Shown here in pieces: positions 1-64,000 of a stretch of DNA of 64,000 nt. The notes beneath the pieces are model-generated. The model did not search any database and had not been told where the DNA came from. It saw nothing but the letters and a program-made list of their open reading frames with translations. The position numbers were made by a program, and so were the translations under genes. Within the stretch, counting starts at the first letter, position 1. Each line of letters opens with the position of its first letter. Source of the stretch: Bacteroidota bacterium (GTDB lineage: Bacteria; Bacteroidota; Ignavibacteria; Ignavibacteriales; Ignavibacteriaceae); NCBI GenBank assembly GCA_021824145.1, contig JAKALM010000011.1, positions 1 to 64,000 of the forward strand, given 5' to 3'.

Positions 1-108
1 AAATTATTATAGTACCAACAAATTGCTTTATGTAAAAGGAATAAATTTTGTTATTTTTAGAATCGAATTTGCAAACCATTCATCAAACAGCTGAAAGAAT
101 TAAAAGAA

Positions 109-366
109 ATGGCACAAAAAAAGTTGAAACCAAAAGAAAGACAAATTGGTAAAAAAGTTCAGGAAAAAAAACCGCTAATTAATCCTAAATATAAAAATAC
201 TTTCTGGACAATTGTAATTCTTTTGATTTTATTATTTTTTTTCATAGTAAACAATACAAGATCAGTCCCAAGCAGTGGGCCTTATCCACCGGGATATGAT
301 TCAACAAATAGTAAACCCAGCACTTCAGTTGATCAAAAATTGCAAATGAATACTGGGAATAAATAA
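109..366 (+). CDS. small single-pass membrane protein, unknown function
   Basis: This 85-residue protein is not recognised. It has a strongly basic N-terminal stretch (about residues 3-30, rich in Lys), one hydrophobic segment at about residues 32-47, and a low-complexity Ser/Pro/Gly/Thr-rich tail. The basic-inside rule suggests that the N-terminus is cytoplasmic and the tail lies outside the inner membrane. It lies 21 bases upstream of the TlpA-like lipoprotein gene on the same strand and may be co-transcribed with it. Start is the first ATG; a purine-rich stretch rather than a clear Shine-Dalgarno precedes it. Confidence 0.6.
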   Translation: MAQKKLKPKERQIGKKVQEKKPLINPKYKNTFWTIVILLILLFFFIVNNTRSVPSSGPYPPGYDSTNSKPSTSVDQKLQMNTGNK

Positions 367-387
367 ATCCAATTAAAAAGGAAAAAA

Positions 388-966
388 ATGAAAAGATATT
401 TTGTTGTTGTTTTAATATTAGCAGGATCATTTTCTTTATTGGGATGCAGTAAAAATACTTCTGAAATAAAAAATGATCAGAGCAATATGAATGTAAATCA
501 AACTCAGTCTTTAACTGAAAATACAAATACCAGCGACATGAGTGCTTCTAATAACCAAGCGCCAAATTTTACTTTGGAAGATACAAATGGTAAGAAAGTT
601 AGCTTATCTGATTATAAAGGTAAAGTTGTTATAATTGATTTTTGGGCAACTTGGTGCCCGCCATGTAGAAGAGGAATTCCAGATTTAATAGATATTCAAA
701 AGCAATTTAAAAATAAAGTAGTCGTTTTAGGAATATCTGTTGATACTGATACAAAAGGTGATGTTCCATCTTTTGTTAAGAACATGGGTATTAATTACAC
801 TGTTTTATATGCAAGTCCAGAAGTTGTCCAGGCTTATGGTAATATTGATGCTATTCCCACTTCATTTATTATCGATAAAAAAGGTAAAATAATTAATCAG
901 CATGTTGGACTTACACCAAAAGAAACTTTAATTAATGAAATTAAAAATCTTTTAACCAAATCTTAA
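388..966 (+). CDS. TlpA/ResA-like thioredoxin-fold lipoprotein
   Basis: The product is probably a membrane-anchored thiol-disulfide oxidoreductase acting in the periplasm, as TlpA/ResA proteins do in cytochrome maturation or reduction of exported proteins. Residues 1-20 form a lipoprotein signal ending in LLGC (lipid-bearing Cys20). A Ser/Thr/Asn-rich linker of about 35 residues follows, then a redoxin domain with FWATWCPPC (Cys90, Cys93) and the cis-proline region AIPTSFIID. At 192 residues it is a usual size for the family. An AAGGA ribosome site sits just upstream of the ATG. The specific partner cannot be told from the sequence; no cytochrome biogenesis genes are adjacent. Confidence 0.9.
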   Translation: MKRYFVVVLILAGSFSLLGCSKNTSEIKNDQSNMNVNQTQSLTENTNTSDMSASNNQAPNFTLEDTNGKKVSLSDYKGKVVIIDFWATWCPPCRRGIPDLIDIQKQFKNKVVVLGISVDTDTKGDVPSFVKNMGINYTVLYASPEVVQAYGNIDAIPTSFIIDKKGKIINQHVGLTPKETLINEIKNLLTKS

Positions 967-973
967 TTACATA

Positions 974-1013
974 TTACCTGTTGATTCAAAATTAAAAACG
1001 AATCAACAGGTAA
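974..1013 (+). terminator. long perfect hairpin after the TlpA-like gene
   Basis: A 14-base perfect inverted repeat, TTACCTGTTGATTC at 974-987 and its complement at 1000-1013, is separated by a 12-base A-rich loop. It starts 8 bases after the stop codon. No strong T-run follows on the plus strand (AATCATAAAA), so it may act as a transcript-stabilising 3' hairpin as much as a classical terminator. Confidence 0.6.
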
Positions 1014-1072
1014 ATCATAAAAAATATTCTCTTCAAAACTTAATAATTAAATACTTACAATATTTATAAATT

Positions 1073-1297
1073 TTATTTTCTTATTAAGTATAAGATTAAA
1101 CTGATTATTAAACTCAAAATTATAGACGTTACTATTGGAAAATAAAACGTAAAATTTTTTTTCTTAATATAAATGTCGCCAGGCAGTTTGCCGATAAAAG
1201 GAATTTTATCCCAGAATAATAAAAATATTCCGATAATAACTAATGCTATTCCAAAAAATATTATTACTTTGCCGTATTGTTGAAATTCATTTACCAT
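1073..1297 (-). CDS. DUF2905 family membrane protein
   Basis: This 74-residue protein matches the DUF2905 pattern: a first membrane helix (about residues 9-28), the conserved loop with F.GKLPGDI (about residues 34-42), a short basic stretch, and a second membrane helix (about 50-71). Family members are small two-helix inner-membrane proteins of unknown function found in many bacteria. It is transcribed alone, convergent with the thioredoxin gene and divergent from the receiver-domain gene; the 262-base gap to the latter shows nothing I can assign. Confidence 0.8.
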   Translation of the reverse strand: MVNEFQQYGKVIIFFGIALVIIGIFLLFWDKIPFIGKLPGDIYIKKKNFTFYFPIVTSIILSLIISLILYLIRK

Positions 1298-1559
1298 TTG
1301 GTCGGTAATTACAAACTGATTGCATACTATTTTGTATTTAAAAATAATTTATATAAATAAAAAATCAATGTACTTTATAATGATTTAATTCATGATGATA
1401 AAAGTAAGTGAAATATATTTTTATAATGAATTTTAAATTAATAAAAATATAATTAGAATTGCTTTAATTGATTTTTTATATGATTTTGTTATTAAATTTA
1501 CATAAGTAATCTGATCTTTTAATTGTTACCAATTAAATTATAAAGTAAAGAGGTACAAA

Positions 1560-1967
1560 ATGCCAGATGACGTTACGGAGAAAAAACCTAAATTATTAGT
1601 TACTGAGGATGATTATGAAAATCAAAAATTTCTTGAAATGTTTTTGAAGAGAAAATTTGATGTTGAAATTTGCGATTCAGAACAGTCTTTTTATGATCAT
1701 CTTAATAAAACTAAGTTCGATGTAATTTTAATGGATATTTCACTCCGTGGAAATAAAAATGGATTAGAATTAACAAAAGAATTAAGAAAAATGCCTGGTT
1801 ATGAAAATATTCCGATTGTCTGTCTATCTGCTCATGCATTTAAAAAGGATAGAGACAATGCAATGAACGCTGGCGCAGATGTATTCCTGACTAAACCAGT
1901 AGAAAATAAAATTCTATTAAATACCTTGCTTGATGTTGTAGAAAAGAAAACAAAGGAGAAAGATTAG
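1560..1967 (+). CDS. single-domain response regulator (CheY-like receiver)
   Basis: The 135-residue protein is one receiver domain with no output domain. The acidic pocket is TEDD (around residues 15-18), the phospho-acceptor is Asp59 in the ILMDISL strand, the switch Ser is in VCLSAHA, and the conserved Lys is in FLTKPV. A charged tail rich in Lys/Glu ends the protein. No histidine kinase is adjacent, so its partner is unknown. AGAGG lies about 7 bases upstream of the ATG. The gene ends with TAG, which shows that amber is used as a normal stop here. Confidence 0.9.
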   Translation: MPDDVTEKKPKLLVTEDDYENQKFLEMFLKRKFDVEICDSEQSFYDHLNKTKFDVILMDISLRGNKNGLELTKELRKMPGYENIPIVCLSAHAFKKDRDNAMNAGADVFLTKPVENKILLNTLLDVVEKKTKEKD

Positions 1968-2003
1968 AACTTAGAATTATTTGAGTTTATCCCACTTCAA
2001 ATT

Positions 2004-3047
2004 TTAAGAACCTGAACGAAGAAATTTCGGTTCTTCCAAAGTCAATATCAATGAAATGCGGTGAGTGTCTGGCAATCTTTCAATATCTGATTGGCTGAAT
2101 CTAGCAAATGAATAATCAATGTTTAATTTAGGAAGCTTAATTCCCGCACCAATTGTAAACTGCTTAACATCGTTATATCCCGCTCTTATCATAAACAAAT
2201 TTTTAAAATTATATTCCAAACCAAAATGGGCATCAAAGCTAACCGGTCCTACATGAAATTCAGATGCATATTGTCTGTTTTCAAATCTAATATCTAGATC
2301 TAAAGCAGGTATAATTCTCCCCCCAAGAAATTCGAATTGATATGCGGAACCAACTTTTGCGGTTGGAGTTATTAATTCAGTTCTACCTGTACTCCAAGTT
2401 ACAAAAGTTGTTGTAATATCTTGAATATTAGCACCCAAAGAAAAATTTTCAAATGGAAAATACAAAGCTCCTATATCGAAACCGACACCATAAGCGTTAT
2501 ATTCTGCAATGCTTCTATAAATAATTTTTACGTTTCCGCCATAGAAAAATTTATCGCTTTGCTTTTTTGCCATTGTAAGATAAAATGCCCAATCTTGATC
2601 GCTGAATTCTGTAATCTTACTGTAATCTAATCTTGCTGAAGGCAGGTTAATGTCATAAATAATTTGTCCAGTATTTTGATCAACAAGCGCATTTCTGGTA
2701 TCAGGTATGCCATCTACTCCCAATCTCATTATACTTAAGCCGAAACTTAAATCTTTTCCATAAGGTATAGCTACTGCTGCATAATCATAATTTACTAAAC
2801 TGCCGAATCTTTCCTCATGCATTAATGATATTTCAGGATAATTTATTTGTGCAAGACCAGCGGGATTATAATAACCTGCGGTAATATCGTTTGCTATTGC
2901 TACATAAGCTCCGCCCATGCCAAGAGGTCTTCCACCAACACCAATTGCTAAAAACTCTCCCGCATATTTTCCAATAACTGTTTGAGACCTTACAAAAGGG
3001 AAGTATATTAAAATCGAAAAAGAGACAATCAATATTTTTTTAAGCAT
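2004..3047 (-). CDS. PorV/PorQ-type outer membrane protein
   Basis: A 347-residue outer-membrane beta-barrel protein of the FadL-like PorV/PorQ (UPF0164) group. After a signal peptide (about residues 1-21, ending at RSQ) comes the hallmark N-terminal region with GGRPLGMGGAYVA and the YYNPAGLA motif, then alternating strands with aromatic residues typical of barrels. In type IX secretion, PorV shuttles cargo from the translocon to the attachment complex. The T9SS cargo gene at 36777 supports such a system, but these genomes usually carry several PorV-like paralogues, so this one need not be the secretion subunit. Confidence 0.8.
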   Translation of the reverse strand: MLKKILIVSFSILIYFPFVRSQTVIGKYAGEFLAIGVGGRPLGMGGAYVAIANDITAGYYNPAGLAQINYPEISLMHEERFGSLVNYDYAAVAIPYGKDLSFGLSIMRLGVDGIPDTRNALVDQNTGQIIYDINLPSARLDYSKITEFSDQDWAFYLTMAKKQSDKFFYGGNVKIIYRSIAEYNAYGVGFDIGALYFPFENFSLGANIQDITTTFVTWSTGRTELITPTAKVGSAYQFEFLGGRIIPALDLDIRFENRQYASEFHVGPVSFDAHFGLEYNFKNLFMIRAGYNDVKQFTIGAGIKLPKLNIDYSFARFSQSDIERLPDTHRISLILTLEEPKFLRSGS

Positions 3048-3191
3048 TAATGAGGATTCCCATCATTATCAATATTATTCTTTTATGAAAAAATGAAGAA
3101 AATGATTTTGAAAATCAAGGTAAATGTTTGAATAATTAAATTGATTTCTTAATCAATCAATTACAAAGAATCTGTAAAAATTCTAAGTTAT

Positions 3192-3941
3192 TTATTTTGT
3201 TTTGCCTTGATTAGCAACTGCCTGTGCTTTCTTAGCAATTTCTTCTTGATTTCCTAAGTAATAATGTTTCAATGGATTTAAATTCTCATCCAATTCATAA
3301 ACCAATGGAGTTCCAGTTGGAATATTTAGATTTACTATTTCACTATCAGAAACTTTATCTAAATATTTAATTAAAGCTCTTATACTATTTCCATGAGCAA
3401 CAATTATTACTTTTAGTCCAGATTTAACTATTGGAGCAATACGCTCTTCCCAATAAGGCACGAATCTATTCACTGTATCTTTAAGGCATTCTGTAAGAGG
3501 AAGTTCTTCGGGAGATAAATTTTTATAACGTAAATCTTTTCCGGGAAATCTCGGATCATTTATTTCTAAAGCTGGGGGTTGAATGTCATAGCTTCTTCGC
3601 CAAATCTTTACTTGCTCATCTCCAAATTTGGCGGCAGTCTCAGCTTTATTTAATCCCTGAAGCGCGCCATAATGTCTTTCGTTTAATCTCCAAGAACGTT
3701 CTACAGGGATCCACATTAAATCCAATTCATCAAGGGTTATCCATAAAGTTCGTATTGCTCTCTTCAAAACAGATGTAAAGGCAATATCAAAATTATAACC
3801 TTCACTTTTTAATACTTGTCCAGCATTTTTTGCTTCTAAAATTCCTTGTTCTGAAAGATCAACATCTGTCCAACCGGTAAATCTGTTTTCTTTATTCCAA
3901 GTGCTTTCACCATGTCTAAGAATAACTATTTTATAATTCAT
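3192..3941 (-). CDS. gpmA: 2,3-bisphosphoglycerate-dependent phosphoglycerate mutase
   Basis: The enzyme interconverts 3- and 2-phosphoglycerate in glycolysis and gluconeogenesis in the cytosol. It begins with [10 protein letters not shown], which holds the phospho-histidine, followed by [12 protein letters not shown]. The second active-site histidine lies in [10 protein letters not shown] at about residues 182-191, and RRSYD and ERHYGALQG are also present. At 249 residues it matches the cofactor-dependent family. It is a single gene; 144 bases separate it from the PorV-like gene downstream. Confidence 0.97.
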
Positions 3942-4046
3942 TCCTAATCTCCAAAAAGTTTATAATCAAAAAGAATATTAATCATATACAAAAATAACCA
4001 TTGAAAAAAATCAAAACAAAAAAGCAGGCTAACTATTTTGTTCAAA

Positions 4047-4892
4047 CTACTTACTTCTCATCGGAGAATTAAACAATGCCAAGCCCGGGACATCAACTCT
4101 CATTTTATAAACAGCGTTCGTTTCATCTTCTGTAATGTATAAAGTTTTAAGATCTTCGTCTGCAAACTCAACATTACTTGGCTTTTTCCCTGGTGTTTCA
4201 ATATAATTTTTTATTGTGCCATCAGGATTTATTATATAAATTCTTTTGCTTCCAAAATTAGCTGCATAAAGATTTCCTTTAATGTCAAATGCAATTCCAT
4301 CAGGATCACCATCCGGCAATTCGACAAATACTTTTCTTTCACAAAAAGTTCCATCATCATTTACATGAAATTTTAGAATTCTATGTTCTGCCGACTCACA
4401 AACAAAGACATTTTTACCATCAGCTGAAAATGCAATACCATTTGAAAAGGCAATATTATCAGCTGCGATGGTTACTTCTTTTGTTAATGCATCAATTCTA
4501 TAAACCATTCCATCATGTATGTTTTTATCATATGAATTCGGATCAGTAAAATACAAATTACCATTTTTGTCGAATGCTAAATCATTCGGTCTATTAAATC
4601 TTTTTCCTTTATAACCGGCGGAGTAAATTTCTATTTCTCCGTCTTCACTAATTTTTAGAATAGATCCAAGTCCATATTCGCAAGCGTATAAAAATCCATA
4701 TCGGTCAAAAGTTAAACCATTTGTATTTTTTATTTTAGTATTATTTTCTGATGTCTTAACGAAAGTAAAAGAATTTGTTTGAGATATTTTTGTTATATAA
4801 CCACCGTAACAATTGGAAACAAATAAACTGCCTTTACCATCCCAAGCTGGACCTTCAGGAAAGTTTAATCCATCTATAACTTTTTCAAACAT
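4047..4892 (-). CDS. SMP-30/gluconolactonase/LRE family protein
   Basis: A 281-residue six-bladed beta-propeller of the SMP-30/gluconolactonase family. Visible blade motifs include FPEGPAWD with the metal-ligand Glu near residue 13, NRPNDLAFD, FSNGIAFS and DGDPDGIAFD, which carry the expected Asn and Asp metal ligands. Family members hydrolyse sugar lactones or related esters with a divalent metal; the actual substrate is not evident. No signal peptide is seen, so it is probably cytosolic. An AGGAGG site lies 11 bases before the ATG, a slightly long spacing. It stands alone and is divergent from the next gene. Confidence 0.85.
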   Translation of the reverse strand: MFEKVIDGLNFPEGPAWDGKGSLFVSNCYGGYITKISQTNSFTFVKTSENNTKIKNTNGLTFDRYGFLYACEYGLGSILKISEDGEIEIYSAGYKGKRFNRPNDLAFDKNGNLYFTDPNSYDKNIHDGMVYRIDALTKEVTIAADNIAFSNGIAFSADGKNVFVCESAEHRILKFHVNDDGTFCERKVFVELPDGDPDGIAFDIKGNLYAANFGSKRIYIINPDGTIKNYIETPGKKPSNVEFADEDLKTLYITEDETNAVYKMRVDVPGLALFNSPMRSK

Positions 4893-5061
4893 TTTTATTT
4901 TTTCCTCCTAGTTGCACAACCAAAATTAAAAACATGGCTAAAATTACTTCAATAAAATTTTATTTAATAATAAAGATCAAAATTTTCTTTAATAAGTAGA
5001 AAATATATTGTAGATTATGAAAAATAATTTGTAACTATTTTATAAATTGAAAAGGGAAAAC

Positions 5062-5418
5062 ATGAAAAAAATTTTATTTGTCTTTCTTTTTATCCCAATT
5101 TCGTTTCACTATTCACAAACAAAGATTGAAACAGATGTTGACTCAGCATTTCAAAATTCTAAAAAAGGAATTTACTGGGCTTTATCAAATATACCGGAGA
5201 AAAAGGCTAAATTGGAAAACGATCTTATAGTTGATGATAAACTTTTAGCATCCGTAAAATTGGATAAAGAAATAAATGGGATAAAAATCACGTCAGTTGG
5301 TTTTAATAATTCGAATGAAGTTACAATTAAGATTTTTAAATCATACGATAGTTTGTTAAAAGAGGGTTATTTAAAAAATTTAAAGAAGGTTGATAAGAAT
5401 TTTCTTGAAGAAAATTGA
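5062..5418 (+). CDS. small exported protein, unknown function
   Basis: An unrecognised protein of 118 residues. It starts with a clear Sec signal (MKKILFVFLFIPISF, ending near SQT), followed by a soluble, Lys/Asp-rich domain with predicted mixed alpha/beta character. I prefer the ATG at 5062 because AAAGGG sits 6-8 bases upstream and the signal peptide then begins properly; an upstream TTG at 5047 would add a charged leader. It converges with the Rrf2 gene with only 9 bases between the stop codons. Confidence 0.6.
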   Translation: MKKILFVFLFIPISFHYSQTKIETDVDSAFQNSKKGIYWALSNIPEKKAKLENDLIVDDKLLASVKLDKEINGIKITSVGFNNSNEVTIKIFKSYDSLLKEGYLKNLKKVDKNFLEEN

Positions 5419-5427
5419 ATTTAATTT

Positions 5428-5913
5428 TCAATTCAAAATTCTTCCAATTTGTTTTTCTATATTTGATGCAAAATTACTTGCAATAGAGCCTGTTTCAAAT
5501 TCAGTTCCGATTAGATCTTTTAATGTCATTTTACCTAAAACGCTATCTATTAAAGTCTGTATTGTTCTCCATAATGATCGAATTGAACAATCAATTGTGT
5601 GAGTACATATCAATTCGGATCCAGAATGGTCAGTGCAAAACCCATCTTCAAACAACCTTCCTCCTAATGCTGCAAGTACATCGCCAATAATTATTTTATC
5701 TGCAGGCCTCGTCAATTTATAACCGCCAGTCTGTCCGCGCGAGCTTTCAATAAATCCGCCAAGTCGCAAAGCTCTAAGAAGTTTGCCGGTATTGGCTTCG
5801 CTCAATCCTTCCATCTGGCTTATCTCTGGAATGGTAAGTCCGTTTGGCGAAATAGATTTGCCAATGCGGAGTAAACATCTTAAACCGTATTCTTCTTGTG
5901 TACTGAATTTCAT
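5428..5913 (-). CDS. Rrf2/IscR-type Fe-S cluster sensing transcriptional regulator
   Basis: This 161-residue protein has the Rrf2 winged-helix domain (about residues 1-85, with the wing RGQTGGYKLTRP) followed by a cysteine loop. Cys93, Cys103 and Cys109 give spacing C-x9-C-x5-C, compared with C-x5-C-x5-C in E. coli IscR. By family knowledge it binds a [2Fe-2S] cluster and reports cluster supply. It is the last gene of the SUF block, 82 bases after the bacilliredoxin gene, and most likely represses the SUF operon. Having the regulator at the distal end means that its own level would depend on read-through from sufB or on an internal promoter. Confidence 0.88.
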   Translation of the reverse strand: MKFSTQEEYGLRCLLRIGKSISPNGLTIPEISQMEGLSEANTGKLLRALRLGGFIESSRGQTGGYKLTRPADKIIIGDVLAALGGRLFEDGFCTDHSGSELICTHTIDCSIRSLWRTIQTLIDSVLGKMTLKDLIGTEFETGSIASNFASNIEKQIGRILN

Positions 5914-5927
5914 TTCAATTACTTTTT

Positions 5928-5939
5928 ATTACACGTAAT
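5928..5939. promoter_or_regulatory. possible operator upstream of the Rrf2 gene
   Basis: A short inverted repeat, ATTAC-AC-GTAAT, lies 14 bases upstream of the Rrf2 start codon in the 82-base gap after the bacilliredoxin gene. A related half (TTACGTAA) occurs at about 12484 in the sufB upstream region. This position would fit autoregulation, but the repeat is short and such AT-rich palindromes arise by chance. Confidence 0.2.
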
Positions 5940-5995
5940 GTCTAATCTCAGAATTATAAAGCGTAATGAATTTTTTGTTACAACTCAATTTAAAA

Positions 5996-6529
5996 TTAAC
6001 CTTTAAATAATGGTATTTTTGAACCACACATTTTAGCATGCATTACTTGTGCAAAATATTCAGGATTTATTGACGGTCCTTTTGCGGTGCACACTTCATC
6101 AAAAGCTTCTGTTAGTGATTGTGCAATTTCTTCGGCTCTTCTTCCTTCAATTTCAAATCGCTGCATAAAATAAATCAGCGATCCGTTTTTAAAGATTGCA
6201 ATGCTTGGTGAAGATGGGGGAAAATCTCCAATTAGTTGGCGTACTTTATCAACAGCATCACGTTCCTGTCCGGCAAATACCGTATAAAGTTTATCTGGGA
6301 TAACTTTATGCTGAAGTGCTAGAGATACACCTGGACGAGCACTTCCAGCAGCACATCCACAAACTGAATTTATCATTACTAAAATTATTTTATCATCATT
6401 TACATTTATTGCATTTTCAACATCAGTAGGTGTTAGCAATTCTTCGAAGCCAACGGCTATTAACTCATCTCTCATTGGCTGTACAGCACCCTGATCGTAA
6501 ATTGGCGGGCGCGAAATAATATTGAACAT
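5996..6529 (-). CDS. BrxA/BrxB family bacilliredoxin
   Basis: The 177-residue protein belongs to the YphP/YqiW (BrxA/BrxB) family. It has the thioredoxin-like fold and the unusual redox motif C57-G-C59 in NSVCGCAAGSARPG; the flanking MRDEL and GQERDA.DKVR segments are also typical. In Bacillus these proteins remove bacillithiol from mixed disulfides. Whether this organism makes bacillithiol cannot be told here. It is 61 bases downstream of sufT in the SUF block, which suggests a role in keeping cluster-assembly thiols or repair targets reduced. A C-terminal extension of roughly 30 residues is present relative to the short Bacillus proteins. Confidence 0.9.
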   Translation of the reverse strand: MFNIISRPPIYDQGAVQPMRDELIAVGFEELLTPTDVENAINVNDDKIILVMINSVCGCAAGSARPGVSLALQHKVIPDKLYTVFAGQERDAVDKVRQLIGDFPPSSPSIAIFKNGSLIYFMQRFEIEGRRAEEIAQSLTEAFDEVCTAKGPSINPEYFAQVMHAKMCGSKIPLFKG

Positions 6530-6590
6530 GTTTTTCTCCTATCGATTATTTTTATTAAAATTTTTAATACTTAATTTCATGCTTATTCTA

Positions 6591-7007
6591 TCAGTACATC
6601 CCTAATTCAACTTTGGCAACGTCTGACATCATGTCTCTATCCCACGGCGGATTCCAAACCAATTCGATATTGACATTCTTTACTCCCGCAATAGATTTTA
6701 TTTTCATCTCAACTTCTCCAGGAAGCGAACCTGCAACCGGACATGCCGGAGAGGTTAATGTCATTTTAATATTTACATTAGCATCGTTATCAATTCTTAT
6801 CTCGTAAATCAATCCAAGTTCAAAAATATCCACCGGTATTTCTGGATCATAACATGTTTTCAACCCTTGAATAATTTTTTCTTCAAGTTCTTGCTTGTTT
6901 AAACTTCCGTTATCCGGAGGTGTTTGCTCATCTTTAACATGATTATCAACTACTTCTGATAGCTTTTCCGGTTCTTCGTTTTTATTTTTTTCTTTTTTGA
7001 AAAACAT
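6591..7007 (-). CDS. sufT: SufT-type DUF59 Fe-S maturation protein
   Basis: A 138-residue protein with a charged, disordered N-terminal tail (about residues 1-45) and a DUF59/MIP18 domain. Conserved features are YDPEIPVDIFELGLIY, the Cys-bearing LTSPACPVA and the C-terminal WNPPWDRDMMS. SufT proteins help mature Fe-S proteins under high demand; the Cys in SPACP is the key residue of the family. It begins 3 bases after the sufU stop codon, so the two are translationally close. The charged tail is unlike the short E. coli or Bacillus forms. Confidence 0.9.
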   Translation of the reverse strand: MFFKKEKNKNEEPEKLSEVVDNHVKDEQTPPDNGSLNKQELEEKIIQGLKTCYDPEIPVDIFELGLIYEIRIDNDANVNIKMTLTSPACPVAGSLPGEVEMKIKSIAGVKNVNIELVWNPPWDRDMMSDVAKVELGMY

Positions 7008-7010
7008 AAT

Positions 7011-7469
7011 TTACTCTTCCGTTGAAACAACTTTCTTTCCATCCTGCAAAGCGGAAATTAAAGTATGCCAGGCAAGGCTTGCGCATTTAACTCTTGCCGG
7101 AAAATCTCTTACGCCTGCAAAAACAGCCAGCTTACCGAGTTCTTCAATTTCTTCTTCGTTTGTCAGTTTGCCGGTAACCAAGTCGTGAAATTTTTCAAAT
7201 AATTTTTCTGCTTCTTGTTTTTTCATCCCTTTAACGATTGAGCTCATAAGTGACGCGGATGCTTTCGATATTGCACAACCTGAGCCTTGAAAACCAACAT
7301 CTTTTACAACATCATCTTCGATTATTAAATAAAGATTTATTTTATCTCCGCAAAGCGGATTATATCCTTCTGCTGTATGGTTTGCATTTTCTAGCTTCCT
7401 AAAATTTCTTGGACTTTTATTATGATCCAAAATTACCTGCTGATAAAGTTCTCTTAATTCCGCATCCAT
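7011..7469 (-). CDS. sufU: SufU-type Fe-S scaffold / sulfur transfer protein
   Basis: The protein resembles IscU but has the SufU insertion between the second and third cysteines (about residues 83-108). The three ligand cysteines are in NPLCGD (about residue 40), GSGCAIS (about 65) and VKCASLAW (about 128). In Bacillus SufU is a zinc protein that takes sulfur from SufS and is not a true scaffold. Its place directly after sufS (21 bases) supports this partner role. At 152 residues it is a usual length. Confidence 0.93.
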   Translation of the reverse strand: MDAELRELYQQVILDHNKSPRNFRKLENANHTAEGYNPLCGDKINLYLIIEDDVVKDVGFQGSGCAISKASASLMSSIVKGMKKQEAEKLFEKFHDLVTGKLTNEEEIEELGKLAVFAGVRDFPARVKCASLAWHTLISALQDGKKVVSTEE

Positions 7470-7490
7470 TTTAAAACTAGTCTATTCTAT

Positions 7491-8741
7491 TTATTTAAAA
7501 ACTTCAATTATTTTTTTTAAGCTGCTAATTAAAACATCCACTTCTTCTTTTGAATTGTACATCGCAAAAGAAGCACGAGATGTTGCCGGAATATTGTATC
7601 GATCCATTACTGGCTGAGTGCAATGATGTCCTGTACGGATTGCGACACCTTCAAAATCCAAAAAAGTACCAACATCATGCGGATGAATATTTTCTATTAC
7701 AAAAGAAAGAACACTGCTTTTATTTTTTGCTTGCCCGATTATTTTTATTTCGGACAGCTCGGAAATTTTTTCGGTCGCGTAATCAAGAAGTTCACTTTCG
7801 TGTTTCGCAATTGAATCAATTCCAACGCTTGAGACATAATCAATCGCTGTTCCGAGCGCTATGGCTCCGGCAATATTAGAAGTACCGGCTTCAAATTTAT
7901 ACGGCAGAGAGTTAAAAGTTGTTTCCTCAAAAGTGACTTTGGAAATCATATCGCCGCCGCCCTGGTATGGTGGAAGTTCATTTAGAAGTTTTTCTTTTCC
8001 ATAAAGAATTCCAATGCCGGTTGGCCCATAAATTTTATGTCCAGAGAATGCTAGAAAATCACAGTCAAGTTTTTGAACGTCAACTTTAAGGTGCTGAATC
8101 GCCTGCGCAGCATCAAGTAAAACCGGTACTCCGGCTTTATGTGCAGTCTCAATAATTTTTTCGACGGGATTTATTGTGCCGAGAGAATTGGAAACGTAAA
8201 CAACCGAAATAAGTTTAGTTTTTTCATTTATCAGTTTTTCAAATTCTTCAAAAATAATTTCTCCATCATCGGTAATTGGAACAACTCTAATCTTCAAGTT
8301 TTTATCCTCGGCAATTATTTGCCAAGGAACAATGTTTGAATGGTGTTCCATGCCGGTAATAATTATTTCATCTCCGGTTTTAAGTTTGCTTCTGCCAAAG
8401 GAATTTGCGACTAAATTAATTGAGTCGGTAGTACCTTTCGTAAAAATTATTTCTTTTTCACTTTTAGCATTTATAAAATTTTTAATTATTATTCGTGAAT
8501 CTTCGTAAGCCTTTGTAGAAATCTCGCTAAGATAATGAACACCGCGGTGTATATTGGCATTCATCGATGAATAATATTCAACCAGTTTGTCAATTACAAT
8601 CTGTGGTTTCTGAGTTGTGGCTGCATTATCCAGGTAACACAACGGCTTTCCGTGAACGATTGTTTTCAGAATCGGAAAGTCGGCTCGAATCCTTTCAAGT
8701 TTGAATATTTTTTTTTCGCTATTTACTGCTGTCCTATTCAC
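7491..8741 (-). CDS. sufS: SufS group II cysteine desulfurase
   Basis: A PLP enzyme that removes sulfur from cysteine and passes it to SufU. Seen motifs are the PLP lysine in SGHKIYGPTG (about residues 235-244), the early TxxxNxAANxF-like segment GTTDSINLVANS and the active Cys in RTGHHCTQP near the C-terminus (about residue 370). The RxGHHC context and the 416-residue length mark group II (SufS) rather than NifS/IscS. It lies 9 bases after sufD. Confidence 0.95.
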   Translation of the reverse strand: MNRTAVNSEKKIFKLERIRADFPILKTIVHGKPLCYLDNAATTQKPQIVIDKLVEYYSSMNANIHRGVHYLSEISTKAYEDSRIIIKNFINAKSEKEIIFTKGTTDSINLVANSFGRSKLKTGDEIIITGMEHHSNIVPWQIIAEDKNLKIRVVPITDDGEIIFEEFEKLINEKTKLISVVYVSNSLGTINPVEKIIETAHKAGVPVLLDAAQAIQHLKVDVQKLDCDFLAFSGHKIYGPTGIGILYGKEKLLNELPPYQGGGDMISKVTFEETTFNSLPYKFEAGTSNIAGAIALGTAIDYVSSVGIDSIAKHESELLDYATEKISELSEIKIIGQAKNKSSVLSFVIENIHPHDVGTFLDFEGVAIRTGHHCTQPVMDRYNIPATSRASFAMYNSKEEVDVLISSLKKIIEVFK

Positions 8742-8750
8742 TTTTTAACT

Positions 8751-10064
8751 CTATTTGTTAAATCTTTTTTCTAAAATTTCCTCAAGATATTTTTTTACTT
8801 CTTCAACATTGATTGTTTTTACTACATCACTTGCAAATGCATGAATCAATATTGCTTTTGCTTTCTCCTCACCAATTCCACGGGATTTTAAGTAAAACAT
8901 AGAATCTTCGTTAAGCTGACCGATGGTTGCGCCATGGCTGCATTTTACATCGTCGGCAAAAATTTCCAACTGCGGTTTTGTATTAACCAGAGCACCACTG
9001 GAAAGAATTATGTTTTTATTTTCCTGAAAAGCATTTGTTTTTTGTGCATTACGCCTTACAATTACCTTTCCATTAAATACTCCGCGTGAATTATCATCAA
9101 GTATACCTTTATAATTTTCATGGCTGTTGCAGAATGGTTTTGCATGATCAATCAATGAATGAGTATCATAGAGTTGATTGCCGCGTATCAAGTACAATCC
9201 GTTAAGAGAGCATTCACCGCCTTCGTCGTTAAAGCGTGAGTTTATATCGTGGCGTGCAATCTCTCCGCCGAACGAAATTGAATAAGAGGTAAAATTACTC
9301 GCTCTTTCCTGATCGACTTCTGTTCTTGAAATGTGGAAAGAACTAGAACTTTCTTCTTGGAGCTTTATATGTTCAAATTTTGAATTTTCACCCGCAATAA
9401 TTTCTGTAACAACATTTGAAAAATAAACTCCTTCATCAAGCGAAACATAGCGCTCTATTATTGTTGCTTGAGAATTTTTACCAGCAACATAAAGGTTGCG
9501 AGGCTGAGAAATTATTTTCTTGCCAAACGAAGAAGTAATAAATAAAACTTGAACTGGTTCTTCAATTATTTTATTATCTGGAATGTAGATAAAAGCTCCA
9601 TCAATCGTAAAAGCAGTACTTAGAGCAGTAAAAATTTGCTCGCGGTAATTTGCATATTTCCCCAAATGTTGGTTGATAATAGAAGAATTATTCTTAATCT
9701 CCTCGGAAATACTGCCAACCTTAATACCATCTGAATATTTTTTTATTATAGAAAGTGAAGGTGAAAAATATCCATTTACAAAAACAAGAATATTACCTTT
9801 GATTTCCTTAAATAAATATTTCTTTATTTGCGAGGTCTTAAGATCTACTCGCTCACCAAGCTCAAAATTAAATTTCAGAATTGGCGAAATGCTTGTAAAC
9901 CGCCATTCTTCATCATGATTTGTAGGGAAGTTTAACTTTGAAAAATTGGAGATTGCCTCGCGCCTTATCTGATGAATCGGCTTTGTACTTTCGCCGTTAA
10001 GATTGTTTTCAAAAGTCTCAAAATTTTTTATATACCAGGTTTTAATATCTGAATTTTGATTCAT
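8751..10064 (-). CDS. sufD: SufD subunit of the SufBCD complex
   Basis: SufD pairs with SufB in the SufBC2D scaffold complex that assembles Fe-S clusters in the cytosol. The protein shows the SufB/SufD right-handed beta-helix core and the C-terminal family motif with CSHGATIGQL and EDSMFYLKSRGI. I place the start at the ATG at 10064 (MNQNSD), 2 bases beyond the sufC stop; an earlier in-frame start at 10097 would overlap sufC by 31 bases. The resulting length is 437 residues. The tail ends in a basic segment, EKRFNK. Confidence 0.93.
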   Translation of the reverse strand: MNQNSDIKTWYIKNFETFENNLNGESTKPIHQIRREAISNFSKLNFPTNHDEEWRFTSISPILKFNFELGERVDLKTSQIKKYLFKEIKGNILVFVNGYFSPSLSIIKKYSDGIKVGSISEEIKNNSSIINQHLGKYANYREQIFTALSTAFTIDGAFIYIPDNKIIEEPVQVLFITSSFGKKIISQPRNLYVAGKNSQATIIERYVSLDEGVYFSNVVTEIIAGENSKFEHIKLQEESSSSFHISRTEVDQERASNFTSYSISFGGEIARHDINSRFNDEGGECSLNGLYLIRGNQLYDTHSLIDHAKPFCNSHENYKGILDDNSRGVFNGKVIVRRNAQKTNAFQENKNIILSSGALVNTKPQLEIFADDVKCSHGATIGQLNEDSMFYLKSRGIGEEKAKAILIHAFASDVVKTINVEEVKKYLEEILEKRFNK

Positions 10065-10066
10065 TG

Positions 10067-10822
10067 TTATACGAGTTCCTTCTGCTCTTTCAACCAATCG
10101 TAACCCTTCTCTTCAAGTTCAAAGGCTAATTCTTTACCTCCCGATTTTACGATTTTTCCATTGTAAAGCACGTGAACGAAATCCGGAACGATATAATTCA
10201 ACAGCCTCTGGTAATGTGTTACAACAACCGTGGCTCTTTCATGGGATTTTAATTTATTTACTCCGTTGGCAACAATTCTAAGTGCGTCAATATCCAATCC
10301 AGAATCTGTCTCATCCAAAATTGAAAGCTTCGGTTCAAGAACAGCCATTTGCAAAATTTCATTTCGTTTCTTTTCGCCACCGGAAAATCCATCATTAACA
10401 GCTCTGCTTAACAAAGCTTGATCCATTTCTACCAATTTAGTTTTCTTTTTTAGATGAGTGAGAAATTCCATTGCATCGAGCTGTTCCAATCCACGGTACC
10501 TCCTAATTTCATTTAATGCTGTCTTTAAAAGATTTGTGTTGCTCACTCCAGGAATTTCTACAGGATATTGAAAAGCTAAAAATATTCCTTCTCGCGCTCT
10601 ATCTTCTGGCGAAAGTTCTAATAGATTTTTCCCTTCAAAAACAACTTCGCCTTTTGTTACTTCATATTCTTTTCTTCCGGCAAGAACTTGCGCCAAAGTA
10701 CTTTTGCCGCTTCCATTAGGTCCCATTATTGCATGAACCTCACCAGCATTTACTTTAAAATTTATTCCTTTTAAAATTTCTTTTCCTTCAATACTTGCAT
10801 GAAGGTTTTTTATTTCTAACAT
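10067..10822 (-). CDS. sufC: SufC ATPase
   Basis: An ABC-type ATPase, not tied to transport, that drives conformational change in the SufBC2D complex. Walker A is GPNGSGKST (about residues 35-43), the signature is FSGGEKKR, and Walker B is LSILDETDSGLD, which has Asp where transporters usually have Glu (ILDE-T). The switch His is in VVVTHYQR. The length of 251 residues is standard. It lies 48 bases after sufB and 2 bases before sufD. Confidence 0.97.
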   Translation of the reverse strand: MLEIKNLHASIEGKEILKGINFKVNAGEVHAIMGPNGSGKSTLAQVLAGRKEYEVTKGEVVFEGKNLLELSPEDRAREGIFLAFQYPVEIPGVSNTNLLKTALNEIRRYRGLEQLDAMEFLTHLKKKTKLVEMDQALLSRAVNDGFSGGEKKRNEILQMAVLEPKLSILDETDSGLDIDALRIVANGVNKLKSHERATVVVTHYQRLLNYIVPDFVHVLYNGKIVKSGGKELAFELEEKGYDWLKEQKELV

Positions 10823-10870
10823 CTTTTTCCCTGATATAATATTTTAGTAAATAATTTTTTATTTGGATTT

Positions 10871-12316
10871 TTATCCAACACTTCCTTCTAAACTTACACT
10901 TAATAATTTTTGCGCTTCAACTGCAAATTCCATTGGAAGCTCTTTAAATACTTCTTTGCAATATCCATTTACAATCAGATTAACTGCATCTTCACGGGAA
11001 ATTCCTCGCTGGTTTAGATAGAAAATCTGATCTTCACCTATTTTTGAAGTAGTTGCTTCATGTTCCATTTGCGCGGTAGGATTGTTTATTTCTAGATAAG
11101 GGAAGGTATGAGCGCCACATTTATCGCCGATTAAAAGAGAATCGCATTGAGAGAAGTTGCGAGCGTTGTCTGCTTTCTTAATTATCTTTACTTGTCCGCG
11201 ATAACTATTATTGCTTTTACCGGCAGAAATTCCTTTCGAAACAATTGTGCTTCTCGTATTCTTTCCCATGTGAATCATCTTTGTGCCTGTGTCAGCCTGC
11301 TGATAATTATTTGTAACTGCAACAGAATAAAACTCACCAATAGAATTATCACCAATTAAAAGGCAGCTTGGATATTTCCATGTAATTGCCGAACCAGTTT
11401 CTACCTGAGTCCAAGAAATTTTTGAATTAACTCCTTTACACATTCCGCGTTTAGTAACAAAATTGTAAATGCCGCCTTTGCCGTTTTTATCTCCAGGATA
11501 CCAATTTTGAACAGTTGAATATTTTACAGTGGCATTATCAAGCGCAACTAATTCAACAACTGCTGCATGAAGCTGATTTTCATCGCGCATTGGAGCAGTG
11601 CAACCTTCAAGATAGCTTACGTAAGCGCCTTCGTCAGCAACTATAAGTGTCCTTTCAAATTGCCCTGTGTTTGCAGCATTAATTCTAAAATAAGTTGAAA
11701 GTTCCATTGGGCAACGAACGCCTTTGGGAATGTAAGCAAAAGATCCGTCACTGAATACGGCAGAATTAAGAGCAGCAAAAAAATTATCGGTACTTGGAAC
11801 AACACTTCCTAGATACTGTTTGACAAGGGTAGGATGATTTTTTATTGCTTCAGACATTGAACAAAAAATAATTCCCAGTTCGGCAAGTTTTTCCTTAAAT
11901 GTGGTTGCAACTGAAACACTATCAAAAACGGCATCCACCGCAACACCTGCAAAAATTTTTTGTTCTTCAAGAGATATTCCTAGCTTTTGATAAGTTTTAA
12001 TTAATTCGGGGTCAGCTTCCTCTAAACTATTTAGCTTAGGTTTTTTCTTTGGGGCTGAGTAATAAGAAATATCCTGATAATCAATTGGTTCATAATGTAT
12101 ATTTGCCCAATTAGGTTCTTTCATAGTAAGCCAATGTCGATAAGCCTTTAGCCGCCATTCCAGCATAAACTCGGGTTCTTCTTTTATAGCAGAAAGCCGA
12201 CGGATAATATCTTCGTTCAATCCTTTTGGAAAAGTTTCAGCTTCAACATTGCTTACAAATCCATATTTATATTCTTTATTTGCTAACTCTTCAATTTGAT
12301 TAACTTCAGTACTCAT
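10871..12316 (-). CDS. sufB: SufB Fe-S cluster scaffold subunit
   Basis: The main scaffold on which SUF clusters are built. The 481-residue protein carries the expected family segments: [13 protein letters not shown] near the N-terminus, [48 protein letters not shown] and the C-terminal FPYLEINN with [13 protein letters not shown]. The conserved Cys in [10 protein letters not shown] is the expected cluster-region residue. It is the first gene of the minus-strand SUF operon; the 269-base gap upstream is shared with the divergent polysaccharide locus. Confidence 0.97.
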
Positions 12317-12399
12317 TAAATTTCCTTATTCAAAATAAAATTTTACTTGCCAAAAACATATTAATTTCCAATCCAAGTAAAAACATTTGAAATTTACAT

Positions 12400-12432
12400 T
12401 TAAACCTAATCTATCTGTACAAATTTGTCAAG
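12400..12432 (-). promoter_or_regulatory. candidate sufB promoter with overlapping palindrome
   Basis: Reading the minus strand, TTGACA (12431-12426) is followed after about 17 bases by TAGGTTTA (12408-12401). This fits the Bacteroidota-type pattern TTG then TAnnTTTG at about 20 bases better than the E. coli -10. The perfect palindrome ACAAATTTGT (12419-12428) overlaps the -35 side, a position where an Rrf2-type repressor would block transcription. The sufB start is about 85-90 bases downstream. The call is inferred from pattern only. Confidence 0.35.
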
Positions 12433-12609
12433 ATTATTTCGTCACTTTATGATTTACATTTCACTTTGATCTGATACTTTTACGTAATTAGTTGAAATTA
12501 TTAGGTTTGTTAAACATTTTAAATTGTTTTTAACGAATTATTAAGTTAATTTTATCATTAAATAAATAATAAAATGGTAAAATAGTTGGAAGAAAATATA
12601 AACTCAGGA

Positions 12610-13677
12610 ATGGATTTCAATAAAAGCGATCAAGTTCAGCAGAATACAGGATCAAATGAAAATGTTGCAAAAAATCAATTCCGAAAGCCAAATTATTATA
12701 GAAGAAGAAAATATTATAAGTATTCGCAGCAGCCTCATCAAGAGAAGACTAGTTTTAAGAAGCTTTCCATAGTTATTCCTTTATATAATGAGGAAGAATC
12801 CTTAAATCCTTTGACAAATGAAATAAGAAAAGCATTAAAGTCTATTGATATAAGTTTCGAAGTTATATTGGTTGATGACGGAAGTTCTGATAAATCATTA
12901 AATATTATAAAAGATATTTGTAAACAAGATAGACGTTTCAAATATGTTAGCTTCAGGAAAAACTACGGAAAGTCTGCCGCTTTAAATATTGGATTTAAAC
13001 AAGTGTCCGGTGATGTAGTTGTAACAATGGATGCCGATTTACAGGATGACCCAAACGAAATAGCAAATCTTATTAAAAAGTTGGGAGAAGGCTTTGATCT
13101 GGTTTCTGGTTGGAAGAAAAAGCGTCACGATCCTTTTATTAAAAAACAATCATCAAAATTTTTCAATTTTGTAACTAGAGTAATGAGTGGGATAAAAATC
13201 CATGATTTTAACTGTGGTTTGAAAGCTTACCGACGAGAAGTTACAGATAATTTAAAAGTTTATGGCGAACTTCATAGATATCTACCAGTTCTTGCTGATT
13301 GGGAAGGTTTTTCAGTTGCTGAAATTCCCGTTGTACATCATCCTCGAAGATACGGCAAAACTAAATTTGGTATCTCAAGATTCTTCAAAGGCTTTGTTGA
13401 TTTAATAACTGTTATCTTTTCAACTAGGTATATAAAGCGTCCGATGCACTTCTTCGGATTTTTTGGCGCATTGTCTTTTATAATAGGATTGATAGTTAAC
13501 GGATATTTGACGTATGATTGGATTATGGGAAAACCGTTGAGCAACCGTCCAATGTTATTTCTTGGTATGCTGTTGATAATTGTCGGCGTTCAATTATTCA
13601 GTGTTGGTTTGCTTGGTGAAATGCTTGCAAGAAGCTCATTTCGCGAAGAAGAATACATTATTAAAGACAAAGGTTGA
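12610..13677 (+). CDS. family 2 glycosyltransferase with two C-terminal membrane helices (DPM1/GtrB-like)
   Basis: The protein probably moves a sugar from a nucleotide donor to a lipid carrier at the inner membrane. After an Asn/Gln-rich tail of about 45 residues comes a GT-A domain beginning SIVIPLYNEEESL, with VDDGSSDKS and the donor/metal motif DADLQDDP. Two membrane helices follow near the C-terminus (about residues 275-300 and 310-335), as in GtrB. The start is uncertain: an ATG at 12610 is used, but a TTG at 12586 would add 8 residues; neither has a good ribosome site. It is the first gene of the plus-strand polysaccharide block. Confidence 0.88.
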   Translation: MDFNKSDQVQQNTGSNENVAKNQFRKPNYYRRRKYYKYSQQPHQEKTSFKKLSIVIPLYNEEESLNPLTNEIRKALKSIDISFEVILVDDGSSDKSLNIIKDICKQDRRFKYVSFRKNYGKSAALNIGFKQVSGDVVVTMDADLQDDPNEIANLIKKLGEGFDLVSGWKKKRHDPFIKKQSSKFFNFVTRVMSGIKIHDFNCGLKAYRREVTDNLKVYGELHRYLPVLADWEGFSVAEIPVVHHPRRYGKTKFGISRFFKGFVDLITVIFSTRYIKRPMHFFGFFGALSFIIGLIVNGYLTYDWIMGKPLSNRPMLFLGMLLIIVGVQLFSVGLLGEMLARSSFREEEYIIKDKG

Positions 13678-13765
13678 AAATTTTATAGGAGATGAATTCC
13701 TTCCAAATTTACGTAAGCCAATTTCCGTTAATGATTGACCCAACAATAAACCGTTCAATTGCTGG

Positions 13766-14887
13766 ATGAAAATAATAATACTCTCAACCGCATATCCTCT
13801 AAGAGGTGGAATTGCGCATTTCGTTGGATTACTATATAAAGAGCTTTCTAATGAAAACGAAGTGAGGGTGATTACTTTTAAAAGACAATACCCATCTTTT
13901 TTGTTTCCAGGAAAAACACAGCTAGAATCTGATGATAACTTAGAAAAAATTCAAAGTGAAATTCTTGTTGATTCAATCAATCCATTAAATTGGAATAAAG
14001 TTGGGAAAAAAATAAAAAAAGAAAAGCCTGATCTTTTGATATTTAAATATTGGATGCCATTTTTTGCACCTTGCTTTGGAACGATTTCCAGAATTGTTAA
14101 AAAGAATTCTGTTACAAAAATCTTGACTATTTGTGATAATGTAATTCCGCATGAAAGAAAACCAGGAGATATTTTTTTTACAAAATATTTTTTCAAAGTG
14201 GTTGATTATTTTGTTTTACTTTCAGATAAAGTTAAAAGCGATTTACTAAGTTTGAAACCGGAAGCAAAACATAAAGTACTACCGCATCCAATTTATTCGA
14301 ACTTTGGATCTGCTGTTGGAAAGATTGAAGCAAAAAATTATTTAAAGCTTAAAGATGAAAAACTCATTTTATTCTTCGGATTCATTCGCGAATATAAAGG
14401 CCTTGATGTTCTTTTTGATGCAGTTAAACTTATAAAAGGCAGTATAAATTTAAAGTTGATGGTTGCAGGAGAATTTTATTCTAACCAAGAAAAATATTTA
14501 AAACTAGCTGATGAACTGGGTATAAAAGAAAATCTTTTATTCTTTAATGATTTTATTCCTACTTCGGATGTAAAATATTATTTTTCGGCTGCAGATTGCA
14601 TCATTTTACCGTATAAGGATGCAACACAAAGCGGCATAGTTCAAATAGCAATGAATTTTAGAAAGCCAGTTATTGCAACTAATGTTGGCGGGCTTGGAGA
14701 AGTAATAGAAAATAATAAGACCGGTTATATTGTAGAGAAAGAAAATCCAGAAGCTCTTGCAGAAGCAATTAAAAAATTCTATATAGAAAATAAAGAAGAA
14801 GATTTTGTTAAGAACTTAAATGAAGAAGTTGAAAAATATTCTTGGAAAAAGTTTACGGAAGGACTTTTAGACCTTGTTAATTCTTGA
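13766..14887 (+). CDS. family 4 (GT-B) glycosyltransferase
   Basis: A 373-residue GT-B enzyme. The N-terminal half begins with LSTAYPLRGGIAHFV, a usual acceptor-side loop. The C-terminal Rossmann half (from about residue 190) includes LFFGFIREYKGLDVL, DVKYYFSAADCIILPY and the donor-binding segment with SGIVQIAMNFRKPVIATNVGG. The usual E-x7-E first Glu is replaced in this segment, as in several cell-surface GT4 enzymes. The probable role is adding a sugar to a lipid-linked surface glycan in the cytosol. It follows the GT2 gene by 88 bases. Confidence 0.87.
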   Translation: MKIIILSTAYPLRGGIAHFVGLLYKELSNENEVRVITFKRQYPSFLFPGKTQLESDDNLEKIQSEILVDSINPLNWNKVGKKIKKEKPDLLIFKYWMPFFAPCFGTISRIVKKNSVTKILTICDNVIPHERKPGDIFFTKYFFKVVDYFVLLSDKVKSDLLSLKPEAKHKVLPHPIYSNFGSAVGKIEAKNYLKLKDEKLILFFGFIREYKGLDVLFDAVKLIKGSINLKLMVAGEFYSNQEKYLKLADELGIKENLLFFNDFIPTSDVKYYFSAADCIILPYKDATQSGIVQIAMNFRKPVIATNVGGLGEVIENNKTGYIVEKENPEALAEAIKKFYIENKEEDFVKNLNEEVEKYSWKKFTEGLLDLVNS

Positions 14888-14914
14888 ACTTGATCTTAAA
14901 CTTAAACTTGTCAA

Positions 14915-15724
14915 ATGTATTACGATCCTATAAAAAATATTTTTGCAGACATTATAAAGAAATTTCCGGTATTAAGAATTCTTTTCTATAAAATACTGGA
15001 TTTAATGTTCCTGCGCTCATGGTATGTTAGAAGAGAATTGAAAAATCTAAGGAAGAATTTTGGCGATAAAAAAATTTTTATTTATGACGCTGGTTCGGGA
15101 TACGGGCAGTATTCATATTTTATGGCAAAGAAGCTTTTACCAAATGAAATTTATTCCATCGATGTTAAAGATGAATGGATAAAAGACTGTAAAGAATTTT
15201 TCAGCTCGCAGAAAATTTCGAACGTTAGTTTCGGAATTGAAGATTTAACAGAAATTAATCATCAAAATAAATTTGATCTTATCGTTTCGGTTGACGTAAT
15301 GGAACACATTCCAGATGATGTAAAAGTTTTTCAGAATTTTTATAATGCTTTGAAACCAGGCGGATATCTTCTCATAAACACGCCTTCAATATACGGCGGA
15401 AGCGATGTTCATGATGAAAGCGGTGAAAGCTTTATAAGCGAGCACGCAAGAGAAGGCTACTCCGTGGAAGATCTGGAATCAAAATTAAAACCGCTTGGTT
15501 TTACTATTTACCGGACAAGGTTTACTTACGGTTTTTGGGGAGACAAAGCATGGCGCCTCGGAATAAAATATCCGATGCAATTACTGAATATTTCAAAAAT
15601 ATTTTTTATAGTTTTACCGTTCTATTATTTGGCTACATTCCTTTTCACATATTTAATGATGTGGATCGATTACACATCAAATAACAAAGTCGGGGCGGGA
15701 ATAAATTTAATAGCTAAGAAATAA
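14915..15724 (+). CDS. class I SAM-dependent methyltransferase, possibly membrane-associated
   Basis: A 269-residue protein with a Methyltransf_11-type domain: motif I IYDAGSGYGQYS (about residues 54-65), LIVSVDVMEHIPDD and LKPGGYLLINTPS. A hydrophobic C-terminal segment (about residues 226-251) may anchor it to the membrane. Such enzymes in polysaccharide loci methylate sugars or lipid carriers; the substrate is not evident. It lies 27 bases after the GT4 gene and 23 bases before the YfhO gene, so one transcript is likely. Confidence 0.82.
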   Translation: MYYDPIKNIFADIIKKFPVLRILFYKILDLMFLRSWYVRRELKNLRKNFGDKKIFIYDAGSGYGQYSYFMAKKLLPNEIYSIDVKDEWIKDCKEFFSSQKISNVSFGIEDLTEINHQNKFDLIVSVDVMEHIPDDVKVFQNFYNALKPGGYLLINTPSIYGGSDVHDESGESFISEHAREGYSVEDLESKLKPLGFTIYRTRFTYGFWGDKAWRLGIKYPMQLLNISKIFFIVLPFYYLATFLFTYLMMWIDYTSNNKVGAGINLIAKK

Positions 15725-15747
15725 AATAAATATTTATCGGAATTAAA

Positions 15748-18285
15748 ATGGCAAAGTCAACTCAACACCGTCAGCAGAAAAAAGCACAAAGCGAATCTTT
15801 TTTTTCAAAATTTAAGCTTGAAGATATTCTGCCGCAAAAGTATCACGTTCTTGTAGTAATACTTGTTTTATTCATACTTTTTCTTGCTTTCCTTTATCCT
15901 CTTTATTTCGGCGATAAAACTTTTCAGGCAGGCGATATTACTTCTTCCGAAAGCATGCAGTCTTATGTTCATAACGCAAACGACGGATTTACTTTGTGGA
16001 ATCCATATATATTCTGCGGAATGCCCGCTTATGCAATTGGTACAGCGCCTACATGGTTTAATATTATATACACAGTTTTCACAGCAATCAGAAGCTTGTT
16101 TGCAAGCTTGTTTGCAGTGCAGTATGCAATGTGGAGTTTCTACTTAATTGTTCTTGCCGTTACATCATTTTTCTTGATGCGATATCTTACAAAAAATACA
16201 TTGGTCAGCCTCTTTACCGGCATCGCAACTTCATTCAGCACTGGACTAATTGTATTCCTTTATATCGGACATGTTACCAAGCTTACTGCCATCTGCATGT
16301 ATCCGCTTGTTTTTTTAATACTGCTTCGTTTTCAAAAGGGAGTTAAGCTGATTGACTTTTTAATTTTAATAATCGCCTTCCAGCTGCTTATACAAAGTTT
16401 CCATGCACAAATTATTTTCTACACCTTTTTTGCCGTAGGAATTTATTTTGTTTATTACCTAATTAGAGCCCTGGTCAAAAAAGAAAACGAGTTTAGGAAT
16501 AAAATATTAAAATCAATTCTTGCTTTTGCAGGGGCAGTTATTGTTGCTCTATTAATTCAGTCCGACAGCATAACTCAAATTTACCAGTATACGCCATACT
16601 CAACACGCGGCGGAGAAAGTATTACTGAAACCGAATCATCTGTTACAAATCCCACTTCTTCTGCTTATTATGAATATCATACTAACTGGTCATTCTCACC
16701 GGGAGAAGTTTTAACGTTCATTGTTCCATCGTATTACGGATTCGGAAATTCCGTTTATGATGGGTCGTTATCTAACGGACAAAAAGTTGACGTCAATACT
16801 TATTTTGGACAGATGGCGTTTGTTGATGTCGCAATGTATATGGGTATTATTGTTTTCTTTCTTGCAATTTTCGCAATCATTACAAGCTGGAAAGAACCGT
16901 TCGTACAATTTCTTACAATTCTTTCGGGCATTGCTCTGCTCATTTCGTTTGGAAGAACATTCCCTGTCCTTTTCGATTTGATGTTTTACCATTTCCCGTT
17001 CTTCGATAAGTTCAGAGTGCCTTCGATGATACTGGTTCTTGATCAATTAAGCTTTCCGGTACTTGCCGGTTTCGGTTTGATGAAGATCTTATCTGCTAAG
17101 GAAGAAAAAGATGCCAAAGTAATTAAGCTTTTGAAAAATTCTGCTTATGCTTTTTCGGGAATTCTTGTATTGTCGTTATTGCTTAATAGTACTATCTCAA
17201 GTTGGTTTGTTTCCAGAGTTAATGATTATGCCGATTCGATTTCTGGAACTCAAAGCCAATTTGCTCAGCAATTTAGAGCGTTAGCTGATTATATTGCCGG
17301 AATGTTTACTTCAGATTTAATGTTCGGTTTTGCTTTTGTTGCTATTGCGTTCTGGTCTGCAGTCGGTTATGTTAATTCGAAGATAAGCAAAGATGCATTT
17401 GTCTTTATTGTAATAGTATTGACGATAATCGATTTATGGCGAATTGACGGGCGCGGTGCAGATGCAAAATACGTTGATAATCCTGATGTAAAAAGGATGT
17501 TTACACAACCGGAATATATAAAGGCAATTAAAGCCCAAAATGATAAAGAACCTTTCCGAATGTTAAATTTAAAACAGGATGGATCGCTTGGCTCTTATAG
17601 CAACGATGCAAATTATAATGTTTATTTTCTCGTTGAAGATTTTTACGGATACTCCGGAATTAAACCAAGAGGATATCAAGATTTAATGGATGTAATCGGA
17701 CCTGCAAACCCGACTCTCTGGAGGATGCTGAATGTAAAATATATAATTCTTGATAAGCCTTATCAATTCTCAGGACTCGTACCCATTGATAACAAAGATA
17801 AAGAAGTTGTTTACCGGAATATGAACGCACTGCCGCGAATTTATTTTGTGGATTCCATAAAAGTTAAGCCGGATATCGAAGTTCTAAACATGATAAAGAA
17901 TAATCAATTCGATCCGAAGAACGTTGCGTTCGTAGAAGACAGCAGCCTTAAGATTAATGTACCAGATTCATCTGCATATGCGAATATTACAGAGTACAAA
18001 TACCAAACAATAAAAGCCGAAGTTAATGCAACTGGAAATAATTTCTTGTTTCTTGGAAATACATACCTGCCCACGGGTTGGAAAGCTTATATTGATGGTG
18101 AGCAGACAAAAATATATAAAGCTAATCATAACTTTATGGGAATAGTTGTTCCTAAGGGCAAGCATGCCGTTGAGTTTAGATATGCGCCGACATCATTCTT
18201 TGTGAGTAAGTATATTGTCCTTGTACTAAGCTCTTTAGTTTCTCTAAGTCTTATTCTGGTTATTTTTCTAAAAAGAAAGAAATAA
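15748..18285 (+). CDS. YfhO family polytopic membrane protein (probable GT-C glycosyltransferase)
   Basis: An 845-residue integral membrane protein with a cytosolic basic N-terminus, a first helix at about residues 31-55, then about ten or more further helices and a soluble C-terminal part (about 590-810) before a last helix and a short basic tail. The early extracytoplasmic FQAGDITSSES segment supplies the kind of acidic residue used by GT-C enzymes. YfhO proteins in Firmicutes glycosylate surface polymers using lipid-linked sugars. In this locus it may decorate the exported glycan. Its base composition looks somewhat less AT-rich than its neighbours. Confidence 0.82.
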   Translation: MAKSTQHRQQKKAQSESFFSKFKLEDILPQKYHVLVVILVLFILFLAFLYPLYFGDKTFQAGDITSSESMQSYVHNANDGFTLWNPYIFCGMPAYAIGTAPTWFNIIYTVFTAIRSLFASLFAVQYAMWSFYLIVLAVTSFFLMRYLTKNTLVSLFTGIATSFSTGLIVFLYIGHVTKLTAICMYPLVFLILLRFQKGVKLIDFLILIIAFQLLIQSFHAQIIFYTFFAVGIYFVYYLIRALVKKENEFRNKILKSILAFAGAVIVALLIQSDSITQIYQYTPYSTRGGESITETESSVTNPTSSAYYEYHTNWSFSPGEVLTFIVPSYYGFGNSVYDGSLSNGQKVDVNTYFGQMAFVDVAMYMGIIVFFLAIFAIITSWKEPFVQFLTILSGIALLISFGRTFPVLFDLMFYHFPFFDKFRVPSMILVLDQLSFPVLAGFGLMKILSAKEEKDAKVIKLLKNSAYAFSGILVLSLLLNSTISSWFVSRVNDYADSISGTQSQFAQQFRALADYIAGMFTSDLMFGFAFVAIAFWSAVGYVNSKISKDAFVFIVIVLTIIDLWRIDGRGADAKYVDNPDVKRMFTQPEYIKAIKAQNDKEPFRMLNLKQDGSLGSYSNDANYNVYFLVEDFYGYSGIKPRGYQDLMDVIGPANPTLWRMLNVKYIILDKPYQFSGLVPIDNKDKEVVYRNMNALPRIYFVDSIKVKPDIEVLNMIKNNQFDPKNVAFVEDSSLKINVPDSSAYANITEYKYQTIKAEVNATGNNFLFLGNTYLPTGWKAYIDGEQTKIYKANHNFMGIVVPKGKHAVEFRYAPTSFFVSKYIVLVLSSLVSLSLILVIFLKRKK

Positions 18286-18469
18286 GCTTTACACTCTAAA
18301 TTACATTTGAAATTTTTTCGTATTGGAGTTTTGGAATAATGAAATTATGTTTATTATCTATTATTGATTACTCCAACATTGCGTCATATAAATTTGAATG
18401 TATAATAATTAAAAAAACAAGTGCCGTACTTTGTAAAATTTCTAAATTTCATCCCGCAGCCAACTGCCT

Positions 18470-19990
18470 ATGCTGGAAAACCTGAAATATTTTTTAAAGC
18501 ATTCCATTATTTATAGTATAAGTAATGTTGCAACCAAGGCAATCGGCGTCGTTCTCCTGCCATTGTATTCAAGCTTCCTTACTCTTACCGAGTTTGGTGT
18601 ACTTGGAATTCTTGAAATAACAATATCTATATTTACCGAAGTTGTAAATCTTGGTCTTGGTCCCGCACTTGTAATGCTGAACAACCTAAAAGAAAATGCG
18701 GGGAAGCGCAAGAGCATTCTATTTACAATATTTACTTCATCACTTTTAATATGCGCTGCTTTTGTTGTTTTGGGGCTTGGTGTTATTCCTTTTGTAGCCG
18801 GATATTTTGGCGATCCGGAAAAATTTAAATTCTATTTTTATTTATGCCTTGCAATCATAAGCCTGCGTGTTCTTAATAATATTTTTACTGATAAACTTAG
18901 AGCAGATGAAAAAGCTGTGGTTTTTACTGGAGTAAGTTTATTTAGATTAATTATTACACTCGGACTTACAATTTATTTTGTTGCATTCTTAAAAATTGGA
19001 GTACTTGGAGTTCTTTATTCATATACAATCGGCGAGACATTAACAATTCTTGTTTTACTTCCATTAATTACATTTCAGATGTCTCCGCATTTTGACAAAG
19101 AAATTTTTTCTACTTCTATTAAATTCGGCGTCCCGCTTATTTTTGGATCCATCGCAATGATGGTGTTAAACGTTAGCGACCGGTATATACTTAAATATTA
19201 TTCCAACTACGCAGTTCTTGGTTTATACGATCTCGGTTACCGTGTTGCCGGTGTGATGAATATGTTTTTTATAATGCCAATTAGTCTTGCTTTGATGCCG
19301 ATTGCTTATAAAGTCTATAACCGGGAAGGTGACAAAAGATATTTTTCAAAGTTGATGACCTACTTGACTTTTATTTTGGTATGGGGAGGGTTGGCTTTAT
19401 CATTATTCAGTGAAGAGATAATAAAATTATTTGCGCTTAATCCCGCATACTGGCCTGCTTATAAGGTTGTTCCAATTGTAATTTTCTCCTATGTTTTTTT
19501 TGGAATGCGTCTTGTTTCTTCTCTCGGAATGTATCTTACACAAAATACAAAGCATGTTGCATACATTACCATCGCTGCTGCAGCATTTAATGTTATTTTG
19601 AATTTCATATTTGTACCTAAATATGGGATGATGGCTGCAGCGTATTCTACTCTGGCGGCATTTGTATTTCTGTATATTCTATCGGATATATTTTCTGGAA
19701 AGTATTATAAAATACCCTTTGAAAATATTAAACTGTTTAAGATGATTATAGCGGGAACAATTTTTTACATGATCTCGTTTTTATTTCCAGCAAATATTTT
19801 GATAAATATATTGTTGAAATTATTTTTGATTCTTGCTTATCCGTTTGTATTGTATCTCTTAAAATTCTATGATGCAATAGAATTGGAAAGGTTAAACGGA
19901 TTTTATATTAAATGGAAAAATCCTTTAGACTGGAAACAGAATTTATTCGAGGTCTTCAAAAAAAAGGAAAGTGATAATTCAGGAAATTAG
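18470..19990 (+). CDS. Wzx-like polysaccharide flippase (MATE/MVF superfamily)
   Basis: A 506-residue protein with about 12-14 membrane helices, beginning with the family-typical amphipathic start LKYFLKHSIIYSISNVATK and containing GVPLIFGSIAMMVLNVSDRYIL, the conserved central segment of RfbX-type exporters. It should flip lipid-linked oligosaccharides to the periplasmic face. The 184-base gap upstream of the gene holds nothing I can assign. It ends with TAG and the next gene starts at the very next base, so the two are translationally linked. No Wzy polymerase was recognised in the window. Confidence 0.9.
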   Translation: MLENLKYFLKHSIIYSISNVATKAIGVVLLPLYSSFLTLTEFGVLGILEITISIFTEVVNLGLGPALVMLNNLKENAGKRKSILFTIFTSSLLICAAFVVLGLGVIPFVAGYFGDPEKFKFYFYLCLAIISLRVLNNIFTDKLRADEKAVVFTGVSLFRLIITLGLTIYFVAFLKIGVLGVLYSYTIGETLTILVLLPLITFQMSPHFDKEIFSTSIKFGVPLIFGSIAMMVLNVSDRYILKYYSNYAVLGLYDLGYRVAGVMNMFFIMPISLALMPIAYKVYNREGDKRYFSKLMTYLTFILVWGGLALSLFSEEIIKLFALNPAYWPAYKVVPIVIFSYVFFGMRLVSSLGMYLTQNTKHVAYITIAAAAFNVILNFIFVPKYGMMAAAYSTLAAFVFLYILSDIFSGKYYKIPFENIKLFKMIIAGTIFYMISFLFPANILINILLKLFLILAYPFVLYLLKFYDAIELERLNGFYIKWKNPLDWKQNLFEVFKKKESDNSGN

Positions 19991-20641
19991 ATGGTAAGGA
20001 AATTAAAAAATATTGTTTGGAAGCTGCTGAATATTCTTAATCTCGGTGGAAGTGTGCAATTAATGCTTCTCAGCTATCTGAAAGAAAACGGCTGGTTTAA
20101 AAGTTTTAAAACAAAGCGATCGATCGATATGAACGGGAATCCCATTCCTTGGAATACATATCCATATATTAATTTTATAGAAGAACGGCTAAGAATGGAT
20201 ATGAACATATTCGAATACGGCGGCGGCAACTCAACTTTATGGTATGCTCAAAGAGTAAAAAGCATTAAATCGGTAGAAAACGATAAAGGATGGTTTGAGA
20301 TTATTTCTAAAAAGCTTCCTTCAAATGCAAGCATGGTTTATAAAAATTTGGAATATAACGGAGAGTATTCAAAAGAAGTACTGAACGGCGGAACAAAATA
20401 TCATATAATAATTGTTGACGGAAGGGACAGAGTTAATTCCGTTAAGCATAGCTTAAATAAACTAACCGATGACGGAGTAATCGTGTTTGATAATTCGGAT
20501 TTAATTGATTATAAAGAAGCGATTACACTTCTGAAAAACAATGGATTTAAGAAACTCGATTTTATAGGAATGTCTCCGATTACTGCTCATAAGAATTCCA
20601 CTTCAATTTTTTATAGGCAAAAAAATTGTCTGGAAATTTAA
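19991..20641 (+). CDS. FkbM-like / class I methyltransferase-fold protein
   Basis: The 216-residue protein has a probable SAM-binding motif, IFEYGGGNSTLWYA (about residues 74-87), followed by the acidic SVEND strand and IIIVDGRDR and VIVFDNSDLI strands. This layout fits a Rossmann methyltransferase of the type found in surface-glycan loci. The N-terminal 40 residues are hydrophobic and basic and may contact the membrane. Start is the ATG directly after the flippase stop. Activity is inferred from the fold; the acceptor is unknown. Confidence 0.7.
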   Translation: MVRKLKNIVWKLLNILNLGGSVQLMLLSYLKENGWFKSFKTKRSIDMNGNPIPWNTYPYINFIEERLRMDMNIFEYGGGNSTLWYAQRVKSIKSVENDKGWFEIISKKLPSNASMVYKNLEYNGEYSKEVLNGGTKYHIIIVDGRDRVNSVKHSLNKLTDDGVIVFDNSDLIDYKEAITLLKNNGFKKLDFIGMSPITAHKNSTSIFYRQKNCLEI

Positions 20642-20654
20642 GCCGGAGATTTGA

Positions 20655-21899
20655 ATGAAAGTTCTTTTTACATTCGGCGGGCTTCCTCATTATTATAATG
20701 CAATTCTCAATAAACTCAATGCCGTTGAAGGACTTGAAGTTCAGGTTGCTGTGCCAAAGACAAACTTTAACACCATTGGCAAAGGAGTTTATCAAACCAG
20801 CGAAGGTATAAATTTCAAGCTACATTTTCTCGAAGAATTTAATTCATATTACGGCAAGCCTTTCTTCAAACATTTTATAAAACTTCTTAAGGAAGAGAAG
20901 CCAGATATACTTGTAACAATCTGGCCGTATATTTTAGGTTTTGTTTTTTATCCTCAACTGCTTTTAACATTTAGAAAACTTGGAATAAAATTAATTTTAA
21001 AAGAAATCCCTTTTCAGGTTCCCAAGTACAAAGAAGCAAGGGAATATTACCGCAGCGGCAAACTGATAGATGAAAACCTTAAAGACCAACTGGAAGGAGT
21101 TTCATCAATCGGATTTTATAAATATGATTTTCTGACTTTCATAAGAAAAATTTATTATAAGATTGTAGACGCGCATGTTGATTATATTGAAGATGCATAT
21201 GAAATTCTGGAAAGCTACGGAGTAAAAAAAGACAAGATTTTTATAATATATAATTCTCCCGATACAGAAGAATTAATAAAAATTAAAAATGAAATTAAAT
21301 TCTTGCCGCCGGTTCTTCCAGAAAATGATTTTAGGCTTATCCACGTGGGAAGATTAGTAAAATGGAAGAAGGTAGATTTGCTTGTTAATTCCTTTGCAAA
21401 AATAAAACAAAAATATCCACAAGCTGAATTGATTATCATTGGTAATGGCCCTGAAGAAAATAATCTTAAAGAGCAAGCGCAAAATCTGGAGCTAAGGGAC
21501 TCAGTAAAATTTATCGGAGGAGTTTATGATTCTAAAACTCTCGGGCAATATCTTTCGGCATCGTCAATTTACGTTCTCGCCGGCATGGGCGGTCTTTCAA
21601 TAAACGAAGCAATGTGTTTTGATAAGCCGGTAATTTGCTCTGTCTGCGACGGCACTGAAAAGAAGTTGGTGAAAGAAGATTATAACGGAAAGTATTTCAA
21701 AGAAGACAACATAGACGACTTATTTAATAAAATTGATTTCATGTTTTCCAATCCTGAAAAAATGAAGCAGATGGGAATTAACTCAGGTAAAATTATCGTT
21801 GAGGAAATGAACGTTAATACCGTTATTAAGGGCTATTTGAAGGCTTTCAATTATGTTATGGAAACAAAAACGAATTTAAGTAAAAGTAAAACAAAGTAA
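20655..21899 (+). CDS. family 4 (GT-B) glycosyltransferase
   Basis: A 414-residue GT-B enzyme with a GGLPHYY N-terminal loop and a C-terminal donor domain: FRLIHVGRLVKWKKVDLLV, AELIIIGNGPEE, and SINEAMCFDKPVICS carrying the catalytic-region Glu. The GGAG ribosome site 7 bases upstream of the ATG is one of the better ones in this block. The stop codon overlaps the next start by one base (TAATG). Probable role: sugar transfer during assembly of the surface glycan. Confidence 0.88.
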   Translation: MKVLFTFGGLPHYYNAILNKLNAVEGLEVQVAVPKTNFNTIGKGVYQTSEGINFKLHFLEEFNSYYGKPFFKHFIKLLKEEKPDILVTIWPYILGFVFYPQLLLTFRKLGIKLILKEIPFQVPKYKEAREYYRSGKLIDENLKDQLEGVSSIGFYKYDFLTFIRKIYYKIVDAHVDYIEDAYEILESYGVKKDKIFIIYNSPDTEELIKIKNEIKFLPPVLPENDFRLIHVGRLVKWKKVDLLVNSFAKIKQKYPQAELIIIGNGPEENNLKEQAQNLELRDSVKFIGGVYDSKTLGQYLSASSIYVLAGMGGLSINEAMCFDKPVICSVCDGTEKKLVKEDYNGKYFKEDNIDDLFNKIDFMFSNPEKMKQMGINSGKIIVEEMNVNTVIKGYLKAFNYVMETKTNLSKSKTK

Positions 21900-22621
21900 T
21901 GAAGCATTTTCTAATTTATCTCTTCAGAAAAATCAAAGCGAATTTTATATGGTTTAAGCTGCATAATATTTTTGAGCCGTTAGGATTTCTATTCCTTAAT
22001 ATTTTTTATTTATCCAAATTTTCGAAATGGAAGGCAAGTGTAAAGCAACCGGAGTTTAACGACTTTTACAATAAAAAAGTTTTTTACGGAGATCGATATA
22101 AATTGTATGAACACATTTTTCAAAAAGAAAATCTGAGTAGTGAAATTGTTTATCTTGAGTTCGGTGTATCAGGCGGCGATTCTTTCAAATGGTGGATCGG
22201 AAAGAACACCAATCCTGGTTCAAAATTTTTTGGCTTTGATACTTTTTCAGGATTGCCGGAAAATTACGGGATGTATAAAAGCGGCGAAATGTCGAGCTCA
22301 ATTCCAAAAGTTGAAGACGATAGATGCAAATTTATTGCCGGAATATTTCAAGAAACTTTACCAGGCTTTCTAAAAGAAAATATTTTTGAAAAAAAGACTG
22401 TAATTCATTGCGATGCCGATTTATTCAGCTCAACCCTATTCGTGCTTACGAGTCTGGCTCCATATTTAAAAAAGGATGACATAATCTTTTTTGATGAATT
22501 TTCAGTACCGACACACGAGTTTAAAGCATTCTACGATTTTGTTTCAGCTTACGGTATAAAATACGAATTGATTGGCGCAATAAATAATTATTTACAGGTT
22601 GCGATTAAGGTTAGCAGATAA
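21899..22621 (+). CDS. TylF/MycF-like sugar O-methyltransferase
   Basis: A 240-residue protein resembling the TylF/MycF group of SAM-dependent methyltransferases, which methylate hydroxyls of deoxysugars. Seen are VYLEFGVSGGDSFKWW (motif I, about residues 83-98), FGFDTFSGLPENYG, the metal-site-like HCDADLFSST and IIFFDEFSVP. These match the family's Mg-binding Asp pattern (DADLF, DEF). It starts within the stop codon of the preceding glycosyltransferase and is the last gene of the plus-strand block. Its target may be a sugar in the same glycan. Confidence 0.8.
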   Translation: MKHFLIYLFRKIKANFIWFKLHNIFEPLGFLFLNIFYLSKFSKWKASVKQPEFNDFYNKKVFYGDRYKLYEHIFQKENLSSEIVYLEFGVSGGDSFKWWIGKNTNPGSKFFGFDTFSGLPENYGMYKSGEMSSSIPKVEDDRCKFIAGIFQETLPGFLKENIFEKKTVIHCDADLFSSTLFVLTSLAPYLKKDDIIFFDEFSVPTHEFKAFYDFVSAYGIKYELIGAINNYLQVAIKVSR

Positions 22622-22648
22622 AAAGTATTAACAATTTCATGATTGATC

Positions 22649-22660
22649 TAACTTAAGTTA
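22649..22660. terminator. short palindrome between convergent genes
   Basis: The 12-base perfect palindrome TAACTTAAGTTA is followed on the plus strand by TTTTATTG. It lies in the 51-base gap between the ends of the two convergent polysaccharide blocks. It lacks a loop and G/C pairs, so a hairpin would be weak. Confidence 0.2.
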
Positions 22661-22672
22661 TTTTATTGTAAA

Positions 22673-23800
22673 TTAATGTTTAGAGAAATTTTCCATCAAA
22701 ATTTTTACAATTCTTTTGCTTGCCTTCCCATCCCATAAATCCGGAATTTCCCCTTTTTTTATTTTACCTTTCAATATTCTTAAAATAGATTTTTTTGCTG
22801 CTAATAAATCTCTTCCCACTAAAAGATTTGTTCCGACTGTAACTGTGCTTGGCCTTTCAGTATTATCACGTAAGGTAATACAGGGAACTTTTAGGTATGT
22901 AGTCTCTTCTTGAATGCCCCCACTATCCGTAAATACAAGTTCGGCATTTTTCATTAATGTTAAAAAATCAATATATCCAATTGGCTCTGTCATTATTAAA
23001 TTAGGGTGAAGTTTATGCGAATGTATTTTAATATTTGCTTTTGTACGCGGATGGACAGGGAAGATTATTTTTCTTAATTCTGCAAGTTGATTCAAGAGGT
23101 CAATTATTTTTTTTAAATTATTCTTGTCATCTACGTTTGAAGGACGATGCAGAGTAACAAGTATAAATTGATCATTATGAATATTAAAAGTATTTAAAAT
23201 ATTTGATTTCTTTGATTTTGGAAAGTAAGAAACCAAACTGTCAATCATAGTGTTGCCTACAAAAAATATTTTTTCTTTTGAAATGCCCTCTTTATTAAGA
23301 TTTTTTAATCCACTTTGTTCGCTTACAAAAAGAAAATCGGATAAATGGTCGGTCAAAATTCTATTAATTTCTTCAGGCATGGAGGGATCAAAACTTCTTA
23401 GGCCCGCTTCAACATGAGCAATTTTAATTCCTATTTTAGAAGCAACAAGACTGCATGCTATTGTCGAATTAACATCTCCGTAGACTAACACTAGATCAGG
23501 TTTCTCAGCTAATAATACTTTCTCAAATTCAATCATAATTTTAGCAGTTTGTTCAGCATGCGAACCAGAACCAACGCCAAGATAGTAATCCGGTTTTGGA
23601 AGATTTAAGTCATTAAAAAAAATATCGGACATTCTTTTATCATAGTGTTGTCCTGTATGACAAATCAGATGCCTAATACTAGGGCCTATATATTTACTTT
23701 TATTTCTAATTTCTAATTGTATAAAGGCATTATGTATCGGCGCCATCTTCATAAAATTTGGCCGGGCACCTACAACGGAAATAATTTTAATAGATTTCAA
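22673..23800 (-). CDS. wecB: UDP-N-acetylglucosamine 2-epimerase (non-hydrolysing)
   Basis: The enzyme interconverts UDP-GlcNAc and UDP-ManNAc. The 375-residue protein shows GARPNFMKMAPI near the N-terminus, HTGQHYDKRMSDIFF, VEAGLRSFDPSMPEEINR and TDSGGIQEE, all expected in WecB/MnaA enzymes. UDP-ManNAc would feed the glycan of this locus or, if a dehydrogenase exists elsewhere, ManNAcA. It is separated from the upstream FdtA/DegT operon by 428 bases, so it probably has its own promoter. Confidence 0.95.
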   Translation of the reverse strand: MKSIKIISVVGARPNFMKMAPIHNAFIQLEIRNKSKYIGPSIRHLICHTGQHYDKRMSDIFFNDLNLPKPDYYLGVGSGSHAEQTAKIMIEFEKVLLAEKPDLVLVYGDVNSTIACSLVASKIGIKIAHVEAGLRSFDPSMPEEINRILTDHLSDFLFVSEQSGLKNLNKEGISKEKIFFVGNTMIDSLVSYFPKSKKSNILNTFNIHNDQFILVTLHRPSNVDDKNNLKKIIDLLNQLAELRKIIFPVHPRTKANIKIHSHKLHPNLIMTEPIGYIDFLTLMKNAELVFTDSGGIQEETTYLKVPCITLRDNTERPSTVTVGTNLLVGRDLLAAKKSILRILKGKIKKGEIPDLWDGKASKRIVKILMENFSKH

Positions 23801-24228
23801 TTTTATTTTCTTTATAAATAATAATAATTATTATGAAATTTTAACTCAGTTACAAATATAAAAAGAATTGTTATTACCCTTACTTTCAAAATATACTTTG
23901 AATAAATAAAAAGTACTATCTAAAAACCCACTTTAGGCATATTCACAAAATTCTTAAATACGATCTATTCTCAAAATAAACTTTAGTGAAAACATTTATA
24001 CAAAACCAAAAACTATAAATGTATAATATACAAGGAAGGCGCAAAAAAAAGACTTATTTCTTAATCCTAAGATCAAATGACGGAGAGCTATCTAATTGAA
24101 TATCTTGAATATGAGAAACATTCCCCATAAATAAATTTGAATTAAAAAATTTATTTTCGATTTAATAATTAACATGGATTCATTTTTTTATTGATAAAAA
24201 TATTAATTACCAACATAAGTTTTACTTT
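23801..24228. other. 428-base intergenic region in the polysaccharide locus
   Basis: No intact gene is seen. The minus strand has one short reading frame at 24054-24161 described separately as a possible gene remnant. The rest is very AT-rich, with no convincing hairpin or RNA gene. It must contain the wecB promoter on the minus strand. Confidence 0.5.
24054..24161 (-). pseudogene. possible C-terminal remnant of a lost gene
   Basis: A minus-strand frame bounded by stops reads 35 residues ending ...SPSFDLRIKK, with the middle segment MGNVSHIQDIQLDSS. This has the feel of a normal protein C-terminus (mixed polar/hydrophobic, basic end) rather than random AT-rich translation, and the large gap between two operons is a likely place for a deletion. 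I do not recognise the family. Confidence 0.25.
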
Positions 24229-25314
24229 TTAAAACATGTTCATAATTTCAATTACTTTCGAAATATCATCTTCAGTATGAGAATATGAGATTGGTAGGCT
24301 TAATGTTGTACGATGAATTTCCTCAGATATTGGAAAATTTTTTTCAGTAATTATCTCTTTCATAGCTTTTTGCTTGTGAGGAGGAACCGGATAATGAATA
24401 TCAGTTTTTATTCCGTTTTTTAAAAGATAATCTTTTAAGTCGTCCCTTTTTTCATGACGGATGTTAAAAATATGGTAGACGTCAAAAAAATTTTTATCAA
24501 TATGTGGTTTTATAAAATCATCTTTAAGATTATCAAAATAAATCTGGGCAAGCTTTCTTTTATGGTTATTTATAGCATCAAGTTTTTTTAGTTTTACCGA
24601 TAAAAATCCAGCTTGTACTTCGTCTAATCTTGAATTAAAACCAATCAATTCGTTGTAATATTTCAAATCCGACCCATAATTTCTCAATCTTCTAATTGCA
24701 ATTGCTAAGTTTGCATCGTTGGTAATTATCGAACCAGCATCACCTAAAGCACCAAGGTTTTTAGTAGGGTAAAAGCTGAATGCACCAAAAGCACCAAATG
24801 TCCCGGTCATTTTATTTTTATATTTTGCACCATGAGATTGAGCGCAGTCTTCAATTAGTTTTAGATTGTATTTATTGCATATATTTAAAATTGGATCCAT
24901 CTCACATGGTTTTCCGTAAAGGTGAACTGCCATAATTGCTTTAGTTCGCTGAGAAATTTTTTCTTCAATTCTTGTCGGATCAATATTGTAAGTCCTAATA
25001 TCTGGCTCAACTAAAACAGGTTTTAATCCACAATGTAATATAGAAAGAATAGTTGCTATATAAGTATTTGATGGAACAATTACTTCGCTTTCTTTTTCAA
25101 AATCAAATGCTTTTAATGAAAGGATTAGGGCATCAAGACCAGATGCTACCCCGATACAATTTGGGGAATTCAAATAATTGGCAAATTCATTTTCAAATTT
25201 TTTTACATTTTCTCCAAGAATATACCAGCCGCTTTCAAGTGTATCTTTGAAACTTTTTATGTACTCTTCAAAAAAAGGTTTATTAACACTCCTTAAATTT
25301 TCATATTCAATCAT
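24229..25314 (-). CDS. DegT/DnrJ/EryC1/StrS sugar aminotransferase (FdtB/QdtB-like)
   Basis: A PLP-dependent aminotransferase of 361 residues that aminates a keto-sugar nucleotide. Motifs include [34 protein letters not shown] and the PLP lysine in [16 protein letters not shown] (about residue 190). Its start overlaps the end of the FdtA-like gene by 4 bases (ATGA). The pair is the known arrangement for making dTDP-3-amino-3,6-dideoxyhexose: FdtA shifts the keto group from C4 to C3 and this enzyme aminates C3. The upstream RmlA/RmlB steps are not in the locus. Confidence 0.92.
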
Positions 25315-25676
25315 TTATACTCCTCATAAATATAATCCGCAGGATCAAAATTAGTGGAAGCAAAAACAAGCAATACTGCATCCGGAGTAAAATGATGCAT
25401 TGTATGCCAGTCTTTAGTTTCGAGAATTAAACATTTACTCGGATGATCAAGCAGAAAATCTTCTTTTTTTTCCCCATCATTATTTGAAACAATGCAACTT
25501 CCGTGAATGCAGATTACTGCTTGTATAGTGGTATGATGCCGGTGACCGCCTCTAACAGAATCGTCGACACCGTATATATAAAAAATCCTTTTTATGTTAA
25601 AAGGAATTTGCTTTTCTATTACCGTTAAGTTTCCGCGTTTATCCGAATGCGTTTCTAAATTGATAATATATGCCAT
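25311..25676 (-). CDS. FdtA/QdtA-type dTDP-4-keto-6-deoxyglucose 3,4-ketoisomerase
   Basis: A 121-residue cupin of the WxcM/FdtA family. The [19 protein letters not shown] segment (about residues 42-60) carries the histidines expected at the active site. Family members isomerise dTDP-4-keto-6-deoxyglucose to the 3-keto form of glucose or galactose configuration; which isomer is formed here cannot be read. It starts one base after the upstream glycosyltransferase stop and overlaps the aminotransferase start, so the three are tightly coupled. Confidence 0.88.
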
Positions 25677-26663
25677 TTAACTTTCCAAAAATTTTGTTTT
25701 ATCAAATATATTGTAAACTCCTCTTAAATTTCTATATAAAAATAAAATTGGAGTTTTCCAATTTTTCGGCTTAATTGTAGGCCCATGCGGATCAAATGAA
25801 TTATCCACCAATTGAATTTTCCGCTTTAATTCATCCAAATATTTTATATATGGTTTATAAAATAGATCCAATACAGATTTAGAAAGTGTTCTTCTGCCAA
25901 GTTCAATTTCTTCGTTTGTAAAAAATCTCAAATAATGAAAGTGATAAAAGATTGCTTCAAATTTTTTAACGGATGACTTTTCCACTCCAAATATTTTTTG
26001 ATCTTCTGTATAAAAATCATATTGCTGAACATTCCAGGCTGCTAACCCACCTCCTAAGTTCTTCATAACATGAACATGGTCGAATCGCTCAGTCCAATCA
26101 TTCAGATAAAGTTGGTCGCCAAATTTTCCATCTTCATATTTAGCATAACACCATTCTAAACAGCGCGCACGCCACCATTTTAATGCAGTAAGTCCATATT
26201 CATCATTTTTGAATGTAATGAATTGGACACAATATTTTCCCGCTTTTAGATCTTTATTGTACTGCGGCGAATAACGATGCTCAGTTATTAAAATAGAATC
26301 ATCCTCAAGCTCATCAAAAATTGGTTTTGGGGAAGAATAAAAAAATAAATCAGCATCAAGATAAGTACAACTATCAACTTTAAATTTCTCAAGGACATAT
26401 AATATTGTTGATGAAGTGCTCGTCCAGCAGTATTCTGCAATTGATCGAGTTGGTTTTGCTTTTAATAATTCTTCATCTTCAAATTCCTTTAATGAAATCA
26501 AAGTTGTTTTAGGTAGACCTAAATTTTTAAGTACATTGTAGCAACTGTCATCAAAGGCAAAGATATAAAGATGGAATTCGCTGCAATGTTCAGCAAGCGA
26601 ATAATAAAGAGCTAAACCGCGAGATAAATAATTAGAATCAAATAAAGTGCAGAAATTGTACAT
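25677..26663 (-). CDS. GT-A type glycosyltransferase with DAD motif
   Basis: The 328-residue protein begins YNFCTLFDSNYLSRGLALYYSL, as in GT8-like nucleotide-sugar transferases, and has the metal/donor motif YLDADLFFYSSP (about residues 96-107). HRYSPQY and GKFGDQLYLNDW resemble acceptor-side and catalytic segments of this group. It probably adds a sugar, perhaps the aminated one made by the two following genes, to the surface glycan. It lies 4 bases after the MetW-like gene. Confidence 0.8.
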   Translation of the reverse strand: MYNFCTLFDSNYLSRGLALYYSLAEHCSEFHLYIFAFDDSCYNVLKNLGLPKTTLISLKEFEDEELLKAKPTRSIAEYCWTSTSSTILYVLEKFKVDSCTYLDADLFFYSSPKPIFDELEDDSILITEHRYSPQYNKDLKAGKYCVQFITFKNDEYGLTALKWWRARCLEWCYAKYEDGKFGDQLYLNDWTERFDHVHVMKNLGGGLAAWNVQQYDFYTEDQKIFGVEKSSVKKFEAIFYHFHYLRFFTNEEIELGRRTLSKSVLDLFYKPYIKYLDELKRKIQLVDNSFDPHGPTIKPKNWKTPILFLYRNLRGVYNIFDKTKFLES

Positions 26664-26667
26664 ATTA

Positions 26668-27345
26668 CTAAGTGTTAACCTTTTCTAAAAGAAAAATAGG
26701 TAATGATTGAAAAAGATTTGGAAATTTTTTCATAAAATAATTTTTTATCAAATTATTAGCTTTTACAAAATCATGGCGGAGTAATTTAAGTTTTCCGATA
26801 TCTTCAATTAATTCATAAAAATCTTTTATGGATAATTGATGAATATGACCGGTACTATACCATTTATAACCAAACAACATTGGCTTAGGCATTCTGCCAT
26901 TTAGTAATAAATCAATCCTATTTTTATAAAATCCAAAATTAGGGAAAGTTATTATTTGATATTTCGAAATTCTTTTCATTTCATTCAATAAAATTTCTGG
27001 TGAATGAACCATCTGGATTGTAACATTACAAATTGAATAATCAAATTCATCCTCTGAATATTCTAAGGGTATGTCTATTCTGCCTAACTTTACATTCAAT
27101 TTTTTTTGTAAACAAATATCAACGCCGGATTTTGAGATTTCAATTCCACATCCTAAAATATTTTTTTCTTTTATAAGCTTTTGCAGTAATGAACCGTTAC
27201 CGCAGCCGAGATCAATCACCTTTGATTTATGCTCAACCAAATCTGAAATGAATTGATATTCTTCTCTTTCGGATTCTGGATGATCGGAATAATCATAATT
27301 TCTATTATCGTTTGTTAAAGGATTGTCTAAATAAAATTTTCCCAT
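26668..27345 (-). CDS. MetW-like class I SAM methyltransferase
   Basis: This 225-residue protein resembles MetW: motif I KVIDLGCGNGSLLQ, then IEISKSGVD, the FDYSICNVTIQMVHSPE segment, ITFPNFGFYKNRIDLLLNGR and KWYSTGHIHQLSIKDF. In many bacteria metW sits beside metX and aids methionine synthesis, but here it heads a sugar operon and metX is absent, so a role on a glycan or lipid carrier is more likely. I prefer the ATG at 27345; a GTG at 27360 would add five residues. Confidence 0.8.
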   Translation of the reverse strand: MGKFYLDNPLTNDNRNYDYSDHPESEREEYQFISDLVEHKSKVIDLGCGNGSLLQKLIKEKNILGCGIEISKSGVDICLQKKLNVKLGRIDIPLEYSEDEFDYSICNVTIQMVHSPEILLNEMKRISKYQIITFPNFGFYKNRIDLLLNGRMPKPMLFGYKWYSTGHIHQLSIKDFYELIEDIGKLKLLRHDFVKANNLIKNYFMKKFPNLFQSLPIFLLEKVNT

Positions 27346-27540
27346 TATTCTGATTTTCACTCAAAAAATTATTTTTTTACTTATGATATAAAATATTGGT
27401 GTAAATATAGCAAGCGGTATTTATCTTTAAAAATATTTTCCATTTATGAAAATTAAAAAAGAAAATTATTCTTTTTAAAGGATATAATAATATAAATTCA
27501 TGTTTGGCTGAAATTTAATTGCGGCTCCAAAACAATTAAA

Positions 27541-28833
27541 CTACTTTTGATTTATCTTGAAAGCGTGGGAATAATTATATTTTTTTGTTAATATATCTGA
27601 TAGTTCCCTTGCAACTTCCTCTCGATTAAATTTCTTGATTTTATATCTATTTGTAATATAATCCCTGCTAATTTCAAAAACTCTTCCGCCGTCTTCATCA
27701 TACCTAAACATCATTCCGGCATTTGTGTCTTCTAATATCTGTTTAACTTCTTCGTTATCATTTCCAAACGCAATTATCGGTTTCCCTGTCCTTAAATATT
27801 CAAACAGTTTACCCGGCACATGTCTTGGCTCTGTTGAACAAACTAATAAATAGGATGCATTCATCAATTCATTTAACATAATTTTATATGGAAGAAATCC
27901 CACATACTCAGTGTAATTTATTAAACCTGCTTTTTCTATCGAATTTTTTATCCCAGGGCTTACAGTACCAATAAATTTTAGTCTAAGATTTCTGCCATTA
28001 TCAATTTCTTTTTTTACTCTTTTCCAAAATTGAGGAATATCCTGAAAATCAAAAATATTCCCAGCGTGAAGAATTATTTCTTCGCCTTCTTGCTGCTTAG
28101 ACTCAAGATTTTCAAACTCTTCTTCGTTATATCCCCAGTATAAAACATGAGATTTCTCAATTGCGCTTGGATATTTTTTTACGTAATCATTTTTCATCGT
28201 TTCAGTAACAAAAATTGATGCAGTTGAATTTTCAATTACTTTTTTTTCAAGATGATTGTCTATAGCTAAGGTGATTTTACTTCGCTTAAAATTTTTATAA
28301 TAAACTATATCTACCCACGGATCAATAAATACCGGGAAAAAAGACTTATGGAATTTTTTCGATAGTGCTAATCCTATAAGATGGACTGAATGAGGCGGTC
28401 CGACCGAAACAATCGCATCTACATTTTCTTGATTAAAAATTTCTTTCCCTTTTTTTATTCCGGAAAAATACCAGCCAATTCGTGCATCCGGAATGAATAA
28501 ATTCATTCTTATCCAAATAGAAATTCTATGCGTTATGCTTTTGTTTGTTAAAGAAATTGTTTCAGATGCTACTAATTGCTCGTCTTTTTTCTTACCAATA
28601 AATTTTTTATACAAATTAAATGGCTCGAATGCCTTGCTTTTATAAACCTTCAGAGCCGGATCAATTTTTTTTAGTAAGCTTTCATCTTTCGCAGAAAATG
28701 TATCTTCATCAACTGTTAATACAATTGGCTGCCAGCCAAACTCTGGAAGAAATTTAATAATATTTAAAGGCCAGTGGATTGAAGCCTTGCCTGAAGGAGG
28801 CCAATAATATGTAATAAATAAAACTTGTTTCAT
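27541..28833 (-). CDS. family 4 (GT-B) glycosyltransferase
   Basis: A 430-residue GT-B enzyme that opens with LFITYYWPPSGKASIHWPLNI, a signature of a common surface-glycan GT4 group. The donor domain contains EIILHAGNIFDFQD, YVGFLPYKIMLNELMNASYLL and GKLFEYLRTGKPIIAFG, which supplies the conserved Glu. It lies 180 bases upstream of the MetW-like gene, on the same strand, and is the most distal gene of the minus-strand polysaccharide block. Confidence 0.87.
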   Translation of the reverse strand: MKQVLFITYYWPPSGKASIHWPLNIIKFLPEFGWQPIVLTVDEDTFSAKDESLLKKIDPALKVYKSKAFEPFNLYKKFIGKKKDEQLVASETISLTNKSITHRISIWIRMNLFIPDARIGWYFSGIKKGKEIFNQENVDAIVSVGPPHSVHLIGLALSKKFHKSFFPVFIDPWVDIVYYKNFKRSKITLAIDNHLEKKVIENSTASIFVTETMKNDYVKKYPSAIEKSHVLYWGYNEEEFENLESKQQEGEEIILHAGNIFDFQDIPQFWKRVKKEIDNGRNLRLKFIGTVSPGIKNSIEKAGLINYTEYVGFLPYKIMLNELMNASYLLVCSTEPRHVPGKLFEYLRTGKPIIAFGNDNEEVKQILEDTNAGMMFRYDEDGGRVFEISRDYITNRYKIKKFNREEVARELSDILTKKYNYSHAFKINQK

Positions 28834-29062
28834 TTTAGATTGCGTGCTAAAATTTAAACCGCAAATAATTCAAAAAAATATTTTGATTAATTGATGATTA
28901 AATTTAATTATAATAACAAGCAAATAAAAAATTAGTAATTTGCTGGACGAATATTAGACTATAAAAATTAAAGCTACTTTTTTATATTTACTTTAGGTTT
29001 ATAGAATTGTATAAGTAAATAAAATTCGTAATTAGATATTTACAAATAGAGTTTTTTTCAAG

Positions 29063-29437
29063 ATGGAATTAAAATTGAAGAATTTGCAAAAGTTTATTGT
29101 TGTTGGTGACAGAGTTCTGGTGCGTCCGGAAGAAGATGCTACTAAAACTGCAAGTGGACTTTATCTCCCTCCCGGTGTATCAGAAAAAGAAAAAGTTCAA
29201 AGCGGATATATAATTAAAGTAGGCCCGGGCTATCCTTTGGCTTCTCAAAACGATGAAGAACCTTGGAAAGAATCCAAAGAACCTGTAAAATATATTCCAC
29301 TTCAGGCAAAAGAAGGAGATCTGGCAATTTTCCTTCGCAAAGAAGCTTACGAAATTGAATTTGAAAAAGAAAAATTTTTAATCGTTCCTCAGTCAGCAAT
29401 TTTATTACTTATTAGAAATGACGTAATTGATTTTTAG
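29063..29437 (+). CDS. GroES-like co-chaperonin without a GroEL neighbour
   Basis: A 124-residue protein of the GroES fold: VVGDRVLVRPEEDATKTASGLYLPP is the family start, followed by a mobile-loop region (about residues 38-48) and VGPGYPL. It is longer than the usual 95 residues because an insertion (about residues 57-78, NDEEPWKESKEPVKYIP) splits the barrel before EGDLAIFLRKEAYEIEFEKEK. No groEL is adjacent. It is probably a divergent second co-chaperonin; whether it still binds GroEL is open. Confidence 0.82.
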   Translation: MELKLKNLQKFIVVGDRVLVRPEEDATKTASGLYLPPGVSEKEKVQSGYIIKVGPGYPLASQNDEEPWKESKEPVKYIPLQAKEGDLAIFLRKEAYEIEFEKEKFLIVPQSAILLLIRNDVIDF

Positions 29438-29441
29438 TACT

Positions 29442-29461
29442 AGCTTAAAAAATTTTAAGCT
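29442..29461. terminator. bidirectional hairpin between convergent genes
   Basis: The inverted repeat AGCTTAAAA-AA-TTTTAAGCT starts 5 bases after the GroES-like stop and ends 3 bases before the end of the convergent minus-strand gene. It is followed by TTT on the plus strand, and A/T runs lie on both sides, so it can serve both directions. Confidence 0.5.
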
Positions 29462-29464
29462 TTG

Positions 29465-29665
29465 CTATGAATGAAAAATCTTTAATAAAACTGAGAAAAG
29501 CGAAGCTATAATGGATGTTGAGATTATAAATAAAAAAAGTTTAGCACTAGAAAATTTTTTTTCTTCTTTAATTCGAATAAACAATTTATCATCATGCACT
29601 GTGGTTTCATTATATGAAAAATTTTCAATGTTAGTGTCACCAAAATATAATCGTTTCTGATTCAT
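29465..29665 (-). CDS. small C-terminally anchored protein in the pilin-like operon
   Basis: An unrecognised protein of about 66 residues: a polar N-terminal part, then one hydrophobic C-terminal helix (FLFIISTSIIASLFSVLL). I favour the ATG at 29665, which has AGG about 6 bases upstream; a GTG at 29695 would overlap the PilX-like gene by 10 bases and add ten residues. Position and strand suggest it is the last gene of the pilin-like operon. It ends with TAG. Confidence 0.5.
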   Translation of the reverse strand: MNQKRLYFGDTNIENFSYNETTVHDDKLFIRIKEEKKFSSAKLFLFIISTSIIASLFSVLLKIFHS

Positions 29666-29685
29666 ATACATCCTATCATTTATAA

Positions 29686-30693
29686 TTATTCCCACCAGCT
29701 CAAAATTTTAAATCTAGATGATTTCAAATTTGTTTTGGCGTTGTTTATTGCTTGACTGCTATAAAAAAATTGTGCATTTCCAGTAGCTTGAAAATTAATA
29801 CTCTGTCCGACAAAAATGGACCCTCCATAGATACCTGCATTTCCGGTTGTTTTGGTTGTAATTTGAGATTGCCCATAAACTATAATAAGTCCATAAAAAG
29901 TAAAATTACCACTCATCGATAAGTCACCATTTACTATCATTACGCCATAGCCATTAGCTGTTCCGCTAAATTGTACGTTCCCGTTTACATAAGTAATTTT
30001 TGGATTTGTTAAAGTTCCAAATGTTCCGCTTGAATATGTACCGCTTGCTACAGTTGTATCTGCGGCAAAAATACAGTTCTGAGTAATTTCCTGCCAATTA
30101 GTTGTATCTGGAACAGTATGAATGCTTGGAGCTCCGCCTTCTCCATTAATAACATTGGAAATTTTCGGTTTTAAATCATCATTCACGTATGCGCTATCAG
30201 CTGAGCTTGCAACTCCTATCCCTGGAAGTGCTGGACTTGTACCTGCAGTCCCGTCCATATTATGATCATTTCCATCAATGTTTATATTTCCAGATAGATT
30301 TAATCCTAAATTATTTGATGAAATGTATAAAGAAGAATTTACATTGGGCAGCGTAATTGGATCTCGTCTTGCTGTAATAATTGTTGTATGAGAAACACCG
30401 CTGAAATAACCAATTGATTTTAAAACCAATGCAGTATCTGGCCCAGAAATATAAATGTCATATGAGCCGTTCATTAAATTATTTCCTAAATAACTTCCAG
30501 ACATAGCTTTGTTTCTTCTTAATTTTTCAAGATAAATTTCAACACCAGAGTTGGAAATTAATCTTGCCTGCATTTGGTTAAAATAACTTACAGTAGCTTT
30601 TGAACCTTGTGAATTGTTTGCATTCAAATTTACTATCATTAGCGAAATAATTATTGACATTCCGAGTACGATAATTAAAATACCTTTTCCCAT
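29686..30693 (-). CDS. PilX-like pilus/exported protein with beta-solenoid-like core
   Basis: A 335-residue protein with one N-terminal membrane helix (about residues 4-22), a short coiled helix region (SKATVSYFNQMQARLISNSG) like that of PilX proteins, and a long Gly/Asn/Ser-rich part. The part with ITYVNGNVQFSG, GYGVMIVNGDLSMSGNF and FYGLIIVYGQ resembles polymer-forming repeats seen in many PilX-type minor pilin proteins. The N-terminus MGKGILIIV lacks the normal prepilin site (Gly then aromatic, Glu at +5). It lies 1 base after the PilW-like gene. Function in pilus or secretion assembly is inferred from context. Confidence 0.65.
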   Translation of the reverse strand: MGKGILIIVLGMSIIISLMIVNLNANNSQGSKATVSYFNQMQARLISNSGVEIYLEKLRRNKAMSGSYLGNNLMNGSYDIYISGPDTALVLKSIGYFSGVSHTTIITARRDPITLPNVNSSLYISSNNLGLNLSGNINIDGNDHNMDGTAGTSPALPGIGVASSADSAYVNDDLKPKISNVINGEGGAPSIHTVPDTTNWQEITQNCIFAADTTVASGTYSSGTFGTLTNPKITYVNGNVQFSGTANGYGVMIVNGDLSMSGNFTFYGLIIVYGQSQITTKTTGNAGIYGGSIFVGQSINFQATGNAQFFYSSQAINNAKTNLKSSRFKILSWWE

Positions 30694-30694
30694 G

Positions 30695-31243
30695 TCAAAT
30701 ATTCCTCGGACTTACGGTTATTTCCCAATATGTTTTTGCATACGAAGAATCGATTTTCTCTGGAGATTGCAGCCAAATTTCAGCTTTTACATATTTGATG
30801 CTGTCTATATTAGTTGTAGCAAACCCAAATGCATTTTGATAACTGAATTTTATTGATGTTAATCCATAAGAGGAACATTTTAAAGTATCATTGTTAACAA
30901 TTCGATAATAAATTATATCGTGAGGATTCGGTGTATTGGTAAGTTTTGTTGAATCGCTAACTGTTAAAGTTACATTATCTACGATTCCAGTTGAGTCTAC
31001 ATCTGAAAGGAAAGTTAGTTTTTGCTGCGAAGCATTAATAATAGAAACACCGGAATTTTTATAGCCAATTTTTCTTAAATCATTTTCAACAACTTCAGCT
31101 AACGACTTAGCATTTTGTTGAAGCCTTAATTCTGAGTCAGAAGCAAATTTTGTTGTAGAAGAATACATATTTAAATTTGAAACCATTAGAAAAACTAATC
31201 CGCCGATTATTACGGCTCCTAAAATGTCAAGTACAGTATCCAT
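30695..31243 (-). CDS. PilW/GspJ-like pseudopilin-type protein
   Basis: The 182-residue protein has a hydrophobic N-terminal helix (about residues 5-24) running into an amphipathic helix with QQNAKSLAEVVENDLRKIGY, the typical PilW/GspJ layout, then a beta-rich C-terminal domain (IIYYRIVNNDTLK, IKYVKAEIWLQS). Its start, MDTVLDILGAVI, has no leader peptide or prepilin cleavage motif. The start codon overlaps the stop of the preceding gene by one base, so the two are translationally coupled. Confidence 0.65.
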   Translation of the reverse strand: MDTVLDILGAVIIGGLVFLMVSNLNMYSSTTKFASDSELRLQQNAKSLAEVVENDLRKIGYKNSGVSIINASQQKLTFLSDVDSTGIVDNVTLTVSDSTKLTNTPNPHDIIYYRIVNNDTLKCSSYGLTSIKFSYQNAFGFATTNIDSIKYVKAEIWLQSPEKIDSSYAKTYWEITVSPRNI

Positions 31244-31728
31244 TATTTAAGTGTAAATATTGATGAAAGAAAAACACTGTGGTCTAAGTATGGGCTTGAA
31301 ATGGTCACAGTTACTTTTTTGTAAAATGTTTGCGTTGAGCTAACCTCATCAGGATCGCTTGCACTTACGTATTGTACATTGCAGCTAATGTAATAAGTTT
31401 CAAAATACGGTGCAGTAACTGTATCCTTAAATCCATTATAATCGTCAACATCGTTATAATAAGGATAAACCTCACCTGAATCCGGCCCTAATTCATCTGG
31501 TGATGTTAAACTTGCTGGATTAGTTGTTGGAAAATTTATTGTTGTTTGATCAAAACTTTTACCTTTAATTTCCTCAATTAAATTATCAGCTAATGAAAAT
31601 GCCGTTAAATATACTTTATTATTTGTATCAGCACTTGAAGTTTCAGTAACTGCCGAATTAAATCTTAGTGAAATAATTGCCAGCAATATCATAGCCGCAG
31701 TAGTCAACATTGATTGAACATTACTCAT
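31243..31728 (-). CDS. pilin-like protein with N-terminal membrane helix
   Basis: A 161-residue protein with one N-terminal hydrophobic helix (about residues 5-24), a helical region with VYLTAFSLADNLIEEIKGKSFD, which resembles the PilV/GspI stretch, and a beta-rich C-terminal part. No prepilin peptidase site is seen. It is the first gene of the four-gene minus-strand set, 155 bases after the sigma-54 activator gene. In PilV/GspI proteins this position primes minor pilin assembly; that role here is inferred. Confidence 0.62.
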   Translation of the reverse strand: MSNVQSMLTTAAMILLAIISLRFNSAVTETSSADTNNKVYLTAFSLADNLIEEIKGKSFDQTTINFPTTNPASLTSPDELGPDSGEVYPYYNDVDDYNGFKDTVTAPYFETYYISCNVQYVSASDPDEVSSTQTFYKKVTVTISSPYLDHSVFLSSIFTLK

Positions 31729-31771
31729 TTAAATTCAATAATTTAATTTATAAAATCATTGAGTATAGCAG

Positions 31772-31788
31772 TTCAATTCTTGTGCCTA
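31772..31788 (-). promoter_or_regulatory. candidate sigma-54 promoter before the pilin-like operon
   Basis: On the minus strand the bases aGGCACaagaaTTGaa (31787-31772) resemble the sigma-54 consensus tGGCACg-N4-TTGCa. GG and the -12 region are separated by the required 10 bases, but the -12 dinucleotide is GA where GC is expected. The site is about 45 bases upstream of the first pilin-like start codon and just after the sigma-54 activator gene. Only one such site was spotted by eye in the window's gaps. Confidence 0.35.
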
Positions 31789-31870
31789 TTAACAATAATT
31801 CTATGGATAGGATTTTGAAGAAAAATGAAATTGAAATCTCGAATTAAAAGACTTAAGAAATTACTTTAAC

Positions 31871-31901
31871 GACAAATTTGACGTCAAATCTGACGTTTGT
31901 C
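31871..31901. terminator. nested inverted repeat across the end of the sigma-54 activator gene
   Basis: GACAAA (31871-31876) pairs with TTTGTC (31896-31901), and inside it ACGTCA (31881-31886) pairs with TGACGT (31891-31896), leaving a TTTG bulge and an AATC loop. A second overlapping palindrome, TTTGACGTCAAA, shares the centre at 31877-31888. The structure covers the activator stop codon. No T-run follows, so it may be a terminator, an mRNA-end hairpin or a protein-binding site. Confidence 0.4.
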
Positions 31902-33266
31902 GGTTATTTTTATCTTGTCTCTTATTTCTTTCAATCTACGTTGAAGAGTTCTTTCACTTACTCCAAGAATTGCGGCTGTTTTTTGCATATTGCCGGAAGT
32001 ATAATTTAGAATTGATTGAATATGTTCTTCTATTGCTTCTTCAATAGTTAATAATTTTAATTTTTCAGTTTTTGGTTTTGATGATTTAACAGGCAAATTA
32101 ATTTCTGAAACTATTTCGTAGTCATTCGTTTTAGCTACTAAATTGAATATAATATTTTCAAGCTCTCTTACATTTCCAGGAAAATCATAATTGCTTAAAG
32201 CGTCTAAAACTTCATTAGAAAATCCAGTAATATTTTTATTGTAAGTTACATTGCTTATTCGTAAAAAATGTCCTGCTAACAAAATAATATCTTCTCCTCT
32301 TTCGCGTAACGGTGGAAGCTGAATCAAGCCTCTGTTCAAGCGGTAATAAAGATCGGCTCTAAATTCTTTATTGTTAACAGCTTCCATTAAATTCCGATTT
32401 GTTGCTGCAATAATTCTGATATCAAGTTTAATCGGCTTCGCACTTCCAATTCTATAAATTTCATTGTACTGAATTGTTCTTAGTAATTTACCTTGCAGCT
32501 CTTTGGGAAGTTCGCCAACTTCATCAAGAAAAATTGTTCCTCCGTTTGCTTCTTCAAAATATCCTCGCTTCTCAGATACAGCACCGGTAAAGGATCCTTT
32601 CTCGTGTCCGAATAATTCGCTTTCGAATAGACTAGGAGAAATTGATGCTAAATTAACAGCAATAAATGGATTCATTCTGCGTGGAGAAAGTTCATGAATC
32701 TTTCTAGCTATTAAATCTTTTCCTGTTCCTGTTTCGCCGGTAATTAAAACCATTTCATTGGTCGGTGCAAAAATTTCTACCAACTCAAAAACTTTGTACA
32801 TACTTGGAGAAGAAGTAATTATATCCGAAAAATAAGAACGTTTTGCAGGCAATTTAGTAACTATTGAACGATGGGAATCTAATTCTAACTCTAAAATTCT
32901 TTGTTCAAGTGCTCTTTTAATTGTAAGAAATAAACGATCTGTATCCGGCGGTTTAGTTATGTATTCATATGCTCCTAGCTTTACAGCTTTAAGTGCAATC
33001 TCAACTTCATCAACTGCGGTTACTATAATTACAGGAATTTGGGGGTAAGCAAGATTTATCTTCTCTAACAATTCCATTCCGTTCATCACCGGCATGTAAA
33101 CATCCAGAATAATTAAATCCACAGGCTGTTTATCTAACCTGGACATTACCAATTCTGGATACTGTTCAGTGATTACTTCTTGATAACCTTCCTGAATAAG
33201 CAATCCTTTCAGCAATTCTAAATAGGATGGTTCATCATCAACTATTAGTATGGTAATATTTCGCAT
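31884..33266 (-). CDS. sigma-54-dependent response regulator (NtrC family)
   Basis: A 460-residue regulator with receiver (about 1-125; phospho-acceptor Asp55 in IILDVYMP, Lys in YITKPPD), AAA+ (about 145-380) and Fis-type helix-turn-helix (about 415-455, with KTAAILGVSERTLQRRL) domains. The AAA+ part has Walker A GETGTGKD, the sigma-54 contact GSFTGA loop and GGTIFLDEVGELP. It should open sigma-54 promoters when phosphorylated. No kinase is adjacent. The pilin-like operon lies directly downstream, which recalls PilR control of pilA. Confidence 0.95.
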   Translation of the reverse strand: MRNITILIVDDEPSYLELLKGLLIQEGYQEVITEQYPELVMSRLDKQPVDLIILDVYMPVMNGMELLEKINLAYPQIPVIIVTAVDEVEIALKAVKLGAYEYITKPPDTDRLFLTIKRALEQRILELELDSHRSIVTKLPAKRSYFSDIITSSPSMYKVFELVEIFAPTNEMVLITGETGTGKDLIARKIHELSPRRMNPFIAVNLASISPSLFESELFGHEKGSFTGAVSEKRGYFEEANGGTIFLDEVGELPKELQGKLLRTIQYNEIYRIGSAKPIKLDIRIIAATNRNLMEAVNNKEFRADLYYRLNRGLIQLPPLRERGEDIILLAGHFLRISNVTYNKNITGFSNEVLDALSNYDFPGNVRELENIIFNLVAKTNDYEIVSEINLPVKSSKPKTEKLKLLTIEEAIEEHIQSILNYTSGNMQKTAAILGVSERTLQRRLKEIRDKIKITDKRQI

Positions 33267-33476
33267 CTACATTCTCCTCTTAACATCATTACGAATTAGA
33301 GATCATATAATTCAATTCGAAAGTAAACTTTTATAAAATTAAGAGCAAATATCGTACTAATTTTAACTATACAAATAGACGCAATTAACATCAAAACATC
33401 AAAGCAATTGTATTTGGTTTTTCTTATTTTCGTATACAAAAATTAGTTTATGAATATTTTTTCAAAGGGTTTTAAA

Positions 33477-35738
33477 ATGACTGCTAATATTGAAATGATA
33501 AAAAAAGTTTACTCCGACTATAAAGGAAAAGTTGCTGCGGCAAAAAAAATATTAAATAGGCAAATGACTTATGCCGAAAAAGTATTATACACTCACCTGT
33601 GGGAATCTCCTAAAGCGGAATTAAAAAAAGGAAAAGATTATTCTGAATTAGCTCCGGATCGCGTTGCAATGCAGGATGCAACCGCACAAATGGCGCTTCT
33701 TCAATTTATGTCTGCCGGCAGAAAAACAACCGCTGTTCCGTCAACTGTTCATTGCGATCATTTAATTCAAGCTCAAGTTGGCGCAAAAGATGATTTGCTA
33801 AGAGCAACTTCTGAAAACAAAGAAGTTTACGATTTCCTCGAAAGTATTTCTAAAAAATACGGAATTGGATTCTGGAAACCTGGCGCTGGAATTATTCATC
33901 AAGTAGTTTTAGAAAATTATGCTTTCCCCGGCGGAATGATGATTGGAACTGATTCTCACACACCAAACGCTGGTGGATTGGGAATGATTGCAATCGGCGT
34001 TGGCGGCGCTGATGCTGTTGATGTTATGGCTGGAATGCCGTGGGAATTAAAATGGCCGAAACTCATTGGCGTAAAATTGACCGGTAAATTAAATGGCTGG
34101 GCTTCTGCAAAAGATGTTATTTTGAAGTTAGCAGGAATTTTAACTGTTAAAGGCGGAACCGGCGCAATTGTTGAATATTTTGGTGAAGGTGTAACTTCAA
34201 TTTCTTGCACCGGTAAAGGAACAATTTGCAACATGGGTGCGGAGATTGGAGCAACAACTTCAATCTTTCCTTTTGATGAACGAATGGCTGCTTATTTAAG
34301 AATTACAAATCGTGCTGATGTTGCGGCTCTTTGCGAAGGCCTTGCTGACGATTTAACAGCAGATAAAGAAGTTTATCAAAATCCTGAAAAATATTTTGAT
34401 CAGGTAATTGAAATTAATTTAAGTGAACTTGAACCTCATCTTAATGGTCCGTTTACTCCTGATAAAGCTTGGCCCATTTCTAAAATGAAAGAAGCAATTA
34501 AAGAAAATAATTATCCTGAAGAATTAAAAGTTGGACTTATCGGAAGCTGTACAAATTCAAGCTATGAAGATATCGACCGCTCCGCAAGCATTGCAAAGCA
34601 GGCTCTTGCAAAAGGATTGAAAGCAAAATCTCAATTCACAATTACTCCTGGCTCAGAACAAGTAAGAGCAACAATTGAACGCGACGGACAGCTTGAAACA
34701 TTAACTAAATTCGGCGGAACTATTCTTGCCAACGCTTGCGGTCCTTGCATCGGAATGTGGAAAAGAATGGATATAAAAACCGGAGAGAGAAATACAATCG
34801 TTACTTCCTTCAATAGAAATTTTGCAAAAAGAAACGACGGCAATCCAGATACTCTTGCTTTTGTTGCAAGTCCGGAATTAACAACTGCACTTGCAATTGC
34901 AGGCAGTATTTCTTTCAATCCTATTACCGATACTCTTGTGAATGATAAAGGAGAGAAAGTAAAACTGGATCCTCCTGTTGGCGAAGAACTTCCGTTGAAT
35001 GGATTTGATAAAGGTGAAGATGGTTTTGTTCCTCCCGCAGAAGATGGTTCAAGTGTTCAGGTAATTGTTGATCCGAAGAGTGATAGACTTCAATTGTTAA
35101 AACCATTCGAACCTTGGAACGGAAAAGATTATGTTGATTTACCTGTTCTTCTAAAAGCAAAAGGTAAATGCACAACCGATCATATTTCTATGGCAGGGCC
35201 GTGGTTAAAGTATAGAGGTCATCTCGATAATATTTCGAACAACATGTTTATCGGCGCTATAAATGCTTTTACAGGCGATGCAGGAAAAGTTAAAAATGTT
35301 TTTACGGGTGAATATAAATCAATTCCTGAAGTTGCACGCGAATACAAAGCTAAAGGAACCGGCTGGATTGTTGTAGGTGATGAAAACTATGGCGAAGGTT
35401 CAAGCCGCGAACATGCCGCAATGGAACCAAGATTTCTTGGCGGCAAGGCAATCATCGTTAAAAGCTTTGCAAGAATTCACGAAACAAATTTGAAGAAGCA
35501 GGGAATGCTTCCTTTAACATTTGCTAATCCTGTTGACTATGAAAAAATTCAAGAAGATGATAAGCTAAGTATAATTGGTTTAACCTCACTCGCACCTGAA
35601 AAACAATTAACGCTTGTCATAAAACATAAAGACGGCAAAGAAGAAAAAGCAGTGCTTAACCATACATTTAACGATGCACAAATAAAATGGTTCAAAGCCG
35701 GCAGCGCGCTTAACTTGATTGCGCAAGCTAATAAATGA
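33477..35738 (+). CDS. acn: aconitate hydratase, mitochondrial-type aconitase
   Basis: A TCA-cycle enzyme with a [4Fe-4S] cluster that converts citrate to isocitrate. Of the three ligand cysteines, one is in [11 protein letters not shown] and two are in [31 protein letters not shown] and [14 protein letters not shown] are also diagnostic. I place the start at 33477 because AAAGGG lies 8 bases upstream; an ATG at 33450 would add nine residues. The length of 753 residues fits the mitochondrial-type group rather than AcnB. It is transcribed alone, with a terminator directly after it. Confidence 0.95.
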
Positions 35739-35760
35739 TTTAGCTTGTTCTTTTTTATTA

Positions 35761-35796
35761 AAGCGGTACTAGCTATTTAGCTGGTCCCGCTTTTTT
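35761..35796 (+). terminator. rho-independent terminator of the aconitase gene
   Basis: AAGCGGTACTAGCT (35761-35774) pairs with AGCTGGTCCCGCTT (35779-35792) over a 4-base ATTT loop, with one mismatch and one G-U pair. It is followed by a run of six T at 35791-35796. This is the clearest intrinsic terminator in the window. Confidence 0.88.
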
Positions 35797-35958
35797 ATTT
35801 CATTTCTATTTTCAAATCATCAAACATCAATACTTTTTTAACTTTCATAGTGTCTTGTTTTTTTGCATAAATCTTAAATAGTTCTTGAATGTATATGATT
35901 TTATAGTTAAAATATTTTTGTAATTAAGTATTTTATTAACTTTTAAAGGGATGGTATA

Positions 35959-36717
35959 ATGGGAACTCCAAAAGCATTTAATTATTCTGCATTCGATACA
36001 CTCACAGCATGTGAAACTATTGTAGAACAATGTATCATCGATAAAACAGAAATCATTAAGAAAAGGCCTGGCTGGGCTGATCCTTACTTCCCCGATTTAC
36101 TTACCAAAATTCAAGATGCTTATAGCAAACACCTTCATATATATAACGCAAAAGAATTAAAGGATGCAACAAAAGCCTTAAACTCAATTAAGGAGCCCGC
36201 TAAAAACGATCTCTCATCTTTTAACATTTAGTTAAAAAATGATTTTAAAGATAATAAAACCAGATTAAGCGAAATAAAAAATACTCTTGGTCTTACTGCT
36301 TATTATTCTAAAGCATCCACAGGTGTACAGTCTGCTATACTTAACTTACTTTATCAATTTAAAAATAATATGACTGATGAGCTTGCGGCAGAAATAAATG
36401 CAAAGGGAATGGACCCGCTTTTAATTCCAAATTTAAAAGGCTATGCCGATACACTTAAAGCCGCTAATGTTACACAGGGATCCGCTAAGAAGAACAGGCC
36501 AAAAATTTCTGAAGCATCTATAATTGCGCTTAATGAAATTTATAATAGCGTTATCAGCATTTGCGAAATATGCCGTAACATATTTAAGAGCGATCCTGTA
36601 AAGAGCGACATGTATTCATTCACTAAAACTGTAGAAGCGTTGGGAAATAATAATGGCGGGAATAATGAAGGCGGAGACCAAAATCAAACACCGTCAACTC
36701 CTCCGCCAGTTCAATAA
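35959..36717 (+). pseudogene. helical protein gene interrupted by one in-frame amber codon
   Basis: Two open segments, 35959-36231 (90 residues) and 36370-36717 (115 residues from its first ATG), are in the same frame. The bases between them (36232-36369) are also open, so only TAG at 36229-36231 separates them; without it the product would be 252 residues. The text runs smoothly through the stop (...SSFNI-stop-LKNDFKDNK...), with amphipathic helices on both sides and a Gly/Asn/Gln/Pro-rich tail. The ATG at 36370 has no ribosome site, whereas 35959 has AAAGGG upstream. The function is not recognised. A nonsense mutation (for example CAG to TAG) or a sequencing error are the simplest readings. 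Confidence 0.75.
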
Positions 36718-36776
36718 ATATTTCTTTTACTTTTAATTGTAAGAGAAATAGCTCTATTTTTATAAAGGAGGCAAGA

Positions 36777-38084
36777 ATGAAAATGAAATTATTTACATTA
36801 ATTTTATTGTATCTAACTTTATATAACTCACTTATTTATTCCCAGTGGATACGTCAAACTAATGGTTTACCATCCCATTGGAGCAATGTTTCTTCTATAG
36901 ACGCATGCGATAACTCTACTGCTGTGATAGCCGTTGACAATCTAATATATAAAACCGAAAATGCAGGGAATACTTGGACAAAAATTTCATACCCTTCGTA
37001 CCAGGGTGTTGATGTATCTATAATTGATAAAAACCACTTTTGGATTTGTACCGGAAACGGTAAAATACTTGCAACCTCAGATGGAGGTACATCTTGGTCT
37101 GTGCAGTTTTATGATACTGCAAAAACAACATTCATTGATTATTTAAAAATGTTTGACTTGAACAACGGTATTGCAATTGGAGATGCTGTAGGAAATAGTC
37201 CGGCTTCAATCTTATCTACTACAAATGGCGGCACCTATTGGGTCTCAATAAGCGATACCCTTTTTAAAGCTGGTTTTTCAGGTGATGTTTGGAGGCGAAT
37301 TAGTTTCATTAATTCGAATACTGGTTATTTCTATATTTCCGGCATAGCTCCAAACCAACAATTATATAAAACAACAAATGGTAGTAAAAATTGGGCTCTA
37401 ACAAATTATCCCAATTCGGATTGCGATTTAATCAAATTCTATAATGAAAATATTGGATTGGTAGCTTTCATGCAGACGCCGCTTCCAAACCTTAAATATG
37501 GTATTAGCAGAACTACTGATGGAGGAAATTCTTGGGAAACATTTAATATTGCTTCAACTGGTTACCCAGACGATTTTGAATTTATCCCCGGCAATCCTTC
37601 CAAAGTTTGGTATGTAAATTTGGAAAGTTTGTATTACAGCAAGGACACCGGAAGAACATGGACTGAACAAAAAATTTATAATGGACAATTATGGGGAAGG
37701 GACTTAGTGTTTACAGACAGCACACACGGTTGGCTTATCTGCGACAGCGGCAAAGTATTTTATACTTCTAATAACGGCGGGGTTATAGCAGATATTTCAT
37801 CTAACGGATTTCAAATGCCAAAAGAATATTTGTTGATGCAGAATTATCCTAATCCCTTCAATCCATCCACAACAATTTCTTATAAACTAAAAGAAACTGG
37901 TCATGTAGTATTAACTGTCTTCGATATTATGGGAAGAGAAATTGCACAGCTTATTAACGGCATGCAGACTGCTGGAGAGCATACTGTTAATTTTGAAGGA
38001 GCTAATCTTCCAAGCGGTATGTATATCTACCAATTAAAAGCCAGCGGTTACATTTCTTCAAGAAAAATGCTGCTACTTAAATAG
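36777..38084 (+). CDS. secreted YCF48/BNR-type propeller protein with T9SS sorting domain
   Basis: The 435-residue protein has a signal peptide (about 1-22), several sialidase-like repeats of the form TxDGGxSW (TENAGNTWTK, TSDGGTSWSV, TTNGGTYWVS, TTDGGNSWET, SKDTGRTWTE), and a type A T9SS C-terminal domain from about residue 350. The latter has QNYPNPFNPSTTISY and ends SSRKMLLLK. It should be exported by Sec, moved across the outer membrane by T9SS and attached to the surface. A strong AAGGAGG site lies 5 bases upstream of the ATG. The propeller type resembles photosystem II assembly factor YCF48; the ligand is unknown. Confidence 0.92.
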   Translation: MKMKLFTLILLYLTLYNSLIYSQWIRQTNGLPSHWSNVSSIDACDNSTAVIAVDNLIYKTENAGNTWTKISYPSYQGVDVSIIDKNHFWICTGNGKILATSDGGTSWSVQFYDTAKTTFIDYLKMFDLNNGIAIGDAVGNSPASILSTTNGGTYWVSISDTLFKAGFSGDVWRRISFINSNTGYFYISGIAPNQQLYKTTNGSKNWALTNYPNSDCDLIKFYNENIGLVAFMQTPLPNLKYGISRTTDGGNSWETFNIASTGYPDDFEFIPGNPSKVWYVNLESLYYSKDTGRTWTEQKIYNGQLWGRDLVFTDSTHGWLICDSGKVFYTSNNGGVIADISSNGFQMPKEYLLMQNYPNPFNPSTTISYKLKETGHVVLTVFDIMGREIAQLINGMQTAGEHTVNFEGANLPSGMYIYQLKASGYISSRKMLLLK

Positions 38085-38095
38085 TATCTTTGTAG

Positions 38096-38115
38096 AGACG
38101 CATCGCGATGCGTCT
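38096..38115. repeat. 20-base perfect palindrome after the T9SS gene
   Basis: AGACGCATCGCGATGCGTCT is self-complementary over its full length, G/C-rich against its AT-rich surroundings, and lies 11 bases after the stop codon. It may form the terminator of the T9SS gene (TTTA follows). Its sharp composition contrast suggests a dispersed palindromic element, but only this copy is seen in the window. Confidence 0.6.
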
Positions 38116-38116
38116 T

Positions 38117-38452
38117 TACTGTTTTAGAAACTTAAACAGTTAAATATATTAGTCCCCCCCGCAAGTAATAAAAGTCCTCTCGTATCTATTTTTAGACCGT
38201 CCGCATAAGTTATTTGTGCGTGAGTATCACAAAAAAGCTATTTCGTAATTGATAAAAGTCCTTAAGTTTAAATTTCGTGTCCGTTCGCAGATTATAAAAG
38301 TGCGGACGCATCACATAATAGTCCGTTAGTTGTTTGTTTTAATCCGGTAGTTAAAGAGTTGAGTTACTCCGCATGTTCTACAAATGCGTTCGAATCACAA
38401 AATACCCAATCAGTTAATTACGTTAATCCGGTAGTTTCAATTCACACTTTAA
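38117..38452. repeat. degenerate tandem repeat with 84-base period
   Basis: Three units start at 38201, 38285 and 38369, exactly 84 bases apart. Each has CGCA, eleven bases, TGCG, then six or seven variable bases and ATCACA (TATCACA, CATCACA, AATCACA). The second half also recurs at the same period: TAAAAGTCCT at 38169 and 38253, and TTAATCCGGTAGTT at 38339 and 38423. The second half at 38169 implies a fourth, more decayed unit upstream. No reading frame runs through the array. With the palindrome before it and featureless sequence after it, it fills most of the 489-base gap between the T9SS and BatA-like genes. Confidence 0.65.
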
Positions 38453-38573
38453 CACCTTTCCTTATACCCTATACCTCTATACCTCATACTCAAATAACAG
38501 CTTACTAATTTTCCTAATTTGCTATTTGAAGAACTGTCTTGATTTTATAGCGTGCTAAGGATAAGTTTGAACA

Positions 38574-40721
38574 ATGATTTTCTTAAACCCTGCTGTATTA
38601 TTTGGACTATTAGCCGCGTCAATTCCGGTTTTAATTCATCTTTTGAATTTAAGGAAGCTGAAACGTATTGAATTCAGTACGCTCGCTTTTCTTAAAGAGC
38701 TTCAGAAGAATAAAATACGGAAGATTAAGCTGAAGCAATGGCTGCTGCTTGCTTTAAGAATTTTAATAATTCTTTTTCTGGTTACTGCTTTTGCGCGTCC
38801 CACTTTAAAAGGAGTTGCAATCGGAGGAACAACTTCGGCAGCAAAAACTACTGCCGTGTTCATTCTAGATAATACTCCGAGCATGTCCGTTGTTGATGCG
38901 AAAGGTTCTTATTTCAATCAAGCTAAGGCAGCAATTAAAGAATTGCTTACTCAGCTTCAGGAAGGCGATGATGCAGCTTTAGTTTTAGTTTCAGATCAGA
39001 GTAATGATGAAATTAAAACCACAACTAACTTATTAGATTTCCAAAAACAAATTGATGAATCAAAAATTTCCGATGCAAACGGGTACCTGAACAGCGCAAT
39101 AATAAAAGCTGCAAAAATTGTTTCGAAGTCCCAAAACTTTAATAAAGAAATTTATATCCTTTCCGATTTTCAGCAGGGAAGATTAGCAGATAAGGGTTCA
39201 CTCTCAGATCTCAGCCAATTGTTGAATGATAAAGTTAGAATTTATTCTTTTGATTTTGCCGGCAAAGATGTTTTTAATATCGGCATTGATGATTTAAAAT
39301 TGAATACACAAATATTTGAAACTGATAAACCGGTCGATTTTGCCGCGACAGTTACAAATTATTCTTCTCAGTCTGTCAGCAATCTTGTTGTTTCGCTTTT
39401 TATAAATGGCGAAAGAAGCGCACAGCAAAGTGTTTCGCTAAATGCCGGTGAAAGTAAAATAGTTTCATTAGAAGCTCCGGTAAACGCAACCGGCTATATT
39501 GATGCTTTTACAGAAATTGAAGATGATGAAATTTTGCAGGACAATAAAAGATTTGTAGATTTTTATATTCCCAAAGAAATTCCGGTTCTTATTTTAACTG
39601 ACGATCCTTCCGATTCGCGTTTTGTTAATTTTTCTCTGACTGCCGCAAACTCTTCAAACGGAAATGATGGCGGTTCATTAAAAATTACTCAAAGAAATTT
39701 ATCAGAAGTTGGAAGTATAAATTTATCTCAGTACGATGTTATTGCAATCATCGGATCAGAAAATTTCTCCGGCGGATTAGATCGATTAAATTCTTTTGTT
39801 GATAACGGCGGAGGAATTCTTATTATGCCGGGCTCTAAATCAACTTTGCAGAATTTTCAGAAGCTGACAACTGGATTAAATATTCCATCACCAGTTGGCA
39901 CCGTTGGCAGCATTAATTCAACTGCAAATGAATTTAAATTTGATAAAGTTGATTTCAACCATCCGGTTTTCCAGGATATTTTTACAAATAAAGAAAAGAA
40001 GAATGTCGAGTCGCCTTCAATTTATTATTACTTCAAAATAAATCCGCAAGGCAAAGGAGAAAATATTATTTCACTTGTTGATGGTTCATCTTTCTTAAGC
40101 GAATATAAATTAGGGAAGGGAAAAATATTTTTGTTCAACACAGCGCCTGTGCTTAGCTGGAGCAGCTTTCCGGTAAAAAGCATTTTTGCTCCTTTGATGA
40201 ACAAATCAATTTATTATCTTGCATCAAAAGATCAATCAGCGAATAATTATCTTGCCGGCAGCACGGTGCTTATTGATCTGAAGAATAATACTTCGCCACA
40301 AATTAAGATTGTAAGGCCGGATAAATCAGAAGATTATGTTAATCTTCAAGATCAGCCGGATAAAAATTTTTATGAATATAAAAGAACAGACCTCGTGGGC
40401 AATTATAAAGTTTATTCTGGCTCCGGAACTTCTAAGAATCAAAAAGGTTTAATTAATGAGTTCTCAGTAAATGAAGATCCGTTGGAATCGGTGACAAAAT
40501 ATCTTTCAATAAATGACTTTGAAAATTATTTGAAGCAAATTAATTTCAAAGGAAAATTTATTAATGTAAATAAGAATGAAGACCCAGCAAAAGTTGTTAT
40601 GCAGTCAAGATTTGGTTCAGAGCTTTGGAGATATTTTTTACTAATAGCAATTTTATTAGCGCTAGTGGAAATGGCAGTTGCAAGAAATGCAAAGAAAGAA
40701 TTAGTTGAAACAACAAAATAA
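38574..40721 (+). CDS. BatA-type membrane protein with von Willebrand A domain
   Basis: The 715-residue protein starts with the BatA N-terminal double-membrane-helix domain: FLNPAVLFGLLAASIPVLIHLLNLRK, then LKQWLLLALRILIILFLV. A vWA domain follows (about 90-235) with the metal site AVFILDNTPSMS, where Thr replaces the first Ser of DxSxS. The large remaining part (to about 685) is periplasmic and includes a GATase-like segment (DVIAIIGSENF, GGGILIMPG). A last helix near the C-terminus ends the protein. Bat proteins are linked to aerotolerance and MoxR complexes, but their exact role is unsettled. The usual MoxR and DUF58 partners are not adjacent. Confidence 0.87.
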   Translation: MIFLNPAVLFGLLAASIPVLIHLLNLRKLKRIEFSTLAFLKELQKNKIRKIKLKQWLLLALRILIILFLVTAFARPTLKGVAIGGTTSAAKTTAVFILDNTPSMSVVDAKGSYFNQAKAAIKELLTQLQEGDDAALVLVSDQSNDEIKTTTNLLDFQKQIDESKISDANGYLNSAIIKAAKIVSKSQNFNKEIYILSDFQQGRLADKGSLSDLSQLLNDKVRIYSFDFAGKDVFNIGIDDLKLNTQIFETDKPVDFAATVTNYSSQSVSNLVVSLFINGERSAQQSVSLNAGESKIVSLEAPVNATGYIDAFTEIEDDEILQDNKRFVDFYIPKEIPVLILTDDPSDSRFVNFSLTAANSSNGNDGGSLKITQRNLSEVGSINLSQYDVIAIIGSENFSGGLDRLNSFVDNGGGILIMPGSKSTLQNFQKLTTGLNIPSPVGTVGSINSTANEFKFDKVDFNHPVFQDIFTNKEKKNVESPSIYYYFKINPQGKGENIISLVDGSSFLSEYKLGKGKIFLFNTAPVLSWSSFPVKSIFAPLMNKSIYYLASKDQSANNYLAGSTVLIDLKNNTSPQIKIVRPDKSEDYVNLQDQPDKNFYEYKRTDLVGNYKVYSGSGTSKNQKGLINEFSVNEDPLESVTKYLSINDFENYLKQINFKGKFINVNKNEDPAKVVMQSRFGSELWRYFLLIAILLALVEMAVARNAKKELVETTK

Positions 40722-40833
40722 AGTTATTAATTATCGCAGCGTATTCTTAAGTCTGTGTAACAAAATTTATATATGTGGACATTATCAAAGTTTTTAATTA
40801 TTTATAATTAGGTAAAAGAAAAAATTTAAGAGA

Positions 40834-42099
40834 ATGATTGAAATACCAAGACGAGTTAACGAACGCGCAATTTTAGTTGCATTGAATACAAGGGAAATAA
40901 GTAGAGAATTAGTTGAAGAACATCTTTCGGAGCTTGAAGAGCTTGCAATAACTGCCGGAGCAGAAACCATTCTAAAAGTTATTCAAGAAAAATATGCTAT
41001 TGATCCGGCGTTTTACATTGGCAAAGGTAAAGCCGAAGAATTAGTTAATCTTGCGGAGACCAATGATGTTAATCTAATTATATTTGACGATGATCTTTCA
41101 CCAGTGCAAGTTAGAAATCTTGAAAGATTAATAAACAAAAAAATTATTGACCGCAGCGGACTCATTCTTGATATTTTTGCTTCGCGCGCAAAAACAAAAG
41201 AAGCAAAAACTCAGGTCGAGCTTGCACAGCTTCAATATTTATTACCTCGATTAACTAGGGCTTGGACGCACCTTTCCAAACAGTACGGCGGCATCGGAAC
41301 TAAAGGCCCCGGTGAAACTCAAATTGAAACTGACCGAAGAATTATCAGGACAAGAATTGGCCAACTTAAAGAAAAACTTGAGAAGATTGAATCGCAAAGA
41401 ATAACACAAAGCCAGGGCAGAAAAGATTTAACGAGAATTTCTTTAGTAGGATACACAAACGCCGGAAAATCAACTTTATTCAATTTGCTGACAAGCTCAA
41501 GTGTTTTTGCTGAAGATAAACTTTTTGCAACGCTTGATTCAACAACACGCTCATTTGAAATTGAACACGGTGAAAAACTTCTGCTTAGCGATACAGTTGG
41601 ATTTATTCGCAAGCTTCCTCCTCATTTAGTTGCATCTTTTAAAAGCACTTTAAATGAAGTCCGGGACGCAGATATTATTCTTCACGTTATTGATTTTTCG
41701 CATCCATTTTACGAAGATCATATTAGAGTTGTAGATCAAACACTTAAAGAATTGGACTGCGACAAAAAAAATATAATAAGAATTTTTAACAAGGTTGATT
41801 TAGTAACAGATAAGAATAGAATTCATTCGGTGAAAAATAATTATGGAAAAAGCGTAATCATTTCTGCGCAAAGAGGAATTAATATTTCCGGATTGAAAGA
41901 AAAATTAACTGAGGTAATTGAAGAAGCTTTTGTTGAAGAAAAAGTGGCACTGAATCTTGCCGACTCGAAAAAGGCAGCTTCAATTCATTCGATGGCTAAA
42001 GTGCTTTCTACTAAATATGATAATAAATCTGTTCACATAACTTATAGAGCAAGAAAAGAAAATTCCGAAAAAATAAAGAAAATAATTTATGGCCAATAA
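40834..42099 (+). CDS. hflX: GTPase HflX
   Basis: A ribosome-binding GTPase that splits stalled 70S ribosomes, especially after heat stress. The N-terminal HflX domain (about 1-190) contains PAFYIGKGKAEEL and GPGETQIETDRR. The G domain has GYTNAGKSTLFN (G1), LSDTVGFIRKLP (G3) and FNKVDLV (G4). Its length of 421 residues is usual for HflX. The last 11 bases overlap the start of the lyase gene, so the two share a transcript. Confidence 0.95.
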   Translation: MIEIPRRVNERAILVALNTREISRELVEEHLSELEELAITAGAETILKVIQEKYAIDPAFYIGKGKAEELVNLAETNDVNLIIFDDDLSPVQVRNLERLINKKIIDRSGLILDIFASRAKTKEAKTQVELAQLQYLLPRLTRAWTHLSKQYGGIGTKGPGETQIETDRRIIRTRIGQLKEKLEKIESQRITQSQGRKDLTRISLVGYTNAGKSTLFNLLTSSSVFAEDKLFATLDSTTRSFEIEHGEKLLLSDTVGFIRKLPPHLVASFKSTLNEVRDADIILHVIDFSHPFYEDHIRVVDQTLKELDCDKKNIIRIFNKVDLVTDKNRIHSVKNNYGKSVIISAQRGINISGLKEKLTEVIEEAFVEEKVALNLADSKKAASIHSMAKVLSTKYDNKSVHITYRARKENSEKIKKIIYGQ

Positions 42100-43651
42100 A
42101 ATAATTATTGACGGTTCGTCTTTAACTTTAGAACAAATCGAATATTTCCTTTATGAAAACCCCGACATAGTTATTTCAAAAGATTCTGTTGCACGCATAA
42201 AAAAATCTCGTGCTTTAGTTGAAAAATGGGTCGACAGTGAGGAATCTATTTACGGTGTTACAACCGGATTTGGAGAATTTTCCAACGTAAGAATATCAAA
42301 AGAAAATATTAAAAAGCTTCAAGAGAATTTAATCTTAAGCCATGCTGTTGGCTGCGGCGATAATCTGCCACCGTTTATTGTAAAAATAATGATGCTGCTT
42401 CGATTGAATGCTTTAGCCCGAGGATATTCCGGTGTTCGGCTTCAAACTCTTGAGCTTTTAATCAAAATGATGAAACACAATATTATTCCGGTTGTGCCCT
42501 CGCAAGGTTCGGTTGGTTCAAGCGGCGATCTCGTTCAGCTTTCTCATTTAGTCCTTGCAATGATCGGAAAAGGCAGAGTTCAAATAATTAAAAATGTAAT
42601 GGACGAGAATGCAGCATTATCAAAAATAATTTCATCAAAAACCGGATTAAAGAAATTTGAATTATCACCAATCGTTTTAGAAGCTAAAGAAGGACTTGCA
42701 CTAATCAATGGAACGCAGATGATGACTTCATTTGCCTCGTATATTTCTATTCGTGCACAAAAATTAATTAAGCTAGCTGACTTAAGTGCATCGTTGACAC
42801 ATGAAGCACTTCGCTCTACTGATAAAGCTTTTGATCCCAAGATTCATGAACTTCGTCCTTTCCCTGGACAAATTACTACAGCCAAAAATGTTCTTGCAAT
42901 GATTAAAGACAGCCAAATTCGGAAATCTCATTTAAGCGGCGATGTCCGAGTTCAAGATGCATATTCAATTAGATGCGTGCCGCAAATTCACGGCGCTTCT
43001 CGGGATGCAATTGATTATGTCACATCGCGAGTAAAAATTGAAATTAATTCTGTTAATGATAATCCGATAATTTTTCCAGACACTCACGAACATATTGAAG
43101 GTGGAAATTTTCACGGGCAATCAATGGCGTTAGCAATGGATTTTATGAGCATTGCTTTATCCGAACTTGCAAATGTTTCCGAGCGAAGAACTGAACGAAT
43201 GGTGAACGGAGCTTTAAGCGGCTTGCCAAGGTTTTTAACAAACAACGGCGGATTAAATTCCGGATTAATGATTGCGCAGTATACAGCGGCAAGTTTAGTT
43301 TCCGAAAATAAAGTTCTTTCGCATCCGGCGAGCGTTGATTCGATTCCAACTTCGGCTAATCAAGAAGATCATAATTCGATGGGATCTATCGCTGCGCAGA
43401 AATGTTTTCGTATAATGCGAAATCTTGAAAATGTTTTGGCAATAGAATTATTAACTGCTGCTCAGGCAATTGAGTTTTTAAAACCAAATAAACCAGGTAA
43501 TGGAACTTCGGTTGCTTACAATGAAATAAGAAAAGTTGTTAAACCTCTGAATGGAGATAGACTTCTTTATGATGAAGTTAAAAAAGTTTCAGAGCTAATA
43601 AAGAATGATATTCTTCTGAAAGCTGTTGAAAAAATTGTTAAGTTGAATTGA
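42089..43651 (+). CDS. hutH: histidine ammonia-lyase family protein (MIO enzyme) with Ser-Ser-Gly triad
   Basis: A 520-residue aromatic amino acid ammonia-lyase. The catalytic Tyr55 is in IYGVTTGFGEFS. The selectivity pair Ser84-His85 in NLILSHAVG is like histidine lyases rather than phenylalanine or tyrosine lyases. NGTQMM, NDNPIIFPD and HPASVDSIPTSANQEDHNSM are also as in HutH. The MIO triad in QGSVGSSGDL reads Ser144-Ser145-Gly146 instead of the usual Ala-Ser-Gly. It overlaps hflX by 11 bases, and no hutU, hutI or hutG is nearby. Histidine to urocanate is the best guess, but an aromatic lyase or aminomutase activity is possible. Confidence 0.85.
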   Translation: MANKIIIDGSSLTLEQIEYFLYENPDIVISKDSVARIKKSRALVEKWVDSEESIYGVTTGFGEFSNVRISKENIKKLQENLILSHAVGCGDNLPPFIVKIMMLLRLNALARGYSGVRLQTLELLIKMMKHNIIPVVPSQGSVGSSGDLVQLSHLVLAMIGKGRVQIIKNVMDENAALSKIISSKTGLKKFELSPIVLEAKEGLALINGTQMMTSFASYISIRAQKLIKLADLSASLTHEALRSTDKAFDPKIHELRPFPGQITTAKNVLAMIKDSQIRKSHLSGDVRVQDAYSIRCVPQIHGASRDAIDYVTSRVKIEINSVNDNPIIFPDTHEHIEGGNFHGQSMALAMDFMSIALSELANVSERRTERMVNGALSGLPRFLTNNGGLNSGLMIAQYTAASLVSENKVLSHPASVDSIPTSANQEDHNSMGSIAAQKCFRIMRNLENVLAIELLTAAQAIEFLKPNKPGNGTSVAYNEIRKVVKPLNGDRLLYDEVKKVSELIKNDILLKAVEKIVKLN

Positions 43652-43701
43652 AATAAAGAAAATTAAATGCCGGGAATTAAATTCATAAAAAATAAATCTA
43701 T

Positions 43702-45066
43702 ATGGAAATAATCTTTTTAGTAATTGGGATTTTGATCGGTGCTGTTATGGCTTGGCTGATATTCAGGTCAAAGCTTGCCTCAACAAAAGGAATTCCGCAA
43801 GAAGAAGTTGACGGATTAAAAAATCAAATTAACAGTTTGACAATTGAGCTAAGCAAATCTGAAGTAAAGAACAAACTTGTTGACGAAAATTTTAAAAAGA
43901 CAGCAGATGAATTAATTTCAGAACGGTCAAAAGTGCTTGAGCTGAATTCATCTTTGTCGTCGCTTAAATCCGACTACGGCAATCTTCAAAACAAATTAGA
44001 AGAACAAAAATCTGAAATAGAAAAACTTCAGGAAAAATTTACTAAAGAATTTGAGAACCTTGCAAATAAAATTTTGGATGAAAAGAGTAGTAAGTTTACC
44101 CAGCAGAATAAAGATAATCTTGATCAGATATTAAAACCGCTAAATGATAAGATAAAAGATTTTGAGAAAAAAGTTGAGGATGTTTATGTAAGTGAGTCTA
44201 AAGACAGAGCGGGATTACGGGCGCAAATAATGGAGCTTGTAAAATTAAATCAGCAAGTTAGCGCTGAGGCAACTAACTTGACGAATGCTTTGAAGGGGCA
44301 ATCAAAAACTCAAGGAAATTGGGGCGAATTTATTCTCGAAAGTATTTTAGAAAAATCCGGTTTGGTAAAAGGTAGAGAATATCTCGTTCAAGAAAGCATG
44401 ACTGCTGATAGCGGAAAAAGATTTCAACCGGATGTTCTCGTTCTGCTTCCGGAAAATAAAACCATCGTGATTGATTCCAAAGTTACGCTTGTAGCTTATG
44501 AAAAATATAGTTCTGTTGAAGATGAAAATGATAGGTCATCTGCGTTGAGGGAACATATTTTATCAATTGGAAATCATATTAAAAATTTAAGTTCAAAAAA
44601 TTATCAGCAGCTTTATCAAATACAAAGTTTAGATTTTGTTTTAATGTTCCTGCCGGTTGAGCCGGCTTTCAGTCTTGCAGTTCAATATGAGCCTGGAATA
44701 TTTAATGAGGCATTTGAAAAAAATATTGTGATTGTTAGTCCGTCTACTTTACTTGCAACACTGCGTACAATTGCAAGTATTTGGCGGCAGGAAAATCAAA
44801 ATAAAAACGCTTTGGAAATTGCTCGCCAAAGCGGTGCACTTTACGATAAGTTTGTCGGCTTTGTTGATGACTTAATAAATGTGGGAAATAAAATTGATGC
44901 AGCTAAGGGAAGCTATTCCGATGCGATGAAAAAGCTGCATGAAGGAAGCGGTAATTTGGTTTCAAGAGCTGAGAAAATAAAAATTCTTGGAGCTAAAGCA
45001 ACTAAATCCATTCCCAAACCATTGCTAGATCGAACCGATAATGGAGATGAAGATTTGTTGAGCTGA
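43702..45066 (+). CDS. rmuC: RmuC family DNA recombination protein
   Basis: The 454-residue protein has an N-terminal membrane helix (about 2-21), a long coiled coil (about 30-190) and the RmuC nuclease-like domain (about 200-400). Seen in the domain are KTQGNWGEFILESILEKSGL, FQPDVLVLLPENKTIVIDSKV (PD-(D/E)xK-type core) and VLMFLPVEPAF. RmuC limits inversions at short inverted repeats; the enzymatic activity is assumed from fold. It converges with the EVE gene with 5 bases between stops. Confidence 0.92.
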   Translation: MEIIFLVIGILIGAVMAWLIFRSKLASTKGIPQEEVDGLKNQINSLTIELSKSEVKNKLVDENFKKTADELISERSKVLELNSSLSSLKSDYGNLQNKLEEQKSEIEKLQEKFTKEFENLANKILDEKSSKFTQQNKDNLDQILKPLNDKIKDFEKKVEDVYVSESKDRAGLRAQIMELVKLNQQVSAEATNLTNALKGQSKTQGNWGEFILESILEKSGLVKGREYLVQESMTADSGKRFQPDVLVLLPENKTIVIDSKVTLVAYEKYSSVEDENDRSSALREHILSIGNHIKNLSSKNYQQLYQIQSLDFVLMFLPVEPAFSLAVQYEPGIFNEAFEKNIVIVSPSTLLATLRTIASIWRQENQNKNALEIARQSGALYDKFVGFVDDLINVGNKIDAAKGSYSDAMKKLHEGSGNLVSRAEKIKILGAKATKSIPKPLLDRTDNGDEDLLS

Positions 45067-45071
45067 AAATA

Positions 45072-45539
45072 TCATTTGCTCATTTTCAAAATTTCATCCC
45101 ATTCGTTTTTTTCTACGGGCATTACAGAAAGTCTATTTCCTCTTTGGACCAATCTCATATTTTTTAATTTGGGATTATCTTTTATATCTTGAAGTGTAAC
45201 CGGTTTAGAAAATTTTTTTATAAATTTTATATCAACCATGAACCAGACTGGACTTTTGGGATCTGCTGATGGAAAATAATGATGACTATCCGGATCGAAT
45301 TGAGTATGATCAGGATAGCCTTCTTTTACAATTTCACAAATTCCAAATACGCCCATCGTTTCGTTGCTGCTGTGATAAAATAAAACGCCGTCGCCTTTTT
45401 TCATTTCGTCGCGTAAAAAATTTCTTGCTTGATAATTTCTAACACCGTCCCAGTAAGTAGTTTGGTTTTTACTTTTTATCAAATCATCAATTGAAAATGA
45501 CTCAGGTTCCGATTTTACCAGCCAATATTTTTTTGCCAT
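45072..45539 (-). CDS. EVE domain protein (THYN1-like)
   Basis: A 155-residue protein that is a single EVE domain of the PUA-like fold: YWLVKSEPESFSIDDL, TTYWDGVRNYQARNFLRDEMKKGD, VLFYHSSNETMGVFGICEIV and the C-terminal RLSVMPVEKNEWDEIL. EVE domains form an aromatic cage that reads modified bases in DNA or RNA; the ligand of stand-alone bacterial members is not settled. It stands alone and converges with rmuC. Confidence 0.92.
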   Translation of the reverse strand: MAKKYWLVKSEPESFSIDDLIKSKNQTTYWDGVRNYQARNFLRDEMKKGDGVLFYHSSNETMGVFGICEIVKEGYPDHTQFDPDSHHYFPSADPKSPVWFMVDIKFIKKFSKPVTLQDIKDNPKLKNMRLVQRGNRLSVMPVEKNEWDEILKMSK

Positions 45540-46126
45540 AAATTATTCTCCATTTTAGAATTAGAATTTCTGTTTAGAAAGTTATCACAGTGCAAAAAAA
45601 TATTTAATGTTTTAAATCAAAGCTTTCAAATTTATTTTCTTTTTGAAAAAATAATTGTTTTTCTGGTGTCAGCATTTATTATGGTTACTGTTTCTACATT
45701 CATTTAAGAAAATTATTTTACTGTAAACTGGCGGTAATGTATAATTCGTAACAATATATTAAGGTTTATAATTGTTTATACCAAAAATAATCCTTCGCTA
45801 AAAGATGAGAAATGACATCAGGATATATCCATCCCGAATATTAATAATTTTTTTTTATTATAATAAAAACCAAGAATTCCAATTTCATCAATTGCAACTG
45901 AGAAATTTACTTTTGCGTTTTGATTAAACTAATTAGCAACTGTTAAGAAATAGGAAGCAGCAAGAACCGTAAAAAGAAAAATTGCAAGTGGAATCAATTT
46001 TGAGGTCAACCATAATCCTCAATTAAACATAAAATTGATTTAGTAAAAAAATTTAAAATTACCCTTCTAAACTAAATTGAAATTAACTTACATCATCAAT
46101 ATATTAACGGCGCAAAAGAAAATCTT
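45540..46126. other. 587-base intergenic region
   Basis: No full-length gene is seen. The minus strand has a 63-codon frame interrupted by TAG (45818-46009, listed separately). The remaining sequence is AT-rich with no clear hairpin or RNA gene. It carries the promoter regions of the divergent EVE and DUF4159 genes. Confidence 0.5.
45818..46009 (-). pseudogene. possible decayed small membrane protein gene
   Basis: From TTG at 46009 the minus strand encodes 26 residues with a convincing hydrophobic helix (LIPLAIFLFTVLAASYFLTV), then TAG at 45931-45929, then 36 more open codons to TGA at 45820-45818. GAGG lies about 10 bases upstream of the TTG. Either a short membrane peptide or a small gene cut by a nonsense mutation would fit, but chance is possible in such AT-rich sequence. 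Confidence 0.22.
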
Positions 46127-46786
46127 ATGAAAAAAATATTTTTTATAATCTATTTAATTATGATTTGCGGAATTGCTTTTCCGCAAAATGAAGGCGCTTT
46201 TCAAATTGCCAGGCTGAAATATGACGGCGGCGGTGATTGGTACAACGGTCAGACTGAAGAGCCAAATTTGCTTGACTTCGTAAAACAAAATACAAACATC
46301 AAAGTAAACGACAATTACACTTGGGTTAATATAAATTCGGATGCAATTTTTTCTTATCCGTTTTTATTTATGACAGGCCATGGCAATATTGTATTTACAG
46401 ATGATGAATGCAGCAGATTAAAAAAATATTTAGAAGCCGGTGGTTTCCTTTACGCCGATGATGATTATGGCATGGATAAATCTTTTAGGCGAGAAATGAA
46501 AAAAGTTTTTCCGGATAAAGAATTAGTTGAACTGCCTTTTAATTATGGAATGTACCACGATCTTTACGACCTTCCGAATGGTGTTCCTAAAATTGAAGAG
46601 CACAACGGAAAAGCGCCGCAGGGATTTGGCATTTTTATAAACGGACGCCTTGCAGTTTATTATACTTACGAATCAAATCCAAGCGACGGCTGGGATGACC
46701 CGGATGTGCATGGATTCAAGCCTGATAAAAGATTAGAAGCATTAAGATTTGGTGCTGATTTGGTAGTATGGGCTCTGTCTAATTAA
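46127..46786 (+). CDS. exported DUF4159 domain protein
   Basis: A 219-residue protein with a signal peptide (about 1-19, ending AFPQ) and a DUF4159 domain: FQIARLKYDGGGDWYNG, SYPFLFMTGHGNIVFT, LKKYLEAGGFLYADDDYG and MKKVFPDKELVELPF. The domain has a GATase-like fold of unknown function. It precedes the DUF4175 gene by 26 bases. In related genomes DUF4159, DUF4175 and BatA-like genes often travel together, probably as parts of an envelope complex with MoxR; this is from general knowledge of the group. Confidence 0.88.
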   Translation: MKKIFFIIYLIMICGIAFPQNEGAFQIARLKYDGGGDWYNGQTEEPNLLDFVKQNTNIKVNDNYTWVNINSDAIFSYPFLFMTGHGNIVFTDDECSRLKKYLEAGGFLYADDDYGMDKSFRREMKKVFPDKELVELPFNYGMYHDLYDLPNGVPKIEEHNGKAPQGFGIFINGRLAVYYTYESNPSDGWDDPDVHGFKPDKRLEALRFGADLVVWALSN

Positions 46787-46812
46787 TATTGAAAAGAAAA
46801 GTAAAAATATAA

Positions 46813-49800
46813 ATGGGATCCGATTCAAAATACTATAAAGAAATAATTGAAAAGCTTGAACGACTGTTAAAAAGAGAGTATGCTTTCTTTGCATCGATCG
46901 GAATTCAAAAAGCACTGATAATTGGAATTTCTGTTTTTACATTATTCTCATTTCTAGAAATGATTGCTCATTTCTCTTCTATTGTTCGAACAATCTTGTT
47001 TGTAATCTTTTTGGCCTCGACAATTGGATCTGCTGCTGTATTTTTCATTTTACCACTGTTAAAGTATTTCAAAATTTTTAGAAAGACTGACTACTTTAAA
47101 ACTGCCGGAATAGTTGGAAATCATTTTCCGGAAATTAAAGATGATTTATTAAACTCAATGCAATTAATTTCTACTGGCATTGATGAAAAAATATATTCGA
47201 AGAATTTAATTGATGCAGCATTCTACGGAGTTTATAAAAAAGCCAAAGATATAGATTTTACTTCAATCATAAGTTTTAAAAAAGCAAAACAATTTCTTAT
47301 TTATTCTTTTTCAACAATTGTATTTTGTATTGTCTTACTTGTTTTTGTTCCAGGAATAAAAGCAGCAACTTTTAGATTACTAAATTACAATCATGAGTTT
47401 ATTCCACCGCCAAAATTTATTTTCGAGGTTGAGCCGGGTAACTCAAAAGTAACCAAAGGCGATAATCTAAATATTTCTGTTAAAGTAAAAGGCAAAATTC
47501 CGAAGGAAGTTTTTCTTGCAATAAAAAATAGTGATGAGACAAATTTTTCAAAGCAGCAGCTTACATCAGATTCATTGGGCAATTATCATTTTATTATGCC
47601 GGCGATAAGAACTTCATTTAAATATTTTGCTTCGGCGGAAAATATTAACAGTGATGTTTTTGAAATTGAAGTTATCGATAGACCGATTATTAAAACTATG
47701 GATTTGACTGTTACTTCACCGGCTTATTCAAAAATACCGCAAGTTCAACAAAGAGATAATGGAAATGTAACTGCGCTGCTTGGAAGCAAAGTTGAATTGA
47801 AAATAAGCGCGACAAAAAATCTAAAAAAAGCTAAAATAGAATTTAGCGACACGACAAAAAAAGATTTGGTTGTGGATGGAACGCAAGCGCATGGAGATTT
47901 TATTGTTAGAAAAGACAACGATTATAAAATAATTCTGACAGATGAAAACAATAATCAAAATCTTTCGCCAATAAATTATTCAATCAAAGCGTTGTACGAT
48001 GCTTATCCAACCATTGATATTATTGCGCCAAACCAAAACACCTCTCTTGCAAACGATAACCGATTACAGCTTGTTTCAAAAATATCGGATGATTATGGCT
48101 TTACTAAACTACTTCTTCATTACAGACTTTCTTCTTCAAAATATGAAAAAACTCAGAATGATTTTAAATCCACAGAGATAAGTATTAATAAAAATTCCAC
48201 TGAAGAAGAAGTTAGTTACATCTGGAATCTTTCGGGTATGAATCTTGCCGCTGAAGATGTTGTTACTTATTATCTTGAAGTTTTTGATAATGATAATGTT
48301 AGCGGGCCAAAGTCAACTAAGTCATCAGAATTTACTGTAAGAGTTCCGTCGCTAGATGAGATACTAAATAATTCGGATAATGTGCAGAATCAATCTGAAA
48401 AAGATTTGCAGGATACTTTTAAAGAAGCTCAAGAGTTGAAACAAAAAATTAATGACTTGAGCCAGGAATTAAAGCAAGACAAAAAAGATATTTCTTGGCA
48501 AGAAAAACAAAAAATTGAACAGACAATGGACCAATTCAAAAAGCTGCAGGATAAAGTTCAAAACATCAGCAAGAACTTGGAGAAAATGCAAAACAATTTG
48601 CAGCAGAATAATCTTTTGTCAAAAGAGACATTGCAGAAATATATGGAGCTTCAAAAATTATTTGATGAGATGTCCAATGATGAAATGAAAAAGGCTATGG
48701 AGCAATTGAGAAATGTTCTTCAGCAACTTGATAGAAAAATGACGCAGAACGCAATGGAAAATATGAAGTTCAATGAAGAGCAATTTAGGCAGACTGTTGA
48801 AAGAACAATGAACTTGCTAAAGCGAATTCAGATTGAGCAAAAAGTTGATGATCTTTTAAAACGTACTGATGAAATTACAAAACAGCAAAATGACGTTCAG
48901 CAGAAAACAAAAAATGCTAATTCTCAAAATCAGCAGGAAAAAAACCAATTAAGTGAAAAACAAAAAGATATTACGAATGATCTTGAAATGTATTCTAAGG
49001 ATCTTGAGGATTTATCAAAGAAAGTTGATGAGTTGAAAGATTTACCGAAAGACCAACTTGACAAAATGCGTCAAGAATATGCAAAGCAGATGAACGAAAA
49101 AATGTCACAAAATGCTTCTCAGCAAATTCAGCAGAATCAAATGCAGCAGGCGCAGCAAAATCAAGCTCAAATATCGCAGAACATGAACGACATGAAAAAA
49201 CAAATGAAGCAATTTCAGCAATCGATATCACAGCAAAGCCAAATGCAGGCTTTTAAAGATATGATGAAGATAACCGATAACCTAATTACATTATCTAAGC
49301 AGCAGGAGGCTTTGAAAAATCAATCTCAAAATCTTGATCAGAATTCTTCAGAATTTAACAAAAATGCTGAGCAGCAAAATAACATTAAAAGAAATCTTGA
49401 TAAGATTATGCAGCAGATGAGTTCACTTTCACAAAAAACTTTTGCAGTTACACCAGAGATGGGCAAATCACTTGGTGATGCAAATAATGAAATGAGCAAG
49501 TCGATGCAAGGTTTGCAAAATAGGAATAGCAATCAGGCAGCATTAAGTCAAAGCCAGGCAATGAAGTCATTGAATGAAGCCGCTGATATGATGAAAAACT
49601 CGATGGAACAAATGATGAAAGGCGGTGGACAAAACGGAATGATGTCTTTTATGCAACAGCTTCAACAGATGGCAGGCCAGCAAATGAGTTTAAATAACTT
49701 AACTCAAATGCTTCAGCAAGCAATGAAAGGCCAATTATCAATGCAGCAGCAAGCAGAACTTCAAAGGCTTGGACAGCAGCAAGATTTAATTCGTAAATCT

Positions 49801-50199
49801 TTAGAGCAATTAAACAAAGAAGCGATGAGGTCAGGCGAATCAAAAAAAATTCCAGCTGACTTAAACCAAATTGCAAAGCAAATGGAAGAAGTTGTAAAGA
49901 ATATGACTTCAGATCAGCTTGATGCAAAAACGGTTCAGGAGCAAGAACATATTTTGTCTAGGTTGTTGGATGCTCAGCGTTCTGTAAACGAAAGAGATTA
50001 TGAGAATAAAAGAAAATCTGAAGTTGGGAAAGATATTGTTCGTCAATCACCTGCAGATTTAAATATTAATTTACAGAATGAAAAGAATAAAATAAGAGAT
50101 GAATTAAATAAAGCAGTTCAAGAAGGTTATACGAAAGACTACGAAGATTTGATAAGAAAATATTACGAGTCAATACAAAAAGAAAATATAAAAAATTGA
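46813..50199 (+). CDS. DUF4175 family protein with long Gln/Met-rich coiled coil
   Basis: A 1128-residue protein. Three membrane helices lie in the first 190 residues (about 27-47, 55-78, 158-180), followed by an Ig-like periplasmic region (about 195-515). Then a very long helical part (about 520-1100) is rich in Gln, Met, Asn and Lys, with runs such as MQQAQQNQAQISQNMNDM. The family role is unknown. The helical part should form an extended coiled coil in the periplasm. It follows DUF4159 and converges with the CDF gene, one base between stops. Confidence 0.85.
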   Translation: MGSDSKYYKEIIEKLERLLKREYAFFASIGIQKALIIGISVFTLFSFLEMIAHFSSIVRTILFVIFLASTIGSAAVFFILPLLKYFKIFRKTDYFKTAGIVGNHFPEIKDDLLNSMQLISTGIDEKIYSKNLIDAAFYGVYKKAKDIDFTSIISFKKAKQFLIYSFSTIVFCIVLLVFVPGIKAATFRLLNYNHEFIPPPKFIFEVEPGNSKVTKGDNLNISVKVKGKIPKEVFLAIKNSDETNFSKQQLTSDSLGNYHFIMPAIRTSFKYFASAENINSDVFEIEVIDRPIIKTMDLTVTSPAYSKIPQVQQRDNGNVTALLGSKVELKISATKNLKKAKIEFSDTTKKDLVVDGTQAHGDFIVRKDNDYKIILTDENNNQNLSPINYSIKALYDAYPTIDIIAPNQNTSLANDNRLQLVSKISDDYGFTKLLLHYRLSSSKYEKTQNDFKSTEISINKNSTEEEVSYIWNLSGMNLAAEDVVTYYLEVFDNDNVSGPKSTKSSEFTVRVPSLDEILNNSDNVQNQSEKDLQDTFKEAQELKQKINDLSQELKQDKKDISWQEKQKIEQTMDQFKKLQDKVQNISKNLEKMQNNLQQNNLLSKETLQKYMELQKLFDEMSNDEMKKAMEQLRNVLQQLDRKMTQNAMENMKFNEEQFRQTVERTMNLLKRIQIEQKVDDLLKRTDEITKQQNDVQQKTKNANSQNQQEKNQLSEKQKDITNDLEMYSKDLEDLSKKVDELKDLPKDQLDKMRQEYAKQMNEKMSQNASQQIQQNQMQQAQQNQAQISQNMNDMKKQMKQFQQSISQQSQMQAFKDMMKITDNLITLSKQQEALKNQSQNLDQNSSEFNKNAEQQNNIKRNLDKIMQQMSSLSQKTFAVTPEMGKSLGDANNEMSKSMQGLQNRNSNQAALSQSQAMKSLNEAADMMKNSMEQMMKGGGQNGMMSFMQQLQQMAGQQMSLNNLTQMLQQAMKGQLSMQQQAELQRLGQQQDLIRKSLEQLNKEAMRSGESKKIPADLNQIAKQMEEVVKNMTSDQLDAKTVQEQEHILSRLLDAQRSVNERDYENKRKSEVGKDIVRQSPADLNINLQNEKNKIRDELNKAVQEGYTKDYEDLIRKYYESIQKENIKN

Positions 50200-50200
50200 T

Positions 50201-51052
50201 TTAGACGGGATCAATGTGCACAAATACTTTATTAATTTCGGGTAAAGCAGAAATGGCGTCTTGAACCTTCAATCCGATATCATGAGACATTTCAGTAGTA
50301 GTAGTTTTGTCAACATCAATATGTATTTCGATATGAAATTTATTTCCAACGTAATGAGATTTTAATTCATTTAGTCCACGGACACCTTCAATTTTTAATG
50401 CAACATTAGCAATTTCTAAAATCAAATTTTCATCTGCAGCTTTTCCCATAAGGTAATCAATATTTTCTTTTGCAATTTGAAATCCCGATCGGAAAATAAA
50501 TAATGCTATTAAAATTCCGGCAATGCCATCAACATAACGAAGGCCCAATTGAACTCCAATTATTCCAACTATTGAAAGAGAAGAAGCGAGAACATCGTTA
50601 AGGCTGTCTACTGCACCAGCCCTAAGTGCTGGGCTTTTGAATTCTTTACCAACAAAAGATTGGTATCTCATCAATCCTATTTTTGTTAATATTGTTATAA
50701 TTAAAATTATATAAACCAAAGGAGTAATGTGGGTGGAATAAGGATTTAATATTCTGCTGATAGATTCTTCAACTAAATTTATTCCAATAACTGCTGTAAA
50801 TAAAGCAATCAAAAAAACAGAGATTGGCTGAGCTGCATTATGACCAAATTGATGATCTTTATCTGGTTTTTTTAGTGAAACTCTAACGCTGTACATTATT
50901 GCAGCTGAAGAAATAATATCTGTTAAAGAATTTATTGCATCCGAAATTACAGCAATTGAATTGGAAATTATTCCCGCGGCAGCTTTAATTATAAAAAGGA
51001 AAAAATTGATTAATAGTGAAAGATTAGTTGCTCGTTTTAATATTTTTACCAT
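50201..51052 (-). CDS. cation diffusion facilitator transporter, possibly Mn-type
   Basis: A 283-residue proton-coupled metal exporter of the inner membrane with six helices and a C-terminal ferredoxin-like domain. The transport site in helix 2 reads N-x3-D (DAINSLTD), where zinc members have H-x3-D, and in helix 5 reads D-x3-D (VDSLNDVLAS). To my knowledge an N/D plus D/D site is seen in the manganese-type group (MntE-like). The cytosolic domain has HIEIHIDVD and KVFVHIDPV. No regulator is adjacent. Confidence 0.9.
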   Translation of the reverse strand: MVKILKRATNLSLLINFFLFIIKAAAGIISNSIAVISDAINSLTDIISSAAIMYSVRVSLKKPDKDHQFGHNAAQPISVFLIALFTAVIGINLVEESISRILNPYSTHITPLVYIILIITILTKIGLMRYQSFVGKEFKSPALRAGAVDSLNDVLASSLSIVGIIGVQLGLRYVDGIAGILIALFIFRSGFQIAKENIDYLMGKAADENLILEIANVALKIEGVRGLNELKSHYVGNKFHIEIHIDVDKTTTTEMSHDIGLKVQDAISALPEINKVFVHIDPV

Positions 51053-51298
51053 AATAAAACAATGAAATTTATTAAATTAAAATAATTATTTTTTTGAATA
51101 TACTTTAGATGAAGATTGGCAAATTCAAATTTTTTTAATTAAAAAACAAATTTTTTTTGAATATTATTCTAAATTATATTCTTATTATATTTATGCCGTT
51201 TGTTGAAAATGATTCATACTTAATTAAGTTGGCAGCATAAATTATATCGATTAATTGAATTCTTATGACATTTTATTTCCCCAAAACTGCTAAAATTA

Positions 51299-52942
51299 AT
51301 GCTCGAATTAATTAAAAATACATTGAATGTAATTGGTAAGATAAGCCAAAGTTCTTCGGGATATTTAGTTAAATTTAGAACGACTGAATACCAGATATTA
51401 TCGTCATTTGGTGAGAAAGAAGAAGTTTACAACATATTAAATAATTCATTATTGCAGCTTCACAATACAAATAAAATTTGCATAGATGAAATTAATAAAT
51501 TAGCCTCCTTCAAAAAGTTAAATAAAACCTTTTTATGGAATTCATTTCATGTTAAAAAATTATTTTCTCAGGAGGAAGATCAGGATGCATATTATCTATT
51601 TTTATTCTCAAAAGGGAAGGAAACTTATAACGAAGATAATTTATTTGCCATTCAGCCGATGATTGAAAATTTGGAAGAACTGATTAAAAATTATGATATA
51701 AATTTTGAATATTCTAAAGAAGAAGCTTCCAGAAGTTCAAAAGGTAGTAATGTAAATTTTGAATTAAAGAATAATGTTTTTCTAAAATCTATTTTTGATG
51801 CGTCGGAAGATTTGGTTTTTATTTTAGATCAAAATGGATGTTTTGAAAGTGTGAATGATTACGGTGCAGCAAGTTTAGATTATGATGCTAAAGAATTATT
51901 GAATACACATTTCATTGAACTTGTTGCGTCAAAAAATAAGCAGGAAATTGCAAAGTCCTTTCAAAAAATATTAGATGAAAATCCTTCTCTAAAATTATCA
52001 GGCGGACTTGTTACTTTTGAAGCAATTTTAATTAGTAAATTTGGTAATGAAATTATTTTTCAGATTAATTGTAAAGCCATTAGAAAAAATGAAAAAATAG
52101 TAAGCGTAATCGGAGTTGGAAAAAATATTACCGAACTTCGAACATTTGAAGAAAAAATTGCAGATTTGAATAATCGACTGATAGAAGCTAACCGAATAAT
52201 TTCAGTTGAAAGGCAGCGCGCAAAGCGTCAATCAGCTATTTTGGCCGAACTGAACAAAATGAAAAATGAATTCATTTCCAATGTTTCACATGAATTAAGA
52301 ACTCCGTTAGCTTCAATTATTGGTTTTTCTGAAACAATTTCTTCAGATCCTAATATGCCAGAAGAAATGAAGCGTGAGTTTAATGAGATTATTTTAAATG
52401 AAGGGAAAAGATTAGCTAAATTAATAAATGATGTTTTGGATATTTCAAGATTAGAAGGCGGACAAATAGAATTATCTAAATCAGAATTTAATATTATTGA
52501 AATCATAAATGAATCAATTGAAGCAAACAGAAAAATTATAGATTCAAAAGAAATTACATTAACTAAAGAATTCCCCTCTGAAAATATTATGTTAACAGCA
52601 GATAAAGAAAAAATATTTGTTGTTCTCAACAGCTTGATAAATAACGCGGCAAAATTTACTTTACACAATGGAAGAATAAAGATTACTGCACAAAGTTTAT
52701 ATAAAGAATTTGAAATTACAATCAGCGATACCGGCGTCGGGGTTCCAGAAAAGGATATTCCTCTTATTTTTCAGAAATTTTATCGTGTGAATAGACCAGG
52801 CGCAGATGTCCCTGGTACAGGATTAGGCTTGGTTTTTGTTAAACAAATTGTAGATTTGCACAAAGGTTTTATTTCGGTTCAAAGTGAAGTAAATAAAGGT
52901 ACAACGGTTATAATAAAATTACCAAGGGATTCTAAAAATTAA
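51299..52942 (+). CDS. PAS-domain sensor histidine kinase
   Basis: A 547-residue kinase without membrane helices. An unassigned N-terminal domain (about 1-150) may be GAF-like. It is followed by PAS (about 160-280, VFILDQNGCFESVN), a short coiled coil, the HisKA box with His331 in NVSHELRTPLASI, and HATPase_c with INNAAKFT, DTGVGVPEKD and GTGLGLVFVKQIVDLHKG. It probably senses a cytosolic signal. The next gene, 17 bases later, is a sigma-54 response regulator and its most likely partner. Confidence 0.93.
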   Translation: MLELIKNTLNVIGKISQSSSGYLVKFRTTEYQILSSFGEKEEVYNILNNSLLQLHNTNKICIDEINKLASFKKLNKTFLWNSFHVKKLFSQEEDQDAYYLFLFSKGKETYNEDNLFAIQPMIENLEELIKNYDINFEYSKEEASRSSKGSNVNFELKNNVFLKSIFDASEDLVFILDQNGCFESVNDYGAASLDYDAKELLNTHFIELVASKNKQEIAKSFQKILDENPSLKLSGGLVTFEAILISKFGNEIIFQINCKAIRKNEKIVSVIGVGKNITELRTFEEKIADLNNRLIEANRIISVERQRAKRQSAILAELNKMKNEFISNVSHELRTPLASIIGFSETISSDPNMPEEMKREFNEIILNEGKRLAKLINDVLDISRLEGGQIELSKSEFNIIEIINESIEANRKIIDSKEITLTKEFPSENIMLTADKEKIFVVLNSLINNAAKFTLHNGRIKITAQSLYKEFEITISDTGVGVPEKDIPLIFQKFYRVNRPGADVPGTGLGLVFVKQIVDLHKGFISVQSEVNKGTTVIIKLPRDSKN

Positions 52943-52959
52943 TTATTGTAGAGGGAAGC

Positions 52960-54342
52960 GTGGGCAAATTAGTATTTATTGTTGATGACGAACAAGCTAT
53001 TTCCAAACTCCTCACTTATTGGGTTAAAGACAAATGGAAATATGACATAGAAGTATTTTCTACAGGAGAAGATGTTTTAAGGAAATTAAACTTAAAACCA
53101 GATCTTATTCTTCTTGATATAATGCTTCCAGGAGTGGATGGCATTGAAGTATTAAAAAGAGTAAAACAATTTGATGAAAACCTTCCAGTGATAATGCTTT
53201 CAGCACAAGGCAGTATTGAAGTAGCCGTTGATGCATTGCGTTTTGGTGCTTTTGATTATTTCCCTAAACCGATTGATATTCAGCGGCTTGAACCGGCAAT
53301 TAAAAATGCAATTAAAAGCTATGATCTAACTAAAGAATTGGAAAACCTTAAGGAAAACGTTAAGAAAGAATATAGCTTTGATAATATAATTTCTGCTGAC
53401 GGGAAAATGCAGGATGTATTTAAACTTGTTTCAAAAGTTTTAAATAATGAAATCACCTGCCTCATCTATGGCGAAAGCGGAACCGGCAAAGAATTGATTG
53501 CACGGGCAATTCATTATAATGGAAAAAGAAAAGACAAACCTTTTATTGTTGTTAATTGTGCTTCAATTCCTAGAGAACTTTTGGAAAGTGAATTATTCGG
53601 GCATGAGAAAGGATCGTTTACAGGAGCTTATCAAAGGAAGTTAGGTAAATTTGAACTAGCAAGTGGAGGTACAATTTTTCTTGATGAAGTGGGTGAACTC
53701 GAAATGCTCCTTCAGGCAAAACTTTTACGCGTAATTCAGGAAAAAGAATTTGAAAGAGTTGGAGGAACAGAATTAATTAAATCTGATGTCCGAATTATTT
53801 CGGCAACTAATCGAGATCTTAAACATGCGGTTGAAAATAAAGAATTTAGAGAAGATTTGTTTTATCGATTAAATTCTTTTCCAATAGTTATACCACCATT
53901 AAGGCAGAGAAAAGGAGATATTTTAGTTCTTGCTCAGCATTTTTTAGAAACTTTCAATAAAAAGTTAGGCAAAAACATAAAAGGATTTTCAAAAAAAGCA
54001 TTGAAATTAATATATGAATATAATTGGCCAGGCAACATTCGTGAAATGGAAAATTTGATTGAAAGATGTTTGATAATTTGCGAAAAGGATATGATTGATA
54101 TAGATGATCTTCCTTCAAATGTTCGCGCAGCAGAACCAGTTGGAAGTTCGGATATTTCAGTTTCATTATTTAGTGACGAAGTTGTTGTTCCGTTTGAAAA
54201 ATTAAAAGAAGAGTCTATTAGGCATGCACTAAAAGTGACAAAAGGAAACATTGTTGAAGCGGCAAAAAAACTTCAGCTCGGAAGAGCCACAATTTATAGA
54301 CTTATGGAAAAATACCATATTGAAAATCGTAATTATGAATAA
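52960..54342 (+). CDS. sigma-54-dependent response regulator (NtrC family)
   Basis: The 460-residue regulator has receiver (Asp53 in ILLDIMLP, Lys in DYFPKPI), AAA+ (Walker A GESGTGKE, GSFTGA loop, FLDEVGELE) and Fis-type helix-turn-helix (VEAAKKLQLGRATIYRLMEKY) domains. Start is GTG at 52960, with GAGGGA about 5 bases upstream. It is the cognate partner of the preceding kinase by position and is a paralogue of the regulator at 31884. Its target promoters cannot be told from the window. Confidence 0.95.
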   Translation: MGKLVFIVDDEQAISKLLTYWVKDKWKYDIEVFSTGEDVLRKLNLKPDLILLDIMLPGVDGIEVLKRVKQFDENLPVIMLSAQGSIEVAVDALRFGAFDYFPKPIDIQRLEPAIKNAIKSYDLTKELENLKENVKKEYSFDNIISADGKMQDVFKLVSKVLNNEITCLIYGESGTGKELIARAIHYNGKRKDKPFIVVNCASIPRELLESELFGHEKGSFTGAYQRKLGKFELASGGTIFLDEVGELEMLLQAKLLRVIQEKEFERVGGTELIKSDVRIISATNRDLKHAVENKEFREDLFYRLNSFPIVIPPLRQRKGDILVLAQHFLETFNKKLGKNIKGFSKKALKLIYEYNWPGNIREMENLIERCLIICEKDMIDIDDLPSNVRAAEPVGSSDISVSLFSDEVVVPFEKLKEESIRHALKVTKGNIVEAAKKLQLGRATIYRLMEKYHIENRNYE

Positions 54343-54378
54343 ATTGTTTTATAAATATTAATTTAATTGGACTGTACT

Positions 54379-54723
54379 ATGGATTTTATTAGAGAAAAAC
54401 ACGACGATATTATTGTTGAAGTAGTTAACCTAACTAGGGCTACCTTAAAAGAAGCAGAAGAATTCAAGCAAACTCTTGCTCAGGATATAGAAATGGGAGC
54501 GCGAAAAATAATTGTTGATCTAAATGAATGTGAATTTATTGATTCGACATTTTTAGGTGCCTTAGTTGTATCTCTAAAAAAAATTACAAATCTTGGCGGT
54601 GATCTTCGACTCATTGGATTTCAGCCTGCGGTGCATTCTATGTTTGAGTTAACAAGAATGTATCGAGTATTTGAAGCTTTTAAAACTAAAGATGAAGCAA
54701 TTAGAAGTTTTACAACAAAATAA
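54379..54723 (+). CDS. STAS domain anti-sigma factor antagonist
   Basis: A 114-residue STAS protein of the SpoIIAA/RsbV type. The core strand IIVDLNECEFIDSTFLGALV carries the Ser/Thr in DSTFLG, where these proteins are phosphorylated by an anti-sigma kinase. It would bind that kinase when dephosphorylated. I use the ATG at 54379; a TTG at 54367 would add four residues. The next gene is a PP2C phosphatase that may activate it. No RsbW-like kinase is present in the window. Confidence 0.88.
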   Translation: MDFIREKHDDIIVEVVNLTRATLKEAEEFKQTLAQDIEMGARKIIVDLNECEFIDSTFLGALVVSLKKITNLGGDLRLIGFQPAVHSMFELTRMYRVFEAFKTKDEAIRSFTTK

Positions 54724-54825
54724 ATTTAATGACTATATATCGCAGTACTCTTCAATCTATAGCAAGTTATACTTTCCAATTTGGAAAAGAATATGAACTA
54801 AATATTTGATGTTGACTAAAAGATT

Positions 54826-56391
54826 ATGCCTAATGATGTAAAAAAATCTATATTAATTATTGATGATGATGTAACGATTCGAAAATTGTTGAGTCACCAC
54901 CTTAAAAATAATAATTATGTTGTCCACGAATCTGAAGGCCCTTCAAAAGCATTTGAGTTGTTAAAAGAAAAACAAGTTGATTTGGTGCTCTGCGACGTAA
55001 CGATGGATGAGATGGATGGTTTTACTTTTTGTAAAAAGGTTAGAGAGAATGAGAATTATCGTGTACTTCCGTTTGTATTTGTTACAGCAAAAAATAGTAT
55101 GGAAGATAAATCAAAAGCACTTGAAGCTGGCGGCGATGATATTATAACGAAGCCATTCGATGTAAATGAACTTTTACTAAAAGTTCAAACTTTAATAAGA
55201 AGAACAGAGATTTATAAAGTTTACGGTACCAAAAAAAATTTAGAGCAATCATTTTCTGAAGCTGTTCCCAAAATTCTACTTGTTGACGATGATATTACTT
55301 TATCCAAATTATTTCAATATAACCTAACTAAAGCCGGATTTGAATGCCAAGTTGCTAATAGTGCCGAACAAGGATTAAAATTAGCAAAATCTTCTTTACC
55401 CGATATTATAATTTCTGATATTATGATGCCGTATATTGATGGATTTCAATTCAGGAAAATGCTTTTAACAGATAATGATTTGAAATCAGTTCCTTTTATA
55501 TTTCTAACTTCAAAGGGCGAAGAAAATGATATCTTAGATGGTTATGATCTTGGAATTACAGATTATGTGTTAAAAACTGCTGGGCCACGAGTTGTTGTAG
55601 CAAAAGTTAGTGCAATTATAAAAAGTTTAGGAAAAGAAAGACAAAAAATAGTTTCTGAACTTCATAGTGCTGCTGATTCACTGCGCGCAAAAGTTGTTCC
55701 CGATAATAACCCTAAGTTTGAAGGTTTTGAAATTAGACACTGGCACGTCCCTTTTCATGGAATTCCTGGCGGGGATTTTATTGATTATTTTACGATGGAT
55801 GAAAAAAATATTTCAGTTATTCTTGGTGATGTTATGGGCAAGAAATGGGGTGCATGGTATTTTGCTTTTGCTTATGCTGGTTATGTAAGAAGTGCAATGA
55901 GAGTAGCATTACAAACTGCAGCAGAGTTTTCTCCACATGAAATTTTGCAGCAAGTAAATAAATCTGTTTATCAAGATGCAAAAGTTTCAGAAGTATTTGC
56001 TACTCTTTCTGTTGTTACTCTTAATAATGATACAAAAATTGCAAAGTATACCGGCGCTGGAGATTTGCCAATAATTTATAAAAATAATTCTGATGGTTCG
56101 GTTCAAAAAATTAAATCTAATGGATTATTACTCGGTTTTGCGGAACATGGAAATTATGAAGATATTTCAATCAAATTAAATTTTGGCGATTTTTTAATTT
56201 GCGTAACCGATGGAATAATTGAATCACGTAATTCTGCTGGCGAGCAATTTGGTTCATATAGACTAATGGAAATTCTTAAAAATATTAATTCAGAAGATGA
56301 TCCTATGGATATTTTAAAAAGAGAATTTGAAACTTTTACAGATAATAAATTTGAAGATGATATTAGTCTAATTGTAATTAAAGCAAAATAA
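54826..56391 (+). CDS. double-receiver PP2C (RsbU/SpoIIE-type) phosphatase
   Basis: A 521-residue protein: receiver 1 (about 8-125, acceptor in VLCDVTMDEMDG, Lys in IITKPFD), receiver 2 (about 148-265, acceptor in IISDIMMPYIDG, Lys in YVLKTAG, lacking the usual Pro after Lys), and a PP2C domain (about 300-520) with GIPGGDFIDYF, ILGDVMGK, YTGAGDLP and CVTDGIIESRN. It should dephosphorylate a STAS antagonist, and the STAS gene lies 102 bases upstream. Phosphorylation of one or both receivers, possibly by the nearby kinase, would set its activity. Confidence 0.92.
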   Translation: MPNDVKKSILIIDDDVTIRKLLSHHLKNNNYVVHESEGPSKAFELLKEKQVDLVLCDVTMDEMDGFTFCKKVRENENYRVLPFVFVTAKNSMEDKSKALEAGGDDIITKPFDVNELLLKVQTLIRRTEIYKVYGTKKNLEQSFSEAVPKILLVDDDITLSKLFQYNLTKAGFECQVANSAEQGLKLAKSSLPDIIISDIMMPYIDGFQFRKMLLTDNDLKSVPFIFLTSKGEENDILDGYDLGITDYVLKTAGPRVVVAKVSAIIKSLGKERQKIVSELHSAADSLRAKVVPDNNPKFEGFEIRHWHVPFHGIPGGDFIDYFTMDEKNISVILGDVMGKKWGAWYFAFAYAGYVRSAMRVALQTAAEFSPHEILQQVNKSVYQDAKVSEVFATLSVVTLNNDTKIAKYTGAGDLPIIYKNNSDGSVQKIKSNGLLLGFAEHGNYEDISIKLNFGDFLICVTDGIIESRNSAGEQFGSYRLMEILKNINSEDDPMDILKREFETFTDNKFEDDISLIVIKAK

Positions 56392-56522
56392 AAAATTTTA
56401 ATTATCAGATCCGAGTCAAAAATTTTTTTTATAATAATTTTCCCAAACAAAGCTATTTTTTCCTATTAATATTAAAACAAATATAATTTTTGTGCTTAAT
56501 TTTAATAAGTAAAGGGCATGTA

Positions 56523-56798
56523 ATGAGTTTTAATTTTGACTCAGAGACGTACAACGAAGACAGCAAGGAAAAAAGTCAATCATTTGTGTCGAATTACTTT
56601 ATACAACCTTTTATATCAGGAATCCTTGGATTCATCTCTTTTTTTATAGTATTAATCTCATCAAAATATTTGGGATATTTAGTAGGTTCAACTAAAACTT
56701 TTCAAATAGATTTTAAAGATGCTTTGCTTTCTTTGCTTGGATTTGTATTGGTTTTCTTAATTAGATTTTTAGAAAACTTTAACGAAAAATCCTTGTAA
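56523..56798 (+). CDS. small two-helix membrane protein, unknown
   Basis: A 91-residue protein with an acidic N-terminus (about 1-25) and two hydrophobic helices (about 29-56 and 66-81). I choose ATG at 56523 because AAGGG sits 7-8 bases upstream; an upstream GTG at 56490 lacks one. It follows the PP2C gene by 131 bases on the same strand and converges with prfA (13 bases). The family is not recognised; a link with the signalling block is possible only from position. Confidence 0.6.
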   Translation: MSFNFDSETYNEDSKEKSQSFVSNYFIQPFISGILGFISFFIVLISSKYLGYLVGSTKTFQIDFKDALLSLLGFVLVFLIRFLENFNEKSL

Positions 56799-56811
56799 AA
56801 TATTTTCTATA

Positions 56812-57891
56812 TTATATCTCAGCGCTTGCTTGAAGCTTTTCTGTTCTATCAGCAATTTTAAGCTGTTCAATTAGTTCAGTAATGTCACCTTCCATAATGT
56901 TTGAGAGATTATATAAAGTTAATCCGATTCGGTGATCTGTAACTCTGTTTTGGGGGTAATTATAAGTCCTAATTTTATCACTTCTGTCACCGCTTCTTAC
57001 CATTGTTTTACGCTGTGCAGAAATTTCCGCATTTTGTTCTTTAAGCTTTGCATCATAAAGTCTTGCCCGAAGAACTTTCATAGCTTTTTGCCTATTTTTA
57101 AGTTGTGAGCGTTCATCCTGGCATTGAACTACTATACCTGAAGGTAAATGAGTTATACGGACAGCAGTTTCGACTTTATTTACATTTTGTCCGCCGGCTC
57201 CACCGGACCTAAAAATATCAATTCTTAAATCATTAGGATTTATATCAATTTGGACATCTTCAGCTTCTGGTAAAACCGCAACTGATGCAGCTGATGTATG
57301 AACTCTTCCATTAGCTTCAGTTTCGGGAACTCGCTGTACACGGTGAACTCCGCTTTCAAATTTTAATTCGCCAAAAACGTTATCACCGCCAATTGAAAAA
57401 ACTGCTTCTTTAATTCCGCCACGGCCAGTGTCGTTAATATCTATAAGTTCTATTCGCCATCCCTTTCTTTCAGAATATCTTGTGTACATTCTAAAAAGAT
57501 CACCAGCAAATAATGCAGCTTCTTCTCCGCCAGTACCAGCTCTGATTTCCATGATTACATCTTTATTGTCATTTGGATCTTTTGGAAGAAGCAGATATTT
57601 AATTTTTTCTTCAAGTAAAATTTTCTTTGATTCAAGATCAGATAATTCAGATTCAGCTAAATTTGAAAGCTCTTTATCTATGCCAGAATTTATTATTTCT
57701 TTATTGCCATCAATATTTTTTAGCACATCAGAATATTCTTCGTAAGCCTGAATAATTGCTTCCAACTCGCTTCGTTCTCGGCTAAGACTAACAATTTTAT
57801 CTCGATCATTTAAAAATGCCGGATCGGAAAGCTGCTGATTTATTCGCTCAAATTTTTCTTTTATTTTCTTTAATCGTTCTAATAAATCCAT
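56812..57891 (-). CDS. prfA: peptide chain release factor 1
   Basis: RF1 ends translation at UAA and UAG. The 359-residue protein has the codon-reading tripeptide P-E-T in [15 protein letters not shown] (the PxT class of RF1, not the SPF class of RF2) and the peptidyl-hydrolysis GGQ motif in [18 protein letters not shown]. Its presence shows that UAG is a functional stop in this organism, which bears on the amber-split gene at 35959. It stands alone on the minus strand. Confidence 0.97.
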
Positions 57892-58040
57892 AATAAATCT
57901 TCTTCTTTCGGCCGTAAATATAGCAAAGCAATTAGAGAAAATCTAAGTACTTAAATTGGGAAAATGATTTTCATATTTAAAAAATTTATTAATAATTTCT
58001 TTTAGAATTAACTATCTTTCTTTTTAGATAAAAGTAATAT

Positions 58041-59120
58041 TTGAAAATGAAAATATTTTTAACTTCAATCTTTATTTTATTTATTATAATAAATATCTCA
58101 TTTGCGCAAAACATGAATGATAAAACAAAAATAGTTAACTCAATATTAAGTGAATATAATAATGCAAATTCTCCTGGCGCAGCTTTGATGATTATTAAAA
58201 ATGGGAAAATTATTTTTGAACACTGTTATGGTTTATCAAACCTTGAAGAAAATATTCCTATTAAACCAATTACAAATTTTAGACTCGCATCTTTAACAAA
58301 AGAATTTACAGCAACCGCAATTATGATTTTAATTAAAGAAGGCAAGCTAAATTTTGATGAAAAATTGACGGATATTTTCCACAATTTCCCTTCTTATGGA
58401 AATAGTATTACAATTAAAAATTTGTTAAATCATACTTCCGGATTGATCGATTACGAAAATTTAATTCCCGATACAGCGACAATTCAAGTAAATGATAAAG
58501 ATGTTTTGGAAATGATGATGAAACAAGATTCAACTTATTTTGAACCTGGAACGAAATATCAATACAGCAATACTGCTTATGCTTTGCTTTCTCAAATCGT
58601 TGAAAAAATTTCTGGAAAATCGTTTGCTAATTTTCTAAAAGAAAATATTTTTGTACCGCTTCAAATGAACAGCACCCTAGCCTATGAAAAAGGAATTTCG
58701 GAAGTAAGTAATAGAGCTTTTGGTTATTCTAAAAAAGACAGCGGATTTATTCGTACAGACCAAAGTTTAACAAGCGCAGTTTTAGGAGATGGAGGAATTT
58801 ATACTTCAATTGAAGATATGTACAAGTGGGATCAATCGCTTTATACCGAAAAAATATTATCCCAAAAATTTATTCAAGCTTCCTTTACTCGCGGAGCTTT
58901 AAATAACGGTGAAAAGATCGATTATGGTTTTGGCTGGCATTTGAAAACTTATAAAAAGCACGAAGTTGTTTATCATACTGGAAGTACAATTGGATTTAGA
59001 AATATTATTTATAGAATCCCAAACTTAAAATTTACAATCATACTTTTAACTAATAGAGATGAAGGTGATACTGAAAAAATTGCAGAAGAAATTTGTGACG
59101 TTTACCTAAATGATAAGTGA
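58041..59120 (+). CDS. exported class C beta-lactamase-like serine hydrolase
   Basis: A 359-residue protein with a signal peptide (about 1-23, ending FAQN) and a beta-lactamase/DD-peptidase fold. The nucleophile motif is S-L-T-K in LASLTKEFT, the second motif Y-S-N in YQYSNTAYALL, and the third region HTGSTIGF supplies the H-T-G triad. The family spans AmpC-like lactamases, D-aminopeptidases and esterases. The substrate cannot be predicted, and antibiotic resistance should not be assumed. It stands alone, 74 bases before ispH. Confidence 0.9.
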   Translation: MKMKIFLTSIFILFIIINISFAQNMNDKTKIVNSILSEYNNANSPGAALMIIKNGKIIFEHCYGLSNLEENIPIKPITNFRLASLTKEFTATAIMILIKEGKLNFDEKLTDIFHNFPSYGNSITIKNLLNHTSGLIDYENLIPDTATIQVNDKDVLEMMMKQDSTYFEPGTKYQYSNTAYALLSQIVEKISGKSFANFLKENIFVPLQMNSTLAYEKGISEVSNRAFGYSKKDSGFIRTDQSLTSAVLGDGGIYTSIEDMYKWDQSLYTEKILSQKFIQASFTRGALNNGEKIDYGFGWHLKTYKKHEVVYHTGSTIGFRNIIYRIPNLKFTIILLTNRDEGDTEKIAEEICDVYLNDK

Positions 59121-59194
59121 AAAGATTTATAATTTTTCATTACAAGAATTGATTAGACTTTTTAACAACATATTTTGAATCTTAGTGAAGCTCA

Positions 59195-60424
59195 ATGAAA
59201 AAATTTGATATCCCGAACTTTTATAAAAGCTCATTTATTGCTGCGATAAAAGATTCACGAAAAATTAATGATCCAAGGAAAAAAGATTTTACTCCAACAG
59301 TTTTAGATTTTGGCCCAGTTAGATTTTTTATGGCTCGCCATTTCGGTTTTTGCTACGGTGTAGAAAATGCAATTGAAATTGCTTATAAAACAGTTGAAGA
59401 AAATCCGAGTAAGCGAATCTTTCTGTTAAGTGAAATGATTCATAATCCTGAAGTTAATAATGAATTGATGAACAGAGGAGTTCGATTTATAATGGACACT
59501 TCAGGAAAAAATTTGATTGACTGGAGAGAATTGAACTCAGACGATATAGTAATAATTCCGGCATTCGGCACCACAGTTGAAATTCAATCAAAGCTTAATG
59601 GATTAGGAATTGATCCTTATAAATACAATACAACTTGCCCGTTTGTAGAAAAAGTTTGGAATAGATCAAATCAACTTGGCGATGAAAATTTTACCGTAAT
59701 AATTCACGGCAAACATTATCACGAAGAAACACGAGCAACATTTTCGCATAGTATAAAAAATTCTAAAGCTTTAATAATAAGGAACATTGAAGAAGCAAAA
59801 TTTTTGCATGATATAATTCTTGGAAAAATTTCCGAAGAAAAATTTTATTCTTTTTTTGATGGGAAATTTTCTTATGGATTTAAAGTTCAAAATGATTTAA
59901 TCCGACTTGGAGTAGTAAATCAAACTACAATGCTTGCATCAGAAACTCAAACAATTTCAGATATTCTAAAAACAGCAATGATTGAAAAATACGGTATAGA
60001 AAATATTAAAGATCATTTTGCCGATACGCGTGATACACTTTGCTATGCAACAAATGATAACCAGGAATCAACTTATGGTTTGTTAAAAGAAAAAGCTGAT
60101 TTTGCTATTGTCGTTGGCGGTTATAACAGCAGCAACACAAGTCATATAGTTGAACTTTGTGAGGAAAAGCTTAACACTTATTTTATTTCATCGGCAGAGA
60201 AAATATTATCTAAAAATATAATCAGCCATTATGATCTAAAGTCTAAAGTTGAAGTTACAACAAGAGATTATATTCCGAATAAAAATATTGTTGATATTTT
60301 ACTTACCAGCGGCGCTTCTTGTCCAGACGGAATTGTAGAGCAAGTTATTCAAAAAATAATTTCATTTTTTGAAAATGTAAAAAGTATGGATGAAGTATTA
60401 ACGGAATTCATTTCACCAAAATAA
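59195..60424 (+). CDS. ispH: 4-hydroxy-3-methylbut-2-enyl diphosphate reductase (IspH)
   Basis: The last enzyme of the MEP isoprenoid pathway makes IPP and DMAPP with a [4Fe-4S] cluster. Its three ligand cysteines are in HFGFCYGVENAIE (Cys53), NTTCPFVEKVW (about 150) and SGASCPDGIVEQV (about 377). The central segment with HGKHYHEET and VVNQTTMLASETQ is also typical. At 409 residues it is the long cyanobacterial/plant-like form rather than the 310-residue E. coli form; the extra length includes an N-terminal extension of about 40 residues. Confidence 0.96.
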   Translation: MKKFDIPNFYKSSFIAAIKDSRKINDPRKKDFTPTVLDFGPVRFFMARHFGFCYGVENAIEIAYKTVEENPSKRIFLLSEMIHNPEVNNELMNRGVRFIMDTSGKNLIDWRELNSDDIVIIPAFGTTVEIQSKLNGLGIDPYKYNTTCPFVEKVWNRSNQLGDENFTVIIHGKHYHEETRATFSHSIKNSKALIIRNIEEAKFLHDIILGKISEEKFYSFFDGKFSYGFKVQNDLIRLGVVNQTTMLASETQTISDILKTAMIEKYGIENIKDHFADTRDTLCYATNDNQESTYGLLKEKADFAIVVGGYNSSNTSHIVELCEEKLNTYFISSAEKILSKNIISHYDLKSKVEVTTRDYIPNKNIVDILLTSGASCPDGIVEQVIQKIISFFENVKSMDEVLTEFISPK

Positions 60425-60427
60425 AAA

Positions 60428-60468
60428 TTGCCGGGAAAATTTATAATTATAAAATTTTTATCCGGCAA
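60428..60468. terminator. bidirectional hairpin between ispH and the DsbD-N-like gene
   Basis: TTGCCGG (60428-60434) pairs with CCGGCAA (60462-60468), with further A/T pairing inside (AAAATTT with AAATTTT). T-runs follow on both strands (ATTTTTTT downstream on plus, and TTTTTAT after the stem on minus). It lies in the gap between the convergent genes. Confidence 0.75.
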
Positions 60469-60479
60469 ATTAATTTTTT

Positions 60480-60965
60480 TTACTTATTAATTTTTAATTC
60501 AAATGTAAATGGTTTTGAACTTGGGAATAAGCATGTTTGGTTGTTGCATGGCTGAAACTCAACTTCACCATTTAATTTAATTGCTCTTTTATTAAAGCCC
60601 TTATCAATTTTGAATTGAATTTTTATTACTGCTTCATCTTCATAAAGAGCCATTTGAGATTGCGAGAATTGAAGTTTAGTTAAAACCGGTTCTGGATAAA
60701 TTGTTTTTATAATTTTGATTGCAGAATTATCTTTAAGAGTTACAATAGTTGGAGATAAACTTTCATCCAAAGGTTTGTTAGAATTTATATGCCAACCATT
60801 TTTTATTTGAAGAATTATATCCGCTTCAATTATTTTATCCTTTACAACTTCTTTTGGCGTTTTAACTTTTACGTCAATAACTTTATCCGGTAAAGTTTGT
60901 GCTAATGAATTATTAGTGATTGCAGCTAAAAAAAATGTATACAATAATAAAAAAATAAATCTCAT
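60480..60965 (-). CDS. exported DsbD N-terminal domain-like protein
   Basis: A 161-residue protein with a signal peptide (MRFIFLLLYTFFL..., ending SLAQ) and one immunoglobulin-like domain like the N-terminal domain of DsbD. The Cys pair in EFQPCNNQTCLFPS matches the redox cysteines of that domain. The membrane and thioredoxin parts of DsbD are absent, so it needs a separate partner. I place the start at 60965, with GGAAAG upstream; an earlier start would overlap the upstream gene. It follows the TPR-thioredoxin gene by 22 bases and is probably co-transcribed. Confidence 0.85.
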   Translation of the reverse strand: MRFIFLLLYTFFLAAITNNSLAQTLPDKVIDVKVKTPKEVVKDKIIEADIILQIKNGWHINSNKPLDESLSPTIVTLKDNSAIKIIKTIYPEPVLTKLQFSQSQMALYEDEAVIKIQFKIDKGFNKRAIKLNGEVEFQPCNNQTCLFPSSKPFTFELKINK

Positions 60966-60987
60966 TTTCTTTCCAATTAAGATAAAG

Positions 60988-62979
60988 TTATTTGTTTGGT
61001 GGAACATCTACGTAAAAAGCTTGCAAAACATCTTTTGTATCATTGTTTTGAACCCAAGCAACTACTGCTAAATTATTTCTATCGATTTTATCTGTCCGCT
61101 TATTCCATCCTGAGAAAGGCAATCCTTTTCTCCAAGAAGGATCTTTAGTCGGATCATCTAAATAAGAAGAAATATTTTTTTCAATTTCATTTACATTAAA
61201 CGAATCCGAAAAATTTTCTGCTCCGTTTTTAAATTCAACAGGTAATCCATTGCCACCTTTAATTAAGCTTCTAACAACAAACAAATGTTTTGTTACGCCA
61301 TTGCTGCCGGAATACTGTATTGATTTTTCAACCAAAGCTAAGTGAAGTGATAAATTCTTTTCTTTTTTATTTTCGCTTTTAAGTTTTAAATGCACATCAA
61401 CTTTGTTGTCCTTTTGAGATGCAGTTCCAGAAATTTTTAAAAGAGGATTTTCTTTAAAAAATTTATCGATTGAATATTTGTAGATATTAAATCTATTCTT
61501 AGCTAAATATTTTGGGCCACCGCCGGTTATTTTTTCTTTACCTTCAATAATTACTGTTGGCGTGCCAAAATTTGCGCCATAATATTTATACCTGGAAAAT
61601 GAATCCGGATTTGTCATCGGATCTGGAGCCGGAATATGAACGTGGTACTCAAGAATTGCTAAATCGTTTCTGGAATAATATTCCGATAAAATATCAAATG
61701 CCGCATCTGCGCCTGCGCATGGCGGGCACTGTGCGCCGGTAAATAATTCTGCTAATACAACGTTGCCTTTCGTGCTTCCTTTAAAATGTCCAGGGTCGAA
61801 TGATGTTAATTCATCCTGTTTTTTTTCAACTAATTTTTGAATTTCATCCTTTGAAATTCCTTCTTGCTCTGCAAATTTATCTCTTTCTTTTACAATTTTA
61901 TTTGATGGGTATGCAACTGTTCCATCTATGTATGCTTCCAGAGCTTTTTTATTATCACCGGATTTTCGATAAATCTGAGCTAATAAATTCCAGTAATCAC
62001 TGTCCCATGGATTTGCAATTTCTTCAACATTTTTTAATTCAGTTAGTGCTTCTTTATAATTACCTTCGGCGGATAACACGAGCGCATAGTTTATGGTAAA
62101 TAAAATTTTATCGTCCATAGATGAATTATCTTTTAATGAAGATAAAGCTCCAAGTGCTAATTGATTAGCTTTTTTTAGATCAACTCCGGTGTTTGCAAGA
62201 AATGCTGCTTCGATAGAATTAATTTTATTCTGATCCTCTCCTTGCGATTGATCCAAAAAAATTTTTAAAATTTCATTTACAACTTTATTTTTTAATTGTT
62301 CTCTTTCTTTTTCATTTGGTTCCTCTTTTAAAGTCCAATTATTAAAATTGGTTAATGCTTCATCAGTATTACCAAGTAAGATTGCATTTGCTGCTGTTTT
62401 AATAGCATATTCTCTTTGTCCACTTGCTTCTTCATAAATTGCAAGATTCGATAAATACTCAGGGTTATTTTCATTTCCCACTATTGCTTCTCTCTCAACG
62501 GATAAAGCTGAGTCTGATTTTCCTAATTGATAAAGTACAAAAGCTTGAGTATTTAGAAATCTCCCACGTATATTATTATTCATATTTTGAGTTGCATCTA
62601 CAGCTCTCTGCGAATAAACCGAGGCAGTATCCAAACCAACTTTTTTTTGTGCGAGCGCAAAGGCAATATTGTTGTAAATGTTAATTCTAGTTTGAGGAGG
62701 GAATAAATTTGCAGTCAAATCACCGTAAATTAAAGCGGAATCAACTTTGTTTAATTCAAGATATGCAGAAAATATTTCATAATATGCGTATGGTTTATAT
62801 TGGCTTGAAGGGAAGTCAACTACAAATTTTTTAAATGATTCTATTTTTAAATTATTATCTTTTAAAGCATCGTATTTGTCAAAGGCTTCAACATCCTGAG
62901 CTTTTACTAGAATCGGAAATATAGTTATTAAGAAAAATAGAATTAGTATTGGAAATTTTTTCCCGAGTTTAAAATTCAT
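60988..62979 (-). CDS. exported TPR protein with thioredoxin-like CPPC domain
   Basis: A 663-residue protein: a signal peptide (about 1-27, ending VKAQ), a TPR-like helical region (about 30-390, including SDYWNLLAQIYRKSGDNKKALEAY), then a thioredoxin-like domain with ELFTGAQCPPCAGADAAFD (cysteines near 417 and 420) and the cis-Pro region FGTPTVIIEG. A final beta-rich domain (about 515-660) resembles Omp28-type proteins. I use ATG at 62979 because GGAG lies 6 bases upstream. It probably handles periplasmic disulfides with the next gene; the fusion order is unusual to me. Confidence 0.8.
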   Translation of the reverse strand: MNFKLGKKFPILILFFLITIFPILVKAQDVEAFDKYDALKDNNLKIESFKKFVVDFPSSQYKPYAYYEIFSAYLELNKVDSALIYGDLTANLFPPQTRINIYNNIAFALAQKKVGLDTASVYSQRAVDATQNMNNNIRGRFLNTQAFVLYQLGKSDSALSVEREAIVGNENNPEYLSNLAIYEEASGQREYAIKTAANAILLGNTDEALTNFNNWTLKEEPNEKEREQLKNKVVNEILKIFLDQSQGEDQNKINSIEAAFLANTGVDLKKANQLALGALSSLKDNSSMDDKILFTINYALVLSAEGNYKEALTELKNVEEIANPWDSDYWNLLAQIYRKSGDNKKALEAYIDGTVAYPSNKIVKERDKFAEQEGISKDEIQKLVEKKQDELTSFDPGHFKGSTKGNVVLAELFTGAQCPPCAGADAAFDILSEYYSRNDLAILEYHVHIPAPDPMTNPDSFSRYKYYGANFGTPTVIIEGKEKITGGGPKYLAKNRFNIYKYSIDKFFKENPLLKISGTASQKDNKVDVHLKLKSENKKEKNLSLHLALVEKSIQYSGSNGVTKHLFVVRSLIKGGNGLPVEFKNGAENFSDSFNVNEIEKNISSYLDDPTKDPSWRKGLPFSGWNKRTDKIDRNNLAVVAWVQNNDTKDVLQAFYVDVPPNK

Positions 62980-63216
62980 TTTATACTCCATCTTTTAATC
63001 TCTACAAAACTAAATAAATAATTCCATAATCCCATCAATTTTTATCGTCATTTTATTTATTTATGATGAATGGTTTTTAGATAAAGAATTAATTTCTGAA
63101 TATTATTGCTTATTAAATCTTTATATAGTAGTAGTAATTTCTTAAGAATAGATTATTTGTTATTCTTTAAGGTATTAGGTAATTTTATATCTCAAATTTT
63201 CAAAAAACGGAGTATT

Positions 63217-64000
63217 ATGAGAGCCATAATACCGGTAGCCGGTTTAGGAAGTCGGTTAAAACCTCACACATATTCAACACCAAAAGTGTTATTAAATGTT
63301 GGGGGCAAGCCAATTTTAGCACATATTCTTGATAAACTTTTAGATGAAGAAATTCATAAAGCTACTTTTGTAATCGGACATCTTGGCGAAATGATTAAAG
63401 ATTATGTTTTAAATAATTATAAATCAATCCAAGCAGATTTTGTTGAACAAAAAGAAATGGAAGGATTGGGACATGCTATTTATACTGCAATCCCAACTTT
63501 TGATGATGAAGAAATTTTTATAATTCTTGGCGATACAATATTTGATGTAAATCTTAAAGATGTATTCAAGAAAAAGCAAACAGCTTTAGGTGTTAAAGAA
63601 GTTGATGATCCACGGAGGTTTGGTATTGCTGTTGTTAATGACGGTTCAATAAAAAAATTGATTGAAAAACCACAGACGCCAGTTTCTAATTTAGCTCTTG
63701 TCGGCCTTTATTATATCCGAAATTCAAAATCATTAATTAAAAGTTTAAATCAGCTAGTTGAAAATGACGTTAGAACTAAAGGCGAATTGCAATTGACTGA
63801 TGCTTTGCAAATGATGATTGAAGATGGCGAAAGTATTACAACTTTTCCTGTTGAAGGTTGGTACGATTGCGGAAAACCAGAAACTCTGCTTTCAACAAAT
63901 CAATTTTTATTAGACAATAAAAGTGTAAATAAAAATTATGAAAGTGTTGTAATAAATCCACCGGTATTTATTGCTGAAAGCGCCGAAATTGCAAACTCGA
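63217..64000 (+). CDS. sugar-1-phosphate nucleotidyltransferase, N-terminal part (cut by window end)
   Basis: A reading frame from ATG 63217 (GGAG 4 bases upstream) stays open to the window end, giving 261 residues. It starts MRAIIPVAGLGSRLKPHTY, then STPKVLLNVGGKPI, the nucleotide-binding signature of NTP_transferase enzymes. IILGDTIFD provides the metal-binding Asp, VEGWYDCGKPETLL is the RmlA/UGP-type later segment, and NPPVFIAESAEI begins a left-handed beta-helix as in GlmU-like or GDP-mannose-type enzymes. It makes a nucleotide sugar; the sugar and base are not certain. It is divergent from the TPR-thioredoxin gene. Confidence 0.9.
   Translation, partial: MRAIIPVAGLGSRLKPHTYSTPKVLLNVGGKPILAHILDKLLDEEIHKATFVIGHLGEMIKDYVLNNYKSIQADFVEQKEMEGLGHAIYTAIPTFDDEEIFIILGDTIFDVNLKDVFKKKQTALGVKEVDDPRRFGIAVVNDGSIKKLIEKPQTPVSNLALVGLYYIRNSKSLIKSLNQLVENDVRTKGELQLTDALQMMIEDGESITTFPVEGWYDCGKPETLLSTNQFLLDNKSVNKNYESVVINPPVFIAESAEIANS

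Follow-up and report, generated by a model that had tools for sequence, protein, structure and literature searches.

The iterons of plasmid origins and the centromere-like repeats of par sites are direct repeats about 20 bp apart that lie beside the gene of a dedicated protein. In the type III toxin-antitoxin systems (ToxIN, CptIN and TenpIN), a tandem array with locus-specific repeats is located just upstream of one gene; the units, about 35-50 nt long, are structured, and a terminator is found before the toxin gene. The nearest published case in the literature searched is that of the TAACTGA heptamer direct repeats, which, according to MacGregor (2015, PMC4679880), are intergenic, lie in many instances just upstream of start codons, and occur in Beggiatoaceae, cyanobacteria and some Bacteroidetes. 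A literature search of incomplete coverage, such that a description may be in print elsewhere, brought up no case of a 21-nt array linked to a helical protein, and the putative two-part system presented below may be undescribed.

The array in the window and its copies in relatives

The array was found in the window, by which we mean the whole 64-kb stretch of DNA that was analysed, within an intergenic stretch of 489 nt that extends from a secreted-protein gene (36777-38084) to a BatA-like gene (38574-40721). The features of the locus are as follows.

33450-35738, + strand: host gene on the left of the insert, which we take to be an aconitase-like gene
35959-36717, + strand: partner gene, 89% identical in amino acids to the intact 250-aa protein on contig C27 of the same genome (G000), with one in-frame TAG at 36229
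36777-38084, + strand: gene of a YCF48/BNR-type protein that has a type IX secretion tail; separates the partner gene from the array
about 38159-38452, + strand: non-coding array of period 21 nt with about 14 (13-14) degenerate units, delimited by unit profiles in strict register; right-hand part of the element
38197-38280, + strand: first 84-nt super-unit (4 x 21), with CGCA-N11-TGCG and ATCACA
38281-38364, + strand: second 84-nt super-unit
38365-38448, + strand: third 84-nt super-unit
38515-38573, + strand: conserved BatA upstream region, right border of the insert, 52 of 59 positions identical in G012
38574-40721, + strand: BatA-like VWA protein gene, host gene on the right of the insert, outside the element

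In the preliminary description, the repeat was given an exact period of 84 bases and a start at 38117. The basic period is instead 21 nt, as self-match peaks were obtained at lags 21, 42, 63, 84, 105, 126, 147 and 168, and the 84 nt represent a super-period of 4 x 21. The periodicity at lag 84 is nevertheless real: the self-match there was 0.53, compared with 0.27 ± 0.03 in 500 dinucleotide shuffles, the maximum reached by any of these shuffles at any lag from 10 to 169 being 0.41. Positions 38117-38158 scored negative against the unit profile and lie outside the array. Repeat sequence is indeed present where a fourth half-unit had been placed upstream, but it consists of two more 21-nt units in register. 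The three CGCA-N11-TGCG pairs were found 84 nt apart, at 38202, 38286 and 38370, each one base higher than first given; elsewhere in the window this pair occurs only at 11143. The array was not reported by TRF at a minimum score of 30, being too degenerate for this program, so that ladders of this kind are easily overlooked. As had been claimed, it is not translated: it is overlapped by no ORF of at least 50 aa, and each of the six frames contains 4-12 stops.

Two neighbouring sequences were also observed. A short repeat of 7-8 nt (TATACCTC) directly follows the array at 38463-38489, and a hairpin-like inverted repeat is located at 38092-38119, after the stop codon of the gene that precedes the array. 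Similar post-stop inverted repeats, with a different sequence each time, can be observed in the C27 copy (L036, about 2334-2363) and in G012 and G008; perhaps these are REP-like elements or terminators.

The aconitase-like gene directly adjoins BatA in G001, G002, G003 and G005, and the lineage of the window thus carries an insert. A DNA search with the window array, covering 59 genomes including its own, identified one strong copy outside the own genome, at the same place in the congener G012, together with three other outside matches of 29-35 nt; with the same query, no match was obtained among phages. A third copy at the same place, in the congener G008, was found through searches with the flanking genes. 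Relatives therefore do hold copies, whose lack had been named as evidence against the repeat. Additionally, a sequence model of the 84-mer, applied to 13 genomes of the genus, identified the three known loci and a diverged array on C27 of the own genome. The latter follows a paralogous gene pair, of which one member encodes the intact 250-aa protein and the other a type IX secreted protein; the gene of the secreted protein is the paralogue, at the equivalent place, of the YCF48/BNR-type gene of the window.

The eight 84-mers from the three genomes (own, G012 and G008) align without gaps. Of the ATCACA that had been described as conserved after each pair, the ATC..A part is invariant in these eight sequences. 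Between G000 and G012, 204 of the 246 array positions are identical (83%), with 42 substitutions and no indel, compared with 108 of 163 (66%) at the four-fold sites of BatA. The remaining intergenic sequence of the two genomes can hardly be aligned (27/74, 25/52 and 29/68 identical), with the exception of the BatA upstream region (52/59). The window copy of the array is thus under constraint. The locus as such is probably decaying, with a TAG in the partner gene and an array that is still conserved.

The partner protein family and its arrays

Homologues of the partner protein were found in 13 of 80 genomes of the family (45 places), 21 of 164 of the order (at least 69 places) and 22 of 395 of the phylum (at least 58 places). 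These genome sets overlap and amount to about 119 distinct places, and the copy numbers are lower bounds, candidates having been scored only in part in many genomes of the order and phylum surveys. The family is multi-copy and patchily distributed. Full-length homologues mostly comprise 230-250 aa (~240), many of them with a Gly/Pro-rich tail, and a structure model built from seven sequences (mean pLDDT 82, pTM 0.50) is all-helical apart from a disordered tail. The protein core is about neutral, with a median pI of 7.6 over 36 proteins.

No match above the curated cut-offs was obtained for 19 homologues scanned with Pfam and for one scanned with NCBIfam, and PADLOC gave no match for four. The sub-cut-off Pfam matches (CCDC28, E 6e-4, in L100; DUF6776, 2e-3, in L116) were taken as chance. 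Seven homologues scanned with PHROGs gave weak matches only, the best of which, to replication-initiation, was obtained for one of the seven proteins (E 0.004). In a Foldseek search of the PDB nothing convincing was found (best E 0.21), and the best VIA-align hit, a LemA protein (Z 10.2 over 120 residues), is below the level at which this tool is telling for helical bundles; a known DNA-binding fold was found by neither search. No resemblance to recombinases or transposases was seen among the homologues scanned, and no match was obtained in plasmids (one protein query) or viral contigs (one alignment query).

A periodicity scan was performed at 78 of the about 119 homologue places. An array of period 21 was detected at 58 of them (33 of the 45 in family genomes and 25 of the other 33), L116, with its array 3.1 kb away, and the AT-rich L199 being doubtful members of the 58; 20 were negative by the criterion of the scan. 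With identical settings and limits of ±1.5 kb, arrays were found at 53 of the 78 homologue loci vs none of 29 matched BatA loci from across the phylum (Fisher, 2e-11). Among further controls, none of 8 BatA loci from the genus had an array, whereas one was detected at 1 of 5 DUF6261 loci and in 3 of 20 stretches of 8 kb taken at random; one of these three (L144) contains mainly 14-nt repeats. The array is therefore associated with the protein across the phylum. Where the gene is full-length and uninterrupted, an array is present at 54 of 66 loci (counting L098 and L161, just under the criterion); where it is truncated or interrupted, at 6 of 12, the window among them. At three congener loci (L058, L062 and L063) the partner gene is truncated and the array is absent too, as if the two were decaying together.

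In 624 kb, made up of the window and random stretches and scanned at periods 15-30, arrays were found at period 21 only. There were five, namely that of the window and four at loci without a homologue, where an HMM search gave matches at noise level. The 21-nt ladder is thus not exclusive to this protein family. Outside that range of periods, a 42-nt repeat was found in the random stretch L136 and a 14-nt repeat in L144. Arrays of 21 nt without a detectable homologue alongside can be observed in L140 (6576-6830), L137 (415-620) and L262 (near 16337). In L260, a 21-nt array near 5703 lies directly upstream of a gene for a 126-aa protein (5120-5497, - strand), which is unrelated to the main family, has a basic tail and matches nothing in Pfam; this case is a hint that ladders of this type are used by several small proteins. 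The 7- and 14-nt repeats of L144 (5849-6271) are upstream of an S23-like gene, presumably of the S23-type four-helix-bundle kind, and a similar-looking array occurs in L114 near 7145.

The properties of the ladders were analyzed in 57 arrays with 702 units. This set excludes L114, L186 and L199 and includes L098 and L161; in L114, the first scan had taken a heptamer array farther off, the 21-nt ladder being about 0.6 kb upstream of the gene, and L186 has a strong 42-nt ladder. Each array comprises 7-28 direct repeats. Upstream of the gene lie 49 of the 57, at a median distance of 169 nt (mostly 100-300 nt), and a terminator-like site is found between array and gene in 1 of 47 cases, where 0.7 are expected from shuffles. 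The eight downstream arrays belong to the subfamily closest to the window protein (36-90% identical) and are 0.1-4.8 kb from the gene. Other genes intervene in five of these eight cases: a gene for a type IX secreted protein in the window and on C27, and in the others a 351-aa protein, a set of HEPN/MNT, type IX secreted protein and BsuBI/PstI-type restriction-modification fusion, or that fusion alone. The fusions were observed at L056 (813-6016) and L061 (1145-5080), with HEPN/MNT genes also in the L056 interval.

The sequences of the arrays differ between loci and the period is constant, i.e. a fixed period is combined with a free sequence. Indels seem to be rare, in a count limited by a method that favours units in register, and 4 of the 57 arrays have shifted continuations at their ends. 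Base identity is lower at lags 5 and 16 and higher at 10-11. A modest helical phasing was detected in the purine/pyrimidine alphabet (power at 10.5 nt, z 3.2 over 34 non-redundant arrays), this value being the best of 18 cells (3 alphabets x 6 harmonics); the all-base power at 10.5 nt has a z of 1.9, and the signal is absent in the A+T and G+T alphabets of the 34 arrays and in the predicted roll. On the same strand, unit similarity loosely tracks protein identity (Mantel r 0.19; permutation sd 0.05, highest of 500 permutations 0.12), and in all 17 protein pairs of at least 60% identity it exceeds that on the opposite strand (means 0.495 and 0.366). The units of two pairs of proteins that are 64-70% identical (L160/L161 and L188/L201) are no more alike than those of unrelated pairs, which speaks against strict sequence recognition.

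The strict spacing and the conserved arms of the CGCA-N11-TGCG pair had initially been read as a sign of selection on a structure or on binding sites. Selection on the spacing and on binding-site-like repeats gained support, both from the window copy (83% vs 66% identity and no indel) and from the recurrence of the 21-nt period at 58 of 78 homologue loci. Selection on a hairpin between the two arms gained none: no two-sided change was found in the eight sequences, 2 of 32 cells being broken, and the unit consensuses of other arrays lack an excess of inverted symmetry (34 non-redundant consensuses, z -1.9). Folding of the window array as RNA also gave values close to chance (z -0.52 on one strand and -1.83 on the other), and that of 34 arrays was at chance (mean z -0.17 and -0.04, with 3 arrays on one strand and 2 on the other scoring below -2). 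The arms fall in neighbouring 21-nt units, and the pair appears incidental.

Several candidate identities were rejected. A palindromic operator gained no support, palindromes not being in excess. A CRISPR array does not agree with the head-to-tail degenerate units without spacers, and for a known structured RNA family the Rfam covariance search of the window gave no match at gathering and one sub-threshold match (E 0.66). A-tract or roll curvature gave no signal. The Bacteroidete-type promoter motif TAnnTTTG is less frequent than in shuffled sequence at each of three places, namely between array and gene (3 loci), before the array (3) and inside it (1).

Interpretation of the ladder

The constant spacing with free sequence, the rarity of indels and the weak helical phasing lead us to infer that duplex DNA is read at a two-turn spacing. 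Our preferred reading, held tentatively and at a probability approaching even, is that the ladder is a row of sites two DNA turns apart which would be bound as duplex by the neighbouring protein, within a recurrent two-part locus. Such a locus would comprise the gene of an all-helical protein of ~240 aa and a non-coding ladder in which 7-28 direct repeats follow one another every 21 nt. The ladder would act as double-stranded DNA in which each unit makes two B-DNA turns, and the neighbouring protein, or a partner of it, could load side by side on one face. Loaded copies might cooperate in forming a nucleoprotein filament or scaffold, the role of which would be either control of its own expression or the retention and silencing of a small cargo region. 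Several observations fit this reading less well, namely the 10.5-nt signal being the best of 18 cells and missing from the other alphabets and from roll, the about neutral core without a known DNA-binding fold, the dissimilar units of proteins 64-70% identical, the four of five arrays in 624 kb without a detectable homologue, the 20 of 78 negative homologue loci, and the downstream position, 0.1-4.8 kb off, in the closest subfamily.

If the array were instead part of a transcript, be it a leader of the gene or a separate RNA, the protein might bind single-stranded repeats every 21 nt, on the model of RNA-protein toxin-antitoxin loci or of an autoregulated leader. We consider this unlikely but serious, because most arrays (49 of 57, at a median of 169 nt) are upstream of the gene without an intervening terminator (1 of 47 intervals), so that a common transcript is possible; the orientation relative to the gene is also kept in 17 of 17 pairs. 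It is opposed by RNA structure not beyond chance, by the lack of an Rfam match at gathering, by the eight downstream arrays, some of which lie past other genes, and by a 10.5-nt phasing that would be unexpected for single strands. Mobility is suggested by the empty aconitase-BatA sites of four genomes and by the changing cargo that separates the array from the partner gene in the closest subfamily, and a multi-copy, patchy distribution agrees with it. Nonetheless, a mobile or exchangeable element with the gene at one end and the array at the other, in which the array would be a recombination or target platform and cargo would lie in between, seems improbable to us, given that the scanned homologues are unlike recombinases and transposases, that most arrays are just upstream of the gene with no cargo, and that plasmids, viral contigs and phages gave no match (single queries each).

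Higher-order periods (42, 63 and 84) would fit an unequal exchange of blocks, and arrays that turn over faster than the protein, some of them without a partner gene, would be expected of functionless slippage products tolerated in intergenic regions. Such neutral tandem duplication is already disfavoured, and we hold it to be very improbable, as 21 is the only period among 15-30 in 624 kb, the arrays are associated with one gene family, and the window locus shows substitutions without indels and conservation above that of four-fold sites. Since 21 nt equal seven codons, the arrays could also encode, or once have encoded, a heptad-repeat peptide. Open frames do exist in some of them (an 83-aa ORF in G012, and ORFs of 145 and 178 aa in L064 and L065), but a stop-free frame is found in 32 of 57 arrays vs 28.2 ± 3.3 with unit columns permuted, which is no excess, and with the 4-12 stops per frame of the window array this is the explanation to which we give the least credence.

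Returning to sites on duplex DNA, the wider claim would be that of a phylum-wide system in which DNA would be recognised by its 21-bp periodicity and not by a fixed motif, the reader being an all-helical protein of ~240 aa or the filament that it forms; we regard this as possible, at a probability somewhat below even. Ladders of this kind may be used by several small proteins that are unrelated to one another, the 126-aa protein of L260 being an example. That genes of a single protein family recurrently lie next to non-coding arrays with a single period, in many genera and at varied base composition, strongly indicates a function that awaits characterisation. Should the period alone count, DNA (or RNA) would here be recognised in a way for which the literature searched offers no example.

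Comparison with known systems

The loci resemble iterons and par sites in having direct repeats at a spacing of ~20 bp next to the gene of a dedicated protein. They differ from them in that the arrays are on long genome contigs, in many diverse copies per genome and with a free unit sequence, and in that the protein is all-helical, without a significant match to Rep, ParB or ParR. With the type III toxin-antitoxin systems they share an array just upstream of a single protein gene and repeats that vary between loci, whereas the 21-nt period, the 7-28 units, the absence of a fold signal and the chance level of terminators set them apart. For a ToxN-like endoribonuclease, no match was obtained in PADLOC (4 homologues) or above the Pfam cut-offs (19 homologues), and the fold searches with the all-helical model, whose pTM is 0.50, gave no clear one.

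DUF6261 (PF19775) is also a family of multi-copy proteins of ~240-250 aa, present in G050 and G174, which hold the present family as well. PF19775 was, however, matched by none of the 19 homologues scanned with Pfam and has no match in G000; identity of the two families is unsupported, the single array among the five DUF6261 loci being a weak one of 21 nt. Runs of TAACTGA were not found in the unit consensuses, and a 7-nt sub-period of that type was not found in the window array at lags 5-50. According to the accessible part of their description (PMC4679880), the TAACTGA repeats are one fixed 7-mer, and that part names no linked protein family; the ladders presented here have a period of 21 nt, a free sequence and a linked family.
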